A program made the translations under genes and the position numbers. Positions 1 to 64,000 of a stretch of DNA of 64,000 bases are shown piece by piece; the stretch's first letter is position 1, and each line of letters starts with the position of its first letter. Source of the DNA: Porphyromonas sp. COT-239 OH1446. GTDB taxonomy: Bacteria; Bacteroidota; Bacteroidia; Bacteroidales; Porphyromonadaceae. The stretch is taken from the NCBI RefSeq assembly GCF_000768875.1, contig NZ_JRAO01000010.1, forward strand, positions 188,759 through 252,758. The letters run 5' to 3'. A model generated the notes under the pieces. That model saw nothing but the letters and a program-made list of their open reading frames with translations, was not told the origin of the DNA and made no database searches.

Positions 1-1369
1 CTGTCTTGGGGTTGATGAACTTACCGAGGTCGAAGCGTTCGCCTCTAAAGTCCCTGATACAGCAAACTAGATCCACAGGATTGAAGTACTCCCCACCCTC
101 GAAGAGAGCTCTCTGAGTCTCATCCTGCATATTGATCTGCGAACTCTCGAGGATCTGTAGTGAAGTGCTTCCCTCTGCCTCACGCACGACGAAAGGGCCT
201 CCTCCAGGCTCACCCTCATTGCGCACCATACCGCAGACACGGATGGGGCGATTGAGCTTGGTCATGAGCCAAGACTGCAAGAGCTTATCATCCTCGAGGA
301 TCTCCTCTGGGGTCTGAATATAGAGATTGTCTCGGATGAAGGCAGCCATCTCGAGCAGCTGTGTATGGGGCACTCGTCCTCGATCCAGCTGCTTGAGGTA
401 CTGGTAGATCTGATCACGGGCAGCGATGAGGATGCCACCGAGGAGCTTCTTGGACATGATCGTTGCCCCCTTGAAATAGTCGGGCACGACATTGTCAATA
501 TTCTTGATGAAGACGACATCGGTATCCAAATCCGATAGGTTGGAGATCAGAGCACCATGCCCTCCAGGGCGGAAGACGAGCCCCCCAGCCTCATCACGAA
601 ACAGATCGCCCTCGGGTGTGAGTGCCAGGGTGTCTGTGCTGGGCTTCTGCTCGCTATAGGAAATATCGTAGAGGACACCATACTTATCCTGGAAGTACTT
701 ACGGGACTGCTCGACATGAGCCTCAAAGGCCGCCCGATGCTCGGCCGATACCGTAAAGTGAATGCGCACCTGACCATCGGAGTTACGGGCATAGAGAGCT
801 CCCTCGACGAGATGTTCGTCCGCCGAGGTGCATGCCCCCTTGGGGTAGAGGTGGAAGAGCAATAGGCCCTTGGGCAGCGAACCATAGCCGAGGCCTTGAT
901 CCTTGAGTAGATTCTCTACTACAACCTTGTATTCACCGAGAGAGATGAGCTTGGGGATGGTCTTCCAGCTATTACGTAGGCATGCTTCGTTGAGGCGGTC
1001 GTAGAAGGCAAAGTCGGACAAGCGGTCGAAGAAGATCTTCTCTGCGGATGTTGTAGGCTCATTGTAGTCAGCCTCGAGGAAGCTGTAGAGCATCTTGAAC
1101 ATTCGTGAGGCAGCCCCCGAGGCTGGGACCATCTTGCACACCGATGCCTCTGGGCTATCGAGATAATCCTGCCACAGCTCCATGTAGCGAGCCTCCTCCT
1201 CCTTGTCTGTACGCATGATCCCCTGCTTGAGCGAAGCGGCGGCGATCAGATCGAGATAAGGGAAGCCATTTCTAATATCATTAACCTGTCGCTCAGCCTC
1301 CTCCAGGCTGATGCCTCTACTCTGGAGAGTCTCCAGATCAGCAGGGCTAAATAAATCTTGATCCATCAT
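1..1369 (-). CDS. DUF4301 family protein (3' end outside window)
   Basis: An open frame runs on the minus strand from two adjacent ATGs (1367-1369 and 1364-1366) off the left edge, about 456 codons so far. The N-terminus (MMDQDLFSPADLETL) and overall pattern match the Bacteroidota DUF4301 family, which I recall as about 500 residues. Function is not established. Two stretches recall sugar nucleotidyltransferases: PASGAASRMFK near residues 82-92, like the glycine-rich NTP-binding loop ending in RM, and RPGGHG near residue 268 followed by an IDNV stretch near residue 290, like the PGGHG and DN motifs of UDP-sugar pyrophosphorylases. That link is inference from motifs. A TAccTTTA sequence near 1403-1410 could be its -7 box. 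The 3' end cannot be judged here. Confidence 0.8.
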   Translation of the reverse strand, partial: MMDQDLFSPADLETLQSRGISLEEAERQVNDIRNGFPYLDLIAAASLKQGIMRTDKEEEARYMELWQDYLDSPEASVCKMVPASGAASRMFKMLYSFLEADYNEPTTSAEKIFFDRLSDFAFYDRLNEACLRNSWKTIPKLISLGEYKVVVENLLKDQGLGYGSLPKGLLLFHLYPKGACTSADEHLVEGALYARNSDGQVRIHFTVSAEHRAAFEAHVEQSRKYFQDKYGVLYDISYSEQKPSTDTLALTPEGDLFRDEAGGLVFRPGGHGALISNLSDLDTDVVFIKNIDNVVPDYFKGATIMSKKLLGGILIAARDQIYQYLKQLDRGRVPHTQLLEMAAFIRDNLYIQTPEEILEDDKLLQSWLMTKLNRPIRVCGMVRNEGEPGGGPFVVREAEGSTSLQILESSQINMQDETQRALFEGGEYFNPVDLVCCIRDFRGERFDLGKFINPKT

Positions 1370-1666
1370 TTTCTTACAAGTGTTGGTAATATCGCAAACA
1401 ACCCTATAAAGGTAGTAAAAAGCCCGCTGATCACTTCAGCCTCGAGGGCAATTGCATGCCAATATTCTCCTCTTTGTCCATTTCGAGGGGCTGTAACTCC
1501 CTTAATGGCGACAGCGACACCCCCCTCACAGCTTTTCCTGCACGCCTCGCTGCCTCCCACTCATCCATCCCCTGGCTCTTCGCCTACACCCTCACGGGGC
1601 TCTTGGACGAGCTCTCAGTAGAATATCTACTGCGCTCTCGGTAGATCCTCGACCGAGCAGCTAGAT

Positions 1667-1823
1667 AGGGCCTTCGTAGAAGTCTCAACAGCGGTGCTAT
1701 AGAGGTATAGATAGGATCGCTATCGAGACTCAAATAGGACTTCACCTGAGGTCTAAGTAGAATCGCCATCGAGACTCAAATAGGATCTCAATGGAAGTCT
1801 AAGTAGGAGCTCCATCGAGGGGG
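1667..1823 (+). repeat. Tandem array of a 23-base degenerate repeat (locus A)
   Basis: Six consecutive units of exactly 23 bases (starting at 1667, 1690, 1713, 1736, 1759, 1782) and a partial seventh at 1805. Good units start AGGATC or AGGAGC, carry GAG or GAA at positions 13-15, and end TCAAAT or CTAAGT; these two endings alternate over the last units. The array lies in the 675-base gap between the DUF4301 start and the FabK-like stop. Apart from the terminator at 1928-1969, I see nothing else in that gap. Confidence 0.85.
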
Positions 1824-1927
1824 ATTATAGGGCGACAAAAACACCCCTACCGAGGGGGAGAAGAATCGGGAGAGATAGGGCTGCGGTCGGAGACTACGAG
1901 AGGGAGACGAACAAGGCGAAAGAGGCA

Positions 1928-1969
1928 GAGCCGCAGCACTGACCCTCATTGTGGCGGATGCTGCGGCTC
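1928..1969 (-). terminator. Probable terminator of the FabK-like gene
   Basis: An 11-bp perfect inverted repeat (GAGCCGCAGCA and its complement) separated by about 20 bases lies 76 bases after the stop of the minus-strand gene at 2045. Read on the minus strand it is followed by a short pyrimidine-rich tail rather than a clean T run. Confidence 0.55.
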
Positions 1970-2044
1970 CCTTCTATTACAACCACTAGGCCCATTCAGT
2001 GGCAGTGGCTGAGGCTCTGTCGTTACGACAGCGAGCTCCTCGGA

Positions 2045-2986
2045 CTAGAGTGCAGGGGCAAGCCTCTGCATCGAGGCACGATAGCCCTCAATGAGATCGG
2101 CGAAGATCTCGGCTACACCCTCCTCGTGCTTCACCAGTGTGGCGCATTGGCCGATCTCGAGCTCACCCTCGACGAGATCTCCTTCGAAGATACCTCTCTT
2201 GGCTCGTCCCTTACCCAGCAGAGCTCGGATCTCATCGGCAGATTGGCCACTGAGTTCGGCTGCTCGGACTTGTTCGTAAAACTCATTCTTAACCAAACGT
2301 GTAGGGCTCAGGTGCTTGAGGCTGAGCATCGTATCGCCCTCCTTGATACCACGACAGTGGCTCTTGAAAGCATCGCTAGCTGAGCTCTCCCTCGAGAGGG
2401 CGAAGCGAGTACCGATCTGCACCCCATCAGCCCCCAGGGCCATACAGGCTGCCATCGAACTTCCACTGCACACGCCCCCTGCGGCGACAACAGGGATGCT
2501 GACCACCTCGATGATGCTGGGGATGAGGCAGAGTGTCGTCGTCTCCTCTCGACCGTTGTGCCCACCAGCCTCGAAGCCCTCTGCGATCACGGCATCCACG
2601 CCGGCCTCTTGGCTTTTGAGGGCGAACTTGCTATTGCTCACCACATGGAGCACCTTGCAGCCAGCCTCCTTGAGACGAGCAGTATAGGTCTTGGGATTTC
2701 CGGCAGAGGTTACCACGACGGGGACTTGCTCCTCGATGATGATCTCTATGATACGATCCAGCTCAGGGTAGAGCATAGGGACATTGACCCCAAAGGGCTT
2801 GTCCGTCGCAGCACGACACTTGCGGATATGATCTCTAAGGTTGTCGGGGTGCATAGAGCCTGCACCAATGAGACCTAGCCCTCCGGCTTGGCTCACGGCA
2901 CTGGCTAGTCTCCAGCCACTGCACCATACCATACCACCAGAGATGATCGGGTAACGAATCCCGAGAAGTTCACATAGTCTATTCAT
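2045..2986 (-). CDS. fabK: FMN-dependent enoyl-ACP reductase II / nitronate monooxygenase family
   Basis: A 313-residue TIM-barrel flavoprotein of the FabK/nitronate monooxygenase family. Visible motifs are the N-terminal GG-GLIGAG turn (35-43), EAGGHNG (139-145) with the histidine expected to act in catalysis, AAGGVCSG (168-175), and GADGVQIGTRF (185-195), which forms the FMN phosphate site. FabK reduces the enoyl-ACP double bond in the last step of fatty acid elongation; close relatives oxidise nitronates, and sequence alone does not fully separate them. The length and the lack of an obvious FabI or FabL in the window favour FabK, as in P. gingivalis. It is a single-gene unit, 61 bases upstream of the next stop codon, and has its own terminator. 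Confidence 0.7.
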   Translation of the reverse strand: MNRLCELLGIRYPIISGGMVWCSGWRLASAVSQAGGLGLIGAGSMHPDNLRDHIRKCRAATDKPFGVNVPMLYPELDRIIEIIIEEQVPVVVTSAGNPKTYTARLKEAGCKVLHVVSNSKFALKSQEAGVDAVIAEGFEAGGHNGREETTTLCLIPSIIEVVSIPVVAAGGVCSGSSMAACMALGADGVQIGTRFALSRESSASDAFKSHCRGIKEGDTMLSLKHLSPTRLVKNEFYEQVRAAELSGQSADEIRALLGKGRAKRGIFEGDLVEGELEIGQCATLVKHEEGVAEIFADLIEGYRASMQRLAPAL

Positions 2987-3047
2987 TGTCTAGATGTTGA
3001 TTGTTTACAAGATGATACTGCCCCAAGCCTCCCCACGGGATGAGGCC

Positions 3048-3671
3048 TTAGTAGCGTTGGTTGATCTCGTCAAGCTCGACCAGCTTGTTCATAATCGCAT
3101 AGATCGTCAGACCGCTGGGGCTGTGGATCTGAAGCTTCTTGGAGATATTGCGACGATGGGTAATGACCGTATGAGTCGAGAGAAAGAGGGCATTGGCGAT
3201 CTCTCGATTGGTCATTCCCTTGACCACGCACACTACAATCTCTCGCTCTCGAGGGGTGAGGCTCTGCGACTCCGTGCCAGCCATATTCTCATCCTCGGCC
3301 TGTGGCTCTTGAAGTCTCTCGATGACCTCGAGCAGCTGGGTGGTATTGGCCGATAGGGGGAGCACTCCATCATACTCCCGGAGCATGGAAGGATCGAGCA
3401 AACCATAGTTGAGGGCAACGATCCGACTACTCTCTGGCAGCGCAGGGCATACCTTGCGAGGCGTGAGGCTCGCCAGTAGCGGGCTTAGGATGTAGATGTC
3501 GGCATGACTGTTGTAGGCTACCGCCTCAGTCCAGTCTCGTTTGCCCTCGTTAAACAGTTGCGTTACATACACCTTGTAGCGGCTCAGCTTCTTGAGCTGG
3601 ATCTCTAGACCGCTGCGCACGATCGTAGAGGGTTCTGCGATAGCGATGGAGATCTTGGATGGAGTTGTCAT
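3048..3671 (-). CDS. LuxR-type response regulator with degenerate receiver
   Basis: A 207-residue protein. Residues 138-195 form a clear LuxR/NarL helix-turn-helix (LTPREREI, then TNREIANALFLSTHTV). Residues 6-120 have receiver-like alternation, but the usual acidic pair after the first strand is replaced (IAIAEPSTIVRSG), and the strand that should carry the phosphoacceptor aspartate reads ADIYILSPLLA. Phosphorylation control therefore looks unlikely; this is inferred from missing residues. It follows the hemerythrin gene by 35 bases on the same strand and is probably co-transcribed from the promoter near 4463, suggesting a regulator of nitrosative or oxidative stress. No partner kinase is visible nearby. 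Confidence 0.8.
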   Translation of the reverse strand: MTTPSKISIAIAEPSTIVRSGLEIQLKKLSRYKVYVTQLFNEGKRDWTEAVAYNSHADIYILSPLLASLTPRKVCPALPESSRIVALNYGLLDPSMLREYDGVLPLSANTTQLLEVIERLQEPQAEDENMAGTESQSLTPREREIVVCVVKGMTNREIANALFLSTHTVITHRRNISKKLQIHSPSGLTIYAIMNKLVELDEINQRY

Positions 3672-3706
3672 AATCGTTTAGTCCGTAGATAGTCCGAGGT
3701 CAGGGC

Positions 3707-4432
3707 TTAGCAGGCCTTAGCCTGTATCTCACCTGTCTCAAGTGCAAGCATATAGGGTGTGAAGATGTCGTCCTCGATATGATTGTGGGAGGCTAGATCA
3801 GCTTCGCAAGAGAATATGTCATGCAGGACGTTGTTGAGATCATAACCACTAGGGGCGGGGTAATACTTGATTATAAGGTTCTTGAGCTCAGTGATCTTGA
3901 GCTCGATCTGGTCGTGGCGTTTGCTAAATATAGAGATCGAGTAATGATCATCCCTCTCGCCGTGGGCTAGTCTGCGGGCATAGGGGAAGACGGTCTTCTC
4001 CTCGTAGTTCATATGCTTGCGCACCTCCTCTACATACTCGTCGAAGAAACGACGGATGACAAAAGCTACCTCCTGGGGGCAGTTGGATATAGCCGAGAGT
4101 AGACGCTGACGGATCTGAGGCAGGCGAAAGTCGAGGAAATAGCTGTGCGAGTTCGACAAGTAACGCAACAAGCTCTCCAGCTCAATATGCGAGAGCTGCT
4201 CAGTGCTCGGCAACTCCCCCGGATGGGTGGCACTATTGAGTAGCAGCAACAGTGTCGGAACGTCCACCCCATGATCGGAACAAACCTGACCAATGGTCTT
4301 GTCTGCGAAGCCCAGTGGGATACCAAAGCGTGTGATGATGAGCAGGAGTGAGTAATTGTCACAGATCAAATCACTCATGCGTGTCTGAGCCGTGAAGAAT
4401 GGTTGTCCCGAATTATTCTTATTGATAGCCAT
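3707..4432 (-). CDS. Hemerythrin-domain protein, RIC/ScdA-like
   Basis: A 241-residue cytoplasmic protein. The C-terminal four-helix region has the histidine/carboxylate pattern of a di-iron hemerythrin: H96, H140 with E144/E145, H173, and H216/H218 with E220. The N-terminal 70 residues resemble the short ScdA-like domain found in RIC proteins, which repair iron-sulfur clusters damaged by nitric oxide or peroxide. A cysteine (C51) sits in that domain (QVCSDHGVD); the classical RIC domain has a Cys-Cys pair, which is not clear here. First gene of a two-gene unit with the LuxR regulator. A near-perfect promoter lies just upstream. Confidence 0.8.
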   Translation of the reverse strand: MAINKNNSGQPFFTAQTRMSDLICDNYSLLLIITRFGIPLGFADKTIGQVCSDHGVDVPTLLLLLNSATHPGELPSTEQLSHIELESLLRYLSNSHSYFLDFRLPQIRQRLLSAISNCPQEVAFVIRRFFDEYVEEVRKHMNYEEKTVFPYARRLAHGERDDHYSISIFSKRHDQIELKITELKNLIIKYYPAPSGYDLNNVLHDIFSCEADLASHNHIEDDIFTPYMLALETGEIQAKAC

Positions 4433-4462
4433 ATACTTTGTATTTATTATTTGTTACTACAA

Positions 4463-4494
4463 CAAAAGTAGCTCATTCCTACTGGAGTAACAAA
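4463..4494 (-). promoter_or_regulatory. Bacteroidota-type promoter for the hemerythrin operon
   Basis: On the minus strand, TTTG (4491-4494), exactly 20 bases, then TACTTTTG (4463-4470) match the -33 and -7 consensus. Transcription would begin near 4457, about 25 bases before the ATG. An inverted pair GTTACT (from 4453) and AGTAAC (to 4491) brackets the promoter. Confidence 0.7.
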
Positions 4495-4566
4495 AACTTC
4501 TCTCGCATAGACTTCATAATCATCCCTATTAGGTAGGCTCGAAAAAAAACTAGCGAAAAATAGGTA

Positions 4567-4597
4567 TTGCCGATCCTTCCTAGGGGTAGTACCTTTG
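4567..4597 (+). promoter_or_regulatory. Promoter driving a plus-strand non-coding RNA
   Basis: TTG (4567-4569), 20 bases, then TACCTTTG (4590-4597), matching the Bacteroidota promoter. No plus-strand protein gene follows; the next feature is an intrinsic terminator at 4676-4711. Confidence 0.6.
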
Positions 4598-4603
4598 CAA
4601 CTG

Positions 4604-4711
4604 TAGAGTAATTCTTGGCAATCTCTCCTGAATAGCTCTGTAAATAGTAAACCGTTTAAGTGATAAATCGTAGGCAAGTCTTTCTCGGGAGAGAAGGGCT
4701 TGCTCCTTTTT
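4604..4711 (+). ncRNA. Candidate small RNA of about 108 nt
   Basis: The segment between a good promoter (4567-4597) and an intrinsic terminator (4676-4711) on the plus strand. The terminator stem is 11 pairs (AAGTCTTTCTC with GAGAAGGGCTT, loop GGGA) followed by GCTCC and five T. Two of the pairs are G-U, so the hairpin is fully paired only in plus-strand RNA and has A-C mismatches on the other strand; this argues that it does not serve the minus-strand ABC operon ending at 4718. No open frame of useful size and no family I recognise: it is not SRP RNA, tmRNA, 6S or a known riboswitch. It lies divergent from the hemerythrin operon and tail-to-tail with the ABC permease. Confidence 0.5.
4676..4711 (+). 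terminator. Intrinsic terminator of the small RNA candidate
   Basis: An 11-pair stem with a GGGA loop, 4676-4701, then GCTCC and T5 at 4707-4711. The structure is strand-specific because of its G-U pairs. Confidence 0.65.
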
Positions 4712-4717
4712 AGAGTC

Positions 4718-5527
4718 CTAGGATACCGACGATCGATGCCAAGGGCAGAGCAAAGCCTCAACAAGGTCTATTAGCACAAAAAGCACAAAACCCACAAGAC
4801 TCAGCACCACAATCCCGCCATACATATCCAAATAATGGATGCGCATCCAAGCATCCACAATATAATAACCCATTCCTCTCGCAGTGCCGTAGGTCTCGGT
4901 AACGAAGAGCACAGATATAGCCGTACCGAGAGCGACCCTAAGGGCCGAGAGGGTCGCAGGCAGCGTCGCAGGCAGGAGAATGTGCCTCAAGGTCTGACTA
5001 GATCCTGCCCCGAGAGAGCGAGTGATGGCAAAGCTTTCCCTCGGGATCGAACGTAAGCTATCCCTGAGACTGAGGACGAGCTGAAAGAGGATAATGAGCA
5101 CAATCATAGCAACCTTCGTCCCCTCGCCCAGCCCACCTAGGAGCATGACGATGGGTAGGAGGGCCAGCTTCGGCACGGGATAAGTCAGGTAGATGAAGGC
5201 ATCCAGCACCCGGCCAAAGGCTTTATAGCGAAACATGACGAGAGCCAGGACGAAGGCCAGGAGCATCGAGAGCCCAATGCCCCAAAGGATGCGTCCTAGG
5301 CTCGCCAATAGATGCTCGGGCAGCCCGCTGGCAAAGACCTCGGACAGATGAGCGTAGACTAACCATGGAGCAGGCAAGAGCTTAGTGGATAGAGCGGCCC
5401 AAAGCAGCAACCAGCACAGGTGCAGTACAAGAGCTCCGAGGGCAATCATGGCCCAGGTCGAGCGATAGCGTTTAGTCTGCTGCACAGTCTTGTGTTTGGA
5501 GGAGTAATCCGCGCAATTCGCCCGCAC
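4718..5527 (-). CDS. ABC importer permease, SsuC/TauC type
   Basis: A 269-residue inner-membrane protein with about six hydrophobic spans and the EAA-type loop (around 167-190, RSLGAG then LRHILLPA) that docks on the ATPase. It belongs to the nitrate/sulfonate/taurine and pyrimidine-precursor permease group. The first ATG overlaps the ATPase gene by 56 bases, which is long; the internal ATG at residue 27 (MIALGALVLH) would remove the overlap, but would also drop a basic stretch that suits the cytoplasmic side of the first span, so the start is uncertain. Substrate unknown: sulfonates, a thiamine precursor or another small anion are all possible. Confidence 0.8.
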   Translation of the reverse strand: MRANCADYSSKHKTVQQTKRYRSTWAMIALGALVLHLCWLLLWAALSTKLLPAPWLVYAHLSEVFASGLPEHLLASLGRILWGIGLSMLLAFVLALVMFRYKAFGRVLDAFIYLTYPVPKLALLPIVMLLGGLGEGTKVAMIVLIILFQLVLSLRDSLRSIPRESFAITRSLGAGSSQTLRHILLPATLPATLSALRVALGTAISVLFVTETYGTARGMGYYIVDAWMRIHYLDMYGGIVVLSLVGFVLFVLIDLVEALLCPWHRSSVS

Positions 5528-6197
5528 TAGCCCCTCGAAGATGATGTGAAATGTATGCTGGATGGCCCGTAAGCAATGCGGCCGAATGCGCTAGAGTAGC
5601 CGCCTCATCGGGGCTATGGGTAACGAAGAGAGTCGTCCTCGGATAACGCTCCCAGAGCTGAAGGAATAGAGCCCGACTGCGCTCGGCCGTTAGCACATCG
5701 AGAGCAGAGAAGGGTTCGTCCATCAGAAGTAGATCTGCCCGCATGGCAAAGGCTCGGGCTAGAGCCACACGCTGCCTCTGCCCTCCGCTGAGCTCACTTG
5801 GGTAACGCTGCAGCAGATCTTCTAAGTGCAGACAATGGATGATCTCGTCTAGGGTCGAGGGATCTACGGCCTCATGCGAGAGGGCGGCAGGTAGGAGGAT
5901 GTTTTCGCTCACCCGCTTCCAGGGCATCAGACCATAGTGCTGAGGGACGAGGGCTATGTGGTGCTTTCGAGGCGAGAGCCTCTCGCCCGAGAGCCTTATC
6001 TCCCCAGTATAGCGGGGGTGTACCCCAGCGATGGCGTTGAGGAGGCTAGACTTGCCTCCTCCCGAGGGGCCTATGAGGGCGCAGATCTCTCGCTCGGGGA
6101 CAGAAAGGTGAACGTGCTCGAGGACGATGATGCCTCGCCCCCGCAGCTCGTAGTTCAGACTCAGATTCTCTATATGCAGTCCACCCTCTGTCAGCAT
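5472..6197 (-). CDS. ABC importer ATPase, SsuB/TauB type
   Basis: A 241-residue nucleotide-binding subunit. Walker A is GPSGGGKS (43-50), the signature LSGGQ is at 136-140, Walker B LLLMDEP is at 156-162, and the switch histidine is in LFVTHS near 194. The N-terminal strand pattern and length are typical of nitrate/taurine-type ATPases. It lies between the lipoprotein (13 bases upstream) and the permease (overlapping), which completes an importer. Confidence 0.88.
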   Translation of the reverse strand: MLTEGGLHIENLSLNYELRGRGIIVLEHVHLSVPEREICALIGPSGGGKSSLLNAIAGVHPRYTGEIRLSGERLSPRKHHIALVPQHYGLMPWKRVSENILLPAALSHEAVDPSTLDEIIHCLHLEDLLQRYPSELSGGQRQRVALARAFAMRADLLLMDEPFSALDVLTAERSRALFLQLWERYPRTTLFVTHSPDEAATLAHSAALLTGHPAYISHHLRGASAGELRGLLLQTQDCAAD

Positions 6198-6210
6198 GAG
6201 AGATGTCTGG

Positions 6211-7173
6211 TTAGTTCTTCGCTTGATAGAGAAGCTGAGTGGGTTGATAGGATTCAGGGATGAGCTGCTTGGCTTTTAACCAAGCGGCGACCTCCTGTAG
6301 CGTTGCAGCATTAGGCGTGATCTCTCGGGAATATCCTTCTCTAGAGAGGGAGAGGTCTTGAGCACCAAGTTCTTGGGCTACAAACTGCTTCCATTCAGTG
6401 GGGCTCAGCATCTGAATGCGCTCGACAGCGATCTGATAACCCTTGAGGAGCAGGGCTATCGCCTCCTGCTTGTCCTGCAAAGCCTTCTCTGCAATGGCTA
6501 CTCCCGTGATTTGGCTTTCTGGGCTGCCTGCCGCCAACACACCTGGGATGGTCTTGAGACCAGCTTCGAGAGCAATCTGAGCAAAAGGCTCGGGCAATAT
6601 AGCCGCATCGACCTGACCAGAGAGAAGCATTTCAAGACGCAGGGGGATCTTCTGTACCTCTACCTTAGTTACCTCCTCGGGAGAGACGCCACTGAGAGCG
6701 AGTAGCCTGTCAGTAGCATATTCTATCACTGTATTGCTTGAGAGAGCAATCTCTTTCCCCCTCAGATCTTCAACGCGCTCACATGGAGTATCTGCTGCCG
6801 TAATGAAGGCAAATGCACCTTGACATTGCATGCCCAGGCGCAGGGGAAGTCCTTTAGCATGCTGGATCATTACACTTGTATAGTCGGAGATGGAGGCATC
6901 CAGCTGTCCAACTTGTAGGGCTACATCTCTCTCCATGGGGGAGTAGAAACGCTCGATCTCGAGCTTCAGACCAAGAGAGTCATAGATACCCTGCTTCTGC
7001 GCCCAGGCAAAAGGCAGGTGATCGACAGAAGGCATAATACCCATACGCAGGTTCATCACTTCGTTTGCCTTACGAGAACTAGAGCCCGATCCACAACTTG
7101 AGATCAGTAAGATACCCAGGCCCATCAAAAGAGCACAAAAGGCATAGGTTGTCGTAGTCTTTCCTCTATTCAT
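6211..7173 (-). CDS. ABC importer substrate-binding lipoprotein (NMT1/THI5-like fold)
   Basis: A 320-residue periplasmic-binding protein with a lipoprotein signal: hydrophobic residues 10-25 and a lipobox ending at Cys27 (LLISSCGS). The mature part starts with LRMGIMPSVDHLPFAWA and contains the LDASISDYT and DAAILPEPFA segments typical of the NMT1/SsuA/ThiY superfamily. It would deliver a small ligand to the permease/ATPase pair encoded just downstream. It starts 33 bases after the nth stop; an AT-rich stretch between them could hold a promoter. No riboswitch such as TPP is visible upstream, so I do not assign thiamine precursor as the substrate. Confidence 0.82.
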   Translation of the reverse strand: MNRGKTTTTYAFCALLMGLGILLISSCGSGSSSRKANEVMNLRMGIMPSVDHLPFAWAQKQGIYDSLGLKLEIERFYSPMERDVALQVGQLDASISDYTSVMIQHAKGLPLRLGMQCQGAFAFITAADTPCERVEDLRGKEIALSSNTVIEYATDRLLALSGVSPEEVTKVEVQKIPLRLEMLLSGQVDAAILPEPFAQIALEAGLKTIPGVLAAGSPESQITGVAIAEKALQDKQEAIALLLKGYQIAVERIQMLSPTEWKQFVAQELGAQDLSLSREGYSREITPNAATLQEVAAWLKAKQLIPESYQPTQLLYQAKN

Positions 7174-7206
7174 AGTAGATAAATAATTATTATATAATAC
7201 TTTTCA

Positions 7207-7893
7207 TCAGATAGAAAGTTGTTGGTCAGAGCCCTGGCGGCTCTTGGTCAGTTGCCTCTGCTTACGTTCGTAATAACGGCAATAAGGCCTTAGGCCACAT
7301 TCATCACACTTGGGCTTGCGGGCCAAACAGATATAACGCCCGTGCAAGATAAGCCAATGGTGTGCCTTGGGAATGAGTTCGCTAGGGATATGTTTAACAA
7401 GCTCGAGCTCAGTCTGTAACGGAGTACGTGATCGAGTAACCAACCCCATACGCTCGCTCACCCTAAAGACATGCGTATCGACAGCCATCGTAGGCTGATG
7501 GAAGATGACCGAAGTAATGACATTGGCGGTCTTACGCCCGACACCTGGTAGCCGCATGAGCTCCTCTCTCGTCTCGGGGACTTCGCCCGAGAAATCCTGC
7601 ACGAGCATCTGAGCCAAAGCGACCAAATGACGAGCCTTATTATTCGGATAGCTAATACTTTTGATGACTTCAAAGACCTCCTCTACGCTAGCCCCAGACA
7701 GTCGTTCGGGTGTCGGATACTGCATAAACAGATGGGGAGTAACCATATTGACCCTCTTGTCTGTACATTGAGCCGAAAGGACAACGGCCACAAGCAGTTC
7801 AAAAGGCGTAGTATAGTCCAGCTCCGTCTCCGCCACGGGCATATTCTTCGTGAACCACTCGATGATGTGGCGGTATCTCTCCTGTTTGTTCAC
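7207..7893 (-). CDS. nth: Endonuclease III (DNA glycosylase/AP lyase)
   Basis: 228 residues. It carries the helix-hairpin-helix LPGVGRKTANV (115-125) with the catalytic lysine at 121, the catalytic aspartate at 139 (VDTHV), and the C-terminal 4Fe-4S cysteines at 189, 196, 199 and 205 with the classical C-x6-C-x2-C-x5-C spacing. It removes oxidised pyrimidines in base excision repair. It starts 14 bases after the pheS stop and probably shares its transcript. Confidence 0.95.
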   Translation of the reverse strand: MNKQERYRHIIEWFTKNMPVAETELDYTTPFELLVAVVLSAQCTDKRVNMVTPHLFMQYPTPERLSGASVEEVFEVIKSISYPNNKARHLVALAQMLVQDFSGEVPETREELMRLPGVGRKTANVITSVIFHQPTMAVDTHVFRVSERMGLVTRSRTPLQTELELVKHIPSELIPKAHHWLILHGRYICLARKPKCDECGLRPYCRYYERKQRQLTKSRQGSDQQLSI

Positions 7894-7907
7894 GGGGCAG
7901 GCAGGCG

Positions 7908-8927
7908 TTAGTGTGCGCTCTCGAATTGATCCAAAAATCGCTGATCGTTCTCCGAGAAGAGGCGTAGATCCTTGACTCGATACTTAAGATTGGTGATACG
8001 CTCGATCCCCATACCGAGAGCATAGCCACTATACTTATGACTATCGATACCACAGCTCTCGAGCACATTGGGGTCTACCATCCCACATCCTAAGATTTCG
8101 ACCCAGCCCGTATGTTTGCAGAAGTTGCACCCCTTGCCCGAGCAAATATTACACGAAATATCCATCTCTGCCGAAGGTTCTGTAAAGGGGAAGTAGGAGG
8201 GTCGCAAGCGAATGCGAGTCTTAGGGCCAAACATTTCCTGTGCGAAGTAGAGCAGCACCTGCTTGAGATCAGCGAAGGAGACATTCTGATCAATATAGAG
8301 AGCCTCCATTTGGTGGAAGAAGCAGTGGGCTCGGTACGAAATCGCCTCATTACGATACACACGACCAGGACAGATGATGCGGATCGGAGGCTCGCTCTGA
8401 CTCATCACACGAGACTGCACCGAAGAGGTGTGGGTGCGCAGCAGTGTCCCAGGAGCGTTGGCCACAAAGAAGGTATCTTGCATATCTCTGGCAGGATGAT
8501 CTTCGGCAAAGTTTAGCGAAGAGAAGACATGCCAGTCGTCTTCTATCTCAGGCCCTTCAGCTATAGAAAAGCCCAGTCGAGCAAAGATCGAGCAGATCTG
8601 CTCCTGGACAAGGGTGAGCGGATGGCGAGTGCCTAATGGTGCGGGGTAAGCCGTGCGACTCCAGTCAATCTCGGGAGTACGCTTGCTCTCCTGGCTCAAC
8701 GTCTCCCGAAGATGGTTGATACGCTCTTGGGCAACATCTTTGAGCTGATTGAGCAGAGCTCCGACCTTGCGTTTGTCCTCGTTAGGGAGCGAGCGAAACT
8801 CTTCGAACAATTGCCCCACCAACCCCTTTTTGCTGATATATTTAATGCGCAGCTCCTCTACCTCCTGCAGGGACTGACTCTTGAGCGACTCGATCTCCTC
8901 GAGTAGGGCTTTGATTTTCTCTTGCAT
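7908..8927 (-). CDS. pheS: Phenylalanine-tRNA ligase alpha subunit
   Basis: 339 residues from the ATG at 8927 (MQEKIKALLEEIESLKSQ), the usual PheS length; the frame stays open upstream to 9056, but the extra 43 residues are not PheS-like. It shows an N-terminal coiled coil (1-90), class II motif 2 (GRVYRNEAISYRAHCFFHQ), FTEPSAEMDI, and motif 3 GLGMGIERI in the form ALGMGIERITNLKY near the C-terminus. A cysteine-rich segment (CNICSGKGCNFC) is also present. PheT is not in the window. First gene of a probable pheS-nth unit. Confidence 0.95.
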   Translation of the reverse strand: MQEKIKALLEEIESLKSQSLQEVEELRIKYISKKGLVGQLFEEFRSLPNEDKRKVGALLNQLKDVAQERINHLRETLSQESKRTPEIDWSRTAYPAPLGTRHPLTLVQEQICSIFARLGFSIAEGPEIEDDWHVFSSLNFAEDHPARDMQDTFFVANAPGTLLRTHTSSVQSRVMSQSEPPIRIICPGRVYRNEAISYRAHCFFHQMEALYIDQNVSFADLKQVLLYFAQEMFGPKTRIRLRPSYFPFTEPSAEMDISCNICSGKGCNFCKHTGWVEILGCGMVDPNVLESCGIDSHKYSGYALGMGIERITNLKYRVKDLRLFSENDQRFLDQFESAH

Positions 8928-9194
8928 AGTTTGGGCGATTACCTGTAGATCGCAATCTATATTATATAGTGGTACTTCTTTCGTTTTGCTTTTAGTCCAT
9001 ACCTCCCCTACTCCCTTACTGAGCAATAAACTCGAGGTAGAGGGGGGCAAGGCCATGCAAAGTTAGCGAATTTCTACAAGGCTTCTTGCTGCCTTCACTC
9101 TTCAAATTACCCCAATGACATCGATCAAGTTACTATGACTGCCTCATACGCTCTCCATCTCAACATCAATAGACTCTCATATGAGGTGTTAGAT

Positions 9195-9310
9195 AGGCGG
9201 ACTGTAGAGGTCTAGATAGGACTTCGATCGAGGTATAAGTAGGATCGAATGTAAGACATAAGTAGGATCACAATGGAGATCCTATCTGAGTCTCTACAGG
9301 AGGTCTAAGA
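9195..9310 (+). repeat. 23-base degenerate repeat array (locus B)
   Basis: Units at 9195, 9218 and 9241 are exactly 23 bases. From 9264 the array turns over: AGGATC at 9264 is matched by GATCCT 14 bases later, forming an imperfect palindrome. It lies in the gap upstream of pheS, between 9057 and the receptor terminator at 9376. Confidence 0.8.
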
Positions 9311-9375
9311 AATAGTGATAGTAGAGCTATCGAGAGAGAGCAATAAATTAGGTGTCTACCTTTTCCCCACAAAGC

Positions 9376-9412
9376 ACAAGGGGCTGCTCTACTTGTTAGA
9401 GCAGCCCCTTGT
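9376..9412 (-). terminator. Terminator after the Oar-like receptor gene
   Basis: A perfect 16-bp inverted repeat (ACAAGGGGCTGCTCTA with its complement, 5-base loop), 45 bases after the stop at 9457. The plus strand has an ATTTTAAA tail and the minus strand a shorter T-rich tail. Confidence 0.7.
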
Positions 9413-9456
9413 ATTTTAAAGAGATGAACCTAAAGGCTCACACTCTGCGAAATGCC

Positions 9457-12400
9457 TTAGAAGATATACTTGATACCGATTTGGGCCTTCCAGCGAGAGT
9501 CCATATCCTGAATAGACCAAATCGTACCAGGATAGGGAGAGAACTTATACTCTTGCTTCTTCGCATTGTAAGAGAGTGGAGTCTGGGCCCATCCGGCCGA
9601 ATAGGAAATTCCCCAACCACGATTGAGTAGATTGGCCAAGTTGAGCACATCTGCATTCAACTGTAGAGTATGACGACGACCTCCGATGTTGAGATAGAAA
9701 TCCTGGGCGAAATGCAAATCAATCTTGTGCAAGAAGGGAGCGACGAAGGCATTGCGAGGAGCAAACTGACCACGATAGGCCGCAATCTGTTCGTTTGAAG
9801 TAATGAAGTCCTCGAAGGCCTGTCGATTGCTATCATCCACAAACTTCATCTTCTTTAGCTCCTCCTTCGTAGGAATGTACATCAAGTCATTGCCGCTCTC
9901 TCCATCACCGTTCATGTCGCTACGGTTATAAGCCAATGAGAAGCGAGGACCGCTCTGACCACTATAAATAAGACCAATAGTTGTGGCGAAGCTACCACCG
10001 TATTCTACTCGATAGTTCAATGTACCAACGATACGATGACGAACGTCAAAGGTTGTCAAGGCCTCTTCCATGGCATCCATACCAGCGAAAGTATAGTTAT
10101 ACTTCCAGTTAGATGAAGCTACAGAGCTCGTACCATCGATCACGCCAAAGCTCTTTCCATAGGTGTAAGCCAAAGAGGTGCTGAGGCCGAAATTGAAGTC
10201 CTTAGACAGCTGAGCAGAGATATTGTAGCTATATCCCTTGTCCGTGTTGTCGAGCAGCAAGAGGTAAGTAGCCTTGGGATCAACCTTCTTATAGAGAGGA
10301 CGCTTCATGCTGCCATGATCAAAGAACTCTCCAGAGTAAACCTGATTGAGATTGCGATAGAAAATGTTGTTGAGCGTCTTACTAAACATTCCCTCTACAG
10401 TGGCCTTAATATCACCAGGGAGCATAGCCTCCAAAGCAAGGTTTGTACGCAGAGTCTGAGGGAATTTGAAGTCTTTGCTTACCATATTCACCTCTGTATT
10501 AGGTCCTCCAGCAGGTGCAATATATTGCTTGTCAGGATCGATATTGAACTTAAAGCCTGGCACACCCTTGTTGAAATCTTTTGAATTCAAGCGTGTTCGA
10601 GAGAACTCAAAGCCCGTGTTGCTGAAGCTATTAGACAGCCAAACGAAAGGAATGCGACCAGTGAAGATCCCAACTCCTCCACGAAGCAAATACTTACGAG
10701 CCTCATCGAGGTGATAGCGGAAGCCAAAGCGAGGCGAGAGCAGAGGTGTGCTGCTGGGCATAGTGTTGTTCTGCACACCATATTTCTTGGCAATAGGCCC
10801 AGCATTGAAGTCCTTATTCTCACTAGGCTTATCGAAGAAGATAGGAACGTCGATACGTAGACCATAGGTTAGACGGAGGCGATCATTCACCTTCCAGTCA
10901 TCCTGTGCATAGAAACCAAGCTGGGCAGCACCGAAACCAGGTGCATAACGCTTAGAGCCAGTTACGCTCTCTATCGAGAAAGAGTAGTCATAGCTATCAG
11001 GCATCTTCTCATCAGAGGTGCCGATGCTTAGGAAGTCTGCCAGCGACTTGTAGACATAGGACCCATAGTTGTTTTGGATGAAGAGATTGCGGATCTTAAA
11101 GAGCTCGTTGTGTGTACCGAGCGTAAGGGTGTGATTACCAAAGTTGAGGGTCAGATTGTCCGTGATGTTGAAGATATCCTGATCCAACGCATTAGCCGAG
11201 CTGTTACGCTCTGGACCAAGATAAATATTGCTATTCCCATCAACGATCTGAATGCTAGGCATGGGACGACCTGCGACATTGCGGTGGTCACGGATGCGAT
11301 TATAACCAACACGAAGTTCGTTGGATACTGTACTGCTGAAGGTTGAGTTGAGTTCCCCTACGAATGAATGGGTCTTATTAACAAAGGTATAGCCATTGTT
11401 GAGGAAGCGAAGCGTCTGAGGGCCATTGCTGAAGACATACTTAGAGGCATCGAGGAAGCTATAGCGTAGGCTCAGACGATGACCATGAGCGACATTCCAA
11501 TCGATACGAGCCAGGGCCTTATAACTACGCGTAGGTACATCAGTGGCATCGTAGCCGCCTGCATCATAACCACCAGTGAGTTCCTTGACCTTATTAGCGA
11601 TCTGCTTAACAGTTGCCTCCTGCACCTGCTGCGTTGGCTCGCCAATGAGGTAGCGAGAGGGATAACGAGAGTCATTAAGCTCTGCATTGACGAAGAAGAA
11701 GAGCTTGTCCTTGATGATAGGCCCTCCGAGAGTAAATCCAGTAGAGTAATCGTGCTGCTCTCCTAGCTTGGTGCGGTTCTTAATGTCTGCCCCAGGCGTA
11801 GTGCCGAAGAAGTTGTGATCCTTGTAGAAGGCATAGGCAGAGCCCTTGAAACTATTCGTACCGCTCTTGGTGATAGCATTGATACCACCGCCAGTAAATC
11901 CGCTCTGACGCACGTCAAAGGGGGCAATAAGCACTTGAAGAGCATCGATTGCCTCTAGAGAGATAGGAGTAGCACCAGCCTGACCGCCATTAGTCCCAGA
12001 GCTAGCAAGGCCAAAGACATCATTGCTCACCGCTCCGTCGATTTGGAAGCTGTTGTATCTGTTGTTGCTCCCTGCGAAGCTCACAGCACCATTGCTCGAG
12101 ATGCTAGCCATTGGAGAGAGCTTAGCCACGTCGAAAAGGCTACGCTCGATGCTAGGGGTACGCTCGATAGCTTTGCGAGAGAAGTTCGTCCCTGCGCCCG
12201 TACGTCTAGCGTTGAAGGCAGAGCCTGCCGAAGCCGTAACAACCAGCTGCTGGAGAGACTGGACATCGTCCTTGAGCTGGAAGTTAAAGGTCTCAGTCTC
12301 TCCGAGAGAGAGCTGAACATCCTTCACTTGAGCCTTCTGATAGCCCACAAAACTTACCTCAATGAGGTAAGGTCCTCCAGGGCGGAGACCAACGATGGTG

Positions 12401-12606
12401 AAGTTACCCTTGGCGTTGACACTTGTACCCTGGATAGAACCAGTGGGCAAGTGCTTGACGACAACCGATGCTCCAATAAGAGCTTCCTTGGTTACGGCAT
12501 CTGTAACTGTACCCGTAACTGCGGAGGTTGTTACCTGAGCTTGAAGCCCAAATGTAGCCAAACTGACGACCAGTGCGACTGCAAACCGAAGTAGATGTTT
12601 CATCAT
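9457..12606 (-). CDS. TonB-dependent receptor, Oar-like
   Basis: A 1049-residue outer membrane protein. Residues 1-23 are a signal peptide ending LQAQ. Residues 28-115 form a carboxypeptidase-regulatory-like beta domain (AVTGTVTDAVTKEALIGASV). A plug domain follows (about 120-260, with SFQIDGAVSNDVFGL and GGGINAITKSGTN), then a long beta barrel ending in the aromatic residue of IGIKYIF, as expected for BamA-dependent insertion. Oar proteins of Bacteroidota and Myxococcus belong to this group; some are associated with protein export or adhesion and others with peptide uptake, so the ligand is unknown. It is transcribed alone, downstream of rpsP with a terminator between them. Confidence 0.9.
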   Translation of the reverse strand: MMKHLLRFAVALVVSLATFGLQAQVTTSAVTGTVTDAVTKEALIGASVVVKHLPTGSIQGTSVNAKGNFTIVGLRPGGPYLIEVSFVGYQKAQVKDVQLSLGETETFNFQLKDDVQSLQQLVVTASAGSAFNARRTGAGTNFSRKAIERTPSIERSLFDVAKLSPMASISSNGAVSFAGSNNRYNSFQIDGAVSNDVFGLASSGTNGGQAGATPISLEAIDALQVLIAPFDVRQSGFTGGGINAITKSGTNSFKGSAYAFYKDHNFFGTTPGADIKNRTKLGEQHDYSTGFTLGGPIIKDKLFFFVNAELNDSRYPSRYLIGEPTQQVQEATVKQIANKVKELTGGYDAGGYDATDVPTRSYKALARIDWNVAHGHRLSLRYSFLDASKYVFSNGPQTLRFLNNGYTFVNKTHSFVGELNSTFSSTVSNELRVGYNRIRDHRNVAGRPMPSIQIVDGNSNIYLGPERNSSANALDQDIFNITDNLTLNFGNHTLTLGTHNELFKIRNLFIQNNYGSYVYKSLADFLSIGTSDEKMPDSYDYSFSIESVTGSKRYAPGFGAAQLGFYAQDDWKVNDRLRLTYGLRIDVPIFFDKPSENKDFNAGPIAKKYGVQNNTMPSSTPLLSPRFGFRYHLDEARKYLLRGGVGIFTGRIPFVWLSNSFSNTGFEFSRTRLNSKDFNKGVPGFKFNIDPDKQYIAPAGGPNTEVNMVSKDFKFPQTLRTNLALEAMLPGDIKATVEGMFSKTLNNIFYRNLNQVYSGEFFDHGSMKRPLYKKVDPKATYLLLLDNTDKGYSYNISAQLSKDFNFGLSTSLAYTYGKSFGVIDGTSSVASSNWKYNYTFAGMDAMEEALTTFDVRHRIVGTLNYRVEYGGSFATTIGLIYSGQSGPRFSLAYNRSDMNGDGESGNDLMYIPTKEELKKMKFVDDSNRQAFEDFITSNEQIAAYRGQFAPRNAFVAPFLHKIDLHFAQDFYLNIGGRRHTLQLNADVLNLANLLNRGWGISYSAGWAQTPLSYNAKKQEYKFSPYPGTIWSIQDMDSRWKAQIGIKYIF

Positions 12607-12737
12607 AACTTTTGGTGGTTAATCATTAAGTTGATTTGAACGTGTAAGTGCTTTATCTAACTTATACTTAGAATAACTTTCGACCCCTATTTGTTCGCTC
12701 GCCAAGGGGGAAAGTCTGTCGAAGGGATAAAAAGAAT

Positions 12738-12784
12738 AAGGACGGACGCACTCCACCAAAATTGTGAAGGATGCATCCGTCCTT
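12738..12784 (-). terminator. Terminator of rpsP
   Basis: An inverted repeat AAGGACGGA(C/T)GCA with its complement, followed on the minus strand by TTATTCTTTTT. It sits 25 bases after the rpsP stop. Confidence 0.7.
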
Positions 12785-12808
12785 TATCTTCAGATCATAC
12801 AAGTCTGA

Positions 12809-13348
12809 TTATTCGGCTGTGGGCTCTTGAGCAGGAGTTTCTTCGTTAGCTTCCTGTTCAGCGGCAGCCTCAGCGGCGGCCTGAGCTTCAGCGGCCTTCT
12901 TCTCAGCTACGAGCTGAGCCTTAGCCTTGTTTGCAGCTACCTCTGCCTCGAAGGCAGCCTTAGCAGCATCCTGCTTAGCCTTGTTGATGTTAGCCTTGAG
13001 CGTACCGAGGGCATTCTCACGGCTCTGCTGCCAAGCAGAGAACTTAGCCTGGGCAGCCTGCTCATCGAAGGCACCCTTCTTCACTCCACCCTGCAGGTGC
13101 TTCATCAGCAGAACGCCCTCGTGAGAGAGGATGCTGCGAGCCGTGTCTGTGGGCTGAGCTCCGGTATTAAGCCAATACAAAGCGCGCTCGAAATTCAAAT
13201 CTACTGTGGCAGGATTGGTGTTAGGGTTATAAGTACCAATCTTCTCAATAAACTTGCCATCACGTGGCGCTCTACTGTCTGCGACAACGATCTTGTAGAA
13301 GGCGTAAGCCTTGCGACCGTGTCTTTGCAATCTGATCTTAGTTGCCAT
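12809..13348 (-). CDS. rpsP: 30S ribosomal protein S16 with long Ala/Glu tail
   Basis: 179 residues. The first 80 are canonical S16 ([20 protein letters not shown], then [21 protein letters not shown]). About 95 further residues are rich in Ala, Glu, Lys and Gln with low complexity, ending [11 protein letters not shown]. Extended S16 proteins are usual in Bacteroidota; the core binds 16S rRNA in 30S assembly, and the tail has no known role. It is not in the usual rpsP-rimM-trmD-rplS arrangement here. A good promoter lies directly upstream. Confidence 0.95.
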
Positions 13349-13393
13349 AAATAATTTTTAAGTATTCTTGCTTGCGTAATTGCATTAGCGGTG

Positions 13394-13424
13394 CAAAGGT
13401 AGCAATATTATTGCTTCCCTGCAA
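13394..13424 (-). promoter_or_regulatory. Promoter of rpsP
   Basis: On the minus strand, TTG (13422-13424), 20 bases, then TACCTTTG (13394-13401). The start of transcription would be near 13388, about 40 bases before the ATG. Confidence 0.7.
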
Positions 13425-13451
13425 TCCCCCTGGAGCCTACCGAGAGAGGAG

Positions 13452-14882
13452 CTACTCCTTGACGTTGGGAAGCTCAAGGCCGTAGCCCTTCTTTCTATCC
13501 ATCGCCTTGAGGACGAAAGCCAGCACTAGAGCTGCGACACCGAGGCTGGCGAAGACGAGCATAGGCTGTGTATAGTTATAGAGCAGAGGATCTTCTACAC
13601 CTGGATTAGATGATCGCAGCACTGCTCCGATGACCATGGGCAGGGAGTAGAGACCGATGTTCTGTATCCAAAAGATCACGGCATAGGCAGAGCCCAGGAG
13701 GCGTTCGTCTACCAGCTTGGGCACAGAGGGCCAGAGCGAGGCGGGTACGAGGGAGAAGGAGATCCCCAGCAGCACAATGGCCCCGAGAGCCACAGGCGTA
13801 GCCAGCGATGAGCTGATATGGGGCAGGAAGGCAAAAGTCAGATGGCAGACAATCATCAGGACAGCACCGATAATGAGCATCGAAGCCCCCTTACCCCTAC
13901 GATCGAGGAAGTTCCCCAAGAATGGAGTAATGGCTGCAGCCCCTAGGGGGAACCAAAAGAAGATCATACCAGCATCCTCGGCACTGATCTGTAGGTTGCA
14001 CTGGAGCATGTTGATCGCATACTTTTGGAAGGGGAAGATAGCAGAGTAATAGAGCACACACAGCAAGGCAACGATCAAGAATGTAGGACTGGTGAAGAGC
14101 GAAACGAGATCCTTGGGCTTGAAGGGATCGTCCTTCTCCTCGTTAGAAGCTCCCACCTCTCTGTCGAGCTTACGATCCATGAAGAAGAAGGCTATGAGTG
14201 AGAGCAAGCCGATGAATACTAGGGCTGTACACAGCAGCACAGGACGAGAGATATCAATCACCCCCCCCATCCCGAGGGCCTTAGGGCCGAGCAGTACTAC
14301 GACAGCGACACCGATACGAGCGATGGCCATCTCTAGCCCCATCGCCAGGGCCATCTCGTAGCCTCTAAACCACTTAACGATAGCACGAGAGACTGTAATA
14401 CCAGCCATCTCTACACCACAACCAAAGATCATAAAGCCCACGGCTGCCATCTTGGCCGAGGCGGGCATCCCTGCATAGAAGGGGGTAATATTCCACCACT
14501 CACTGGGAAAGTTGAGGTTGTTGCTGAACCAAGCCTCGGCAGAGCTGCCAATAAAGGCTTCAGAGATCGCAAAGTACTTGACCAGAGCACCCAACACCAT
14601 CACAACGCCCGAGAGGATGGCTGTACGCCTAGCCCCGATAGTATCGAGGATGATCCCAGCGAAGATGAGGAAGAAGACAAAGACATTGAGAAACATCTCA
14701 GAGCCGGCAAAGTGGCCATAGGCACTAGGATCCCAACCTCTCAGCTCCTGCAGATTGGCCTGTAAGGGGGAGAGCACGTCCACAAACATGTAGGCAAAGA
14801 ACATGGTTGCAGACAGCAGGATAAGGGCTGCCCAGCGGTACAGGGGTTTATCCCTCATCGTCAGTTTTACTTGTTCTGTCAT
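13452..14882 (-). CDS. Major facilitator superfamily transporter
   Basis: A 476-residue inner-membrane protein with about twelve hydrophobic spans and a central cytoplasmic loop (DRKLDREVGASNEEKDDPF). The loop between spans 2 and 3 contains DTIGARRTA, the MFS motif-A position (D-x-x-GxRR). The best spans are near 15-35, 60-80, 90-110, 150-170, 215-240, 265-285, 310-330, 345-365 and 425-450. No specific subfamily is recognisable to me, so no substrate is given. It follows folC by 28 bases and ends the purA-folC-MFS unit, which hints at, but does not show, a link to nucleotide or folate metabolism. Confidence 0.82.
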   Translation of the reverse strand: MTEQVKLTMRDKPLYRWAALILLSATMFFAYMFVDVLSPLQANLQELRGWDPSAYGHFAGSEMFLNVFVFFLIFAGIILDTIGARRTAILSGVVMVLGALVKYFAISEAFIGSSAEAWFSNNLNFPSEWWNITPFYAGMPASAKMAAVGFMIFGCGVEMAGITVSRAIVKWFRGYEMALAMGLEMAIARIGVAVVVLLGPKALGMGGVIDISRPVLLCTALVFIGLLSLIAFFFMDRKLDREVGASNEEKDDPFKPKDLVSLFTSPTFLIVALLCVLYYSAIFPFQKYAINMLQCNLQISAEDAGMIFFWFPLGAAAITPFLGNFLDRRGKGASMLIIGAVLMIVCHLTFAFLPHISSSLATPVALGAIVLLGISFSLVPASLWPSVPKLVDERLLGSAYAVIFWIQNIGLYSLPMVIGAVLRSSNPGVEDPLLYNYTQPMLVFASLGVAALVLAFVLKAMDRKKGYGLELPNVKE

Positions 14883-14910
14883 AGTTTATTCTTTATTAGA
14901 TAGACAATAA

Positions 14911-16200
14911 TCATTGAATGCTCTCTAGGAGGTCAGCCACAACGAAGTTGCTCCCCCCAACGAAAATAAGGTCTCTAGAAGAGGCCGAGGCTCGAGCGGC
15001 CTCAAGGGCCTCTGCGACGCTGGAGTAGACCTCACCCTCGAGCCCCTCTTCGTGGGCCCATGCAGCCAAACGCTCTGCGGGCAGAGACCGTGGGGTACTT
15101 GCCTGGGTGAAGTAGTACTTGGGCCATCGGGGCAGAAGCTTGAGCACTGCGGCGACATCCTTGTCCGAGGCCATCCCCAGGACGAAGTGGGTATGCTCGT
15201 AGCAGTAGCGCAAGCGACGAAGCTGCTCAGCGATCTGAGCCAGGCCGGCGGCGTTGTGCCCCGTGTCGCAGACAAGGCGAGGATGCTTGGAGAGTGTCTG
15301 CCAACGACCCATCAACCCCGTGAGACGACACACCCCAGCGAAGCCCTGGGCTACGGCCGAGGGGGTGATCTCAAACTCCCCTCGCAGACACTCTAGGGCC
15401 GTCAAGATCGTACGGGTATTCTCCACCTGGGCAAGACCTGTCAGTTCGCCTCTCACGACACCCCAGTCTCGGGTCTTGTAGAGGTAGCCGACATCCATGA
15501 GGGTGGCCTCCTGGAGCGGTGCTGCCTCCTCGGCTAGGAAGAGGGGAGCACTCTGCTGCTGAGCCTTGGCCTCAAGAGCCTCCCGCACCCCCTCGCCCGA
15601 GGCGTTACCCACGACGACAGGGGTAAGAGGCTTGATGATGCCCGCCTTCTCGGCTGCGATCTGCCCTAGGGTATTGCCGAGGAATTGTGTGTGCTCGAGG
15701 CTGATATTCGTGATGATACTCAGCACGGGACGAATGATATTGGTGCTATCGAGCCGTCCGCCTAGCCCTACCTCGATGACTGCCACATCGACCTCACTGT
15801 GGCGGAAGTAGCAGAGAGCCATCATCGTCGTCAGCTCGAAGAAGGAGGGGTGGATCTGCTCCACCTCACCCCGAGCTTTCATCACAAAATCAGCGACATA
15901 GTCTTGAGTGATCATCTGGCCATTGACCCGAATACGCTCTCTAAAGTCCACTAGATGTGGAGAGGTGAAGAGCCCCACACGATAACCAGCCGACTGTAGG
16001 ATGGCAGCCAGTGTATGCGAAGTAGAGCCCTTGCCATTCGTCCCCGCTACATGGATGCAGCGATAGGATGTGTGCGGGTGATCATAGAGGGCATCTAGGG
16101 CTTCAATGTTGCCCAGGCCAGGCTTGTAAGCCTGGCCACCGATATGCTGATAGACAGGCGTTGCCTCGTAGAGATAGGCTACAGCCTCCTCGTAGGTCAT
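14911..16200 (-). CDS. folC: Folylpolyglutamate synthase / dihydrofolate synthase
   Basis: 429 residues of the Mur-ligase superfamily. The ATP-binding loop is GTNGKGST (53-60), followed by SPHLVDFRERIRVNG, the folate-site signature of FolC, and the HTQFLG segment near residue 170. The enzyme adds glutamate to dihydropteroate and to folates, in the cytoplasm. It starts six bases after the purA stop, so the two are probably translated from one message. Confidence 0.93.
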   Translation of the reverse strand: MTYEEAVAYLYEATPVYQHIGGQAYKPGLGNIEALDALYDHPHTSYRCIHVAGTNGKGSTSHTLAAILQSAGYRVGLFTSPHLVDFRERIRVNGQMITQDYVADFVMKARGEVEQIHPSFFELTTMMALCYFRHSEVDVAVIEVGLGGRLDSTNIIRPVLSIITNISLEHTQFLGNTLGQIAAEKAGIIKPLTPVVVGNASGEGVREALEAKAQQQSAPLFLAEEAAPLQEATLMDVGYLYKTRDWGVVRGELTGLAQVENTRTILTALECLRGEFEITPSAVAQGFAGVCRLTGLMGRWQTLSKHPRLVCDTGHNAAGLAQIAEQLRRLRYCYEHTHFVLGMASDKDVAAVLKLLPRWPKYYFTQASTPRSLPAERLAAWAHEEGLEGEVYSSVAEALEAARASASSRDLIFVGGSNFVVADLLESIQ

Positions 16201-16206
16201 AGGTGC

Positions 16207-17481
16207 TTAGAGTGTGCCTCGGATGATTGTTTGGTCTCGGTCTGGGCCTACAGAGATGAGGGCGATGGGCACGCCGATCTCCCCCTCGATGAAGGCAATA
16301 TACTCTCGCAGAGCAGCCGGGAGCTCCTCCTCATGGCTCATCTTCGAGGTATCTTGCCCCCAGCCCTTGAAGCTCTTATAGACGGGACGATAGCTCTCAT
16401 TGAGCTCATAGGGGAACTCACTAGAGACCCTACCCTCATGCTCATAGCCGACACAAACCTTGATCTCCTCGAAGGTGTCCATGACGTCGCTCTTCATCAT
16501 CATGAGCTTCGTAACCCCATTGATCATTACTGTATAGCGAAGAGCTACAAGGTCTAGCCATCCACAGCGACGCTTACGCCCTGTTACAGAGCCGAACTCA
16601 TGCCCTAGGCGGCAGAGCTCGTCCTCTGTCTGGTCGAAGAGCTCTGTGGGGAAGGGGCCTGCCCCCACTCGGGTGCAATAGGCCTTGAAGATCCCATAGA
16701 CCTGGCCAATGCTGCTGGGAGCAACACCCAGACCTGTGCAGCAGCCTGCACAGATCGTATTGCTAGAGGTTACGAAGGGGTAAGAGCCGAAGTCAATATC
16801 CAGCAAAGAGCCCTGTGCTCCCTCGGCCAAGACGGTCTTGCCCTCTCGGAGGCTATTGTTAATAAGCCATTCACTATCGACAAAAGTGAAGGCCTTGAGC
16901 TGCTCTACGGCCTCGAGCCATGCACGCTCTAGCTCCTCCAGATTGCCTAGGGGGAAGTCCATAGCTTTGAGCATACCGAGATGTCTCTGCTTGGCCTGCT
17001 CGTACTTGTTCAGGAAGTCATACTCTATATCCCCGACACGTAGGCCATAGCGGCCGATCTTGTCCGTATAGGTAGGACCAATGCCCTTGCCCGTCGTGCC
17101 GACCTTGGCATCTCCCTTGGCGGCTTCGTTGGCTGCATCCAGCAAGCGATGTGTGGGTAGAATCAGATGTGCCTTGCGAGAGATAACGAGACGAGTAGTC
17201 AGATCGTGTCCACTACGCGAGAGAGCCGTAGCTTCGTCGACAAAGAGAATTGGGTCTAGGACAACCCCATTACCAATCACGTTGAGCTTATCCCCCTGGA
17301 AGATACCTGAGGGGATCGAACGCAATACATACTTCTCTCCGTCAAACTCTAGCGTATGCCCTGCATTAGGTCCACCCTGGAAGCGAGCGACGAGGTCATA
17401 CCGAGGGGTCAATACATCTACGATCTTACCCTTACCTTCGTCTCCCCACTGCAAACCCAGCAGTACGTCTATTCTTTTCAT
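16207..17481 (-). CDS. purA: Adenylosuccinate synthetase
   Basis: 424 residues. The N-terminus carries the GTP-binding GDEGKGK (13-19) with the catalytic aspartate, followed by GPNAGHT with the catalytic histidine. GTTGKGIGPTYTDK (near 128) and the GSVTGRKRRCGW segment are diagnostic. It joins IMP and aspartate using GTP, the first committed step to AMP. First gene of purA-folC-MFS. TATATTTG on the minus strand (17555-17562) is a likely -7 box; no convincing -33 partner was found. Confidence 0.95.
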   Translation of the reverse strand: MKRIDVLLGLQWGDEGKGKIVDVLTPRYDLVARFQGGPNAGHTLEFDGEKYVLRSIPSGIFQGDKLNVIGNGVVLDPILFVDEATALSRSGHDLTTRLVISRKAHLILPTHRLLDAANEAAKGDAKVGTTGKGIGPTYTDKIGRYGLRVGDIEYDFLNKYEQAKQRHLGMLKAMDFPLGNLEELERAWLEAVEQLKAFTFVDSEWLINNSLREGKTVLAEGAQGSLLDIDFGSYPFVTSSNTICAGCCTGLGVAPSSIGQVYGIFKAYCTRVGAGPFPTELFDQTEDELCRLGHEFGSVTGRKRRCGWLDLVALRYTVMINGVTKLMMMKSDVMDTFEEIKVCVGYEHEGRVSSEFPYELNESYRPVYKSFKGWGQDTSKMSHEEELPAALREYIAFIEGEIGVPIALISVGPDRDQTIIRGTL

Positions 17482-17824
17482 GTCTTATATCATAAGAATT
17501 GATAATCATTATCTAAGTATGGCCCGCCGCAAGCTCGGCTCGGACAAGCATCTGCAAATATAACTGATTTTGCACAGAGTACCCCGTCCAAAAGAATAAA
17601 GCTGAGCGGTTAAAATGTCTTCACCGAGAGGGTTTCCTCGATAACAAGATTTCAAAGTCTCCCCTTCGCCCCCCTCTAAGCCCTAGTCAGATGCTGGCCT
17701 CTCGCCCCCCCCATCTAACGAGCGAAGGCTCTCTCGAGGCCTCCTCCACCCCTACGATAGCCTCCAGTCCGAGGCCCTATACCCCACTCAATAGCTATCC
17801 CGATGGGGCCTCGAGGGAGGTATC

Positions 17825-17970
17825 AGGAGGAGTTCCATTTCGTTCCTACTTATATCACAATTGAAGTATAGATAGGATCGCAAGTGAGACTCAAGTAGAA
17901 GCTCCGCCTCGATCCTATCTATACTTCGATCGAGGCCCTACTTGTACCTCCATCCAGTGTCTAGAGAGAT
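17825..17970. repeat. 23-base repeat array with strand inversions (locus C)
   Basis: Copies of the unit occur in both orientations: TATAGAT followed by AGGATCGC at 17867-17881, then from about 17911 the complement (GATCCTATCTATACTTCGAT and GAGGCCCTACTTG). The 716-base gap between purA and lpdA otherwise holds a likely purA -7 box, the lpdA terminator, and no gene I can support. Confidence 0.7.
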
Positions 17971-18084
17971 CTCCGCCGAGGTCTTGCGAGCACCTCAGAC
18001 GGTTACTATCGAGGCCTCAGCGGAGCAGCTATACGGAGGCAAGCCATAGACTGCTCGGGGGCTAAGAGTATGGGCACAACAAAA

Positions 18085-18125
18085 CCCATCCACGATGAGC
18101 CTCGAGAGTCTTCATCGTGGATGGG
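18085..18125 (-). terminator. Terminator of lpdA
   Basis: A perfect 14-bp inverted repeat (CCCATCCACGATGA), 13-base loop, followed on the minus strand by TTTTGTTG. It lies 73 bases after the lpdA stop. Confidence 0.72.
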
Positions 18126-18197
18126 CAGAGCTGAGCATCATTGCCCAGGCTTCACGCAACAGACTATCTAAAAGAGATAGAGAGCCCGCCCCTCTTG

Positions 18198-19547
18198 CTA
18201 ATGCAGGGCGGCTAGGCGTAGGATCTCCCCGATCGTGGGGTGTGGGAAGACGAAGCGGCTGAGCTCACGCAGCGTCATCCCCTGCTCCACGGCCATAATC
18301 GCAGGGGTGAGGATCTCTGAGGAGACATTGCCCAAGAGGTGCGCTCCCAGCAGATGGCCAGAGGTATCAGTGAGCAGCTTACAAGTGCCGCTACCCATCT
18401 CGTTCTCAATGACAAATCGTCCCGATAGGGTCATGGGGACGTGATGCACCCGATATTCGACGCCCTCAGCACGTAGTTCCTCCTCAGTCTTACCCACCGA
18501 GGCAATCTCGGGATCAGTATAGACGATACCAGGGATGGCCCGATAGTTCATGGGCTCGGGACGTTCGCCGACGATGTGATCGACTGCCACAACACCCTCT
18601 CGAGTAGCCGTATGCGCCAGCATCGACGTACCATTAAGGTCTCCAATGGCATAAAGCCCTGGGACATTGGTTTGCATGTATTCATCCACGACGACAGCAC
18701 CTCGGGCACAGGCAACTCCCAAGGTCTCCAGACCAAGATCCCTCATCACAGGGCGACGACCCACACTGATGAGCACTCGATCAGCTTGTAGCTCGATAGA
18801 CCCCTCCTCATTACGGGCATAGACGATGCCATCTCGGATCGCCTCGACACGGGTGGAGAGGTAGAACTTCACACCTCGCTTCTCAAAGACTTGACGCAGC
18901 TCCTCGGACAGCTCTCCATCCACAGGGCCTAAGATCTTGGGCAGCATCTCAACGACAGAGACCTCGACGCCCATAGTATTGAAGAAGGAGACAAACTCCA
19001 TCCCGATGACTCCAGCACCGATAACAACGAGCCTCTGAGGCAATTCCTTCACCTCTAAAGCTTCGCGAGCGGTCCAATACGAGCCCTCCTCAAGCCCTTC
19101 GATGGGAGGGATGAAAGCCTCAGAGCCTGTAGCTAGGATCACCTTGCGGGCCATATAGGTATCCCCCCCAGCCTCGAGCACAAAGCCCTCATCACGACGC
19201 TCCAGCAGGCGAGCCCCTTCGCAGACGAGCCTGACACCATGCTGTTCGAGGCTCATCTTGATACCAGCACCGAGCTTCTTGAGAATCTTCGTCTTGCGAG
19301 CCATGAGCTTCGAGAGCTCTAGGTTTACATCGCTAGCAGAGATGGCATACTTGCGTCCCTGCTGCGCTTGGGAGTAGAGATGTGCCGAATGCAAGAGGGT
19401 CTTGGTTGGGATACACCCCTCGTTGAGGCAAACGCCTCCGACCTTATTCTTCTCAAAGAGTACTACAGAGAGGCCCTGAGCGGCTGCGTACTCAGCCGTA
19501 TCTGCCCCTGCAGGGCCAGCCCCGATAATCGCTAAGTCGTAGATCAT
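18198..19547 (-). CDS. lpdA: Dihydrolipoyl dehydrogenase (E3)
   Basis: 449 residues from the ATG at 19547 (MIYDLAIIGAGPAG); the frame is open to 19595, but the flavin-binding fold begins at this methionine. The FAD site is GAGPAG (9-14), the redox disulfide is GGVCLNEGC with Cys40 and Cys45, the NAD site is GAGVIGMEF, and the C-terminal HPTIGEI holds the catalytic histidine-glutamate pair. The enzyme re-oxidises lipoamide in the glycine cleavage system or 2-oxoacid dehydrogenases. Neither partner is encoded nearby, so the complex it serves cannot be told from context. Confidence 0.92.
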   Translation of the reverse strand: MIYDLAIIGAGPAGADTAEYAAAQGLSVVLFEKNKVGGVCLNEGCIPTKTLLHSAHLYSQAQQGRKYAISASDVNLELSKLMARKTKILKKLGAGIKMSLEQHGVRLVCEGARLLERRDEGFVLEAGGDTYMARKVILATGSEAFIPPIEGLEEGSYWTAREALEVKELPQRLVVIGAGVIGMEFVSFFNTMGVEVSVVEMLPKILGPVDGELSEELRQVFEKRGVKFYLSTRVEAIRDGIVYARNEEGSIELQADRVLISVGRRPVMRDLGLETLGVACARGAVVVDEYMQTNVPGLYAIGDLNGTSMLAHTATREGVVAVDHIVGERPEPMNYRAIPGIVYTDPEIASVGKTEEELRAEGVEYRVHHVPMTLSGRFVIENEMGSGTCKLLTDTSGHLLGAHLLGNVSSEILTPAIMAVEQGMTLRELSRFVFPHPTIGEILRLAALH

Positions 19548-19619
19548 AGCTGTGTGATGTGAATGGATTGTGGTTGAATAGTTACTGCCTCGCATTGTAT
19601 CGAAAACGAGGTACAGGGG

Positions 19620-21137
19620 CTAAGGTAGTGATTTTTGCACAATCTCCTCCACCAAAGCCTCAATACTTGCCTTGGCGGGCAGAGCCGCAACCGAATAGCC
19701 CGCAGCCGTGATGGTCTCGGCCGTTACTGTACCGATGACGGCCAGGCGACACCGATGCAGCTCCTCCTGCAAGCCATACCGATGCACAAGGTCGAGGAAG
19801 TTGGTCGCTGCGGACGAACTGCAGAGGGTAATCCAGCTCGTCCCCCTCGAGATGAGCGAGCGGATATACTCCTCATCGTGCTCGATGGGACTCGGGCTAT
19901 AGAGATCCAGCTCGGTACACACAGCTCCCGCCGCCCTAAGCCCCTCGGCCAAGAGTCCACTCGAGCGAGCCGACTGAGGCAACAAGACCCTCTGTCCGGG
20001 GCTTAGCCTAGGGGCTAGCTCTCGAGCCATCACTTCGGCCGTATAAATGCTCGGGATGAAGTCGGCCTCGAGGCCATACCCTCTAAGGGCTGACTGCGTT
20101 GCCTGCCCGATCACGCCGATACTGAGACCTGCGAGGGCACGAGCATCTCTACCCAGCAGAGAGAGTCTTTCGAAGAAGAGGCGCACAGCATTGGCCGAGG
20201 TCAACAGCAGCCAATCATACTCGTCCAAATGGGCAATAGCTTCATCAATCTGCCCCCACTCCTCGGTCGGAGTAATGGCTATTGTCGGTAAGAGGTGTAC
20301 CTCTGCTCCCTCTCGCTCGAGACGCTCAGAGAGCGACGAGGCCTGTGCCTCGGAGCGTGTAACGACGATCCTCTGCCCGACGAGCCTGCCTGGACGATAC
20401 CAGGCGAAGTCTTGCCCCCAGGCGACCACATCCCCGACGACGAAGAGCCCTGGAGAGTAAGCCTCATAGCCCTCTGTGCTCAAGGCAAATTGCTTGAGCG
20501 ACTGAGACAGCAGACGCTGTGAAGGCAAAGTGCCATGGGCAATGATCGCTGCCCTATGTTCCTGTGGCATCCCGTGCTCCATCAGCTCTCGGGCGATCTC
20601 AGGCACGGCACGCATGCTCATGTAAAAGACGAGCGTACCCTCGAGACGGGCATAAGCTCCCCAGTCGAGCTGTGGCAAACCACCCTGCTGTGTCGAGGCG
20701 GTAATCAGGGTTACCGAGCGGCTAAGCTCCCGTTGAGTTACGGGGATACCGCAGTAGGCTGGAGCGGCAATGCCAGCCGTTACTCCTGGGACTATCTCGT
20801 AGGCAATGCCATGGCTGTGCAGAGTGGCCATCTCCTCCCCCCCTCGACCGAAGACAAAGGGGTCGCCGCCCTTGAGGCGAACGATCTTCAACCCCTCACC
20901 CTCCTGAGCTAAATCGACGAGCAGGGCATTGATCTCCTCTTGCGTCATCGAGTGCCGACCGGCTCGCTTGCCCACATACTCGAGGCGGGCCGTAGGGGAG
21001 AAATACGACCGAATGGCTGGGCTGACCAGGGCATCATAGACGATAATATCGGCCTCAGAGAGCAGCTGAGCCGCCCCGAGGGTGAGCAGGGAGGGATCAC
21101 CTGGGCCTGCCCCAACAAGGTAAACAGTTGTCCTCAT
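19620..21137 (-). CDS. CobA-HemD fusion: uroporphyrinogen-III methyltransferase and synthase
   Basis: 505 residues from the ATG at 21137 (MRTTVYLVGAGPGDPSLLT). The first 245 residues are a SUMT/CobA methyltransferase: GAGPGDP, RLKGGDPFVFGRGGEE and the VPGVTAG segment. Residues from about 255 on (RLVGQRIVVTRSEAQ) are a HemD domain that cyclises hydroxymethylbilane to uroporphyrinogen III. Together the two halves lead to precorrin-2, the precursor of siroheme and cobalamin. The start overlaps the hemC stop by four bases (ATGA), consistent with translational coupling. Confidence 0.9.
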   Translation of the reverse strand: MRTTVYLVGAGPGDPSLLTLGAAQLLSEADIIVYDALVSPAIRSYFSPTARLEYVGKRAGRHSMTQEEINALLVDLAQEGEGLKIVRLKGGDPFVFGRGGEEMATLHSHGIAYEIVPGVTAGIAAPAYCGIPVTQRELSRSVTLITASTQQGGLPQLDWGAYARLEGTLVFYMSMRAVPEIARELMEHGMPQEHRAAIIAHGTLPSQRLLSQSLKQFALSTEGYEAYSPGLFVVGDVVAWGQDFAWYRPGRLVGQRIVVTRSEAQASSLSERLEREGAEVHLLPTIAITPTEEWGQIDEAIAHLDEYDWLLLTSANAVRLFFERLSLLGRDARALAGLSIGVIGQATQSALRGYGLEADFIPSIYTAEVMARELAPRLSPGQRVLLPQSARSSGLLAEGLRAAGAVCTELDLYSPSPIEHDEEYIRSLISRGTSWITLCSSSAATNFLDLVHRYGLQEELHRCRLAVIGTVTAETITAAGYSVAALPAKASIEALVEEIVQKSLP

Positions 21138-22024
21138 CTCTTCTCGTGCAGGCAAAGCAGTTCATTCCTCAAGGCCATTAGGGTCTCAGCGAGGCCCTCT
21201 AACGAGGAGCTCAGCGATCGGTGTAACGCCTCTGAGCCATCCTCTCGGGCATAGAAAACCTCGAGCCGAGCCTGAGAGCCCTCTATCTGACACAGGCAAC
21301 CCAAGGGCAAGGCACAGCCCCCACCGAGGCTGGAGAGTAGTCTACGCTCCGTCTCGACCTCGAGGGCCGTCTGATGGTGATGGATCTTGGATAGCAGGCG
21401 AATGAGAGCCTCGTCCTCGGCTCGGGTATGTACAGCTATAGCCCCCTGACCTGGTGCAGGGACCATCACCTCGATGGGTAGGACTTGGGCGATCTCGTGC
21501 TCGAGCCCTAGACGCTTGAGACCTGCGTAGGCCATCACGATGGCATCGTAATCGCCTGAGCGCATCTTGGCGATCCGCGTCTCCACATTGCCTCGTATCG
21601 GGCGAATATCCAGCTGCGGATGATGCTGGCGTAGCTGATAGGCTCGACGCCGACTTGACGTGCCGACAATAGCCCCAGGGCCAAGCTCCTCGAGGCGACG
21701 GCCCAGTAGCACATCGCAGGTACACTCTCGAGGCAGGAGGGCCGCCACACAAATCCCAGCCACAGGCTCGACGGGCAGATCCTTGAGGCTATGTACAGCC
21801 ATATCGATAGAGCCCTCGAGTAGCTCCTGCTCGAGCTCTTTGGTGAATAGCCCCTTGTCGCCCGAGGCATCGAGGGCCAGTTGGAGGAAGCGGTCTCCCT
21901 TGGTCTTGATAACCCTGACCTCGATCTCGAGGCTCGGATCATGCTCGAGAAGGGCATCTCGCACCATATAGGTCTGTACCAGGGCTAGACGACTGCCCCT
22001 TGTGCCAATGACGATCTTCTTCAT
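21134..22024 (-). CDS. hemC: Hydroxymethylbilane synthase (porphobilinogen deaminase)
   Basis: 296 residues from the ATG at 22024 (MKKIVIGTRGSRLALVQT); the upstream open stretch to 22078 overlaps the end of hemA and is not HemC-like. Key segments are KTKGDR, HSLKDLP, GTSSRRRAYQLR and RGNVETR. The cofactor-binding cysteine is in SSLGGGCALPLG near residue 240. It polymerises four porphobilinogen molecules in the cytoplasm. It lies between hemA (7 bases) and the CobA-HemD fusion. Confidence 0.93.
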   Translation of the reverse strand: MKKIVIGTRGSRLALVQTYMVRDALLEHDPSLEIEVRVIKTKGDRFLQLALDASGDKGLFTKELEQELLEGSIDMAVHSLKDLPVEPVAGICVAALLPRECTCDVLLGRRLEELGPGAIVGTSSRRRAYQLRQHHPQLDIRPIRGNVETRIAKMRSGDYDAIVMAYAGLKRLGLEHEIAQVLPIEVMVPAPGQGAIAVHTRAEDEALIRLLSKIHHHQTALEVETERRLLSSLGGGCALPLGCLCQIEGSQARLEVFYAREDGSEALHRSLSSSLEGLAETLMALRNELLCLHEKR

Positions 22025-22031
22025 GATGGGT

Positions 22032-23291
22032 TTATGTTGAGGAGGAGCTTGGACTGTAGCGATCCAAGATGTGAGCAAATAGTTGATGGATGGCCTGCGC
22101 CTCCTTGGCCTGCCGCCCCTCCTGGGTTACCTCCCTCAGGGCCGAGACGATGGCTGTAGCGAAGGTGATACGCAGATGGGTATCGTACTGAGTAATAAGC
22201 TCCAGCTCATGAGCTGAGAGCTGACTGGGGAGCTTGCTGAGCTCCTGCTCGAGCACCGCATCTGAGGCCTGCTGGATGATACGAATCACTTCTCGCATCT
22301 CCGAGGCATCGCACCAACGGGCGAATTCCCGCACCATCTCCTCGATCTGAACCTCCACGCCCTTGAGGTCGAACCGCCCCTCTTCGCAAGCCCCACGACC
22401 GAGGTCATCGATCGTATAGAGATGAATACGAGGGTCATGACCTAGATCCTGGGCTACGTTGCGAGGCACTCCGAGGTCGAAGAAGCTCCACTGCTGCTCG
22501 AGGCCACTGAGTAGCTCCTCGGTAACCACTGCGGACGAAGCCGAGGTCGCAACAAAGACGACCGAGGCCGCCTGAAGCGCAGGGCGTAGATCGTCGCCGC
22601 TCCAAATACGAAGGCTTCGACCCTCGGCGAAGCGTTCGGCCCGCTCACCCGTACGATTGTAGAGGTGTACCTCGGGAGTACCTAGCTCTTGCAGACGATC
22701 ATAGATAGTCTCGGCCATCTGTCCTGCGCCAATGATGAGCACAGGGCTAGAGGCGAGCCCCCCGAGACGCTCAGAGACAAAGTCCACCGCAGCCGAGCCT
22801 GCCGAGATTGGTGTGGCTGAGATGAGATGATGAGTACGGATATGCTTGGCTGCCTCAAATGCCTTGTGAAAGAGGCGCGAGAGCAACGGTGTACTCTGCC
22901 CCTCATCTATCGCCATGCGGAAGGCCGCTTTGAGCTGTCCCAAGATCTGCGTCTCCCCAACGACCATCGACTCGAGGCCCGAGGCTAGGCGAAAGAGGTG
23001 TCTCGTTGCCTCGCTCCCCGTATGGTGAACGAAGGCTTGCTTGAGGGCATCGCCCTCATCATACTGAGCCGTGAGAGTATCGATGATCCTCGCTCCCTGC
23101 GAAGGGCAGGCAGAGGCTGTTTCGTAATAAATCTCGGTTCGGTTGCAGGTCGAGAGGATGATCGCCCCTACAATAAGATCCTGAGTGCGCCATTGCTCGA
23201 CCAAGGCCTTGGCTTGAGAGGCATCTAGGGCGAATAGCTCTCTCTCCTCGAGGCTCGCCGTATGGTGGCTAATACCTATGATCCCAATCAT
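22032..23291 (-). CDS. hemA: Glutamyl-tRNA reductase
   Basis: 419 residues from the ATG at 23291 (MIGIIGISHHTASLEERE). The nucleophilic cysteine is Cys49 (STCNRTE), followed by the GLESMVVGETQILGQ signature and an NADPH-binding fold (VLIIGAGQMAETI). It makes glutamate-1-semialdehyde, the entry step of C5 tetrapyrrole synthesis. hemL and hemB are not adjacent. TATCTTTG on the minus strand (23322-23329) is a likely -7 box for hemA-hemC-cobA/hemD; no good -33 match was seen. Confidence 0.92.
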   Translation of the reverse strand: MIGIIGISHHTASLEERELFALDASQAKALVEQWRTQDLIVGAIILSTCNRTEIYYETASACPSQGARIIDTLTAQYDEGDALKQAFVHHTGSEATRHLFRLASGLESMVVGETQILGQLKAAFRMAIDEGQSTPLLSRLFHKAFEAAKHIRTHHLISATPISAGSAAVDFVSERLGGLASSPVLIIGAGQMAETIYDRLQELGTPEVHLYNRTGERAERFAEGRSLRIWSGDDLRPALQAASVVFVATSASSAVVTEELLSGLEQQWSFFDLGVPRNVAQDLGHDPRIHLYTIDDLGRGACEEGRFDLKGVEVQIEEMVREFARWCDASEMREVIRIIQQASDAVLEQELSKLPSQLSAHELELITQYDTHLRITFATAIVSALREVTQEGRQAKEAQAIHQLFAHILDRYSPSSSST

Positions 23292-23460
23292 TATAAGTAG
23301 TTCTCGTTTTTGTTTTGCCTGCAAAGATAAACATTCACCCTCGTGTGCTCCTCCTCGGGAGCATGGGAGTGTATGGTTCGACTTCGGAGGCTCGTCCGAA
23401 GAGGCCTTATGAGGCATCCAAGTGGAGGTCTATCGAGAGCTCGAGTGAGTGCCTAGACGA

Positions 23461-23600
23461 CTCCTCGATAGAGAGCCTATCTAGACTTCTACAACGATCC
23501 TATTAGGATCTCGATGGCGATCCTATCTGAGTCTCGATGGTGATCCTAATAGGATCTCAAGCGAGGCCCTATCGAGACTTCTAGAGAGACCTCGAGAGAA
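23461..23600. repeat. 23-base repeat array with alternating orientation (locus D)
   Basis: Units change strand repeatedly: GATCCTATTAGGATC near 23496-23510 and GATCCTAATAGGATC near 23542-23556 are head-to-head junctions, and AGGATC and GATCCT bracket the unit at 23505-23524. The array fills the middle of the divergent hemA/gyrB intergenic region, upstream of the gyrB promoter. Confidence 0.8.
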
Positions 23601-23692
23601 ACACACAAAGAACTAACATACAAATTAATACACATCTCCCTGGGAGTCCATACTGCATTCTCATCGACAGGGATGGGGCCGAGAGGGCGAGC

Positions 23693-23724
23693 TTTGCCCA
23701 TCACGCAGCTTTTCACTACCTTTG
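23693..23724 (+). promoter_or_regulatory. Promoter of gyrB
   Basis: TTTG (23693-23696), 20 bases, then TACCTTTG (23717-23724), a full match to the Bacteroidota consensus. Start of transcription is expected near 23730, about 19 bases before the gyrB ATG. Confidence 0.75.
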
Positions 23725-23727
23725 TAG

Positions 23728-25710
<1,983 letters not shown>

Positions 25711-25742
25711 CAGCATGTGAGTATCACGATGCAATAGAAGTC

Positions 25743-27557
25743 ATGATAAAGCAAGATCTTTCGCCAGCTCTACAGAGCCTGCATCAAGAGGTCAAGCACT
25801 ATCTAGGGAGGGGACGCACGTCCTCTCCCTTTTTAGCAACTGCTCGGCCCGTCATCGGCATCACGGCCAACAGTACCGAGTATGGCTCGAGCCTTGCTCT
25901 CGCCTACTCGGAGGCAGTCATCCGCTCAGGTGGGACGCCCGTGATCCTTCCGATCACCTCCGACCTGGAGGCCCTGACACACCTGCTCCGAGGCGTCGAT
26001 GCACTCATCCTCTCGGGTGGTTCAGACCTCTACCCCCTCTACCTCGACGAAGAGCCTCTGCGAGGCCTCGGAGAGGTGAAGCCCGAGCGAGACCGCTACG
26101 AGCTACTCCTCATCCGCTTGGCTGCCTCAATGTGCCTACCGATCCTGGGTATTTGTCGAGGGCATCAGCTCCTAGGGGTCGCCTATGGCTCTACGCTCTT
26201 CCAAGATCTTGTCAGCCAATATACCATAGAGCTGGCCATAGACCATAGCCCCAGCATCCCCAAGACCATGGCAGCGCACAAGGTAAGCCTATCGGGCCTG
26301 CCCAATCGCCTAGGCGAGCTACTCGGCATCGACACCCAAGAATGCGAGGAGCTCTATGTCAATAGTCTGCACCACCAAGCCCTGCGAGAGATCAAGCCCC
26401 CCTTCACCGAGCTGGCCATTGCCTCAGATGGTATCAACGAGGCTATAGATGCCTTCCCCGAGCTGGATATACTCGCTGTGCAGTGGCATCCCGAGCAGAT
26501 GGTCTTGGGAGGGGATCAGACTCAGCTGCGCCTCTTCGAGCATATCGTCCGCCGAGGGGAGCTCTATCGCAGAGCGAGACGCTTCCACCGAGAGCATCTG
26601 ACCCTAGACTCGCACACCGACACACCGATGTGCTTCACCCCTGAGTTTCGCCTAGGAGATTATGGCCCTACCCTCGTGGATCTGCCCAAGCTCGAGCTCG
26701 GACAGATTGATGCGACGGTAATGGTCGCCTACCTGCCCCAAGGAGAGGTGAACAACGAGGCACACCAGGAGGCCCGCCTCTATGCCGAAGGCAAGCTCCG
26801 CGAGCTGCATCACCAGGTCTCCCTCTACCCCGAGCGAGCACGCATTGCTCGCTCTGCCGAGGAGATCAGACAGGCTCAACGTGAAGGCCTCAAGGCGATC
26901 ATACCAGCCATCGAAAACGGCTATGCCATAGGCGAAGACCTGAGCCTACTGCAATACTACCGAGAACAATATGGCATCGTCTACATCACCCTCTGCCACA
27001 ATGGAGACAATGCCCTCTGCGACTCGGCCCGCAAGAGCCAGCGCACCCATGGGGGGCTGAGCGAGCTCGGTCGAGCCGCTGTGCGAGAGATGAATAGGCT
27101 CGGGATCATGATAGACCTCAGCCACGCCGCAGAGGAGACCGTTGCTGACGTCCTCGAGATCACCACACAGCCAGTCATAGCGAGCCACTCCTCGGCCCGC
27201 AGTCTCTGCGACCATCCACGCAACCTGACCGATGAGCAGATCCGAGCGATTGCCCGCACGGGCGGGGTGGTGCAGATCTGCCTCTATGCAGGCTTCATCC
27301 ATCCAGAGGAGGCCGAGGCGAGCTATCTACACGCTGTCGATCATATCGAGCACGTGATCCGCATCGCAGGGATTGAACATGTGGGTATTGGTTCGGACTT
27401 CGATGGAGATGGGGAGCTGGTGGGCTGTCGCTCGAGCGAAGACTTGATCCGCATCACCATGGAGCTGCTCGACAGGGGATATGACGAGGAGGAGCTCTCG
27501 CTCATCTGGGGTGAGAACCTCATGCGTGTCCTGGAGCAATGCCAGGCTGGACACTAG
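25743..27557 (+). CDS. Fusion of a peptidase C26 amidase and an M19 membrane-dipeptidase-like domain
   Basis: 604 residues in two enzyme domains. Residues 35-275 are a class I glutamine-amidotransferase-like C26 peptidase (gamma-glutamyl hydrolase/PuuD type), with the nucleophile Cys138 in GICRGHQ, the histidine of LHHQA, and QWHPEQ. Residues from about 285 are an M19 (renal dipeptidase) metal hydrolase: HTDTP near 291, AIENGYA, the LSHA histidine, IASHSSAR and GSDFDG. C26 enzymes cleave gamma-glutamyl bonds and M19 enzymes cleave dipeptides with varied C-terminal residues, so the fusion could fully degrade gamma-glutamyl peptides such as glutathione or wall peptides; that is inference. No signal peptide is evident. 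It probably shares the gyrB transcript. Confidence 0.85.
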   Translation: MIKQDLSPALQSLHQEVKHYLGRGRTSSPFLATARPVIGITANSTEYGSSLALAYSEAVIRSGGTPVILPITSDLEALTHLLRGVDALILSGGSDLYPLYLDEEPLRGLGEVKPERDRYELLLIRLAASMCLPILGICRGHQLLGVAYGSTLFQDLVSQYTIELAIDHSPSIPKTMAAHKVSLSGLPNRLGELLGIDTQECEELYVNSLHHQALREIKPPFTELAIASDGINEAIDAFPELDILAVQWHPEQMVLGGDQTQLRLFEHIVRRGELYRRARRFHREHLTLDSHTDTPMCFTPEFRLGDYGPTLVDLPKLELGQIDATVMVAYLPQGEVNNEAHQEARLYAEGKLRELHHQVSLYPERARIARSAEEIRQAQREGLKAIIPAIENGYAIGEDLSLLQYYREQYGIVYITLCHNGDNALCDSARKSQRTHGGLSELGRAAVREMNRLGIMIDLSHAAEETVADVLEITTQPVIASHSSARSLCDHPRNLTDEQIRAIARTGGVVQICLYAGFIHPEEAEASYLHAVDHIEHVIRIAGIEHVGIGSDFDGDGELVGCRSSEDLIRITMELLDRGYDEEELSLIWGENLMRVLEQCQAGH

Positions 27558-27578
27558 TGGTTGCTCAGTAGTAAAAAG

Positions 27579-27635
27579 AAGGGTTGCGCCCCCGATCGAA
27601 GTCTTGATAAAACTTCGATCGGGGGCGCAACCCTT
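27579..27635. terminator. Bidirectional terminator between the C26/M19 gene and marC
   Basis: A perfect 24-bp inverted repeat (starting AAGGGTTGCGCCCCCG), 9-base loop, between two convergent genes. The minus strand has a CTTTTTAC tail, which suits the MarC gene ending at 27674; the plus-strand tail is poor in T. Confidence 0.8.
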
Positions 27636-27673
27636 ATGAGTAGTGAATAATGCTTCGGTATAGGGCGAAGAGC

Positions 27674-28315
27674 TTAGCCAGCAATGGCCTCCACCCCAAT
27701 CTTCACATCGGCAATCACATGAATCAAGCTATTGGTGATGAACTTCACAGCGATAGCCAGCAGGATGACCCCGAAAAACTTACGCAGGATGTAGGCCCCA
27801 TTCTTGCCTAAGAGCCGCTCGATAGGATCTACGAAGCGTAGCCCAAGGTAAACGGCGAACATATTGAGGACAACACTGATGCTCAGATTGATATAGGCTA
27901 ACCCCTGGCTGCGAAGAGTAAGTAGGGTCGTAAAGGCTGCTGCCCCAGCGAAGAGAGGGAAGACGAGAGGGATAAAAGTCGCATTGGCCGTAGGCCCATC
28001 CTCCTGGAAGATCTGCAGCCCAAAGACCATCTCAGCGGCCATCACCAAGAGGATGATCCCCCCGGCTACCCCAAACGAATGGATATCGATGCTCAGAGCT
28101 GAGAGCAAGGACTGCCCAACGAAGAGGAAGATCAAGAGGATGATCGTGGAATAAACGGCAACCTGAGTGGGATCATACTTCTGTCCTCGATCCTTGAGTG
28201 AAAGCACAATGGGTATAGCACCTAGAATATCAATAGTAACAAAGAGAGGGGCAAAAGAACCAATGATCTCTTCGAAGCTGAAGAGAGACAACTCATGACC
28301 TATGTCTAGTGCCAT
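27674..28315 (-). CDS. MarC family integral membrane protein
   Basis: 213 residues with six hydrophobic spans. The N-terminus (LFVTIDILGAIPIVLSL) and the ILLVMAAEMVFGLQIF segment are typical of MarC (UPF0056) proteins. The family's transport role is unproven; the old link to multiple antibiotic resistance has been withdrawn. It is a single-gene unit ending at a strong terminator. Confidence 0.88.
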   Translation of the reverse strand: MALDIGHELSLFSFEEIIGSFAPLFVTIDILGAIPIVLSLKDRGQKYDPTQVAVYSTIILLIFLFVGQSLLSALSIDIHSFGVAGGIILLVMAAEMVFGLQIFQEDGPTANATFIPLVFPLFAGAAAFTTLLTLRSQGLAYINLSISVVLNMFAVYLGLRFVDPIERLLGKNGAYILRKFFGVILLAIAVKFITNSLIHVIADVKIGVEAIAG

Positions 28316-28338
28316 AACAGAAGGGATTTAGATTACAG

Positions 28339-28414
28339 TGGAGCGGTAGGCGAGACTCGAACTCGTGACCCTCGGCTTGGGAAGCCGATGCTCTACCAAC
28401 TGAGCTACTACCGC
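28339..28414 (-). tRNA. tRNA-Gly (anticodon CCC)
   Basis: A 76-nt cloverleaf on the minus strand: acceptor GCGGTAG paired with CTACCGC, D arm AGCTCAGTTGGTAGAGC, anticodon stem TCGGC/GCCGA with loop TTCCCAA (anticodon CCC), T arm GAGTTCGAGTCTC. Discriminator T and CCA are encoded. It reads GGG glycine codons. Confidence 0.96.
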
Positions 28415-28438
28415 AAGAGGTGCTATCGAAATGCTCTG

Positions 28439-28469
28439 CAAAGGTAAATAACTAACCAATACTATGCAA
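28439..28469 (-). promoter_or_regulatory. Promoter of tRNA-Gly
   Basis: On the minus strand, TTG (28467-28469), 20 bases, then TACCTTTG (28439-28446). It lies about 25 bases before the tRNA 5' end. Confidence 0.7.
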
Positions 28470-28552
28470 GCCTTTGCCCCACCAATCTTGTTCATTCGGG
28501 TGAAACATCCCCGAAAGTCTCTGAATAACGAACTTCTCAAATTGATCTAAAT

Positions 28553-28735
28553 AAGAGCGTAGCAGAGGCTCAGATAGGAGAGCGATGGAGATCTAAATAG
28601 GATCGCAGCAGAGGCTCAGATAGGAGCTCGATGGAGGTCCAAATAGGATCGCAACAGAGACTCAAATAGAGCTTCAATAGAGAGTTAAGCAGGAGCACAA
28701 GAGAGGTATAACTAGAAACTCACGAGAGGGGCTGA
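28553..28735 (+). repeat. Tandem array of the 23-base repeat (locus E)
   Basis: Seven consecutive units with an exact 23-base period (28553, 28576, 28599, 28622, 28645, 28668, 28691) and a partial eighth. Units 1, 3 and 5 (GCAGAG or ACAGAG core) are more alike than their neighbours (GATGGAG core), so the array has a two-unit, 46-base higher-order repeat. It occupies the gap between tRNA-Gly and the gene at 28829. Confidence 0.87.
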
Positions 28736-28828
28736 GAGACCGAGAGGCCATCTCCACAACCCTGACCCCATACAGATCTTACCCCAAAGTGAGGGCAAGC
28801 TATACGGAAAGACTTATCTTTGTGCATT

Positions 28829-29602
28829 ATGAGCATCACCGAAGCAGACAATACAGAATTGCAGGATAAGCTCTCGCACATCGCCCCAGAGAACATCCAC
28901 CAATTGCCCGAGTATGTGCCCATACAGCTACAGAAGCAGTACATCGAGCAGGCACGGTCTGTACGCAGACAACGCCTACAGGGCTCGCTGGCTCTCGATG
29001 ATGAGGAGATTATCAGCCAGGCTCGAGAGCTCTTCGCCCAAGAGACGATGGAGGTCTCGGAGCTACGCAAACAGCTCGTACTCCTCGCTTCGACAGCCTC
29101 CATCGAAGCTCTGCGCCTGGTACAGGAGCTGTTACCTCGGCTCAAAGCAGTCAATCGTAGCTGGGCTCTCATGGCCGAGCTCGACCTCAAAATGAGCGTC
29201 GTGGGATCGCTCGTTGATGCAGATCAGGTGATGCTAGCCAGCGGCTTGGGCGGCAGAGGCCACCTCATTCGCCTGCATGGCTTCGTAACCTACCGCCCAG
29301 GGATCACAATAGAGCCCTACCAAGAGCGCATCCTCGTCGATGAGCTCCTCTACCAGGTGGGGCGAGTAGGGGGCGAGGTCGAGTCGTACGAGTTTGCGCC
29401 CAGCTTCATGCTCTTCGGCATCCTCCTGCCTGTAGACTCCGATATGGAACGTCTGCTCGGGGCTTACATCGCCTCTTGCAATGAGATGGGCGGATTTCTC
29501 AGCCGACGTAGCTTCATCACCAACACACACCCGCTCACGCTCGGCCGTGTAACTCGGCTCCTCGAGCTGGCACAGCAAGAGCTATCGCCCGAGCCTCAAT
29601 AG
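28829..29602 (+). CDS. Conserved-looking protein of unknown function
   Basis: 257 residues from the ATG at 28829; a TTG three codons upstream is also in frame. I do not recognise a family. The first 130 residues are mostly charged helices, with segments such as TASIEALRLVQELLPRLKA that resemble an alpha-helical hairpin repeat. The second half is mixed alpha/beta (LIRLHGFVTYRPGITIEPY). There is no signal peptide or membrane span. TATCTTTG ends seven bases before the ATG, so the message may be nearly leaderless. The pncB operon starts 40 bases after its stop. Confidence 0.75.
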   Translation: MSITEADNTELQDKLSHIAPENIHQLPEYVPIQLQKQYIEQARSVRRQRLQGSLALDDEEIISQARELFAQETMEVSELRKQLVLLASTASIEALRLVQELLPRLKAVNRSWALMAELDLKMSVVGSLVDADQVMLASGLGGRGHLIRLHGFVTYRPGITIEPYQERILVDELLYQVGRVGGEVESYEFAPSFMLFGILLPVDSDMERLLGAYIASCNEMGGFLSRRSFITNTHPLTLGRVTRLLELAQQELSPEPQ

Positions 29603-29642
29603 TCATCGCATTCCTAACACCTCTATATTCCCTACAACGATT

Positions 29643-30830
29643 ATGGGCATCATCCGAAGTATCCTAGACACAGACCTCTACAAGTTTACCACGAGCTACG
29701 CCTACTCGAAGCTCTATCCTCGTGCCTGTGGGCGATTTCAGTTCATCGACAGAGACCACACCATCTACCCCAAGGGCTTTGCCGAGCTGGTCAAGTCCGA
29801 GATCCAGGCCATGGCTTCGCTCAGTCTGAGCCGTGAGGAGGCACAGTTCCTCGCCCATGGGCTTCCCTACCTACCCCCTACCTACATAGACTTCGTCCGA
29901 GGCTATCGCTTCGACCCACAGGAGGTACAAGTCTCCCAAGACGAGGAGGGACACCTCTCGATATGGGCCGAGGGATTGCTCTACCGCATTACTCTCTGGG
30001 AGACCCCTATCCTAGCCTTGGTGAGCGAGCTATATTACCAGGCCACTGGCGCAGAGCCCGATATGCAGTATGCCGAGCAGCGCATTATCGAGAAGGCACG
30101 CATGCTCCGAGAGCACAACATTACCTTCTCCATGTTTGGGATGCGTCGCCGCTTCAGCTTCGACGTGGAGCTACGCATGACGGAGCTGCTCAAGGAGCAT
30201 GCAGGCGAGAGTCTCTATGGCACAAGCAACGTATATATTGCCTACCTCCTGGGTCTTAGGGTTACAGGGACACACCCTCATGAGTGGATACAATTTCATG
30301 GAGCTATGTTCGGCTACAAGATGGCCAACTACATGGCCATGGAGGACTGGATCAACGTCTACGACGGCGACCTCGGCACAGTACTCACCGATACCTATAC
30401 GACTGATGTCTTCATGAGCAATTTCAGCAAGAAACACGCTATGCTCTACACCAGCCTGCGTCATGATAGTGGAGACCCCTTCGTCTTCACCGAGAAGGCT
30501 ATTGCCCGATACAAAGAGCTGCGTGTAGACCCGACGATCAAGTACATCATCTTCTCCGACAGCCTCAACCCCGAACGTGCGATCGAGATTGCGGACTACT
30601 GTCGAGGACGCATTGGGGCGAGCTTCGGCATAGGGACGAACCTCTCCAACGATGTGGGCAATGGAGTCAAGCCTCGCAATATCGTCATGAAACTCTACAG
30701 TTGCAAGATGACCGAACGCGAACGCTGGCACAACTGCATCAAGCTTAGCGATGTCGAGGGTAAGCATACTGGAGATCCACAAGAGATCGAGCTTGCACAG
30801 CGCACCCTAGGGCTCGACCTTTTCCCCTAG
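29643..30830 (+). CDS. pncB: Nicotinate phosphoribosyltransferase
   Basis: 395 residues. The N-terminus (SILDTDLYKFTTSYAY) matches PncB; the catalytic region has GTSNVYIAYLLGLRVTGTH with the autophosphorylated histidine, then RHDSGDPFVF and the GIGTNLSNDVG phosphate loop. It converts nicotinate and PRPP to nicotinate mononucleotide with ATP. It heads a run of genes that use its product: nadD starts two bases after the stop, then cobU, cobT, cobS and cobC. Confidence 0.95.
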   Translation: MGIIRSILDTDLYKFTTSYAYSKLYPRACGRFQFIDRDHTIYPKGFAELVKSEIQAMASLSLSREEAQFLAHGLPYLPPTYIDFVRGYRFDPQEVQVSQDEEGHLSIWAEGLLYRITLWETPILALVSELYYQATGAEPDMQYAEQRIIEKARMLREHNITFSMFGMRRRFSFDVELRMTELLKEHAGESLYGTSNVYIAYLLGLRVTGTHPHEWIQFHGAMFGYKMANYMAMEDWINVYDGDLGTVLTDTYTTDVFMSNFSKKHAMLYTSLRHDSGDPFVFTEKAIARYKELRVDPTIKYIIFSDSLNPERAIEIADYCRGRIGASFGIGTNLSNDVGNGVKPRNIVMKLYSCKMTERERWHNCIKLSDVEGKHTGDPQEIELAQRTLGLDLFP

Positions 30831-30832
30831 CT

Positions 30833-31459
30833 ATGAAGCAGGTTTGCCTCTACTTCGGCTCATTCAACCCCATCCATCGAGGGCACTTGGCCTTGGCCCG
30901 GCATGTCCTCTCGGAGGGCTATGCCGACGAGCTGTGGTTCGTCCTCAGCCCATCGAGCCCACATAAGCAGGGGCGTACCCAGCTCCTCGCCCATCGGCGT
31001 GCTCACTACATCCAGGAGGCTATAGAGGGCGAGCCAAGGCTATGCCTCTGCCGCATCGAGGAGGATCTCCCTCGCCCCAACTACACCGTCCGCACCCTAC
31101 GAGCCATCGAGCTCCTACACCCCGAGACGAGGCTTAGCCTGCTGATCGGGGCGGACAACCTCATGGGCCTCGCCTCGTGGCATGATTACCAACGGCTACT
31201 CGAGGGCTATCGGCTGCTGGCCTACCCACGGGCGGGCTATAGCAGGGAGCAGCTAGAGGGGCAGATCCGCCACCTAAGCCAGGAGAGGCCAGGAGAGGAT
31301 GGCGAGATCATACTGCTCGATGCCCCTCTACTCGAGTACTCCTCGACAGCTATTCGCCGAGCGGCCCTCGAAGGCAAAGACCTCAGAGAGAGCCTCCCTC
31401 ACCCCGAGCGATGGGACGAGCTCAGCCTCGAGATCCGCTCGCTCTCCTCCACCCACTAA
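30833..31459 (+). CDS. nadD: Nicotinate-nucleotide adenylyltransferase
   Basis: 208 residues. GSFNPIHRGHL (9-19) is the nucleotidyltransferase HxGH motif, SPHK follows near residue 43, and SSTAIR near the C-terminus corresponds to the ISSTxxR motif. It adenylates nicotinate mononucleotide to the NAD precursor. It is only two bases after pncB. Confidence 0.95.
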   Translation: MKQVCLYFGSFNPIHRGHLALARHVLSEGYADELWFVLSPSSPHKQGRTQLLAHRRAHYIQEAIEGEPRLCLCRIEEDLPRPNYTVRTLRAIELLHPETRLSLLIGADNLMGLASWHDYQRLLEGYRLLAYPRAGYSREQLEGQIRHLSQERPGEDGEIILLDAPLLEYSSTAIRRAALEGKDLRESLPHPERWDELSLEIRSLSSTH

Positions 31460-31484
31460 CCCCACACCAACCCCAAAGAGAGCA

Positions 31485-31994
31485 ATGAGCTACATCCACC
31501 TCATCACAGGAGGCGAACGCTCGGGCAAGAGCACCTTCGCCGAAGAGACTGCTCTATCCCTATCTCCCCGTCCTCTATATGTGGCCACGGCCCGCATCTG
31601 GGACGACGAATTCGCCCGCCGTGTAGAGCGACACCAGGAGCGTCGCACCGAGCACTGGGATAACCTCGAGGAGGAGACCCAGCTCTCCCGACACGACTTC
31701 ACGGGCCGTGTCGTCCTCATAGACTGCGTAACCCTCTGGGCAACAAACTTCTTCTTCGACCTCGAGAGCGATGTCGAGCATGCCCTCGAGGCCCTCAAGG
31801 AGGAGTTTGACCGTCTAGTGCAGCAGGATGCCCACTTCATCTTCGTAACCAACGAGATCGGTATGGGAGGGGTATCTGAACACAAACTTCAGAGGCAGTT
31901 TACTGAGCTGCAAGGCTGGATCAACCAATACATCGCACAGAGAGCAGACCGCCTCAGCCTCATGGTCTGCGGCATCCCCATGGAGGTCAAATAA
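31485..31994 (+). CDS. cobU: Adenosylcobinamide kinase / GTP:adenosylcobinamide-phosphate guanylyltransferase
   Basis: 169 residues from the ATG at 31485 (MSYIHLITGGERSGKST). The P-loop GGERSGKS is the CobU signature; RVERHQERR holds the guanylylation-site histidine, and CVTLWATN and FVTNEIGMG are conserved strands. The enzyme activates cobinamide with GTP for nucleotide-loop assembly. The in-frame stretch upstream of 31485 overlaps nadD and is not part of it. Confidence 0.93.
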   Translation: MSYIHLITGGERSGKSTFAEETALSLSPRPLYVATARIWDDEFARRVERHQERRTEHWDNLEEETQLSRHDFTGRVVLIDCVTLWATNFFFDLESDVEHALEALKEEFDRLVQQDAHFIFVTNEIGMGGVSEHKLQRQFTELQGWINQYIAQRADRLSLMVCGIPMEVK

Positions 31995-32015
31995 AGACAA
32001 AATGACCAATTGACA

Positions 32016-33080
32016 ATGAGACACTTCTACATCTCTCCACTAGATGAACGCTACAGAGCTCCCCTGCTCGAGAAGATCAATAACCTCACCAAACCTAAGG
32101 GGGCTCTCGGACGGCTCGAGGAGATCGCCCTACAGGTGGGTATGATCCAGCGCAGTCTTACGCCCGAGCTACACAAACCCTACAACATCATCTTCTGCGC
32201 AGACCACGGCATTGTCAATGAGGGGATTAGTCAAAGTCCGAAGGAGGTTACTTGGCAGGTCGTCTACAACATTCTCTCGGGTGGTGCCGGGGTCTGCTAC
32301 CTCAGCAGACAGCATGGGGTCGAGACCCTACTGGTCGATGTCGGCGTAGACTATGAGTTCGGCTCGATCGAGGGGCTCATAGATCGCAAGATCATGTACG
32401 GCACAGAGAGTTACCTCGAGGGCTATGCCATGACAGAGAGCCAATTCGATCGGGCGATAGAGGTCGGGGTAGAGATGGTGGAGCGAGCCCAGCAGGAGGG
32501 GGCTAACATCGTTAGCTTCGGTGAGATGGGCATCACCAATACCGCTGCCTCGGCCCTGTGGATGAGCATCCTAACGGGTATGGATCTGAGAGACTGCGTT
32601 GGCCGTGGCAGTGGCCTCAACGATGCAGGCCTAGAGCATAAGTACCAGATCCTCAAGCGAGCCCTCGAGGGCTATCAGGGCTCTTCAGAGACCATCGATC
32701 ACATCCGCTACTTCGGTGGTCTAGAGATGGTTGCAGCCCTGGGGGGAATGCTTCGGGCGGCGGAGCTGCGGATGACAATCCTCGTCGATGGCTTCATCAT
32801 GACTGCCTGCCTCCTGGCAGCTCGAGCCCTCTACCCCCTCGTGGGACAATACGCTATCTTCGGGCATCAGGGGGATGAGGCAGGTCATGCTCGCCTACTG
32901 AACTATCTCGGGGCTAAGCCCCTACTACACCTCGGGATGCGCCTGGGCGAGGGGAGTGGAGCGGTGTGTGCCCTGCCTATAGTCCACTCTAGCGTGCGTA
33001 TGCTCTCAGAGATGGCCTCCTTCGCAGGGGCAGGGGTAACGAAGTACTTTGACCAAGACACAGACGAGACCCATGAGTAA
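32016..33080 (+). CDS. cobT: Nicotinate-nucleotide:dimethylbenzimidazole phosphoribosyltransferase
   Basis: 354 residues from the ATG at 32016. Conserved segments are NLTKPKGALGRLEEIA, CADHGIVNEGISQ and GEMGITNTAA, and the catalytic glutamate is in RLGEGSGA near the C-terminus. It transfers phosphoribose from nicotinate mononucleotide, the product of PncB, to the lower-ligand base. Its last codons overlap the cobS start by eight bases. Confidence 0.95.
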   Translation: MRHFYISPLDERYRAPLLEKINNLTKPKGALGRLEEIALQVGMIQRSLTPELHKPYNIIFCADHGIVNEGISQSPKEVTWQVVYNILSGGAGVCYLSRQHGVETLLVDVGVDYEFGSIEGLIDRKIMYGTESYLEGYAMTESQFDRAIEVGVEMVERAQQEGANIVSFGEMGITNTAASALWMSILTGMDLRDCVGRGSGLNDAGLEHKYQILKRALEGYQGSSETIDHIRYFGGLEMVAALGGMLRAAELRMTILVDGFIMTACLLAARALYPLVGQYAIFGHQGDEAGHARLLNYLGAKPLLHLGMRLGEGSGAVCALPIVHSSVRMLSEMASFAGAGVTKYFDQDTDETHE

Positions 33081-33882
33081 GTCAGCCTCAGCCCTCGATC
33101 AAGCCCTCGCCGCCGTCTCGATGTACACTCGCCTGCCTGCCTGGCGGCTCAGAGAGCTACCTCGCGAGGCCTACAGTCAAGCCATCAACTGGTGGCCCGT
33201 GGTGGGCTTCATCGTCGCAGGAGCTATGAGCCTTATGCTGCTCGGCAGCTATCTACTCACAGGCTCGTGGGTGGTGGCCTTCGTCCTGGCACTCATCGCT
33301 AGGCTGTTGCTCACGGGGGGCTTCCACGAGGATGGTCTAGCAGACTTCTTCGACGGATTTGGTGGGGGGAGAGAGCGAGAGCGCATCCTTATGATCATGA
33401 AAGACAGCCACATCGGGAGCTATGGGGTACTGAGCCTCATCCTCTACTTCATCCTCCTAGTCTTAGCGATGCAGAGCATACCCGATGCCCATCATCCGCT
33501 ACTGCTGATCTACGCTGGGGTATATGGGCGCATCCTCTCAATGCAACAGATTAGACTACTGCCCTATGCCCGAGAGGAGGAGCAGAGCAAGACCGGGGTC
33601 GTCTACACGCCCACGAACCCTTGGCCTAGCATCCTCTCTCTAGTGATCATCTTTGCTCTGCTAGCACACTTCATCTCCGAGGGGGGCGAAGGGATGGTGT
33701 ATCGCACGAGGGGTGTTATACTCTCGCTCCTACTGCCTATAGCCCTAGTACGAGGGCTGATCGCCTACATACGCAAGCGTATCGGAGGCTATACGGGCGA
33801 CTGCTGTGGGGCTGTCTATCTCATGGCCGAGCTCGTAATCATCCTCAGCTTCCGAGCCTCTTATCCCCTACCGATCGACTAG
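33073..33882 (+). CDS. cobS: Cobalamin synthase (adenosylcobinamide-GDP ribazoletransferase)
   Basis: 269 residues from the ATG at 33073, with six or seven membrane spans. The diagnostic aspartate-rich motif is EDGLADFFDGFGGGR near residue 85, followed by MKDSHIGSYG. It joins the activated corrin ring to alpha-ribazole in the inner membrane. Start and cobT stop overlap, suggesting translational coupling. Confidence 0.93.
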   Translation: MSKSASALDQALAAVSMYTRLPAWRLRELPREAYSQAINWWPVVGFIVAGAMSLMLLGSYLLTGSWVVAFVLALIARLLLTGGFHEDGLADFFDGFGGGRERERILMIMKDSHIGSYGVLSLILYFILLVLAMQSIPDAHHPLLLIYAGVYGRILSMQQIRLLPYAREEEQSKTGVVYTPTNPWPSILSLVIIFALLAHFISEGGEGMVYRTRGVILSLLLPIALVRGLIAYIRKRIGGYTGDCCGAVYLMAELVIILSFRASYPLPID

Positions 33883-33885
33883 AGT

Positions 33886-34440
33886 ATGGCCAGGCTCATC
33901 CTTATTCGCCACACCTCGGTAGCGATCCCTCGAGGGGTTTGCTACGGGCAGAGCGATGTTCCTCTGGCTGACAGCTTCGCCGAGGAGGCCCTCTGTGTCA
34001 GGCAAGAGCTCGAGAGCCTAGGGCTTACACCCGAGGGGATGAGGGTCTATAGCTCGCCGATGTCTCGGTGCATACGGCTCGCCGAGTTTTGTGGCTACGG
34101 CGATCATATCCAGCGAGATAACCGTCTGATGGAGCTCAACTTCGGCCAATGGGAGCTGCAAGCCTTCGACGCTATCGAGGATCCCAGGCTAGAGGAGTGG
34201 TATCGGGACTATATCTACACAGCCCCCACTGGGGGGGAGTCCTTCGCCGAACAATATGAGCGTGTGGCTAGCTTCCTAGAGGAGAAGAGGACGGAGGCCC
34301 TCAGTACTGGAGGGAATATCCTGGCCTTTACCCACTCGGGAGTACTTCGCTCGGCTGCGGTATGGCAGGGGAGGTATTCGCTCGAGCAAGCCTTCGACTA
34401 CGCCTGCTCCTATGGTCAGATCGAGGTCATTCCCCTCTAG
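33886..34440 (+). CDS. cobC: Alpha-ribazole phosphatase, histidine-phosphatase superfamily
   Basis: 184 residues. The phosphohistidine motif is LIRHTSVAIPRGVCYG at the N-terminus, with YSSPMSRCIRLAEF, and a second histidine in AFTHSG. Broad-range phosphatases share this fold, but the position three bases after cobS supports removal of the phosphate in lower-ligand assembly. Last gene of the operon. A weak GC hairpin follows at about 34507-34520 without a T run. Confidence 0.85.
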   Translation: MARLILIRHTSVAIPRGVCYGQSDVPLADSFAEEALCVRQELESLGLTPEGMRVYSSPMSRCIRLAEFCGYGDHIQRDNRLMELNFGQWELQAFDAIEDPRLEEWYRDYIYTAPTGGESFAEQYERVASFLEEKRTEALSTGGNILAFTHSGVLRSAAVWQGRYSLEQAFDYACSYGQIEVIPL

Positions 34441-34595
34441 GTGCAGAAGCTAGAGGGCTGCTTTAGCACCAAAAAGCCACCAGGGAAGCATTAGGAGAGG
34501 TCGAAGGGCGTATTCGCCCCACAGGATAACACTCTCTAAACAAGAACACTATCTGCACGCCCCCTCACAGAAAAAGAAAAAACGAAGTCAAATAC

Positions 34596-34625
34596 TTGCA
34601 AATTTGGAGAAAAGTAGTACCTTTG
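34596..34625 (+). promoter_or_regulatory. Promoter of the SRP RNA/tRNA-Thr unit
   Basis: TTG (34596-34598), 19 bases, then TACCTTTG (34618-34625). The RNA would start near 34630, at the foot of the SRP RNA stem. Confidence 0.7.
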
Positions 34626-34628
34626 CAG

Positions 34629-34727
34629 CGGGTAAGTCCCATACGACCAGCTCCCTTTGACTCCCCCAGGGCTTGATCGCAGCAAGGGTATTAGGTCGTA
34701 GCGGTGCGATATGGATCGCTTGCCCAC
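34629..34727 (+). ncRNA. ffs: Small SRP RNA (4.5S type)
   Basis: About 99 nt that fold as one long hairpin: GGGTAAG (34630-34636) with CTTGCCC (34719-34725), CCATA with TATGG, and TACGACC with GGTCGTA (34694-34700). The tip carries the Ffh-binding signature of bacterial SRP RNA: a CCCCCAGG side (34663-34670) opposite GCAGCAAGGG (34678-34687). The apical loop (about six bases, TTGATC) is not the usual GGAA, which is the main oddity. The call rests on this motif, the size, and the promoter placed exactly at the stem base. Confidence 0.82.
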
Positions 34728-34729
34728 CT

Positions 34730-34803
34730 GCCTCTTTAGCTCAGTTGGCCAGAGCACGTGATTTGTAATCTCGGGGTCGTTGGTTCGAATCCGACAAGAG
34801 GCT
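34730..34803 (+). tRNA. tRNA-Thr (anticodon TGT)
   Basis: A 74-nt cloverleaf: acceptor GCCTCTT with AAGAGGC, D arm AGCTCAGTTGGCCAGAGC, anticodon loop TTTGTAA, T arm GTTGGTTCGAATCCGAC. The anticodon stem CGTGA/TCTCG has one T-T mismatch. CCA is not encoded. It follows the SRP RNA by a few bases, so both probably come from one precursor. Confidence 0.95.
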
Positions 34804-34807
34804 CTAC

Positions 34808-34833
34808 GGGTTACTTCCCTCTGGGAAGTAACC
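34808..34833 (+). terminator. Terminator after tRNA-Thr
   Basis: An 11-12-bp stem (GGTTACTTCCC with its complement), 3-base loop, followed by TTCTTCGTTTTA. Confidence 0.7.
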
Positions 34834-34917
34834 TTCTTCGTTTTACGACTGAACCTCCGAGAATGCTAGCTGGTTATTACTCATAAAGAAATTATCTAAA
34901 AACTCATTGTCATCATT

Positions 34918-35862
34918 ATGAACAGAGAACACAAGCGTTGCCTGATCATCGGCTCAGGCCCAGCAGGCTACACGGCCGCTATCTACGCCTCTCGAGCAAA
35001 CCTAGCTCCCCTACTCTACGAAGGCCTACAGCCAGGAGGGCAGCTAACGACCACGACAGAGGTGGAGAACTTCCCTGGTTATCCCGAGGGTATCACAGGC
35101 CCCGAGCTCATGGCTGATCTGCGCAAGCAAGCCGAGCGATTTGGCGCTGAGATACGTACAGGTATCGCAGTCAAGGCAGACCTCTCGAAGGCTCCCTACC
35201 TGGTTACCTTCGACGATGGACACGAGGTGGAGGCAGACACGATCATCATCTCCACGGGAGCTACTGCCAAGTACCTCGGTCTCGAGGACGAGCAGAAGTA
35301 TGCAGGCATGGGGGTCTCGGCTTGTGCAACTTGCGATGGCTTCTTCTACCGCAACAAGGTCGTGGCCGTAGTGGGCGGTGGAGATACTGCCTGCGAAGAG
35401 GCTCTCTACCTCGCCTCACTCGCTAAGCATGTCTACATGATCGTCCGCAAAAACTACCTGCGTGCCTCTGAGATCATGCAGGAGCGTGTACGCAATGCGA
35501 AGAATATCACTATCCTCTTCGAACACAATACCCTAGGACTCTTTGGCGAGAATGGTGTAGAGGGTGCCCACCTGGTCAAGCGCAAGGGTGAGCCAGATGA
35601 GGAGCTTGTGGACATTGCTATCGATGGCTTCTTCCTGGCCATTGGGCACTCACCCAACTCCAGCCTCTTCTCCAAGTATCTAGAGTGCGACGAGGTGGGC
35701 TACATTATCACGAAGGGACATTCACCCTCCACCAACCTCCCTGGGGTATTCGCCGCCGGGGACGTAGCAGATCCACACTACCGCCAGGCTGTAACCGCCG
35801 CCGCCTCGGGCTGTAAGGCAGCTATCGAGGCTGAGCGTTACCTCGGTGCAAACAACCTCTAA
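34918..35862 (+). CDS. trxB: Thioredoxin reductase
   Basis: 314 residues. FAD-binding GSGPAGYTAAIYASRA (13-28), PGGQLTTTTEVENFPG, the redox pair in ACATCDG (about 139-145), the NADPH-binding VVGGGDTACEEAL, and the C-terminal GVFAAGDVAD. It reduces thioredoxin with NADPH in the cytoplasm. It stands alone, 84 bases after the tRNA terminator, and is followed by a hairpin. Confidence 0.95.
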   Translation: MNREHKRCLIIGSGPAGYTAAIYASRANLAPLLYEGLQPGGQLTTTTEVENFPGYPEGITGPELMADLRKQAERFGAEIRTGIAVKADLSKAPYLVTFDDGHEVEADTIIISTGATAKYLGLEDEQKYAGMGVSACATCDGFFYRNKVVAVVGGGDTACEEALYLASLAKHVYMIVRKNYLRASEIMQERVRNAKNITILFEHNTLGLFGENGVEGAHLVKRKGEPDEELVDIAIDGFFLAIGHSPNSSLFSKYLECDEVGYIITKGHSPSTNLPGVFAAGDVADPHYRQAVTAAASGCKAAIEAERYLGANNL

Positions 35863-35886
35863 AAGGCTCAAAGGGACTAGAACAAT

Positions 35887-35930
35887 AAGGGAAAAGGTCT
35901 AGGAGATTATCATCCTAAACCTTTTCCCTT
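35887..35930 (+). terminator. Hairpin after trxB
   Basis: A stem of about 17 bp with one mismatch (AAGGGAAAAGGT plus TAGGA with complements), 24 bases after the trxB stop. The T-rich part lies within the stem and no T run follows. Confidence 0.6.
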
Positions 35931-35969
35931 CAAAGCCTGTAAGAGTTTAATCCGCCCTTTCTTCGAATA

Positions 35970-36010
35970 CACACTAGGGGGTGTGGCATAAAGCCACACC
36001 CCCTAGTGTG
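35970..36010. terminator. Perfect 18-bp hairpin between convergent trxB and ompA-like genes
   Basis: CACACTAGGGGGTGTGGC with its exact complement and a 5-base loop, followed on the plus strand by TTTATTA. It lies 26 bases after the minus-strand stop at 36037 and can serve either direction. Confidence 0.75.
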
Positions 36011-36036
36011 TTTATTACAATCTCAACTGAGATCTC

Positions 36037-37023
36037 TTAATGACGATGTACCTCTCGACGAGCCAACTCGATATCTACTCGACGAGCAACTGTACGCAGA
36101 TCCTGAGTAGCATCAACACCTGCAGCAACAGTGATCAGCCTATGCTCCTCTATACCAGAAGCGATGAGGAACTCGCGCACGGCACGGCTACGCTGATCTG
36201 AGAGACGTTGGTTCAGAGCCTTGCTACCCTCTGGAGAGGCAAAGCCTGTCAATCGCATCACAAGGCTATGATCACGAGACATCATCAGAACCACATCGCC
36301 CAGACTCTTACGAGCTGCCGTAGAGAGACGAGAGCTACCCTGAGCAAAGAACACCTGACGCTTGAAGCCAATAGGCTTAAGGATGGTGTCCGTACGCATC
36401 TCTACAACCGTATTGATCTTAGGCTTAGTAAGCTCGTCCTTGAGAGCGAGGAGCTCATCGATCTTGCGCTGAAGCTCTCCGATACGAGGATCGGGCTTTT
36501 GCTCTGCAGGCTGCAGAGGCATCATGGGCACGACCTTGGCTACAGTGTCCTTCTTCTCCTTAGATCGGATGAGCACAGAAGCTCTAGGATCTTTAGCAAG
36601 ATGCTGGGAAAGAAGCAGGTCGATAGCTCGCTCAAGACGTTCAAGACGCTCATCATCGTACCTAGAGGCTGCCGCCCCACCTCTCCTATTTGCGGCACAA
36701 ACAGCACACTCAGCTGTAGTATGCGTATGCTGAACCTGGACAGGGTGCTGCATATCAACTGCGCCCAAGCCAAGAGCATTGAGCAACATCTGATACTTGA
36801 GTAGCCTCATATCCTCAGCGGTAAGGCCATCTTTACCACTACGCTGAACCTTCTGCTCCTTGGCAGCAGCCTCAGCAATAGCCCTTAGTCCGTCGATGAG
36901 CTCTTGCTCACTGATAACGATCAAGGAGTCGGGGCGTGCAACACTAGAGGCTTGGGCACTCGGAGTACCACAAAACGACCAGGCACACAGGCCGAGGATG
37001 CTAAATAATACTTTCGCTTTCAT
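36037..37023 (-). CDS. OmpA-C domain protein, peptidoglycan-anchored
   Basis: 328 residues with a signal peptide (1-25, ending SAQA). Residues 120-215 are helical and charged (DDERLERLERAIDLLL; RIGELQRKIDELLALKDEL), a probable coiled coil. Residues 220-325 form an OmpA-C peptidoglycan-binding domain: FFAQGSSRLS, LTGFASPEGS, LNQRLSDQRSRAVREFL. The usual conserved Asp/Arg pair is represented by LSDQRSRAV and the C-terminal RRVDI. It follows the multi-barrel gene by 23 bases and is probably co-transcribed, which suggests that it tethers that protein's assembly to the wall. The HTHTTAECAVCAANR segment (about 100-115) is an unexplained Cys/His cluster. Confidence 0.82.
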   Translation of the reverse strand: MKAKVLFSILGLCAWSFCGTPSAQASSVARPDSLIVISEQELIDGLRAIAEAAAKEQKVQRSGKDGLTAEDMRLLKYQMLLNALGLGAVDMQHPVQVQHTHTTAECAVCAANRRGGAAASRYDDERLERLERAIDLLLSQHLAKDPRASVLIRSKEKKDTVAKVVPMMPLQPAEQKPDPRIGELQRKIDELLALKDELTKPKINTVVEMRTDTILKPIGFKRQVFFAQGSSRLSTAARKSLGDVVLMMSRDHSLVMRLTGFASPEGSKALNQRLSDQRSRAVREFLIASGIEEHRLITVAAGVDATQDLRTVARRVDIELARREVHRH

Positions 37024-37046
37024 AATCTCTTAAAGGGATTAAGTGA

Positions 37047-39323
37047 TTAGAAGTTGAACGTATAACCTACAGAGATCTGATTGTTCTTGAAGGCATTACG
37101 TATAGAGTAATCAACGCTCAGCTTACCGCCAAGAATGTCGGTAAAGTAAGTACCTACGATTACGTTAGTACCGAAGCGCACTGTGCTATTGATGTCCGTA
37201 TAGCCAAGACCTACACCCACATAAGGCTTGAGGGGTAGTATTTTGCCAATACGGAAGCCATAGAGCACGTTAGCAGAGAGACCGAAGCCATCATTGGAAC
37301 CAAGACCGATAAAAGTCTCTGGAGCAAAGGCAAAGTCCGAACGGCCAATCTGGAAGATAGGACGTAGGCCCAAATTCCAAGTAGTATGGTCTCCGAAGCT
37401 AGGACCAGTGAAGAGGGTAAGCCCTCTAAATCTTAGAACAGGCTCTCTAGCACTAGTTACAAGAACTACATCATCGCCAGATGGCGTACGCACCTCTTGG
37501 ATTATAGGAGCTACAGGAGCATTAAGCACCTGACTCTGAAGAGTTACATCACGAAGATCACGATTAGAACGGTCGAGGCGGTCTACACGACGAACTAGCT
37601 CTTCCATACGCTCAAGTAGCTGTTCAGTCTTGCTGTCATCCTTTTTAACCGCTGGCATGACAATCTGCTGGGGAGCAAGATGCTGACGATACTTAGCCTG
37701 ACTAAGAGCGTTGATCAGAAGGATCTTGTCAAGATCCGTCAGGCTGCTACCCATCACATTGGCATTGGTGATGGTCTGAGCGTTTGCACCCTTGACTTCG
37801 GATACCACACGACGTACAAGGCTCTCGAACTGAGAAGTAGTCAGAACAATATCCTTTGGATAAGCATACTCAGTTCTGATGATCTCTTCACTCTTGATCG
37901 ACTTGATGTTGTCGAGGGCATTCTTCTCCTCAATGATACGAGATACCTTCTCTGCATCATGGTTTCTAGCAGCCTCTTCCAGCTCTCTATTCAGTTTAGC
38001 GATACGGCTTTCATATTCAGCACGCAGCTTGTTAATCTCACTCATATTGGCCTCACGAGCAGCACCACGGGCACTAGTAATGTAGTTGCGGTAGACATCT
38101 CTTGGGTTAGGAGAGGGAGATCCGAAGTGGAAGCGGATACCAGCCTGATACATCATGCTCAGATTTACCTGGCTAGGCTCAAGGATTCTCTTAATGTTAG
38201 GATTGTCCTGTCTATTGAGCATGGCATCTACAGCGACATAGGCAGCGACAGAGCGATGCAGAGGCATATCGATACCAGCACCAGCAGTAGCATAAAGGCC
38301 ACTACGTCCGAGACGAGTACCGAACTTGTCGACATAGTTATCCTTATCTACAAGCATGTAACCAGCACCCATGCTGATGTAAGGGGTTACCCCCTGAGGG
38401 AAGTTAAGACGACCAATGAACTTACCTCCGAAGAGCTGCATATGATCAGAGGTCTTGAGCTTCCTCGTCCTTGGGCTCTGAGCCGCACGGTAATAGTAAC
38501 CACGCACCCCGATCAGAGGATTGAGGTCTACACCCAAAGATCCTCCGACAAACCACTGATTGCGGAAGATAGACTTATCGTTGAAGTTGATATAGGCCAC
38601 ACCTGGCTCGAGAGAGAACTTCATGCCACGATAGCCTCCAGCAAAAGCATCTCGATAGGCACGAGAAACGGCATCCTTAGGATACTCGCTCGTACCGCCG
38701 AAGTAGAAGTCGAGGGAGGCCTGTGCGGCCCAGTTGTGAAGGCGACCATTCTTAGATGCCCCAGCGGCTAGGTAATGATTGTTTTTGTCTACGTTGAAGA
38801 AGATATTGCGTCCCTCCAACGTGAGAGCGATGCGACGTGCCAAGTTGATCTTAGCACCAGCACCGATAGATCCATAGAGCTGCTCCTCCTTATACTTGCC
38901 TGGAGCAACGGGGTAGTCATACTTGAAGTTCATCAGACCACCCCCAGCTGTCAAGTAAGGGGTTAAAGCTGTGCCATCCCATAGGTTCAGCTTAACCTCT
39001 CCCCCGAGGCGATCGATGTGGATCTTAGCATCCTCCAGCTTATCGGCTATACTCTGTAAAGCTCCCCAAGAAGAGCCCTTGAGCTTTCCCTTGAGGTTGT
39101 AGCTTCTCTCATAGAGAGCACGGAACTCAATGAGAGGACCTAGCCCGATGCCTGCACGCACACCATAATAGGGGGTATCACCCATATTAAGGTTGTTGTG
39201 CCACCAGGTGTACCCAAGCACAGGCGAAGCCGTAAAGCTCACGTCCTTGACCTGAGCATTAGCCTTAACGCCAAAGCTCAGCAGGATTGCAGCACAAAGT
39301 GCCAAAGTCTTTTTCTTGCCCAT
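37047..39323 (-). CDS. Large outer membrane protein with repeated beta-barrel-like domains and a coiled coil
   Basis: 758 residues from the ATG at 39323 (MGKKKTLALCAAILLSFG), which begins a signal peptide ending KANAQ. Three regions read as outer membrane barrel segments: about 25-210 (GVRAGIGLGPLIEFRALY, then TAGGGLMNFKYDY), 225-415 (GMKFSLEPGVAYINF, GVTPYISMGAGYMLVDKD) and 635-758, which ends in an aromatic residue (ISVGYTFNF). Regions 1 and 2 share motifs (GVRxY/GIGL, TPYxxxGxGYM), as if duplicated. Between 440 and 620 lies a long charged helix (MSEINKLRAEYESRIAKLNR) and a second heptad stretch. No family is recognised beyond porin-family barrels. TACCTTTG on the minus strand (39378-39385) is a likely -7 box. 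Confidence 0.75.
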   Translation of the reverse strand: MGKKKTLALCAAILLSFGVKANAQVKDVSFTASPVLGYTWWHNNLNMGDTPYYGVRAGIGLGPLIEFRALYERSYNLKGKLKGSSWGALQSIADKLEDAKIHIDRLGGEVKLNLWDGTALTPYLTAGGGLMNFKYDYPVAPGKYKEEQLYGSIGAGAKINLARRIALTLEGRNIFFNVDKNNHYLAAGASKNGRLHNWAAQASLDFYFGGTSEYPKDAVSRAYRDAFAGGYRGMKFSLEPGVAYINFNDKSIFRNQWFVGGSLGVDLNPLIGVRGYYYRAAQSPRTRKLKTSDHMQLFGGKFIGRLNFPQGVTPYISMGAGYMLVDKDNYVDKFGTRLGRSGLYATAGAGIDMPLHRSVAAYVAVDAMLNRQDNPNIKRILEPSQVNLSMMYQAGIRFHFGSPSPNPRDVYRNYITSARGAAREANMSEINKLRAEYESRIAKLNRELEEAARNHDAEKVSRIIEEKNALDNIKSIKSEEIIRTEYAYPKDIVLTTSQFESLVRRVVSEVKGANAQTITNANVMGSSLTDLDKILLINALSQAKYRQHLAPQQIVMPAVKKDDSKTEQLLERMEELVRRVDRLDRSNRDLRDVTLQSQVLNAPVAPIIQEVRTPSGDDVVLVTSAREPVLRFRGLTLFTGPSFGDHTTWNLGLRPIFQIGRSDFAFAPETFIGLGSNDGFGLSANVLYGFRIGKILPLKPYVGVGLGYTDINSTVRFGTNVIVGTYFTDILGGKLSVDYSIRNAFKNNQISVGYTFNF

Positions 39324-39377
39324 AAATTTCACTTTAATAGGTTTATAACTATTGTCATTGTAATCTTCATTACCTTG

Positions 39378-39385
39378 CAAAGGTA
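39378..39385 (-). promoter_or_regulatory. -7 box of the multi-barrel/OmpA operon
   Basis: TACCTTTG on the minus strand, 55 bases before the ATG at 39323. The expected -33 position has no good match. It lies within CATTACCTTGCAAAGGTAAT, a near-perfect inverted repeat that could also be an operator. Confidence 0.5.
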
Positions 39386-39386
39386 A

Positions 39387-39687
39387 TACATTGTTATGAA
39401 TTATCTTCGTTCTTTAAGAGGAAATATCGACCCATATCACAAAAAAAGTATCTCACGAACAAGATTTTTTATTTTCACCTACAACTACTCGAAAGCCACA
39501 GAAAGAGTCTCAAGAAGTCAAACACACTAGGATTAGGACAAGTAGAAGAAAATATGAGCTTAAGATAGGGCGATCAATAGGAAGCCATTAGGTAATATCA
39601 GGCGCACCAGTAGGATATCACTCAATACAAAAAGAATTGGAGCAAACCTCCCGATCTACTCCAACCTATTTAACCAAAACCTTAACT
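39387..39687. other. Gene-free AT-rich stretch upstream of miaB
   Basis: No ORF is supported. It holds a very degenerate possible remnant of the 23-base repeat (AGGGCG, AGGTAA and AGGATA starts at about 39567-39625), and an inverted repeat TTGGAG/CTCCAA (39639-39662) just before the small ORF that precedes miaB. Confidence 0.4.
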
Positions 39688-39783
39688 ATGAAAAATCTTA
39701 CATTTTCCAACGCAAATGTAAGCAGAATATCCGAACTTACCAAGCCTAATCTCTGTTATAATATCTCAAACATGGTTTATTAG
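39688..39783 (+). CDS. Possible 31-residue leader peptide directly before miaB
   Basis: An ATG at 39688 opens a 31-codon frame (MKNLTFSNANVS to YNISNMVY) with its TAG at 39781-39783, one base before the miaB ATG at 39785. Codon use is AT-rich, unlike the genes around it. The stop/start proximity would suit translational coupling, and a hairpin lies just upstream. No homology is known to me; it may be chance. Confidence 0.3.
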   Translation: MKNLTFSNANVSRISELTKPNLCYNISNMVY

Positions 39784-39784
39784 T

Positions 39785-41188
39785 ATGAGCAATGCAATGA
39801 CAGCGGACTCTAAATCCGCCCAAGCAGTAACGGACAAAAGTCTCTACATCGAGACCTATGGATGCCAAATGAACGTAGCTGACAGCGAAGTTGTAGCCTC
39901 CATCATGCAGATGGATGGGTTTCATTTGGTTGAGCATCCAGACGATGCCGATGCGATCTTCATCAACACCTGTTCGGTGCGAGAGAATGCCGAGCAAAAG
40001 GTACTCAACCGCATCGAGTACTACAACACCCTACGCCGCAAGCATCGCAAGGGATTGGTGCTAGGCATCCTAGGCTGTATGGCCGAGCGAGTCAAGGACG
40101 AACTGATCGACAAATATGGTGTAGACCTCGTCGTCGGGCCAGACAGCTACCTAGATCTGCCCAATCTAGTCGGGGCTGTCGAGCGAGGCGAGCGAGCCAT
40201 CAACGTCAAACTCTCCACCCAAGAGACCTACAAAGATGTCATGCCTCTGAAAATGAGTGGTGTGCACATCTCTGGCTTTGTGTCGATCATGCGAGGCTGC
40301 AATAATTTCTGCTCCTACTGCATCGTCCCCTATACCCGTGGTCGGGAGCGTAGTAGAGAGATTGATAGCATCCTACGAGAGGTGCTCGATCTCAGGGAAA
40401 AGAATTATCGAGAGGTAACCCTACTTGGGCAGAATGTCAATTCGTATCGCTACGACTCGGGAGAGCGTATCTATGACTTTGCCGACCTCCTCTCGGCGGT
40501 AGCCGAGGCAGTCCCTGAGATGCGCATCCGCTTCACTTCACCCCACCCCAAGGATATGGACGACAAGGCCATCGCTACGATGGCGAAGTATCCGAATATC
40601 TGTCGGCATATCCACTTCCCAGCCCAGTCGGGTAGCGATCGTATCCTCAAGCTAATGAAGCGCAACTATACACGTCAGTGGTACTTAGATCGTGTAAGGA
40701 TCATCCGAGAGGCTATGCCCGACTGTGCCCTAAGCTCGGATCTCTTCTGTGGCTTCCATGACGAGAGCGAGGAGGACTTCCAGGACACCCTACGCCTGAT
40801 GCAAGAGGTGGGTTACGACAGCTCGTTTATGTTCAAGTATTCAGAGCGTCCCGGCACCTATGCAGCCAAATACCTAGAGGATAATGTACCCGAGGAGACG
40901 AAGCTACGCCGTCTACAGGAGATGATCGACCTACAAAACAAGCTCTCGCTCGAGAGCAATCTCAGAGATATTGGAAAGACCGTCGAGGTACTCGTTGAGG
41001 GCTTCAGTAAGCGTTCACGAGAGCAGCTCTTCGGCCGAACGCAGCAGAATAAGGTCGTGGTCTTCGACAAGCAAGGCTACCGCATTGGGCAATTCGTCGA
41101 GGTCGTCGTCGAGGCTGCTACCTCAGCGACCCTCATTGGCAAGCCTATACGCCCAGCAGAGGGCTACTCCCCCAAGCCTCAGGACTAG
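39785..41188 (+). CDS. miaB: tRNA-2-methylthio-N6-dimethylallyladenosine synthase
   Basis: 467 residues. The N-terminal MTTase domain has the three cluster cysteines in ETYGCQMNVAD, FINTCSVREN and LGCMAE; the radical-SAM motif CNNFCSYC follows near residue 168, then PYTRGRERSR. A C-terminal TRAM-like domain (VEVLVEGFSKRSREQLFGRT) is present. It methylthiolates A37 of tRNAs that read UNN codons. It is monocistronic, with a good terminator. Confidence 0.95.
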   Translation: MSNAMTADSKSAQAVTDKSLYIETYGCQMNVADSEVVASIMQMDGFHLVEHPDDADAIFINTCSVRENAEQKVLNRIEYYNTLRRKHRKGLVLGILGCMAERVKDELIDKYGVDLVVGPDSYLDLPNLVGAVERGERAINVKLSTQETYKDVMPLKMSGVHISGFVSIMRGCNNFCSYCIVPYTRGRERSREIDSILREVLDLREKNYREVTLLGQNVNSYRYDSGERIYDFADLLSAVAEAVPEMRIRFTSPHPKDMDDKAIATMAKYPNICRHIHFPAQSGSDRILKLMKRNYTRQWYLDRVRIIREAMPDCALSSDLFCGFHDESEEDFQDTLRLMQEVGYDSSFMFKYSERPGTYAAKYLEDNVPEETKLRRLQEMIDLQNKLSLESNLRDIGKTVEVLVEGFSKRSREQLFGRTQQNKVVVFDKQGYRIGQFVEVVVEAATSATLIGKPIRPAEGYSPKPQD

Positions 41189-41257
41189 GCCTTCCCAAGG
41201 ACATAAGCGACTCGCTAAGGACAACCCCCGAAGGTCTAGGGACAGACAAACAAATAC

Positions 41258-41293
41258 GACGCCATACCCATCGAGGTATGGCGTCTATTTTTT
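41258..41293 (+). terminator. Terminator of miaB
   Basis: A 10-bp perfect stem (GACGCCATAC with its complement), 8-base loop, then TATTTTTTG. Confidence 0.8.
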
Positions 41294-41314
41294 GATCTAT
41301 AAGCTCTCTCCACC

Positions 41315-42433
41315 TCAAGGACGAGGGGCAGGGAGGCTTCCAGCAAATCGCTCCAGCTCGGCAATAATCTCCTCGTTGCTATCTGTGATCGAGAGGATAA
41401 TATGCTTGAGCTTGCCCGAGGTAGAGAGCTCTTCGATAAGCGGATAAATGGGCTTCTCTCTAGTCCAATAGCTCTCGCCAAGGAAGATCATCGGGCTAGC
41501 TACACCATAGCTGACATAATGGTTCTGAGCTAGATCCTGAAAGATCTCCTGCATCGTACCCGCACTGCCAGGCGAATAAATCACCCCTCCTCGAGCGACA
41601 GCCAAGAGGCCCTCCTCACGAATGCTATTGGCAAAGTACTTGGCGATCTTAGTAGCGAAAGGGGTTGCCAGCTCATGACCGTAATGCCAAGTGGGTATTC
41701 CGAGACTATCATAGCCTAGGTTCGGATAGCGATCAATGACCTCGAAGGCTGTCTCGAGCCAGCCCTCGTCGGCATACTTGGGGGCTCGGGCAAGGATCGC
41801 TAGGGCTTCTCCGAGGGTATGTTCACTACGACCTGCCAGCCATGCTCCGAGATGGGTTGCCTCCATAGCCCCTGGGCCTCCACCAGAGAGCATCAGGTAG
41901 CCTCGCTCTGTAAGCTGACTCGAGAGCTGAGCAATCTGACGAAACATCGGTGAGGTGCGGCTCAATCCATGACCGCCCATGATGGCGACGATTTTGTGGG
42001 CCGAATAGTCCTCTAGGAGCTTCGTCAAATTCTCTGATATAGAATGATCATGCAAGGCTTGCGAGAGCGAGTCTAAGAGTGATTGTCTGTGGGTAGAGGC
42101 CACATAGTGGTCATAGACTCGCTTGTCATAGCAGGAGACATAGCTCTCAGGTCGCTCCCAGTGGTAGCCTTCGTAGAGGGAAAGGCCTGTGTAGAGCTCC
42201 TCGGGGTAGGTCTTGTAGGGGACGTTAAGACTAGGGAAGATGTAGTTATGCTCGTAGAGATGAAGCATCAGGCTGGGCGAGATCTTGCAGCCCAAGAAGA
42301 GGCACTCGACATACTTGGTCTCGAGCATATCCCTCTCGACCGAGGAGAAGTCTATCCCTTGGAAGGCAACATCACGGATCTCCTCTTCCTTGAAAAGGTT
42401 TCTCAGATCGGAGAGGTCTTCGTATAGTTTCAT
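41315..42433 (-). CDS. LOG-family (Rossmann-fold) nucleotide-binding protein
   Basis: 372 residues. The core from about 150 to 340 has the LOG-like fold: VAIMGGHGLSRTS, LMLSGGGPGAMEATHLGAWLAG and YSPGSAGTMQEIFQD. The last replaces the usual PGGxGTxxE with PGSAGTMQE, keeping the catalytic glutamate. LOG enzymes hydrolyse nucleoside 5'-monophosphates to base and ribose phosphate. The N-terminal 140 residues are extra compared with the short LOG proteins and may form a separate domain. It lies 36 bases after murG on the same strand. Confidence 0.78.
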   Translation of the reverse strand: MKLYEDLSDLRNLFKEEEIRDVAFQGIDFSSVERDMLETKYVECLFLGCKISPSLMLHLYEHNYIFPSLNVPYKTYPEELYTGLSLYEGYHWERPESYVSCYDKRVYDHYVASTHRQSLLDSLSQALHDHSISENLTKLLEDYSAHKIVAIMGGHGLSRTSPMFRQIAQLSSQLTERGYLMLSGGGPGAMEATHLGAWLAGRSEHTLGEALAILARAPKYADEGWLETAFEVIDRYPNLGYDSLGIPTWHYGHELATPFATKIAKYFANSIREEGLLAVARGGVIYSPGSAGTMQEIFQDLAQNHYVSYGVASPMIFLGESYWTREKPIYPLIEELSTSGKLKHIILSITDSNEEIIAELERFAGSLPAPRP

Positions 42434-42469
42434 GAACTCAGGCGGTTATCCTAGCTTCCAAGCCTCCGT

Positions 42470-43621
42470 TTACAACTCCTTACGACAGAGCTGCTCTACC
42501 TCGTCTACGATGCGTTCTGCAGCTCGAGGCTCCGAGAGGCCAAGGATCTCGACCTGTAGGCTCTCTCGCCTCGTCTTGTCGGCCAGAAGCTCAAGGGCAA
42601 CCGAGCTGAGGCGTTCGACAGCCTCCGCATCGGGGATGAGGATTGCAGCCCCTCGACTAGAGAGGGCCAGGGCATTTTTCGTCTGATGATCCTCGGCTAC
42701 GTTGGGCGAAGGAACGAGAATACTGGGCTTACCCAGGAGGCAAAGCTCAGAGATCGAGCAAGCCCCAGCCCGAGAGATCACCACATCGGCCAGGAGATAG
42801 GCATAGTCCATCCGATCAATGAAGGCCGAGCAATAGTACCGCCCAGGATAATCGACAAGAGCCAGGCGGGCCTGCTCTTGATACAGACGCCCCGTCTGCC
42901 AGATGAGTGCCGCCCCAGAGCTTGCCCAGAGCTTGAGCGAGGAGGCAATACTCTCGTTGATCGTTCTAGCCCCGAGGCTCCCACCGACAATTAGGACGAC
43001 CTCTCCAACGTCTTTGGGGAAGCCAAAGTAAGCCAAGGCCTCAGCTCGAGTGGCCGTCAAGAATTCGATCTGAGGGCGGATGGGATTGCCCGTTAGGGCG
43101 ATCTTGTCCTTGCGGAAGAAGCGTTCCATATCTGGGTAGGCCACACAAATGCGATTGGCCCTACGAGCCAGGAGCTTATTGCTCACCCCGGCATAGGAAT
43201 TCTGCTCCTGGATGAGAGTTGGGACACCTAGGCTCTGAGCCGCTTTGAGGGTGGGTGCACTGGCATAGCCCCCTACCCCTATAACTACATCTGGAGCGAA
43301 GGAGCGCACGAGGGCTCGAGCCATAACAAGGGCTCGAGCGAACTTGCGTAGGACCGAGACATTGCGCCAGATCTGCTTGCGGTGAAAGCCTTCGACGGGC
43401 AACCCAACGATTTCATAGCCAGCCGCTGGGACACGCTGCATCTCCATCCTCCCCTCCGCACCAACGAAGAGGATCTTGATGTCGGGATAACGCTTGCGTA
43501 GGGTATCGGCGATAGAGATCGCAGGGAAAATATGCCCCCCTGTGCCGCCACCACTGATGATAACACGCTTGGGATGAATTGTTTGCTCCATATTCATTTG
43601 ATGATTATCATAGAAGTCCAT
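42470..43621 (-). CDS. murG: UDP-GlcNAc:lipid I N-acetylglucosaminyltransferase
   Basis: 383 residues from the ATG that abuts the ftsW stop (TAGATG at 43619-43624); ATGs eight and ten codons further in (43597, 43591) are alternative starts closer to the conserved RVIISGGGTGGHIFPA. Other motifs are GVGGYAS, EQNSYAG and SRAGACSISELCLLGKPSILVP. It makes lipid II at the inner face of the membrane. Last gene of a murD-ftsW-murG cluster. Confidence 0.94.
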   Translation of the reverse strand: MDFYDNHQMNMEQTIHPKRVIISGGGTGGHIFPAISIADTLRKRYPDIKILFVGAEGRMEMQRVPAAGYEIVGLPVEGFHRKQIWRNVSVLRKFARALVMARALVRSFAPDVVIGVGGYASAPTLKAAQSLGVPTLIQEQNSYAGVSNKLLARRANRICVAYPDMERFFRKDKIALTGNPIRPQIEFLTATRAEALAYFGFPKDVGEVVLIVGGSLGARTINESIASSLKLWASSGAALIWQTGRLYQEQARLALVDYPGRYYCSAFIDRMDYAYLLADVVISRAGACSISELCLLGKPSILVPSPNVAEDHQTKNALALSSRGAAILIPDAEAVERLSSVALELLADKTRRESLQVEILGLSEPRAAERIVDEVEQLCRKEL

Positions 43622-44890
43622 CTAAGCCTCTGTCTCTGCAGCACTAAGGATCTCTTGCTCTCTGCGGTCGAGCTCTCTGATCTTGGTCTGTGAGCGAGAG
43701 ATCCCGATCACAATACCCACCGCAATGCTAGCACTAAGATAGGATGAACCGCCGTCGCTAATGAGTGGCAGAGGCTGCCCCGTGATAAACATACCAGAGG
43801 CTACCATGAGGTTGATCAGAGCTGAGAAGGGATACAAGAGCCCAAAGCCCAAGAGGACGTAGCGTCGATACATGTTCTCCTCTCGCTGGGCAAGCCTACC
43901 AACCCAAAGAAACCAAAGCAGATAGAGCGAGGGGACGAAGAGCATCCCGACGACTCCCCACTCCTCGACGATGATGGCGTAGATATAGTCCGAATAGGCC
44001 AGGGGCAGATAATCTCTTGTCTTGCTCTTGCCCAAACCACTGGGGACTTGTCCTCTAGAGATAGCCACAAGTGCCAGCTTGCTCTGAGTGCTTCCCTCCT
44101 CTAGGTTGTAGTATTCCTTGTCTGAGGAGGGATCTTCTGCAATATGGTACAGACGCTGCTGCCACACAGGCGATCTGTGGTGGATCTTGCGCAACGTATC
44201 CTCAGGGATAAAGAGTAGAGCTGAGACGAGCAATGCCCCTGCGACGAAGAGCAGGACAAAGACTCGGAGAATGAAGGAGAGGGGGGCTCTAAGAGTAATC
44301 GTATAGAGGAATAGGAACGAAATCAGGATGAAGGTCGTCGAGAGATTGGTCAGATTGATGGAGAGCGTAATAGCAACAATCACAAACCAATAGATCAAGA
44401 AGAAAAGGTGGGCATACTTCTTGGCTAGGGGGAAGTGCTCTCGGCGCATCTTAGCCACCTTCGCTCCGATCTCGGCCCCATAAAGCACGATGATAAGCTT
44501 GAAGAACTCAGAGGGCTGAATCGATATTCCCATGATCCTCGTCCATCGAGAGGCCTGGTTGGCCTCCGTAGGGTTAAGCCACAGGGCTACGATGAACACA
44601 CCGACTATAAGAGCCAGGAGATACTTCTTCCTCCGATACCACTCAACGGGGAATTTGGAGACAATGACAGCCGTCCCCAGACAGAAGAGCAGTACGACAA
44701 CATGCTTGAAGACAGGGTTTGTCCCCTGCTGGCTCATGAGGAAGCTGTACATTCGAGCACTCGAGGCACTCGAGACTGCGAAGAAGGAGACGATGATGAA
44801 GGTAGCATAGAGCAGCCACAACCGCTTGTCCCCTTCGAAAATCTTACTCAATATGCCTTCCGTGCGCAGAGGTCTGGTCTGATTACTCAT
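43622..44890 (-). CDS. ftsW: SEDS-family septal peptidoglycan glycosyltransferase FtsW
   Basis: 422 residues with about ten membrane spans. SEDS motifs are NQASRWTRIMGISIQPSEF in the early half and the C-terminal GQPLPLISDGGSSYLSAS. Its place between murD and murG identifies it as FtsW rather than RodA. It polymerises lipid II at the division septum. It starts three bases after the murD stop. Confidence 0.92.
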   Translation of the reverse strand: MSNQTRPLRTEGILSKIFEGDKRLWLLYATFIIVSFFAVSSASSARMYSFLMSQQGTNPVFKHVVVLLFCLGTAVIVSKFPVEWYRRKKYLLALIVGVFIVALWLNPTEANQASRWTRIMGISIQPSEFFKLIIVLYGAEIGAKVAKMRREHFPLAKKYAHLFFLIYWFVIVAITLSINLTNLSTTFILISFLFLYTITLRAPLSFILRVFVLLFVAGALLVSALLFIPEDTLRKIHHRSPVWQQRLYHIAEDPSSDKEYYNLEEGSTQSKLALVAISRGQVPSGLGKSKTRDYLPLAYSDYIYAIIVEEWGVVGMLFVPSLYLLWFLWVGRLAQREENMYRRYVLLGFGLLYPFSALINLMVASGMFITGQPLPLISDGGSSYLSASIAVGIVIGISRSQTKIRELDRREQEILSAAETEA

Positions 44891-44893
44891 GGG

Positions 44894-46273
44894 CTAAGGC
44901 TTTGACTGCCCCTCGAGGGCGAGGACTTCGCTGCGAAAGCAATCCCCTCGGTGCATGTAGTTATCGAAGAGGTCGAAGCTCGCACAGGCAGGCGAGAGGA
45001 GGACTGTATCGCCCCGATGAGCCATTTCTCGGGCCAGCCGGATGGCCTCGGCCATAGAACGAGCCTCGGAGATGCGAGCGACACGATGATCAAAGGCTGC
45101 GTGCAGCTTCGTATTGTCCACGCCGAGGAAGATCAGGCCTCGGGCTAGAGCCTCGATCTGAGGGGCGATCTCCTCGTAGTTGTTGCCCTTGTCCTGCCCT
45201 CCGAGGATGAGGACGTAGGGTGTCGTCATGGTGCGCAAAGCATAGTAGGTCGAACTAATATTTGTAGCCTTGGAGTCGTTGATGTAGCGCACCCCATCGA
45301 CGACGGCGATCTTCTCCAGTCTGTGGGGGACGTTGATGAAGTCCTTGAGGGCCTGCCGCAGGTGCTCGGCCGACACCCCTAGTCGAAGGGCAGCGATGGA
45401 GGCAGCCATGGCATTCTGTAGATTGTGAGGGCCTTGTAGGGCAAGCTCCGAGATGGGCAATTCGAAAGCTATATCATCGAAGTGGATGCGCATCACATTG
45501 TCGTCGCTCTTGTCTGCGGCCGAGCCTACCTGCGAGTAGGTATGGAAGGCCAGTAGCTGCATCGGCATGGGCTGATGGGCTGCTACATAGCGAGCGATGA
45601 ACTCATCCTCGCCCCAATAGATGAAAGCATCTGAAGGGCCTTGATTTTGCAAGATACGCATCTTCGCCAGGGCATATTGCTCCATGTCGTAGTTGTAGCG
45701 ATCGAGGTGGTCGGGGGTAATATTCATTACCAGAGCGATATGGATATGCGCACGATACATGTCATCCAGCTGGAAGCTACTCAGCTCGACGACATAATAC
45801 TCGGGCTGCTCGGGCGAGATCACCTGCCGAGCCAGGCTAAAGCCGACATTGCCTGCCAAACCAACCCGCATCCCAGCACCCGAGAGGATGTGATGTAGCC
45901 ACATGGTCGTAGTGGTCTTGCCATTGCTCCCAGTGATCCCGATGATCTTGGCATCGGTATGGCGCAGGGCGAGCTCGATCTCGGAGATGATCGGTATCCC
46001 CTGGTTTCTGAGGGCACGGATGATGGGGGCTTTGTTCGGGATGCCAGGCGACTTGACCACCTCTTTGGCCGAGAGGATCGTCTGCTGACTGTGCTGACCC
46101 TCCTCGTAGGGGATGCCAGCAGCCTCTAGCTCGGCTTTGTATTTGTCTGCGATCTGACCATAATCGGAGACGAAGACCCTCATACCTCGACTTTGGCAGA
46201 GCAGGGCTGCACCGACGCCGCTCTCCCCTGCGCCGAGGACGACTATATCGTACTGTTGTAGTTCGCTCATCAT
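44894..46273 (-). CDS. murD: UDP-N-acetylmuramoylalanine-D-glutamate ligase
   Basis: 459 residues; the second ATG (46270) is equally possible. The N-terminal Rossmann-like domain has VVLGAGESGVGAALL, the ATP loop is GITGSNGKTTTT (near 113), and NITPDHLDRY and INDSKATN follow. It adds D-glutamate to the wall precursor. In most Bacteroidota, mraY and murE lie directly upstream; here there is a 460-base gap and an unrelated gene. Confidence 0.94.
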   Translation of the reverse strand: MMSELQQYDIVVLGAGESGVGAALLCQSRGMRVFVSDYGQIADKYKAELEAAGIPYEEGQHSQQTILSAKEVVKSPGIPNKAPIIRALRNQGIPIISEIELALRHTDAKIIGITGSNGKTTTTMWLHHILSGAGMRVGLAGNVGFSLARQVISPEQPEYYVVELSSFQLDDMYRAHIHIALVMNITPDHLDRYNYDMEQYALAKMRILQNQGPSDAFIYWGEDEFIARYVAAHQPMPMQLLAFHTYSQVGSAADKSDDNVMRIHFDDIAFELPISELALQGPHNLQNAMAASIAALRLGVSAEHLRQALKDFINVPHRLEKIAVVDGVRYINDSKATNISSTYYALRTMTTPYVLILGGQDKGNNYEEIAPQIEALARGLIFLGVDNTKLHAAFDHRVARISEARSMAEAIRLAREMAHRGDTVLLSPACASFDLFDNYMHRGDCFRSEVLALEGQSKP

Positions 46274-46665
46274 TTGCTGTAATGGCTTATTTTGAATGAA
46301 TTATTTCGCTCCTCTAGCCCCCTCGAGAGTGGATCTATCGAGACAAGCCTAGATGGAGGGATGATGGTGTGAACATCGATTTGCAATATTCGCCAAATTT
46401 ATCCAGTTGTGCAAGCAAATCAAGAGCCCAAAGCTCTTGCGAGCTGCCCTGAGCTCCGATCAAGAGAGGGATGCCCCCATGCGTGGAGGGCCGGGGGACT
46501 ATCGGCAAGGGATGCCTGCGCAGAGCCTTCGACGCCCCTACTTCTTGCCGATAACGGCAAGAAGCGATACCCTTGTAGAGACCTGAGATAGTTACAATGG
46601 ATCTTATCTCAGCTAAAGAAACAAGCGGAGGCCTCAACAGCAACATATACGGAAACAAACAGACA
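46274..46665. other. Gene-free region with alternative hairpins upstream of murD
   Basis: No ORF here looks like a real gene. A 10-bp stem with an ATAA loop (46541-46550 with 46555-46564, CTTCTTGCCG) shares bases with a competing stem (46500-46509, TATCGGCAAG, with 46544-46553), so only one can form. An 8-bp inverted repeat (CTGAGATA, 46583-46590 with 46605-46612) lies beside them. It might be the murD leader or a decayed sequence. Confidence 0.4.
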
Positions 46666-46703
46666 GGGCGTAGGGCCCAGGCGAATGCCTGAGCCCTACG
46701 CCC
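46666..46703 (-). terminator. Terminator after the ICMT-like gene
   Basis: A stem of about 16 bp with one mismatch (GGGCGTAGGGC plus CAGGC with complements), 4-base loop, 34 bases after the minus-strand stop at 46737; followed by TGTCTGTTTG. Confidence 0.65.
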
Positions 46704-46736
46704 TAGGAGGCGAGCCCTTGAGATGTTTGGAGCAGT

Positions 46737-47255
46737 TTATTCAGCAGCCCAAAGACCTTTCATGGCCTGCTCCTCCTGTCGGATGCGTACCACCAAGAGA
46801 ATCATATAGAGCGGTAGACCCAGCAGGAGCGTCATCCAGGCATTACAGAGCAGGGCAACACCGATGAGCTCAGGGATGATGTTGAGGAAGTAGTTCGGAT
46901 GACGCACAGTGCGGAAGAGGAAGCTACGCTCAATACGCTGATTGGGGACGATGTAGAGCTTAAGCGTCCACACGTCTCGGAGCTTATAGATCACATAGAA
47001 GAGCATGAGGTAGGCAAAGGTCATCACCCCTGTCCCCCAGGCAGAGATCTCGTTGTAGTCTACCCCCGAGCGATAGGCCTCGTATAGAGCCGAGAAGTAA
47101 TAGGCAATATGGGCCAGGGTGAGCAGGAGTGAATTGAACTTACCGTACTGAACAGCCCCCTTCCGAAGCAGCAACTTCTCGTTGCGGATCGAGTACGAGA
47201 GCGAGAGGAGGCGCAGAATGAAGAAGATGGCGAAGGTCGTAATGATATATTGCAT
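46737..47255 (-). CDS. Isoprenylcysteine carboxyl methyltransferase-like membrane protein
   Basis: 172 residues with four or five membrane spans. The C-terminal half has the SAM-binding membrane methyltransferase pattern RTVRHPNYFLNIIPELIG, then two spans and an RIRQEEQAM segment. In bacteria such proteins methylate small molecules or lipids; the substrate cannot be told here. It stands alone between two gene-poor gaps. Confidence 0.72.
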   Translation of the reverse strand: MQYIITTFAIFFILRLLSLSYSIRNEKLLLRKGAVQYGKFNSLLLTLAHIAYYFSALYEAYRSGVDYNEISAWGTGVMTFAYLMLFYVIYKLRDVWTLKLYIVPNQRIERSFLFRTVRHPNYFLNIIPELIGVALLCNAWMTLLLGLPLYMILLVVRIRQEEQAMKGLWAAE

Positions 47256-47449
47256 ACCGATAACAATACTAATTAGTTTGTGATTAAAAATAAATTCGTA
47301 GTCATTCGTTTCTTGAAGTTTGATTGGGGGTTAGGGCTTGCCTCCAAAAATATTCGCCGCAATCTATGGAGCTTGATACATGATAATCCATCCCCTCCCT
47401 GCCTCGAGGAGCCTCTCCCCTGTGCATCGTGGCTGCTCTAGTGAGCCCG

Positions 47450-47621
47450 AAAGGAGCTCTATGGAGCTCCTACTTGAGTCTTCAGTGAGATCCTACTTAG
47501 ACCTCAAATGAGATCCTACTTGAGCCTCGAGTGAGATCCTATATAGGCTCTTAGGCGTAGGTCTACTGGGAGTTCAGAAGAATCGCCATCTAACCTCTCA
47601 GTCGAGATCCTATCGGACACT
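47450..47621 (-). repeat. 23-base repeat array, inverted orientation (locus F)
   Basis: Units ending GATCCT or GCTCCT, at 47472, 47495 and 47518, are each 23 bases and very similar; a 24-base unit follows, then decayed copies to about 47621, including a flipped one (AGAATCGCCATC at 47578). The rest of the 47256-47883 gap has only the terminator at 47807 and no supported gene. Confidence 0.82.
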
Positions 47622-47806
47622 CAGCCTTCAGTCCTTCGGCTTCATCTCAATGAGGGCGATCCTCTCAAGAGCAGAGGCGCAACTACATGTAAAATGCGAA
47701 GCTACTGGTTTCCTTGCATCGAGAGAAGCAATATTTTATCGTCCCCCCCAATACATACTCTACCTCAACGGATTAAATTCTTGAATTTATTTCTAGAGAC
47801 AAAAAG

Positions 47807-47836
47807 TAGGGAGTAGCCCACATGGGCTACTCCCTA
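47807..47836 (-). terminator. Terminator of the AI-2E family transporter gene
   Basis: A perfect 14-bp stem (TAGGGAGTAGCCCA with its complement), 2-base loop, followed on the minus strand by CTTTTTG. Confidence 0.82.
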
Positions 47837-47883
47837 TCCCTCTATCGACCTCCACCTCGTCGAGGGAGAGGATCTATCTTACA

Positions 47884-49041
47884 TTATTTCTTGGCCTTTT
47901 TGCGAGCCTCCCTACGCTCTCGATCCCTCTTGAGCTTAGCATCTATGAGGGCTATGTAGGCTTCGTCCCGGAGGACGTAGCGCATGTAAATCGAGTACAG
48001 AGACATCGTCAGAGGTAGGGCAACCAGCATCCCGAAGAAGCCGAGCAGATACCCCCACACCGAGAGTGAGAGGAGGATGAGCGAAGGACGCATCCCCATC
48101 TTCTCCCCCATAATCTTGGGCACAAGGATCGTCTCCTGAATTACCTGAACGATAAAGAGCACTCCAAAGGCCAGGAGCAGGCACACGAAAACTCCCTGAC
48201 CCTGCTGGGCACTCATCAGCACAGACATAAAAGCCAAAGGGATTACCCCCAGGGCCTGCATATAGGGGATGAAGTTCAGGAGACCGATCAGAATCCCCAT
48301 AGCCGTAGCCATCGGAAGATCTATGATATTGAAGCCAATGCTCAGCAGTAGCCCCACGCTCAGGGCAATGAGTGCTTGCCCACGAAAGTAGCTATTCATG
48401 TACGAATCGATCTCCGTCATCACCGAATGTAGCGACCCCCGAATAGAGGGAGGGAAGAGCTCGATCATCCCACTGGCTAGGCCCTCGAAGTCGATCATGA
48501 TGAAGATAAAGTACACGATCCCCATGGCAAAGACCACCCCCCACGAGAAGACCGAGATCGTACTATCGACGATCGAGCCGACCTGCGTCCAGGCCGTCTC
48601 GATCGTCTTCATGATATTCTCTACCGAGAGCTCCTGCGAGAAGCGATCAAGATCGACAGCCTCCTTGAGCATAGCGAGCATTCCCTCGGGAAGGATCAGC
48701 TCAAGCAGCCCCCCTCCATTGTAGACATTCAAGGCCTCGAGCGTCTTGGCAATCTCCTCCTCGATCGAAGGGATCAGGTAGATGAAGCCGAGGGCCAGCA
48801 CAACCCCCAGCAGCACAAAGACGATCAGCACCGAGAGACCCCGAGACTTGACTCGAGCCTTGTACTGAAAAAACTTCACCAGCGGAAGCATCACATAGGC
48901 GAAGATGCCTGCCAAGAGGAAGGGCAGCAGCACCTCCCAGATCGCACTGATAGCCATCACGCACAGTAGCACCAGAATGCTGATGAGCAGGATGCGTACC
49001 GTACGATCCAACGTAAAGGGTTTATTCAAGAACTTATCCAT
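47884..49041 (-). CDS. AI-2E family transporter (PerM-like membrane protein)
   Basis: 385 residues with seven or eight membrane spans and a large loop between the third and fourth (IPSIEEEIAKTLEALNVY). The C-terminal half has the family pattern: SIGFNIIDLPMATAMGILIGLLNFIP and VQETILVPKIMGEKMGMRPSL, here separated by about 60 residues. Family members export small molecules or peptides or act as ion antiporters, so the name does not imply a quorum-sensing role. A basic tail (RDRERREARKKAKK) ends the protein. It starts 15 bases after the sulfatase stop. Confidence 0.85.
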   Translation of the reverse strand: MDKFLNKPFTLDRTVRILLISILVLLCVMAISAIWEVLLPFLLAGIFAYVMLPLVKFFQYKARVKSRGLSVLIVFVLLGVVLALGFIYLIPSIEEEIAKTLEALNVYNGGGLLELILPEGMLAMLKEAVDLDRFSQELSVENIMKTIETAWTQVGSIVDSTISVFSWGVVFAMGIVYFIFIMIDFEGLASGMIELFPPSIRGSLHSVMTEIDSYMNSYFRGQALIALSVGLLLSIGFNIIDLPMATAMGILIGLLNFIPYMQALGVIPLAFMSVLMSAQQGQGVFVCLLLAFGVLFIVQVIQETILVPKIMGEKMGMRPSLILLSLSVWGYLLGFFGMLVALPLTMSLYSIYMRYVLRDEAYIALIDAKLKRDRERREARKKAKK

Positions 49042-49056
49042 AGAGAACCAATGGGA

Positions 49057-50505
49057 TTAGGGCATGCCCAGCGGTTGCTGAGCCACTCGCTCATGTTTGA
49101 AGGGGAAGAGCTCAGAGGGGGAGTGCATGCGCTGCATCTGTCGCTTCATACGCTCCAGGCGGCGAGGCTCTTGCTCAGCCAAATTGTTTTGCTCCCCGAG
49201 GTCTTGCTCTAGATTGTAAAGTTCATAGACGGGAGCGTCGCTATTGACCTTTAGGGCTACCAGCTTCCATTTGCCCTGGCGCAGGGCCATCTTGCCTCCC
49301 TCCTCATGGAACTCCCAGTACAGGGGTCGCTCCTGCTTGCGTGCTCTAGCCTTGGCCTGGCCCAAGAGTAGGGGCATGAGATCTACCCCACTCGTCTCAG
49401 GTTGCTTCTCCCCGAGCATCGAGGCGAAGGTGGGCATGAAGTCCCAAAAAGCTCCTGGCACACTGCATCGACTCTCGGGGGTGATCCTCCCTGGCCAATA
49501 GGCGATCATCGGTACTCGAATCCCCCCTTCGTAGAGATCTCTCTTATGCCCTCGCAGAGGGCCATTACCATCGAAGTACTCAGGGTCTGCCCCACCCTCA
49601 CGATGAGGGCCATTGTCGCTGGTGAAAATGATGAGTGTATCCTCCTCAAGGCCCAGCTCCTTGATCCGATCGACTACCTGACCGACATAGCTATCCAGCA
49701 GCGTAACCATAGCGGCGAATGAGGCATGGGCATCAGGAGTCGATCCATAGCCCGAAGGGCCACCCTGCCAGGGCTTGGGCGTCAGCTTACCTCGGTAGTA
49801 TGCGTAGGATTCATCATGGGGGAGGTTCAGCTCAGCATGGGGCAGCGTATAGGTCAGCATGGCGAAGAAGGGCTTGCCCTCCTGAGCCGATTCGTCGATG
49901 AACCGCAAGGCTTGCTCCTGGATGAGGCTTGGAGCATAGGTCTTGCGAGCATCCCCCGCATTCTCCTCGAAGAGAACACGCTCCCGATCACTCCACAGAT
50001 GCTCGGGGTAGTACTTATGCGAGACACGCTGACAGTTGTAGCCATAGAAGCGGTCGAAGCCTCGATCCGCTGGCTCTGCACCTGAGCCAGGATGACCCAG
50101 CCCCCACTTGCCAAAGATGCCTGTGCGGTAACCAGCCTGCTGAAAGAGACGGCCGAGCGTCGCACGATCGGCCATAGGGGTCTGTCCCTCGGGCTGAACC
50201 TCCTTATTGCCTCGAATCCTCGTCCGTCCCGTATGCAACCCCGTCATCAGCGAGGCTCGAGAGGGGGCACTCACCGAGCAACCAGCATAGAAGTCAGTGA
50301 AGAGCATCCCTGCACGACTCATAGCATCGAGCCGAGGCGTCAGGATGAGCTGCTGCCCATAACAGCCGAGGTCTCCATAGCCAAGGTCATCGGCTAGGAT
50401 GAAGATCACATTAGGCTGCCTCGTCTGTGCCTCGGCGGAGAGGGAGAAAAGGGCAGGAGCGAGAAGTAGCCCTGAGGGCAGAAGTACACGTTTCATCATT
50501 GTCAA
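49057..50505 (-). CDS. S1-family sulfatase, Ser-type
   Basis: 482 residues with a signal peptide (from M1 or M4, cleaved near SAEAQ). The metal site begins with NVIFILADDLGYGD. The active-site motif reads SAPSRASLMTG with Ser79 where Cys-type sulfatases have cysteine, so conversion to formylglycine would need an anaerobic radical-SAM maturase (anSME), which is not in the window. GKWGLGHPG, SDNGPHREGG and a C-terminal subdomain are also visible. It probably acts in the periplasm on sulfated host glycans. Position after rpiB and tkt suggests shared transcription, but a hairpin lies between. Confidence 0.9.
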   Translation of the reverse strand: MTMMKRVLLPSGLLLAPALFSLSAEAQTRQPNVIFILADDLGYGDLGCYGQQLILTPRLDAMSRAGMLFTDFYAGCSVSAPSRASLMTGLHTGRTRIRGNKEVQPEGQTPMADRATLGRLFQQAGYRTGIFGKWGLGHPGSGAEPADRGFDRFYGYNCQRVSHKYYPEHLWSDRERVLFEENAGDARKTYAPSLIQEQALRFIDESAQEGKPFFAMLTYTLPHAELNLPHDESYAYYRGKLTPKPWQGGPSGYGSTPDAHASFAAMVTLLDSYVGQVVDRIKELGLEEDTLIIFTSDNGPHREGGADPEYFDGNGPLRGHKRDLYEGGIRVPMIAYWPGRITPESRCSVPGAFWDFMPTFASMLGEKQPETSGVDLMPLLLGQAKARARKQERPLYWEFHEEGGKMALRQGKWKLVALKVNSDAPVYELYNLEQDLGEQNNLAEQEPRRLERMKRQMQRMHSPSELFPFKHERVAQQPLGMP

Positions 50506-50534
50506 TAGGTTGTTAGCGGAGGATTATATTCTCA

Positions 50535-50571
50535 TAGAGGTATCGCCCCCCTGGTGGAGACAATACCTCTA
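50535..50571 (-). terminator. Hairpin between rpiB and the sulfatase gene
   Basis: A 9-bp perfect stem (TAGAGGTAT with its complement) enclosing a CCACCAGGGGGG-type inner helix. There is no T run, so it may be a processing or partial termination site. Confidence 0.4.
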
Positions 50572-50606
50572 CAGATGTATTTGCAGCATAGAGCGGCTTT
50601 CGGGCA

Positions 50607-51053
50607 CTAGAGAGGGATCTTAGCCACTCGTCCAGCATGCCGACCACCCTCAAACTCGCTCGAGAGGAAAGCCTCAACGATCGAGCGACAGAGCTCTTCA
50701 TCGACGAAGCGACCTGGGATCGATAGCACATTGGCATCGTTATGAGCACGAGCCAGGCCTGCGATCTCGGCACACCAGCACAATGCGGCCCGTACCGAGG
50801 CATGCTTATTGAGGGCCATCGAGATCCCATTACCCGAGCCACAGACGGCGATACCATAGTCCACCTCGCCCACATCTATAGCTCGACCTAGGCCGTGGGC
50901 GAAGTCTGGGTAGTCACAGCGTTCGTCGCTATAGCAACCATAGTCATGGAGGGCAATACCCTTACCCTCGAGGTAGGCCTTGACCAACTCCTTGGTCTCG
51001 TAGCCAGCATGGTCGCTACATAGGCCGATGGGTTTATTCGTCTTCATATCCAA
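50607..51053 (-). CDS. rpiB: Ribose-5-phosphate isomerase B
   Basis: 148 residues (second ATG at 51047 also possible). LCSDHAGYETKELV (12-25), DYPDFAH, the catalytic CGSGNGISMALNKH with the active cysteine, and the GGRHAGRV tail match RpiB/LacAB. It interconverts ribose 5-phosphate and ribulose 5-phosphate. It begins 16 bases after the tkt stop, in keeping with a pentose-phosphate unit. Confidence 0.93.
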   Translation of the reverse strand: MDMKTNKPIGLCSDHAGYETKELVKAYLEGKGIALHDYGCYSDERCDYPDFAHGLGRAIDVGEVDYGIAVCGSGNGISMALNKHASVRAALCWCAEIAGLARAHNDANVLSIPGRFVDEELCRSIVEAFLSSEFEGGRHAGRVAKIPL

Positions 51054-51069
51054 TTCGAGGACAGAGGGG

Positions 51070-53109
51070 TTAGCATTCCATGAGCTTCTTCACCTGCGTG
51101 TAGACATTCTCAGCAGTGAAGCCCAGCTTCTCATCCAACACCTTGTAGGGCGCAGAGAAGCCGAAAGAGCTCAGCCCCCAAATGCTGCCCTGCTCTCCGA
51201 CGAGCCCCAGCAGATTAACGGGGAGACCTGCTGTCAGCCCAAAGCGTTTGATGCCTTGCGGCAATACCTCATCTTGGTAAGCCTTATCCTGCAGGCGGAA
51301 GAGGCCCTCCGAGGGTACCGAAACGATCTGCAGGCGGATGCCCTCACGACGCAGCAACTCTGCTCCATCGACCAGGGTAGAGACTTCACTGCCCGAGGCC
51401 AAGAGGACTACCTGTGGGTTCTCGTCCCGAGAGACGATATAAGCTCCTCGAGCGGCCTGGGCAGCCTCACAGTAGCGACAACTGATAGGGTTCAGCAGGG
51501 GCAGGTCGTTGATATTCTGACGAGAGAGGATGAGGGCCGTAGGCGTGTCGACGTTCTCCATAGCCAAACGCCAAGCCATGGTTGTCTCCTGCACGTCAGC
51601 GGGGCGAAGTACTAGAGTGCTGTTGCGCCCGCTATGGTTCTGTAGCTTCTCCATCAAGCGAATCTGTGCCTCCTGCTCTACAGGCTCGTGGGTAGGCCCG
51701 TCCTCCCCTACTCGGAAAGCATCGTGCGTCCAAACGAACTTCACGGGCAACTCCATCAGAGCAGCCATACGGATCGCAGGCTTCATATAATCACTGAAGA
51801 CGAAGAAAGTACCGCAGGCAGCGATTACCCCGCCATGAAGAGCCATCCCGATACACAGGCAAGCCATTGTCAGTTCGGCCACCCCAGGCTGTAAAAAAGC
51901 TCCGCCGAAGTCTCCACGGCTCATCGCGCGAGTCTTCTTGAGGAAGCCATCGGTCTTGTCCGAGTTGGAGAGATCAGCTGAGGAGACGATCATGTTCTCC
52001 ACCTGATCTGCCAGCACCCCCAGCACCGTGGCCGAGGCGGCACGAGTGGCCTGATTCGGCTTCTGCACAATGGCATCCCAATCGACCTTGGGGGCTTCTC
52101 CCGAGAACCAACGATCGAGCTTCTCGGCAAGCTCGGGATGCTCAGCTCTCCAAAGCTTCTCCTCTCCAGCTCGCTCCTGAGCGAGGGTTTCTAGCTCTTC
52201 CATACGGCGGGCATAGAGAGCCTCGACCTCGGGGAAGATGGAGAAGGGATGCTCAGGGTCTCCACCCAAGCCTTTAATGGTAGCCTCGATACATGCACCA
52301 GCGGCCGTTAAGGGCTGACCATGGGTGCTCACAGCTCCTTCAAAAGAGGTGCCATCAGCCCCGACCACACCCTTGGCCATTGTTGTACGGCCAATAATGA
52401 GGGTAGGCTTGCCCACTACAGCCTTGGCTTCGGTAAGCGCTCGGCGAATAGCAGGCACATCATGCCCATCAATATCAATCACATGCCATCCCCAAGCACG
52501 ATACTTCATCGCTACATCCTCCGAAGCCACCTCACTCACACGAGTAGAGAGCTGTACATCGTTGGCATCATAGTACATGATCAGATTGTCGAGGCCTAGA
52601 TGACCTGCGATGCGACCAGCTCCTTGAGAGATCTCCTCCTGGATACCCCCATCGGAGATGTAGGCATAGATCGTTTGGCTCATCATCCAGCCGAACTTAT
52701 GCTCGAGGAACTTGGCCGCAATGGCTGCCCCCACAGCATAGGTGTGCCCTTGACCTAGAGGACCTGAGGTATTCTCAACTCCTCGGTCAGGATCTACCTC
52801 GGGATGTCCCGGCGTAGGGCTACCCCACTGGCGGAACTGCTGTAGCTCCTGCATGCTGTACTTGCCGACGAGCGCAAGCTGAGCATAGAGCATAGGCGAC
52901 ATATGCCCTGGGTCTAGGAAGAAACGATCTCGCCCAAACCAACGAGGCGACTTGGGGTCGAAGATGAGGAACTCGGAGAATAGGACATTGATGAAGTCCG
53001 CACCGCCCATAGCACCGCCAGGGTGTCCGCTCTTAGCTTTCTCTACCATCGAGGCTGCCAGCACACGGATATTGTCTGCGGCCTTAGTCATCAGTTCGAT
53101 ACTGTTCAT
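51070..53109 (-). CDS. tkt: Transketolase
   Basis: 679 residues. ThDP-binding features include KSGHPGGAMGGADF (27-40), GHMSPMLYAQL, GPLGQGHTYAVG and SDGGIQEE; the pyrimidine domain has FFVFSDYMKPAIRMAAL, THDAFRVGEDGPTHEP and LRPAD. It moves two-carbon units between sugar phosphates. TAACTTTG on the minus strand (53195-53202) is a likely -7 box; the insertion sequence ends 42 bases upstream of it, near the expected -33 position. Confidence 0.95.
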   Translation of the reverse strand: MNSIELMTKAADNIRVLAASMVEKAKSGHPGGAMGGADFINVLFSEFLIFDPKSPRWFGRDRFFLDPGHMSPMLYAQLALVGKYSMQELQQFRQWGSPTPGHPEVDPDRGVENTSGPLGQGHTYAVGAAIAAKFLEHKFGWMMSQTIYAYISDGGIQEEISQGAGRIAGHLGLDNLIMYYDANDVQLSTRVSEVASEDVAMKYRAWGWHVIDIDGHDVPAIRRALTEAKAVVGKPTLIIGRTTMAKGVVGADGTSFEGAVSTHGQPLTAAGACIEATIKGLGGDPEHPFSIFPEVEALYARRMEELETLAQERAGEEKLWRAEHPELAEKLDRWFSGEAPKVDWDAIVQKPNQATRAASATVLGVLADQVENMIVSSADLSNSDKTDGFLKKTRAMSRGDFGGAFLQPGVAELTMACLCIGMALHGGVIAACGTFFVFSDYMKPAIRMAALMELPVKFVWTHDAFRVGEDGPTHEPVEQEAQIRLMEKLQNHSGRNSTLVLRPADVQETTMAWRLAMENVDTPTALILSRQNINDLPLLNPISCRYCEAAQAARGAYIVSRDENPQVVLLASGSEVSTLVDGAELLRREGIRLQIVSVPSEGLFRLQDKAYQDEVLPQGIKRFGLTAGLPVNLLGLVGEQGSIWGLSSFGFSAPYKVLDEKLGFTAENVYTQVKKLMEC

Positions 53110-53280
53110 GATGCTTACGCTTAGGATATATGTTTGTTATGTGAATGCGATCAGGATCTCTGCCGTCTTGTGCAATCGGCCCTATTACCAAGCCCAAAGT
53201 TAGGCAATATTTCCCACACACCTAACCCTTCAGAGCAATGTCTCAGGGCAATCGCATCGAAATAAGGCTATCTTTGGTGT

Positions 53281-54321
53281 ATGGATGTACGCGATTATTT
53301 TTCGATGGTCTCCGACCCACGTGTTGTGGGTCGTTGCAAGCATAAGTTGAGCGATATTTTGGTTATTGCACTAGCGAGTTATTTGTGTGGAGGCGAGGAT
53401 TATGAGTCCATGTGTGGAGGCGAGGACTATGAGTCCATGCATGAACTTTGCTTAGAGCGTGGAGAATCGCTTCGCCCACTGGTTGAATTGCCTAATGGCT
53501 GTCCGAGCGTAGACACGTTCGAGAGAGTGCTCCAACGCATTGAACCTCAGTCTCTCTATGCTTGTCTTCAAGTCTATGGTAAAGAGCTGATTAGCGACTT
53601 AGAAGGTAAGCACATCGCCATTGACGGCAAACGTCTGAGAGGATCTAAGAAGAAAACAGGCAGTACACATATTCTCTCAGCTTGGGTTGATGAAGTAGGT
53701 TTAAGCCTTGCTCAAGAGACTGTTGCCGAGAAACGCAATGAGTTACAAGCCATTCCAGAGGTCTTGGATAGCCTTGATTTATCAGGGGCAGTTATTAGCA
53801 TCGATGCTATGGGGACTCAAACCAACATTGCAGAGCAGATTATCCAGTCAGAAGCTGACTACATTCTAAGCCTCAAAGGCAATCAAAAACATTTGTATGA
53901 GGACGTTCAAGATTGCTTCACAGGACAATATAGGAGTCATAGCTATGAGACCGTAGAGAAAAATCATGGTCGTATTGAGAAGAGGACTTATACGACATTA
54001 CTAGCTTCAGAGGTCTTTGACGGAGGCGAGTATGGTCAATGGCAAGGCTTGAGAAGTTTAATTCAAGTGGAGCGAGAGATTAGTAGTTTAGGGGGAGAAA
54101 ACCGAATAGATAAACAGTATTATATCAGTAGTTTACCACCTGAAGAATGTCGCTTAATAGGGCAATACATTCGAGGGCATTGGGGGATTGAGAATAGACT
54201 CCATTGGCATTTGGATGTAACCTTCAGGGAAGATGCCTGCCGTGCTCGTAAGAATTATTCAGCCACCAACCTAAACACGTTGAGAAAGTTTGCTTTAGCC
54301 ATTGTCTCTAGTTTGCTTTAG
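53281..54321 (+). CDS. ISAs1-family transposase, frameshifted near the C-terminus
   Basis: 346 residues as it stands. The DDE residues are visible: IAIDGKRLRGS, VISIDAMGTQT and DVTFREDACRARKNYS, with the N-terminal DUF4277-like/HTH region ahead. Two tandem duplications mark it. A 27-bp one (53386-53412 and 53413-53439, one silent difference) doubles CGGEDYESM in frame. An exact 23-bp one (54287-54309 and 54310-54332) shifts the frame, ending the protein at 54321. Removing one copy would restore about 28 more residues (GYKDKLSLRKRLF onward) to a TGA at 54417-54419, the expected family end. Confidence 0.88.
   Translation: MDVRDYFSMVSDPRVVGRCKHKLSDILVIALASYLCGGEDYESMCGGEDYESMHELCLERGESLRPLVELPNGCPSVDTFERVLQRIEPQSLYACLQVYGKELISDLEGKHIAIDGKRLRGSKKKTGSTHILSAWVDEVGLSLAQETVAEKRNELQAIPEVLDSLDLSGAVISIDAMGTQTNIAEQIIQSEADYILSLKGNQKHLYEDVQDCFTGQYRSHSYETVEKNHGRIEKRTYTTLLASEVFDGGEYGQWQGLRSLIQVEREISSLGGENRIDKQYYISSLPPEECRLIGQYIRGHWGIENRLHWHLDVTFREDACRARKNYSATNLNTLRKFALAIVSSLL
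53386..53439 (+). repeat. 27-bp tandem duplication inside the transposase
   Basis: Two adjacent copies starting TGTGGAGGCGAGGA, differing only by T/C at one silent position. Confidence 0.9.
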
Positions 54322-54332
54322 CCATTGTCTCT
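54287..54332 (+). repeat. Exact 23-bp tandem duplication causing the transposase frameshift
   Basis: Two identical 23-base copies (AGTTTGCTTTAGCCATTG...) at 54287-54309 and 54310-54332. The length is not a multiple of three. Confidence 0.92.
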
Positions 54333-54481
54333 GGGTACAAAGACAAACTATCCTTGCGTAAGAGGCTGTTCAAAGCCGCTCTCAATATAGACTATCTCAA
54401 GAAGCTCCTAAAGATTTGATGCGGTTGCCCTGCCTCAAGTACCTGAGTGAAGCGATCTCTTAGTGAGAGGGGAGGGAATGA

Positions 54482-54538
54482 AATACCTTCGCCAGTGAAC
54501 AGACCTCAATAGTTTGCTCTCTGGCGAAGGTATTTTTG
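54482..54538. terminator. Bidirectional terminator between the IS and the CoA-transferase gene
   Basis: A 14-bp perfect stem (AATACCTTCGCCAG with its complement) with a 25-base loop. The plus strand has a T5 tail and the minus strand a TTTC tail. It lies 20 bases after the minus-strand stop at 54558. Confidence 0.72.
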
Positions 54539-54557
54539 TTGAAGGCTCTACCCTAGG

Positions 54558-56054
54558 CTACTTCTTGTAGTCAGACCACTTGACCAGGCGCATATCTCCG
54601 CTGCGTTCGATTTCGCGGTGGAAGGCGAAGCAGGCCTCTAGGCTCTGAGGAGTCTGTCCCTGTACACCTAGCTCCAGGTATTCACGTAGCAGGGGGCGAT
54701 AGTCGGGATGCACACAGTTCTCAATGATTTCGTGGGCTCTCTGTCGTGGACACTTGCCTCTTAGGTCAGCCACACCGTACTCGGAGATGATGATCTTGAC
54801 CGAGTGCTCATTGTGGTCTAGGTGCGAAACCATGGGGACGAAGGCACTGATCTTGCCCTCCTTGGCCGTAGAGGGGGTGATGAAGATCGAGAGGTAACCG
54901 CTGCGAGTGAAGTCCCCTGAGCCTCCGAGCCCGTTCATCATGCGCGTCCCGTTGACGTGGGTCGAATTGACGTTGCCGAAGATATCTGCCTCCAGGGCCG
55001 TATTGATGGCGATCACGCCTAGGCGACGGACGATCTCAGGGTTGTTGGAGTACTCCTGGGGGCGGAGCAGTAGCTTGTCTTTGAACTGGTCGAGATGGGC
55101 ATAGATATCCTGGATCACAGGGCGGCTCACCGAGAGCGAGCAACCACTGGCGAACTTCACTCGGCCTCGCTTCATCAGTGTGATCACGGCATCTTGGATC
55201 ACCTCCGTATAGACCTCGAAGTCGGGGATGTCCTGGCTGTCGCCTAGGGCTTCGAGTACGGCATTGGCCACGTTGCCCACTCCGCTCTGTAGGGGGAGAA
55301 ACTCGGCGGGGATGCGGCCGGCCTTCATCTCCTCGACGAGGAACTTGGTTACGTTTGCCCCGATGGCACGAGTAACGTCGTCCAGAGGTGCGAAGGCACT
55401 CTCGTCGTTGGGCTCGCTCGTGCGCACCACACCGACGATCTTGGCCGGGTCTACCTGTACATAGGGCTTACCTACACGATCCGAGGGCTTATAGATGCCG
55501 AGAGCCTCACGATGGGGAGGGTCTAGGGGCTCGACAATGTCGTGGATGCCTCGGATTTCCTTGGGGTGGCGATCATTGAGCTCGATGATGATCTTGTCTG
55601 CTAAGCGGCAAATTGTAGGTAGGATACCTACGCCAGAGGTGGGGACGATCTGCCCGTCCTCGGTAACATCGGCAGCCTCGACGATCGCTACATTGACTGG
55701 CCCGAAGAATCCGTAGCGCATCTCCTGGGCGAGCATAGAGAGGTGAACGTCGAAGTAAGGAGCTTTGCCTGCATTGATGGATGCACGCATATCCTTGTTG
55801 GACTGATAGGGGGTGCGGAACTTAACCGCCTCGGCTCTTGCCAGAGCTCCATCGAGGTGAGGCCCTGTGCTAGCCCCTGTAAACATACCGATCTTGAACG
55901 GACGGCCTGCGGCGTGCTCTGCCTCGGCACGTCGAGCGATTGCCTCGGGGACAACCTTGGGACAGCCAGCGGGGGTGAAGCCGCTGAAGCCTACATTGTC
56001 ATTGTGCTGCACGTATGCGGCAGCCTCTTCTGCAGTGATGAATTTCAATGCCAT
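54558..56054 (-). CDS. Acetyl-CoA hydrolase/transferase family (succinyl-CoA or butyryl-CoA:acetate CoA-transferase)
   Basis: 498 residues of class I CoA-transferases. Signature segments are GFSGFTPAGCPKVVPEAIA (22-40), PLQSGVGNVANAVLEALG, SGCSLSVSRPV, and NVNSTHVNGTRMMNGLGGSG with the conserved glycine-rich loop; the family's catalytic glutamate should lie in the VYTEVIQD region. Such enzymes transfer CoA between acetate and succinate or butyrate during amino-acid fermentation, which fits this group of asaccharolytic anaerobes. The exact acyl partner is inference. Confidence 0.88.
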   Translation of the reverse strand: MALKFITAEEAAAYVQHNDNVGFSGFTPAGCPKVVPEAIARRAEAEHAAGRPFKIGMFTGASTGPHLDGALARAEAVKFRTPYQSNKDMRASINAGKAPYFDVHLSMLAQEMRYGFFGPVNVAIVEAADVTEDGQIVPTSGVGILPTICRLADKIIIELNDRHPKEIRGIHDIVEPLDPPHREALGIYKPSDRVGKPYVQVDPAKIVGVVRTSEPNDESAFAPLDDVTRAIGANVTKFLVEEMKAGRIPAEFLPLQSGVGNVANAVLEALGDSQDIPDFEVYTEVIQDAVITLMKRGRVKFASGCSLSVSRPVIQDIYAHLDQFKDKLLLRPQEYSNNPEIVRRLGVIAINTALEADIFGNVNSTHVNGTRMMNGLGGSGDFTRSGYLSIFITPSTAKEGKISAFVPMVSHLDHNEHSVKIIISEYGVADLRGKCPRQRAHEIIENCVHPDYRPLLREYLELGVQGQTPQSLEACFAFHREIERSGDMRLVKWSDYKK

Positions 56055-56264
56055 AATGTTGAGCTCTTTGAAAATATAATGTGGATGTTTTTGAAGTCCT
56101 ATCTAACGTGCCTCAAAATTACGAATTAACTCTATCATTAGCTAATTATATCTACAAATACTCTCTCGCATGGTGATAAGTGTCGGGGGCATCATCTCGG
56201 GAGGCTGTCCCTGTGGTGTGTGTGGCCTCGGAAGAGCTCTAGGGCAAGGCTCAAGTGCGCTCTT

Positions 56265-56472
56265 CCTTAGACCTCTATCGAGGCCCTACTTAGACCTCAA
56301 TAGAGCTCCTATTTATATCTCTATTGCGATCCTACTTGGGTCTCGGTGGAGCTCCTACTTGAGTCTCTGTTGTGATGCTATTTGGATCTCAGTTGAAGTC
56401 CTACTTAGACCTCTACTGCGATGCTAGATGGTCTCTCACTCGAGAGGCTACCGAGACTTCACCTGCGCTCCT
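56265..56472 (-). repeat. 23-base repeat array, inverted orientation (locus G)
   Basis: The longest array: units starting at 56265 (22-23 bases), 56288, 56311, 56334, 56357, 56380, 56403 (all 23), 56426 (24) and 56450 (23). Units end CCT or GCT and start ACTTAGAC, ACTTGAG or ATTTGGA. It occupies the 620-base gap upstream of the CoA-transferase start, which otherwise contains only the terminator at 56568 and no supported gene. Confidence 0.88.
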
Positions 56473-56567
56473 ATCGCCCCCTCAGCTCCGCCCCACCTCG
56501 ATCCTCGATGGCAGCCCTCGGCATAGAGCCTCAGCGAGCTGCTCAGGGAGTGGAGAGCGTATGCGAC

Positions 56568-56612
56568 AGCCCCTCCGCCCACAGTCTGCTGTAGGCTGTG
56601 GATGGAGGGGCT
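56568..56612 (-). terminator. Terminator of the LuxR/PAS regulator gene
   Basis: An inverted repeat AGCCCCTCC plus CCACAG with complements (one mismatch), 63 bases after the stop at 56675. The T tail is weak. Confidence 0.55.
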
Positions 56613-56674
56613 AATCGTTAAGGCTGAGGCCCTCGGTCGAGAGAGGGAAGCCCCCGAGGGGGATGCCGCACGCT

Positions 56675-57448
56675 CTAGAGTAGTCGGTGCTCAGTGGCTA
56701 CGGCGATAGCCTCGGAGATATTCGCCACATCGAGCTTGACGAAGAGACTCTTGCGATAGCCCTTGACAGAGTCCTCGGACTTGTTGATCTTCACCGCTAT
56801 TTCGCTTACGGATAGACCTTGGTTCGCCAGTCGGATCACGGCCTTTTCGTATTCGCTGAGCTCGATCGTCTCGCTGAGTCGCCACCGTCCGCTGCTCGGG
56901 GTGTATTGCCAGCAGTTCTTGGAGTAGGCCTGTGTGATGTAGGCGGTATGCCGCTGACTGGTGGAGGCGAGGGAGACGATGCAGAGGGCGAGCCAAATAT
57001 TTCCCTCCTCGTCGAGCTTGAGCGGGGTGAGCCGGTGGTTGATGAGCATAAGTTCGCTCGTCCCCTCTTTGTAGAGCTGGAAATTGTAGGAGATGGTGTA
57101 GCTGCAACGCTCCTCAACAGGCTGCCTGCGGAAGAACTCGAAGCCCGCACGATTGACCGCTGTGAGAAAGGCTATATCCTCGCTCGGCACATGCTCGTAG
57201 TAGAAGGCATAGCCCTCCTGCTGCACCTCCTCGACCCTCTTGCCACAGAGGAAGAGAGGATTGTCCGAGACATAGAGGAAGTTCATCCGATGGTAGTCGA
57301 TGATGTAGAGCGACTGGTAGGTGAGCCGAGAGAGGGCGACCACTGAGTCAATATAGGGCTGTAGATCCTGGTAGGCCTCAGGGTTGACCCTCGGGCGATC
57401 CACGCTGTCGGGGTAGAGGCGTGAGGGGATGTTCGCATCAGTCTTCAT
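56675..57448 (-). CDS. PAS-like sensor plus LuxR-type DNA-binding regulator
   Basis: 257 residues. Residues 40-160 look like a PAS fold (LYIIDYHRMNFLYVSDNPLF, then SYTISYNFQLYKEG and MLINHRLTPLKLDEEGNIWL). Residues 195-255 are a LuxR/NarL helix-turn-helix (ELSEYEKAVIRLANQGLSVS, then VKINKSEDSVKGYRKSLFVK). It is a one-component regulator; the ligand is unknown. It is divergent from the TonB-dependent protein gene at 57620, with two matching palindromes between them, so it is the obvious candidate to bind there and control both genes. TATATTTG on the minus strand (57475-57482) is its likely -7 box. Confidence 0.82.
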   Translation of the reverse strand: MKTDANIPSRLYPDSVDRPRVNPEAYQDLQPYIDSVVALSRLTYQSLYIIDYHRMNFLYVSDNPLFLCGKRVEEVQQEGYAFYYEHVPSEDIAFLTAVNRAGFEFFRRQPVEERCSYTISYNFQLYKEGTSELMLINHRLTPLKLDEEGNIWLALCIVSLASTSQRHTAYITQAYSKNCWQYTPSSGRWRLSETIELSEYEKAVIRLANQGLSVSEIAVKINKSEDSVKGYRKSLFVKLDVANISEAIAVATEHRLL

Positions 57449-57501
57449 CGGGAGAATCCTTAGTGGTGATGAAGCAAATATAGTGATTGTTAGGCATCCG
57501 A

Positions 57502-57517
57502 TTACCCGGAAGGGTAA
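57502..57517. promoter_or_regulatory. Operator-like palindrome 1 (TTACCC-N4-GGGTAA)
   Basis: TTACCC, GGAA, GGGTAA: a perfect 6-bp inverted repeat. It covers the expected -33 position of the minus-strand promoter whose -7 box is at 57475-57482. Its centre is 40 bp from that of palindrome 2. Confidence 0.65.
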
Positions 57518-57541
57518 GAGTTGGCCACTTGGGAGTAGAAT

Positions 57542-57557
57542 TACCCTTTTGGGTATT
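57542..57557. promoter_or_regulatory. Operator-like palindrome 2 (TTACCC-N4-GGGTAT)
   Basis: TTACCC, TTTT, GGGTAT: one base from perfect symmetry, with the same half-sites and spacer length as palindrome 1. It touches the -33 region (TTG at 57557-57559) of the plus-strand promoter. Confidence 0.65.
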
Positions 57558-57588
57558 GCACGCCGCTTGGTGCGCCCAGTACCTTTGC
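57557..57588 (+). promoter_or_regulatory. Promoter of the TonB-dependent barrel protein gene
   Basis: TTG (57557-57559), 21 bases, then TACCTTTG (57581-57588). Transcription would start near 57594, about 26 bases before the ATG. Confidence 0.65.
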
Positions 57589-57619
57589 TGCATCAACGAA
57601 CGTTTAACGGTTAGAGACT

Positions 57620-59941
57620 ATGAAACGAATACTTTCCCTCCCCATCCTCCTCGTTCTCCTATGCAGTACGATCGAGGCTCAAGCGCAGCAGCGTGTGCGA
57701 GGCATCGTGGTCAATCAGCACGGCGAGGGCCTCGAGTTTGTCAATGTTGTGGCCAAGAGGCTCTCCGACTCTACCTTCGTCCGAGGGGCAGTTACCGATA
57801 GCCTGGGAGCTTTTGCCTTCGAGGGCTTGCCCGAGGCCTGTTACCTCTCGCTTAGCTCTGTCGGTTATGAGCAGGCCTCCCATCCTATTTCCGAGACGAT
57901 GCGCATTACCCTTAGGGAGGCCGTCGTCGAGCTCAATAGCCTGGTCGTTAAGGCCGATCGCCCACAGATACGCCTTAGGCATGGAGCTCTCGAGATGAGC
58001 GTGCAGGGTACGACCCTGGCCTATCGCTCAGATATTATGGAGGTGCTGGGACAAGTGCCTGGACTGAGGACTTCGCTCGATGGCTCTGTCGGGCTGATCT
58101 CTGGCGGGAGGCTGATGATCTACCTCAATGGTCGGGAGGTGCATGAGGTGAGCGACCTGCGCATGATAGACATCAAGCGTATCAAGAGCCTCAGCCTAGA
58201 CAATGCCCCAGGGGCGCGCTATCCCAGCGACGTGCGGGCTGTGCTGCACATCCGCACCGAGCGAGACCTCTCGGCCCTCTCGATACGCCTGATGAGCTGG
58301 AATCGCTTGGCGCACTTCTTCTCCAGTAGAGGTGAGGCTCATTTGGCTTACAACAAGGGCAAGGCGAATTATTATGCTATGCTCTTCTATGGTCGTGCCC
58401 GCAAGCGTAACACGCAGGATCTAGAAACCCTTATCTCCGAGACAGAGGGCACGGCCCTCGAGGAGCGGCTCACGACAAACCTGGTCATCAAGCCTGGCGG
58501 CAGAGAGGTCAAGCTCATGGGCGGAGCGGACTTCTCGCCTCGATCTAACCTCAGACTGGGGGTTAAGTATGTCTTCGGTCGAGATGTAGAGCTCTCAGAG
58601 CTAAACGATTACTCCAGGTCCTACATAGGCCCTAAGCTTAACGATGAGATCCTCTCCCTGACCCAGGTCGAGGACCCCTCGGCTCTGCACCACCTCAACG
58701 CCTTCGCCTCATGGGATCTCACCCCTCGGATCAACCTCACCCTCAACGGCGACTACCTCGACAAGTGCCTTGACCGAGATCAGACCTCTAGCGAGCAGAG
58801 CCTCCTGCATCAGACGACGACCCCGATCGTGATCCACTCCAAGAGCCATCGCCGCCTCTGGCAGGGCAATGCTATCCTAGGCTATAGCTTCGAGGGTGGG
58901 CAGGCCCTCGAGCTGGGGATCGAGGCCAACGACATCACAGGCGATAGCCACCAGCTCTATGGCCTCGATCTCAAGCGAGTGAGCGACTACACCAACGACG
59001 AGCGGGTGTTTGCAGGCTTTGCCTCCTATCGCTTCGCCCTCAAGGGCTGGGACGCTCAGCTTGGGTTGCGCTACGAGCGAGCTCAGAGTGCCCTGCACAA
59101 TCGACTCGTCGGGGGGAAGGATCTTGACCGCTCTTGGGGAGACCTCTTCTATGCTGTCAAGCTCTCGGGCAAGCTGGGCAAGACCATGCACAGCCTTAGC
59201 CTCGGCTCGTCCATCCTCCGCCCAACGATGGAGCAGCTGACTAACAATACCTATCGCTCGAATCAGTACCTCATGCAGGAGGGTAACCCGAACCTCGTCC
59301 CCCAGCGTAACCATAGCTTCGGTTACAATTTGATCTTCTCAAACTATTATTTTGCAGCCAGTTATGCCTTGCATCGAGACCTCATTGCTACCCACATCCG
59401 AGCCAATAGAGAGGTCCCTAGCGGCTATATCTTCGCCCCAGCGAACTACCGACGAGCCTCCTCTCTCGAGCTCGTCGCCAACGCCCGAGAGCGTTGGGGC
59501 TGGTACAGCCTGAGTGCCACAGCGGCCTACCAGTACAACCACATTGAGGGGCTTAGGGAGGGCCTAATGCACCAAACGAAACCCCTATATTACCTGCGCC
59601 TCAATCATGGCTTCACCCTGCCCCGTGGCTACTACCTCGAGGCTGAGTACAGCTATCAGAGTGCCTCCACGATGAAGATCTACAATCTGGAGAGGCGGCA
59701 CGTGATCAATATGTATGCCAACAAGAGCTTCTTCGACGGTCGTCTACAGGTCTCGCTGCGCCTCATGGATCTCCTGCGCACCGGCGGCAGCCAGCTCTCT
59801 ACAGCCATCGGAGGGGTAGCCCTCAGGCAGAGTGAGTACAGCGACTCTCGGAGCATTCACCTCAACTTTACCTACCGCTTCAACAAGGAGCGCAAGTACC
59901 GAGGCCGAGATACTGCCTCCGAGGCCATCAATCGTTTATAG
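57620..59941 (+). CDS. TonB-dependent-receptor-like outer membrane barrel protein
   Basis: 773 residues. Signal peptide 1-22 (MKRILSLPILLVLLCSTI, ending EAQAQ). Residues 24-110 form a carboxypeptidase-regulatory-like domain (RVRGIVVNQHGEGLEFVNVV). A plug-like domain follows (MEVLGQVPGLRTSLDGSVGL, then LNGREVHEV), then a barrel of the outer-membrane-barrel-3 type ending near IHLNFTYRF with a basic tail. No TonB box is recognisable by eye. Proteins of this group import nutrients or act as sensors; the ligand is unknown. It is a single-gene unit under a promoter flanked by two palindromes. Confidence 0.87.
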   Translation: MKRILSLPILLVLLCSTIEAQAQQRVRGIVVNQHGEGLEFVNVVAKRLSDSTFVRGAVTDSLGAFAFEGLPEACYLSLSSVGYEQASHPISETMRITLREAVVELNSLVVKADRPQIRLRHGALEMSVQGTTLAYRSDIMEVLGQVPGLRTSLDGSVGLISGGRLMIYLNGREVHEVSDLRMIDIKRIKSLSLDNAPGARYPSDVRAVLHIRTERDLSALSIRLMSWNRLAHFFSSRGEAHLAYNKGKANYYAMLFYGRARKRNTQDLETLISETEGTALEERLTTNLVIKPGGREVKLMGGADFSPRSNLRLGVKYVFGRDVELSELNDYSRSYIGPKLNDEILSLTQVEDPSALHHLNAFASWDLTPRINLTLNGDYLDKCLDRDQTSSEQSLLHQTTTPIVIHSKSHRRLWQGNAILGYSFEGGQALELGIEANDITGDSHQLYGLDLKRVSDYTNDERVFAGFASYRFALKGWDAQLGLRYERAQSALHNRLVGGKDLDRSWGDLFYAVKLSGKLGKTMHSLSLGSSILRPTMEQLTNNTYRSNQYLMQEGNPNLVPQRNHSFGYNLIFSNYYFAASYALHRDLIATHIRANREVPSGYIFAPANYRRASSLELVANARERWGWYSLSATAAYQYNHIEGLREGLMHQTKPLYYLRLNHGFTLPRGYYLEAEYSYQSASTMKIYNLERRHVINMYANKSFFDGRLQVSLRLMDLLRTGGSQLSTAIGGVALRQSEYSDSRSIHLNFTYRFNKERKYRGRDTASEAINRL

Positions 59942-59975
59942 AGGCTGCACTTCGCCGAGGAGAGATCCCTCAACG

Positions 59976-60034
59976 CAAGAGAGGCCGATGCTTCGAGAGA
60001 TGCCTAGTGGTTCTCTCGAGGTATCGGCCTCTTG
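59976..60034 (+). terminator. Long terminator hairpin after the barrel protein gene
   Basis: An outer stem CAAGAG/GGCCGAT with its complement and an inner stem CTCGAGAGA-type, about 20 pairs in all, 35 bases after the stop and followed by TTCTC. Confidence 0.65.
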
Positions 60035-60097
60035 TTCTCAGAGCTTTCTCTGCTTGAGGCTGCCCTCCAGAGCTCTTACAGATTGAGCAAAATAACG

Positions 60098-60105
60098 TAC
60101 CTTTG
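60098..60105 (+). promoter_or_regulatory. -7 box of ileS
   Basis: TACCTTTG, 40 bases before the ATG at 60146. No convincing -33 element at the usual distance. Confidence 0.55.
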
Positions 60106-60145
60106 CAGCGTTTATAATATATTTAAGGAAAGCAGTATCAAAGGT

Positions 60146-63100
60146 ATGAGCCATAAGTTTGCCGAGTATGACCAGTTACGTCTCTCTCTCGCAGGGGAGG
60201 AGATGCTTCAGAGGTGGGAAGAGGAAGGGCTATTCTTACAGAGTCTTCGTGAGCGCAAGGATGCCCCATCATTCGTATTCTACGAGGGACCTCCCTCTGC
60301 CAATGGGATGCCCGGCATTCACCACGTGATGGCTCGCTCGATCAAGGATATTTTCTGTCGCTACAAGACCATGAAGGGCTTCTCAGTCGAGCGCAAAGCT
60401 GGCTGGGATACCCATGGCCTACCCGTAGAGCTGGGCGTAGAGAAGGCCCTCGGGATCACCAAGGAAGACATCGGCAAGACAATCAGTGTAGCCGAGTATA
60501 ATGCGGCCTGTCGTCGGGATGTGATGAAGTTTACCCGTGAGTGGGAGGATCTTACCCAAAAGATGGGCTACTGGGTGGACATGCAGCACCCCTATATCAC
60601 CTACGACAATCGCTATATCGAGACCCTTTGGTATCTGCTCAAGGAGATCTATGGCAAGGGCTTGCTCTATAAGGGCTACACCATACAGCCCTATTCGCCT
60701 GCCGCTGGGACGGGGCTCAGTACTCACGAGCTCAATCAGCCTGGTTGCTACCGAGATGTGAAGGATACTACCTGCATCGCCCAGTTCGCCATCCGTAAGC
60801 CCCTGCCTGAGATGCAGGGCCATGGCGAGGCCTACTTCCTCGCTTGGACGACAACTCCCTGGACGCTTCCTTCCAATACAGCCCTTTGTGTAGGCCCTGA
60901 GATCGAATATGTGGCCGTACGCACCTTCAACCCCTATACTGCTGCCCCCATCACCATCGTTGTGGCTCGGGCCTTGCTCGCTAGCCTTGTGAGCCTAGAG
61001 CTAGAGGGTGCTGAGCATTTGTCCGCCTACAAGCAGGGCGACAAGCATCTGCCCTACCAGATCGTTGGCTCGTGGATGGGTCGAGAGCTCGAGGGTCTCG
61101 AGTATGAGCAATTGATCCCCTGGGTACGTCCTGAGGCAGGGGCTTTCAGAGTGATCCTCGGCGACTTCGTTACTACGGAGGATGGTACAGGTATCGTACA
61201 TATTGCGCCCACCTTCGGAGCAGATGATAACAAGGTCGCTAGACAGAGCGGTGTGCCCGCCCTGCTCGTCAAGGATCGGGAGGGCAATGAGCGTCCATTG
61301 GTCGACCTCTCTGGTCGCCTCTATCGACTCGAGGAGCTAGACCCAGAGTTTGTTTCGACTCAGGTGGATGTCGAGGCCTATATCCCCTACGCAGGCCGCT
61401 ATGTCAAGAATGCCTACGACGAAGAGCTCACGGACAAGGACGAGACGCTCGACGTTGCTATCGCCCTCTCGCTCAAGGCTCGAGGGCAAGCCTTCCGAAT
61501 CGAGAAGCATACCCATAGCTACCCCCACTGCTGGCGCACGGACAAGCCCGTCCTCTATTACCCACTGGATAGCTGGTTCATCCGTACGACCGCCTGCAAG
61601 GAGCGCATGATCGAGCTTAACCGTACCATCAACTGGAAGCCCGAGAGTACAGGTACTGGTCGCTTCGGCAAGTGGCTAGAGAACCTGCAGGACTGGAACC
61701 TCTCCCGCAGCCGCTACTGGGGTACTCCGTTGCCGATTTGGCGCACAGAGGACGGTCGAGAGGAGCTCTGTATCGGCTCTGTAGCCGAGCTCTACGAAGA
61801 GATCGAACGCTCTGTACAGGCGGGCTTCATGACTGAGAACCCCATCAAGGACTTCGTCCCAGGGCTATATACTCAGGAGAATTACGACAAGATCGATCTG
61901 CACCGCCCCTTCGTGGACGAGATCACGCTCGTCTCCCCCTCGGGTGCGCCCATGCATCGTGAGGCCGACCTCATCGACGTGTGGTTCGATTCGGGAGCTA
62001 TGCCCTATGCACAGATGCACTATCCGTTCGAGAATAAGGAGCTGGTGGAGAGCGGTCGAGCTTTCCCTGCGGACTTCATAGCCGAGGGGGTAGACCAGAC
62101 CCGTGGATGGTTCTTTACCCTGCATGCGATCTCGACGATGATCTCGGATGCTGTCAGCTACAAGGCCGTGATCTCCAATGGTCTCGTTTTGGACAAGAAT
62201 GGCAACAAGATGAGCAAGCGTCTAGGCAATGCCGTAGACCCCTTCGAGACCATCCGTACCTACGGTGCTGATGCTGTACGCTGGTATATGATCTCGAACT
62301 CATCCCCTTGGGATAACCTCAAGTTCGACATCGAGGGCGTCGAGGAGGTGCGTCGCAAGTTCTTCTCAACCCTCTACAATACCTATCAGTTCTTCGCCCT
62401 GTATGCCAATCTCGATGGCTTCGACCTCGAGGCCGAGCAAGTACCCCTCAGTGAGCGTCCCGAGATCGACCGTTGGATCCTCTCAGCTCTGCATTCGCTC
62501 ATCCAGGAGGTCGATGTCCACTATGCCGACTATGAGCCTACCCGAGCTGCTCGAGCCATTAGCGACTTCGTCAGCGAACAGCTCAGCAACTGGTATGTAC
62601 GCCTTTGCCGTCGCCGCTTCTGGGCTGGAGAGATGACTAACGACAAGCTCTCGGCCTATCAAACCCTCTATGCTTCGCTCAAGGCTGTTGCGCAGCTGAT
62701 GGCCCCCATCGCCCCCTTCTATGCCGACCAGCTCTATCGTGATCTGCACCCTGGGCTTTCGGGGGCTCAGGGCTCTGTACACCTGAGCCTCATGCCAGAG
62801 GCCGACGAGGCCTTCATCAACAAGCCTCTCGAGGTGAATATGCAGATGGCTCAGCGCATCTGCTCGATGGTGTTGGCACTCAGACGTAAGGTGAATATCA
62901 AGGTGCGTCAGCCTCTACAGACCCTCATGATCCCTGTGCTGGATGAGGCTCAGCGACTCTCGATCGAGCCTGTTGTCCCCCTCATCCTCAGTGAGGTCAA
63001 TCTCAAGGAGCTTCGCTTCGTCGGCGATGGCCAGGGGGCTCTGGTCAAGAGGGTGAAGCTAGACTTCAAACGCCTTGGCCCTCGCTATGGCAAAATCATG

Positions 63101-63562
63101 AAGGCCATTGCAGCCCTCTCGGCTATGCTCTCTCAGGAGCAGATCGGTCAGCTGGAGCGCAGCGGTCGCCTCGAGCTCGAGGTTGAGGGGCAGACTGTAG
63201 TCCTTGAGCGTGAGGATGTAGAGATCTACTCGGAGGATATCCCTGGTTGGCTCGTGGCCAACGAAGGAGCTCTGACCGTAGCCCTCGACATTACCATCAC
63301 GGACGAATTACGTAGCGAGGGCCTGGCCCGAGAGCTCATCAATCGCCTGCAAAACCTCCGCAAGCAGAGCGGCTACGAGCTCAGCGACCGTATCCATGTT
63401 CGCCTGCAGCAGAGTGCAGAGATGGAGCAAGCCCTCAGCCTCTATGCCTCATACATTGCCCGAGAGGTGCAGGCAGAGAACTTTGAAGTTGTACCTCGTA
63501 TCGAGAGCCCTGTCGAGCTAGACATGGATGGCTTCTCGTTATGGGTGTCGATCAGTAAATAG
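60146..63562 (+). CDS. ileS: Isoleucine-tRNA ligase
   Basis: 1138 residues from the ATG at 60146 (MSHKFAEYDQLRLSL); the frame is open to 60032, but that part overlaps the promoter. The HIGH site reads GIHH (57-60, GMPGIHHVMARSIKD), as in the eukaryote-like clade of IleS, and the KMSKR loop is GNKMSKRLGNAVDP. The editing domain has AWTTTPWTLPSN and the aspartate-containing GTGIVHIAPTFGADD. Enzymes of this clade are often naturally less sensitive to mupirocin; that is family knowledge, not shown here. Confidence 0.95.
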   Translation: MSHKFAEYDQLRLSLAGEEMLQRWEEEGLFLQSLRERKDAPSFVFYEGPPSANGMPGIHHVMARSIKDIFCRYKTMKGFSVERKAGWDTHGLPVELGVEKALGITKEDIGKTISVAEYNAACRRDVMKFTREWEDLTQKMGYWVDMQHPYITYDNRYIETLWYLLKEIYGKGLLYKGYTIQPYSPAAGTGLSTHELNQPGCYRDVKDTTCIAQFAIRKPLPEMQGHGEAYFLAWTTTPWTLPSNTALCVGPEIEYVAVRTFNPYTAAPITIVVARALLASLVSLELEGAEHLSAYKQGDKHLPYQIVGSWMGRELEGLEYEQLIPWVRPEAGAFRVILGDFVTTEDGTGIVHIAPTFGADDNKVARQSGVPALLVKDREGNERPLVDLSGRLYRLEELDPEFVSTQVDVEAYIPYAGRYVKNAYDEELTDKDETLDVAIALSLKARGQAFRIEKHTHSYPHCWRTDKPVLYYPLDSWFIRTTACKERMIELNRTINWKPESTGTGRFGKWLENLQDWNLSRSRYWGTPLPIWRTEDGREELCIGSVAELYEEIERSVQAGFMTENPIKDFVPGLYTQENYDKIDLHRPFVDEITLVSPSGAPMHREADLIDVWFDSGAMPYAQMHYPFENKELVESGRAFPADFIAEGVDQTRGWFFTLHAISTMISDAVSYKAVISNGLVLDKNGNKMSKRLGNAVDPFETIRTYGADAVRWYMISNSSPWDNLKFDIEGVEEVRRKFFSTLYNTYQFFALYANLDGFDLEAEQVPLSERPEIDRWILSALHSLIQEVDVHYADYEPTRAARAISDFVSEQLSNWYVRLCRRRFWAGEMTNDKLSAYQTLYASLKAVAQLMAPIAPFYADQLYRDLHPGLSGAQGSVHLSLMPEADEAFINKPLEVNMQMAQRICSMVLALRRKVNIKVRQPLQTLMIPVLDEAQRLSIEPVVPLILSEVNLKELRFVGDGQGALVKRVKLDFKRLGPRYGKIMKAIAALSAMLSQEQIGQLERSGRLELEVEGQTVVLEREDVEIYSEDIPGWLVANEGALTVALDITITDELRSEGLARELINRLQNLRKQSGYELSDRIHVRLQQSAEMEQALSLYASYIAREVQAENFEVVPRIESPVELDMDGFSLWVSISK

Positions 63563-63593
63563 CTTTTACGTACAAACCAAACACTATACACCA

Positions 63594-63980
63594 ATGAGTA
63601 CAGATCAGAGAGTTGCATACTCGGACGAAGACCTGCAAGAGTTCAAAGAGCTTATCCTCAAGAAGCTGGAGCAAGCTACGGCAGACTACGAGCTGCTGCG
63701 TGCAGGGGCTAGCATGGCCTCGGGCAATGATGTTGCCGATACGTCGCCTACCTTCAAATCTCTTCAAGAGGGGGCTACGATCCTCTCTCGGGGCGAAGCT
63801 GGCCAGCAGGCTATGCGTCTGCTCAAGTTCATCCAGGGACTACAGGCAGCCCTCGTGCGTATCGAGAAGAAGACCTACGGCATCTGTCGTGAGACGGGCA
63901 AATTGATTCCCAAGGAGCGTCTGCGTGCCGTCCCTCATACGACTCTAAGCATCGAGGCTAAGCTCTCGGAGAAGAAGTAG
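63594..63980 (+). CDS. TraR/DksA-family protein lacking zinc-finger cysteines
   Basis: 128 residues from the ATG at 63594. An N-terminal helical hairpin (DEDLQEFKELILKKLEQATA) and a C-terminal region aligned to DksA (KKTYGICRETGKLIPKERL, then AVPHTTLSIEAK). Where DksA has four cysteines, only one is kept (YGIC); the others are Thr and Ser or Glu. This form is common in Bacteroidota. DksA binds the RNA polymerase secondary channel with ppGpp; whether this protein does the same is unproven. It follows ileS by 31 bases. Confidence 0.85.
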   Translation: MSTDQRVAYSDEDLQEFKELILKKLEQATADYELLRAGASMASGNDVADTSPTFKSLQEGATILSRGEAGQQAMRLLKFIQGLQAALVRIEKKTYGICRETGKLIPKERLRAVPHTTLSIEAKLSEKK

Positions 63981-63983
63981 TCT

Positions 63984-64000
63984 ATGCAGATCAAGGCGAC
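63984..64000 (+). CDS. Start of a further gene, probably lspA (cut by the window)
   Basis: An ATG three bases after the DksA-like stop begins MQIKA before the window ends. Gene order ileS, dksA-like, lspA (signal peptidase II) is usual in Bacteroidota, and this is the only reason for the name. Confidence 0.3.

Follow-up and report, generated by a model that had tools for sequence, protein, structure and literature searches.

In the LuxR/LuxI-type AHL systems (LuxR, TraR, LasI), the lux box is located near position -42, and, to our knowledge, there is hardly any record of acyl-type quorum sensing from the Bacteroidales, one of the dominant groups of bacteria in gut, mouth and rumen. A different arrangement is found in VqmA, the quorum-sensing receptor for DPO in Vibrio cholerae and phage VP882, in which a PAS sensor is followed by a LuxR-type helix-turn-helix (HTH) in one cytoplasmic protein and which binds a palindrome with a G/C core, GG-N6-CC (PMC8284805). 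Makers of N-acyl-glycines of the commendamide type are described in Bacteroidales (PMC5643525), and no link between them and the regulator considered here was found. Here, we describe a pair of palindromes beside a PAS/LuxR-type regulator gene in Porphyromonas sp. COT-239 OH1446, which look like the target sites of an undescribed, quorum-sensing-like switch that senses a signal and of which this genome appears to hold the receptor half only.

Results

Organization of the locus

The window, i.e., the whole 64,000-nucleotide stretch of DNA that was analysed, contains a minus-strand gene for a regulator of 257 aa (56675-57448) and, divergent from it, a plus-strand gene (57620-59941) whose product was assigned by domain search to the outer-membrane beta-barrel proteins (OMP_b-brl_3 + CarboxypepD_reg) and which is the presumed target. 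The gap between them carries two palindromes with equal half-sites and spacers, as a preliminary description of this DNA had stated. Operator 1, proximal to the regulator gene, is the perfect palindrome TTACCC-GGAA-GGGTAA (57502-57517, no strand), centred at about -38 relative to the predicted start of the regulator gene and about -81 relative to that of the barrel gene. Operator 2, proximal to the barrel gene, is TTACCC-TTTT-GGGTAT (57541-57556, no strand), centred at about -42 and lying one base to the left of the position 57542-57557 given previously. The distance between the two centres is 39 bp, or 3.7 turns at 10.5 bp per turn, rather than the 40 bp, near four turns, that had been claimed, so that the two sites are not clearly on the same side of the DNA. 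In the genome-wide search proposed earlier, the exact motif TTACCC-N4-GGGTAW was confined to these two sites of the 1.96-Mb genome, while a pair of 6-4-6 inverted repeats sharing one half-site within 60 bp would arise by chance 0.05 times per 64-kb window.

The surroundings of the regulator gene show two further features. Downstream of it, where relatives have a ThiF gene, lies a degenerate tandem repeat of 23/46-bp units (56266-56426; CCTACTTGGATCTCAGTAGAGCTC...), and approximately 2.3 kb from it a DDE transposase gene (53281-54321; DDE_Tnp_1 + DDE_Tnp_1_assoc) contains an internal tandem duplication, CGGEDYESM.

The regulator protein

The Pfam search identified a C-terminal GerE HTH at residues 197-251 (E 8e-10; 38.6 bits vs the curated cut-off of 23.5). 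The same search returned no match to PAS, to the Autoind_bind domain of the classic LuxR AHL receptors or to a NarL-type receiver domain. In the AlphaFold model (pLDDT 88.6), a PAS-type region at about 28-186 precedes the HTH, and in structure comparison this N-terminal half aligns with PAS/LOV domains. The best fold match was PDB 3clo (Z 16.2), followed by VqmA (Z 11.9). The match extends over both domains with either structure, the VqmA alignment covering 179 residues at an rmsd of 12.6 with a different domain orientation.

Conservation of the palindromes

Orthologues of the regulator with 60-69% identity are present in nine genomes of the same genus and family (in one case truncated by the end of a contig), and the same palindromes stand upstream of the regulator gene in these genomes, with only the regulator-side one in G020. 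Conservation beside orthologous pairs, on the loss of which the preliminary description was to fall, was thus found. The regulator-side site of the relatives is TTACCC-GAAA-GGGTGAAA; named carriers include P. macacae, P. levii, P. somerae, Bacteroides pyogenes and Prevotella-type rumen genomes. The pairs are mostly spaced 38 or 39 bp from centre to centre (range 37-39) and 49 bp in a few cases; since 49 exceeds 38 by roughly one turn, the helical phase is kept, although not as a whole number of turns.

The distribution of the motif follows that of the regulator. Of 41 genomes, six contain ATTACCC-N4-GGGTATTG, and these are precisely those that have a close regulator orthologue (6/6 with it, 0/35 without; Fisher 2e-7). 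A palindrome followed at 22/23 bp by a -7 box occurs in five out of 393 Bacteroidales genomes, each of which belongs to the 39 that possess a homologue of the regulator (Fisher 8e-6). Both p-values overstate independence because the genomes share ancestry, and one genome of the second count is contributed by G092, whose matches may be due to chance. G092 is only distantly related, has three paralogues of the regulator and shows two pattern matches, one of them in a pair not near its regulators; its perfect TTACCC-N4-GGGTAA sites (L200 7888-7940, with one pair 37 bp apart, and L201 1723) precede genes for secreted-looking proteins.

Moreover, the motif tracks the recognition helix: in the DNA examined, it accompanies 24 of 31 regulators with a YR[KR] helix, seven YR-type regulators being without it, and none of the 28 with other helices. 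This covariation reflects phylogeny in part, since most of the regulators lacking the motif come from other subclades; orthologues without TTACCC sites occur in Phocaeicola, Segatella and others. In Alloprevotella tannerae, the regulator gene (L092 8001-8734) has stop codons within the matched stretch and is probably a broken copy.

The motif also occurs away from the regulator gene. Single sites precede ThiF genes and, in both G017 and G020, a barrel gene; G020 has a further one before a small ORF. The two G020 copies are remote from the regulator gene, that of the barrel gene by 334 kb and that of the small ORF by 229 kb. These unlinked copies are the best evidence that the motif would mark a regulon and not just a locus. 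Taken together, co-occurrence, recognition-helix covariation and unlinked regulon members indicate that the PAS/LuxR protein is very probably the binder, as had been proposed from the single locus.

Genes behind the palindromes in related genomes

The barrel gene is the most frequent neighbour of the regulator gene among the loci compared, and the same barrel family stands behind the operator in Prevotella, in P. levii and at the unlinked loci of G017 and G020. Around it, the relatives display a wider system that the preliminary description missed, comprising a LuxI/FeeM-fold synthase, ThiF and RiPP genes. A FeeM-type gene is divergent from the regulator gene in several relatives, and a ThiF-family gene with an operator of its own is convergent with it, likewise in several. 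P. macacae has regulator, FeeM and ThiF genes, and P. levii has regulator and ThiF genes. The candidate synthase gene has an operator in P. macacae, in a Porphyromonas MAG and in others. The P. macacae protein exceeds the Pfam gathering cut-off for PF21926 (29.7 bits vs 27), and the predicted core of the FeeM-like protein is closest to LasI (Z 15.1), TofI (Z 14.9) and FeeM (2g0b, Z 14.9), values to be read against the Z of 12-14 that general GNAT proteins also reach.

A second operator pair is contained in the FeeM-like gene itself, at its 3' end, where a predicted disordered tail (210-261) is encoded. The genes downstream of it exist in three versions: those for a double-glycine-type peptide, a radical SAM/SPASM protein, a barrel and a C39 ABC transporter; those for a DarB-like ketosynthase fragment, a barrel and ABC proteins; or that for a daptide-like membrane protease. 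The regulon of the relatives appears to include RiPP-type peptide-natural-product genes. At these internal pairs (L028 11224-11283, L029 2758-2815, L035 8625-8682), regulatory DNA shapes the protein end, being translated as LPERVK...NYPFGYC. A match of the FeeM C-terminus to intergenic DNA was considered as a sign of duplicated FeeM ends and set aside, since the palindrome pair itself forces this translation.

The FeeM-internal pairs and those before the Prevotella barrel genes have neither a divergent gene nor a reverse -7 box, so that the upstream site must serve the downstream target there. The upstream site would therefore seem to support the target of the other site, either in addition to the promoter of the regulator or in place of it.

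In the Porphyromonas sp. COT-239 OH1446 genome, no FeeM homologue and no ThiF homologue was found at the thresholds used, leaving the receptor and the barrel only, which makes the regulator a putative orphan receptor. Apparent remnants of FeeM-like genes are located beside operators in Bacteroides pyogenes G096 and in G006 (L036 about 8848-9027, L038 12784-12936), which suggests that the synthase has been lost repeatedly while receptor and operators stayed.

These data raise the question of what the receptor senses. A quite plausible answer, which we hold to fall somewhat short of probable, is that the regulator acts alone as a sensor for a ligand from the host or the environment, takes no part in quorum sensing and controls an outer-membrane transporter and, in a subset of genomes, natural-product genes; it is compatible with DNA binding and competes with an acyl signal only. 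The ligands of PAS domains are diverse, the commonest neighbour is the barrel, and no FeeM gene stands beside the regulator gene in this genome, in G017 and G020 or at the Prevotella loci. An acyl signal is not a general feature, because many motif-bearing orthologues (e.g., in Prevotella) have no FeeM gene nearby. A stand-alone sensor leaves aside, however, that the FeeM and ThiF genes have the operator themselves and that, wherever FeeM was found, it stands divergent from the regulator, the classic layout of positive feedback.

Promoter spacing

Promoters of the sigma-ABfr type have the consensus TAnnTTTG at -7 and TTTG around -33 (PMC7366714). The -7 box of the regulator gene, TATATTTG (CAAATATA as plus-strand letters; 57475-57482, minus strand), matches this consensus and lies 19 bp from operator 1, while that of the barrel gene, TACCTTTG (57580-57587, plus strand), lies 23 bp from operator 2. 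The TTTG element at -33 is absent from both promoters; it had previously been reported as missing from that of the regulator, which is borne out. Each palindrome covers or abuts the -33 region of one of the two promoters, again in line with the earlier account.

For a comparison across genera, 31 target promoters from the fetched loci, our own barrel promoter included, were aligned. The distance from the palindrome end to the -7 position is 22 bp in 29 of them and 23 bp in the other two (our own and one of G031). When offsets of 10-39 were scanned, TTTG stood in register in 28 of the 31 promoters (at 22 in 26, at 23 in two), with only two stray matches elsewhere. The bases between palindrome and -7 box vary, and this lack of conservation makes the distance look like a product of selection and not of copying together with the sequence. 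The operator centre falls at about -41, approximately where class II activators bind. The drift of both spacings by one base in this genome (39 and 23) could mean a weaker function.

Could the regulator instead be a repressor, whose occupied operators keep both promoters shut as long as no ligand frees the protein? The overlap of both sites with the -33 region would suit such a protein, as would the perfect -7 boxes of our barrel promoter and of the compared Porphyromonas-type regulator promoters, and, next to the regulator gene, a distance between palindrome and -7 that varies more (14-27 bp, with 19-20 the commonest). Repression, however, would not need a target site fixed across genera, and the target promoters mostly combine an imperfect -7 box (GAnCTTTG) with the lack of TTTG at -33, as one would expect where transcription depends on an activator. 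The nearest characterised relative, VqmA, activates vqmR (PMC8284805). We therefore regard a repressor as unlikely. Although the sites are inverted repeats present in several copies at many loci, RNA hairpins (a terminator or attenuator) or the remnant of a mobile repeat are highly improbable, given the lack of a T run, the fixed -7 distance and the unconserved surrounding bases, and the hairpin was rejected because the palindromes are upstream of the -7 boxes, outside the transcript served.

Discussion

The neighbouring PAS/LuxR regulator probably binds both palindromes and activates the barrel gene. The sites, their conservation and fixed geometry, the co-occurrence and helix covariation and the gene content are visible in the sequences themselves; from them we infer, with good support, both the DNA binding and the activation. 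The layout of an activator controlling itself and its target, as put forward in the preliminary description, holds insofar as activator-like positions precede both genes, but the assignment of one palindrome to each promoter is too simple in view of the pairs and single sites of the relatives.

In the proposed mechanism, a regulator dimer on the barrel-proximal site, near -42 and over the missing -33 element, would bring the RNA polymerase of Bacteroidota to the promoter of the barrel gene. This activation would be strengthened by another dimer on the other site, which in most relatives lies 38-39 bp upstream; standing also over the -33 region of the regulator's own promoter, this dimer may exert autoregulation of either sign. 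The PAS domain would sense a small ligand, as that of VqmA does, and in the relatives with the FeeM/ThiF pair this ligand may well be the product of the pair, in a quorum-sensing-like manner.

TcdA, an E1-like relative of ThiF, cyclises a carboxylate. As a hypothesis, an acyl signal would be made by FeeM and matured by ThiF. More broadly, we tentatively propose, as a possibility short of an even chance, a family of acyl-signal quorum-sensing systems in Bacteroidales, in which the FeeM-fold enzyme would make an N-acyl amino acid, ThiF would activate or cyclise its carboxylate to give the mature signal, and the PAS/LuxR receptor, as two dimers 38 bp apart, would switch on the synthase, ThiF, RiPP/lipid-type biosynthetic genes and the barrel, species with receptor and barrel only being eavesdroppers. 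If this is true, the species studied here is an eavesdropper or a relic. The operator rule (TTACCC-N4-GGGTAT, 22 bp, -7 box) makes the regulon listable in any genome, and it points to one receptor together with candidates for the synthase and for the maturation enzyme, all of them connected with outer-membrane barrels and peptide natural products. The open-access literature searched, mostly titles and abstracts, contained no description of this regulator/FeeM/ThiF system.

Among the known systems, PDB 3clo, a LuxR-type regulator of Bacteroides thetaiotaomicron from structural genomics, is the closest solved relative in sequence (E 1e-16) as well as in fold; it is only about 22% identical and is uncharacterised, with no known function or operator. 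The FeeM N-acyl amino acid synthases are related to the P. macacae protein, which scores above their Pfam threshold yet is a remote relative. The LuxR/LuxI systems resemble ours in that the receptor gene is divergent from a gene for a LuxI/FeeM-fold synthase in several relatives and that the palindrome is centred similarly to the lux box; they differ in that our regulator has PAS instead of an autoinducer-binding domain, its promoter is of the sigma-ABfr type, its partner is ThiF, and the synthase is missing in this genome. The VqmA proteins share the order of PAS sensor and HTH and are the best full-length solved relatives after 3clo, whereas the identity is ~16%, the palindrome of our regulator has a CCC-N4-GGG core with TTA arms and occurs as paired sites, and the regulator gene of relatives is associated with genes for ThiF and a FeeM-like acyl synthase.
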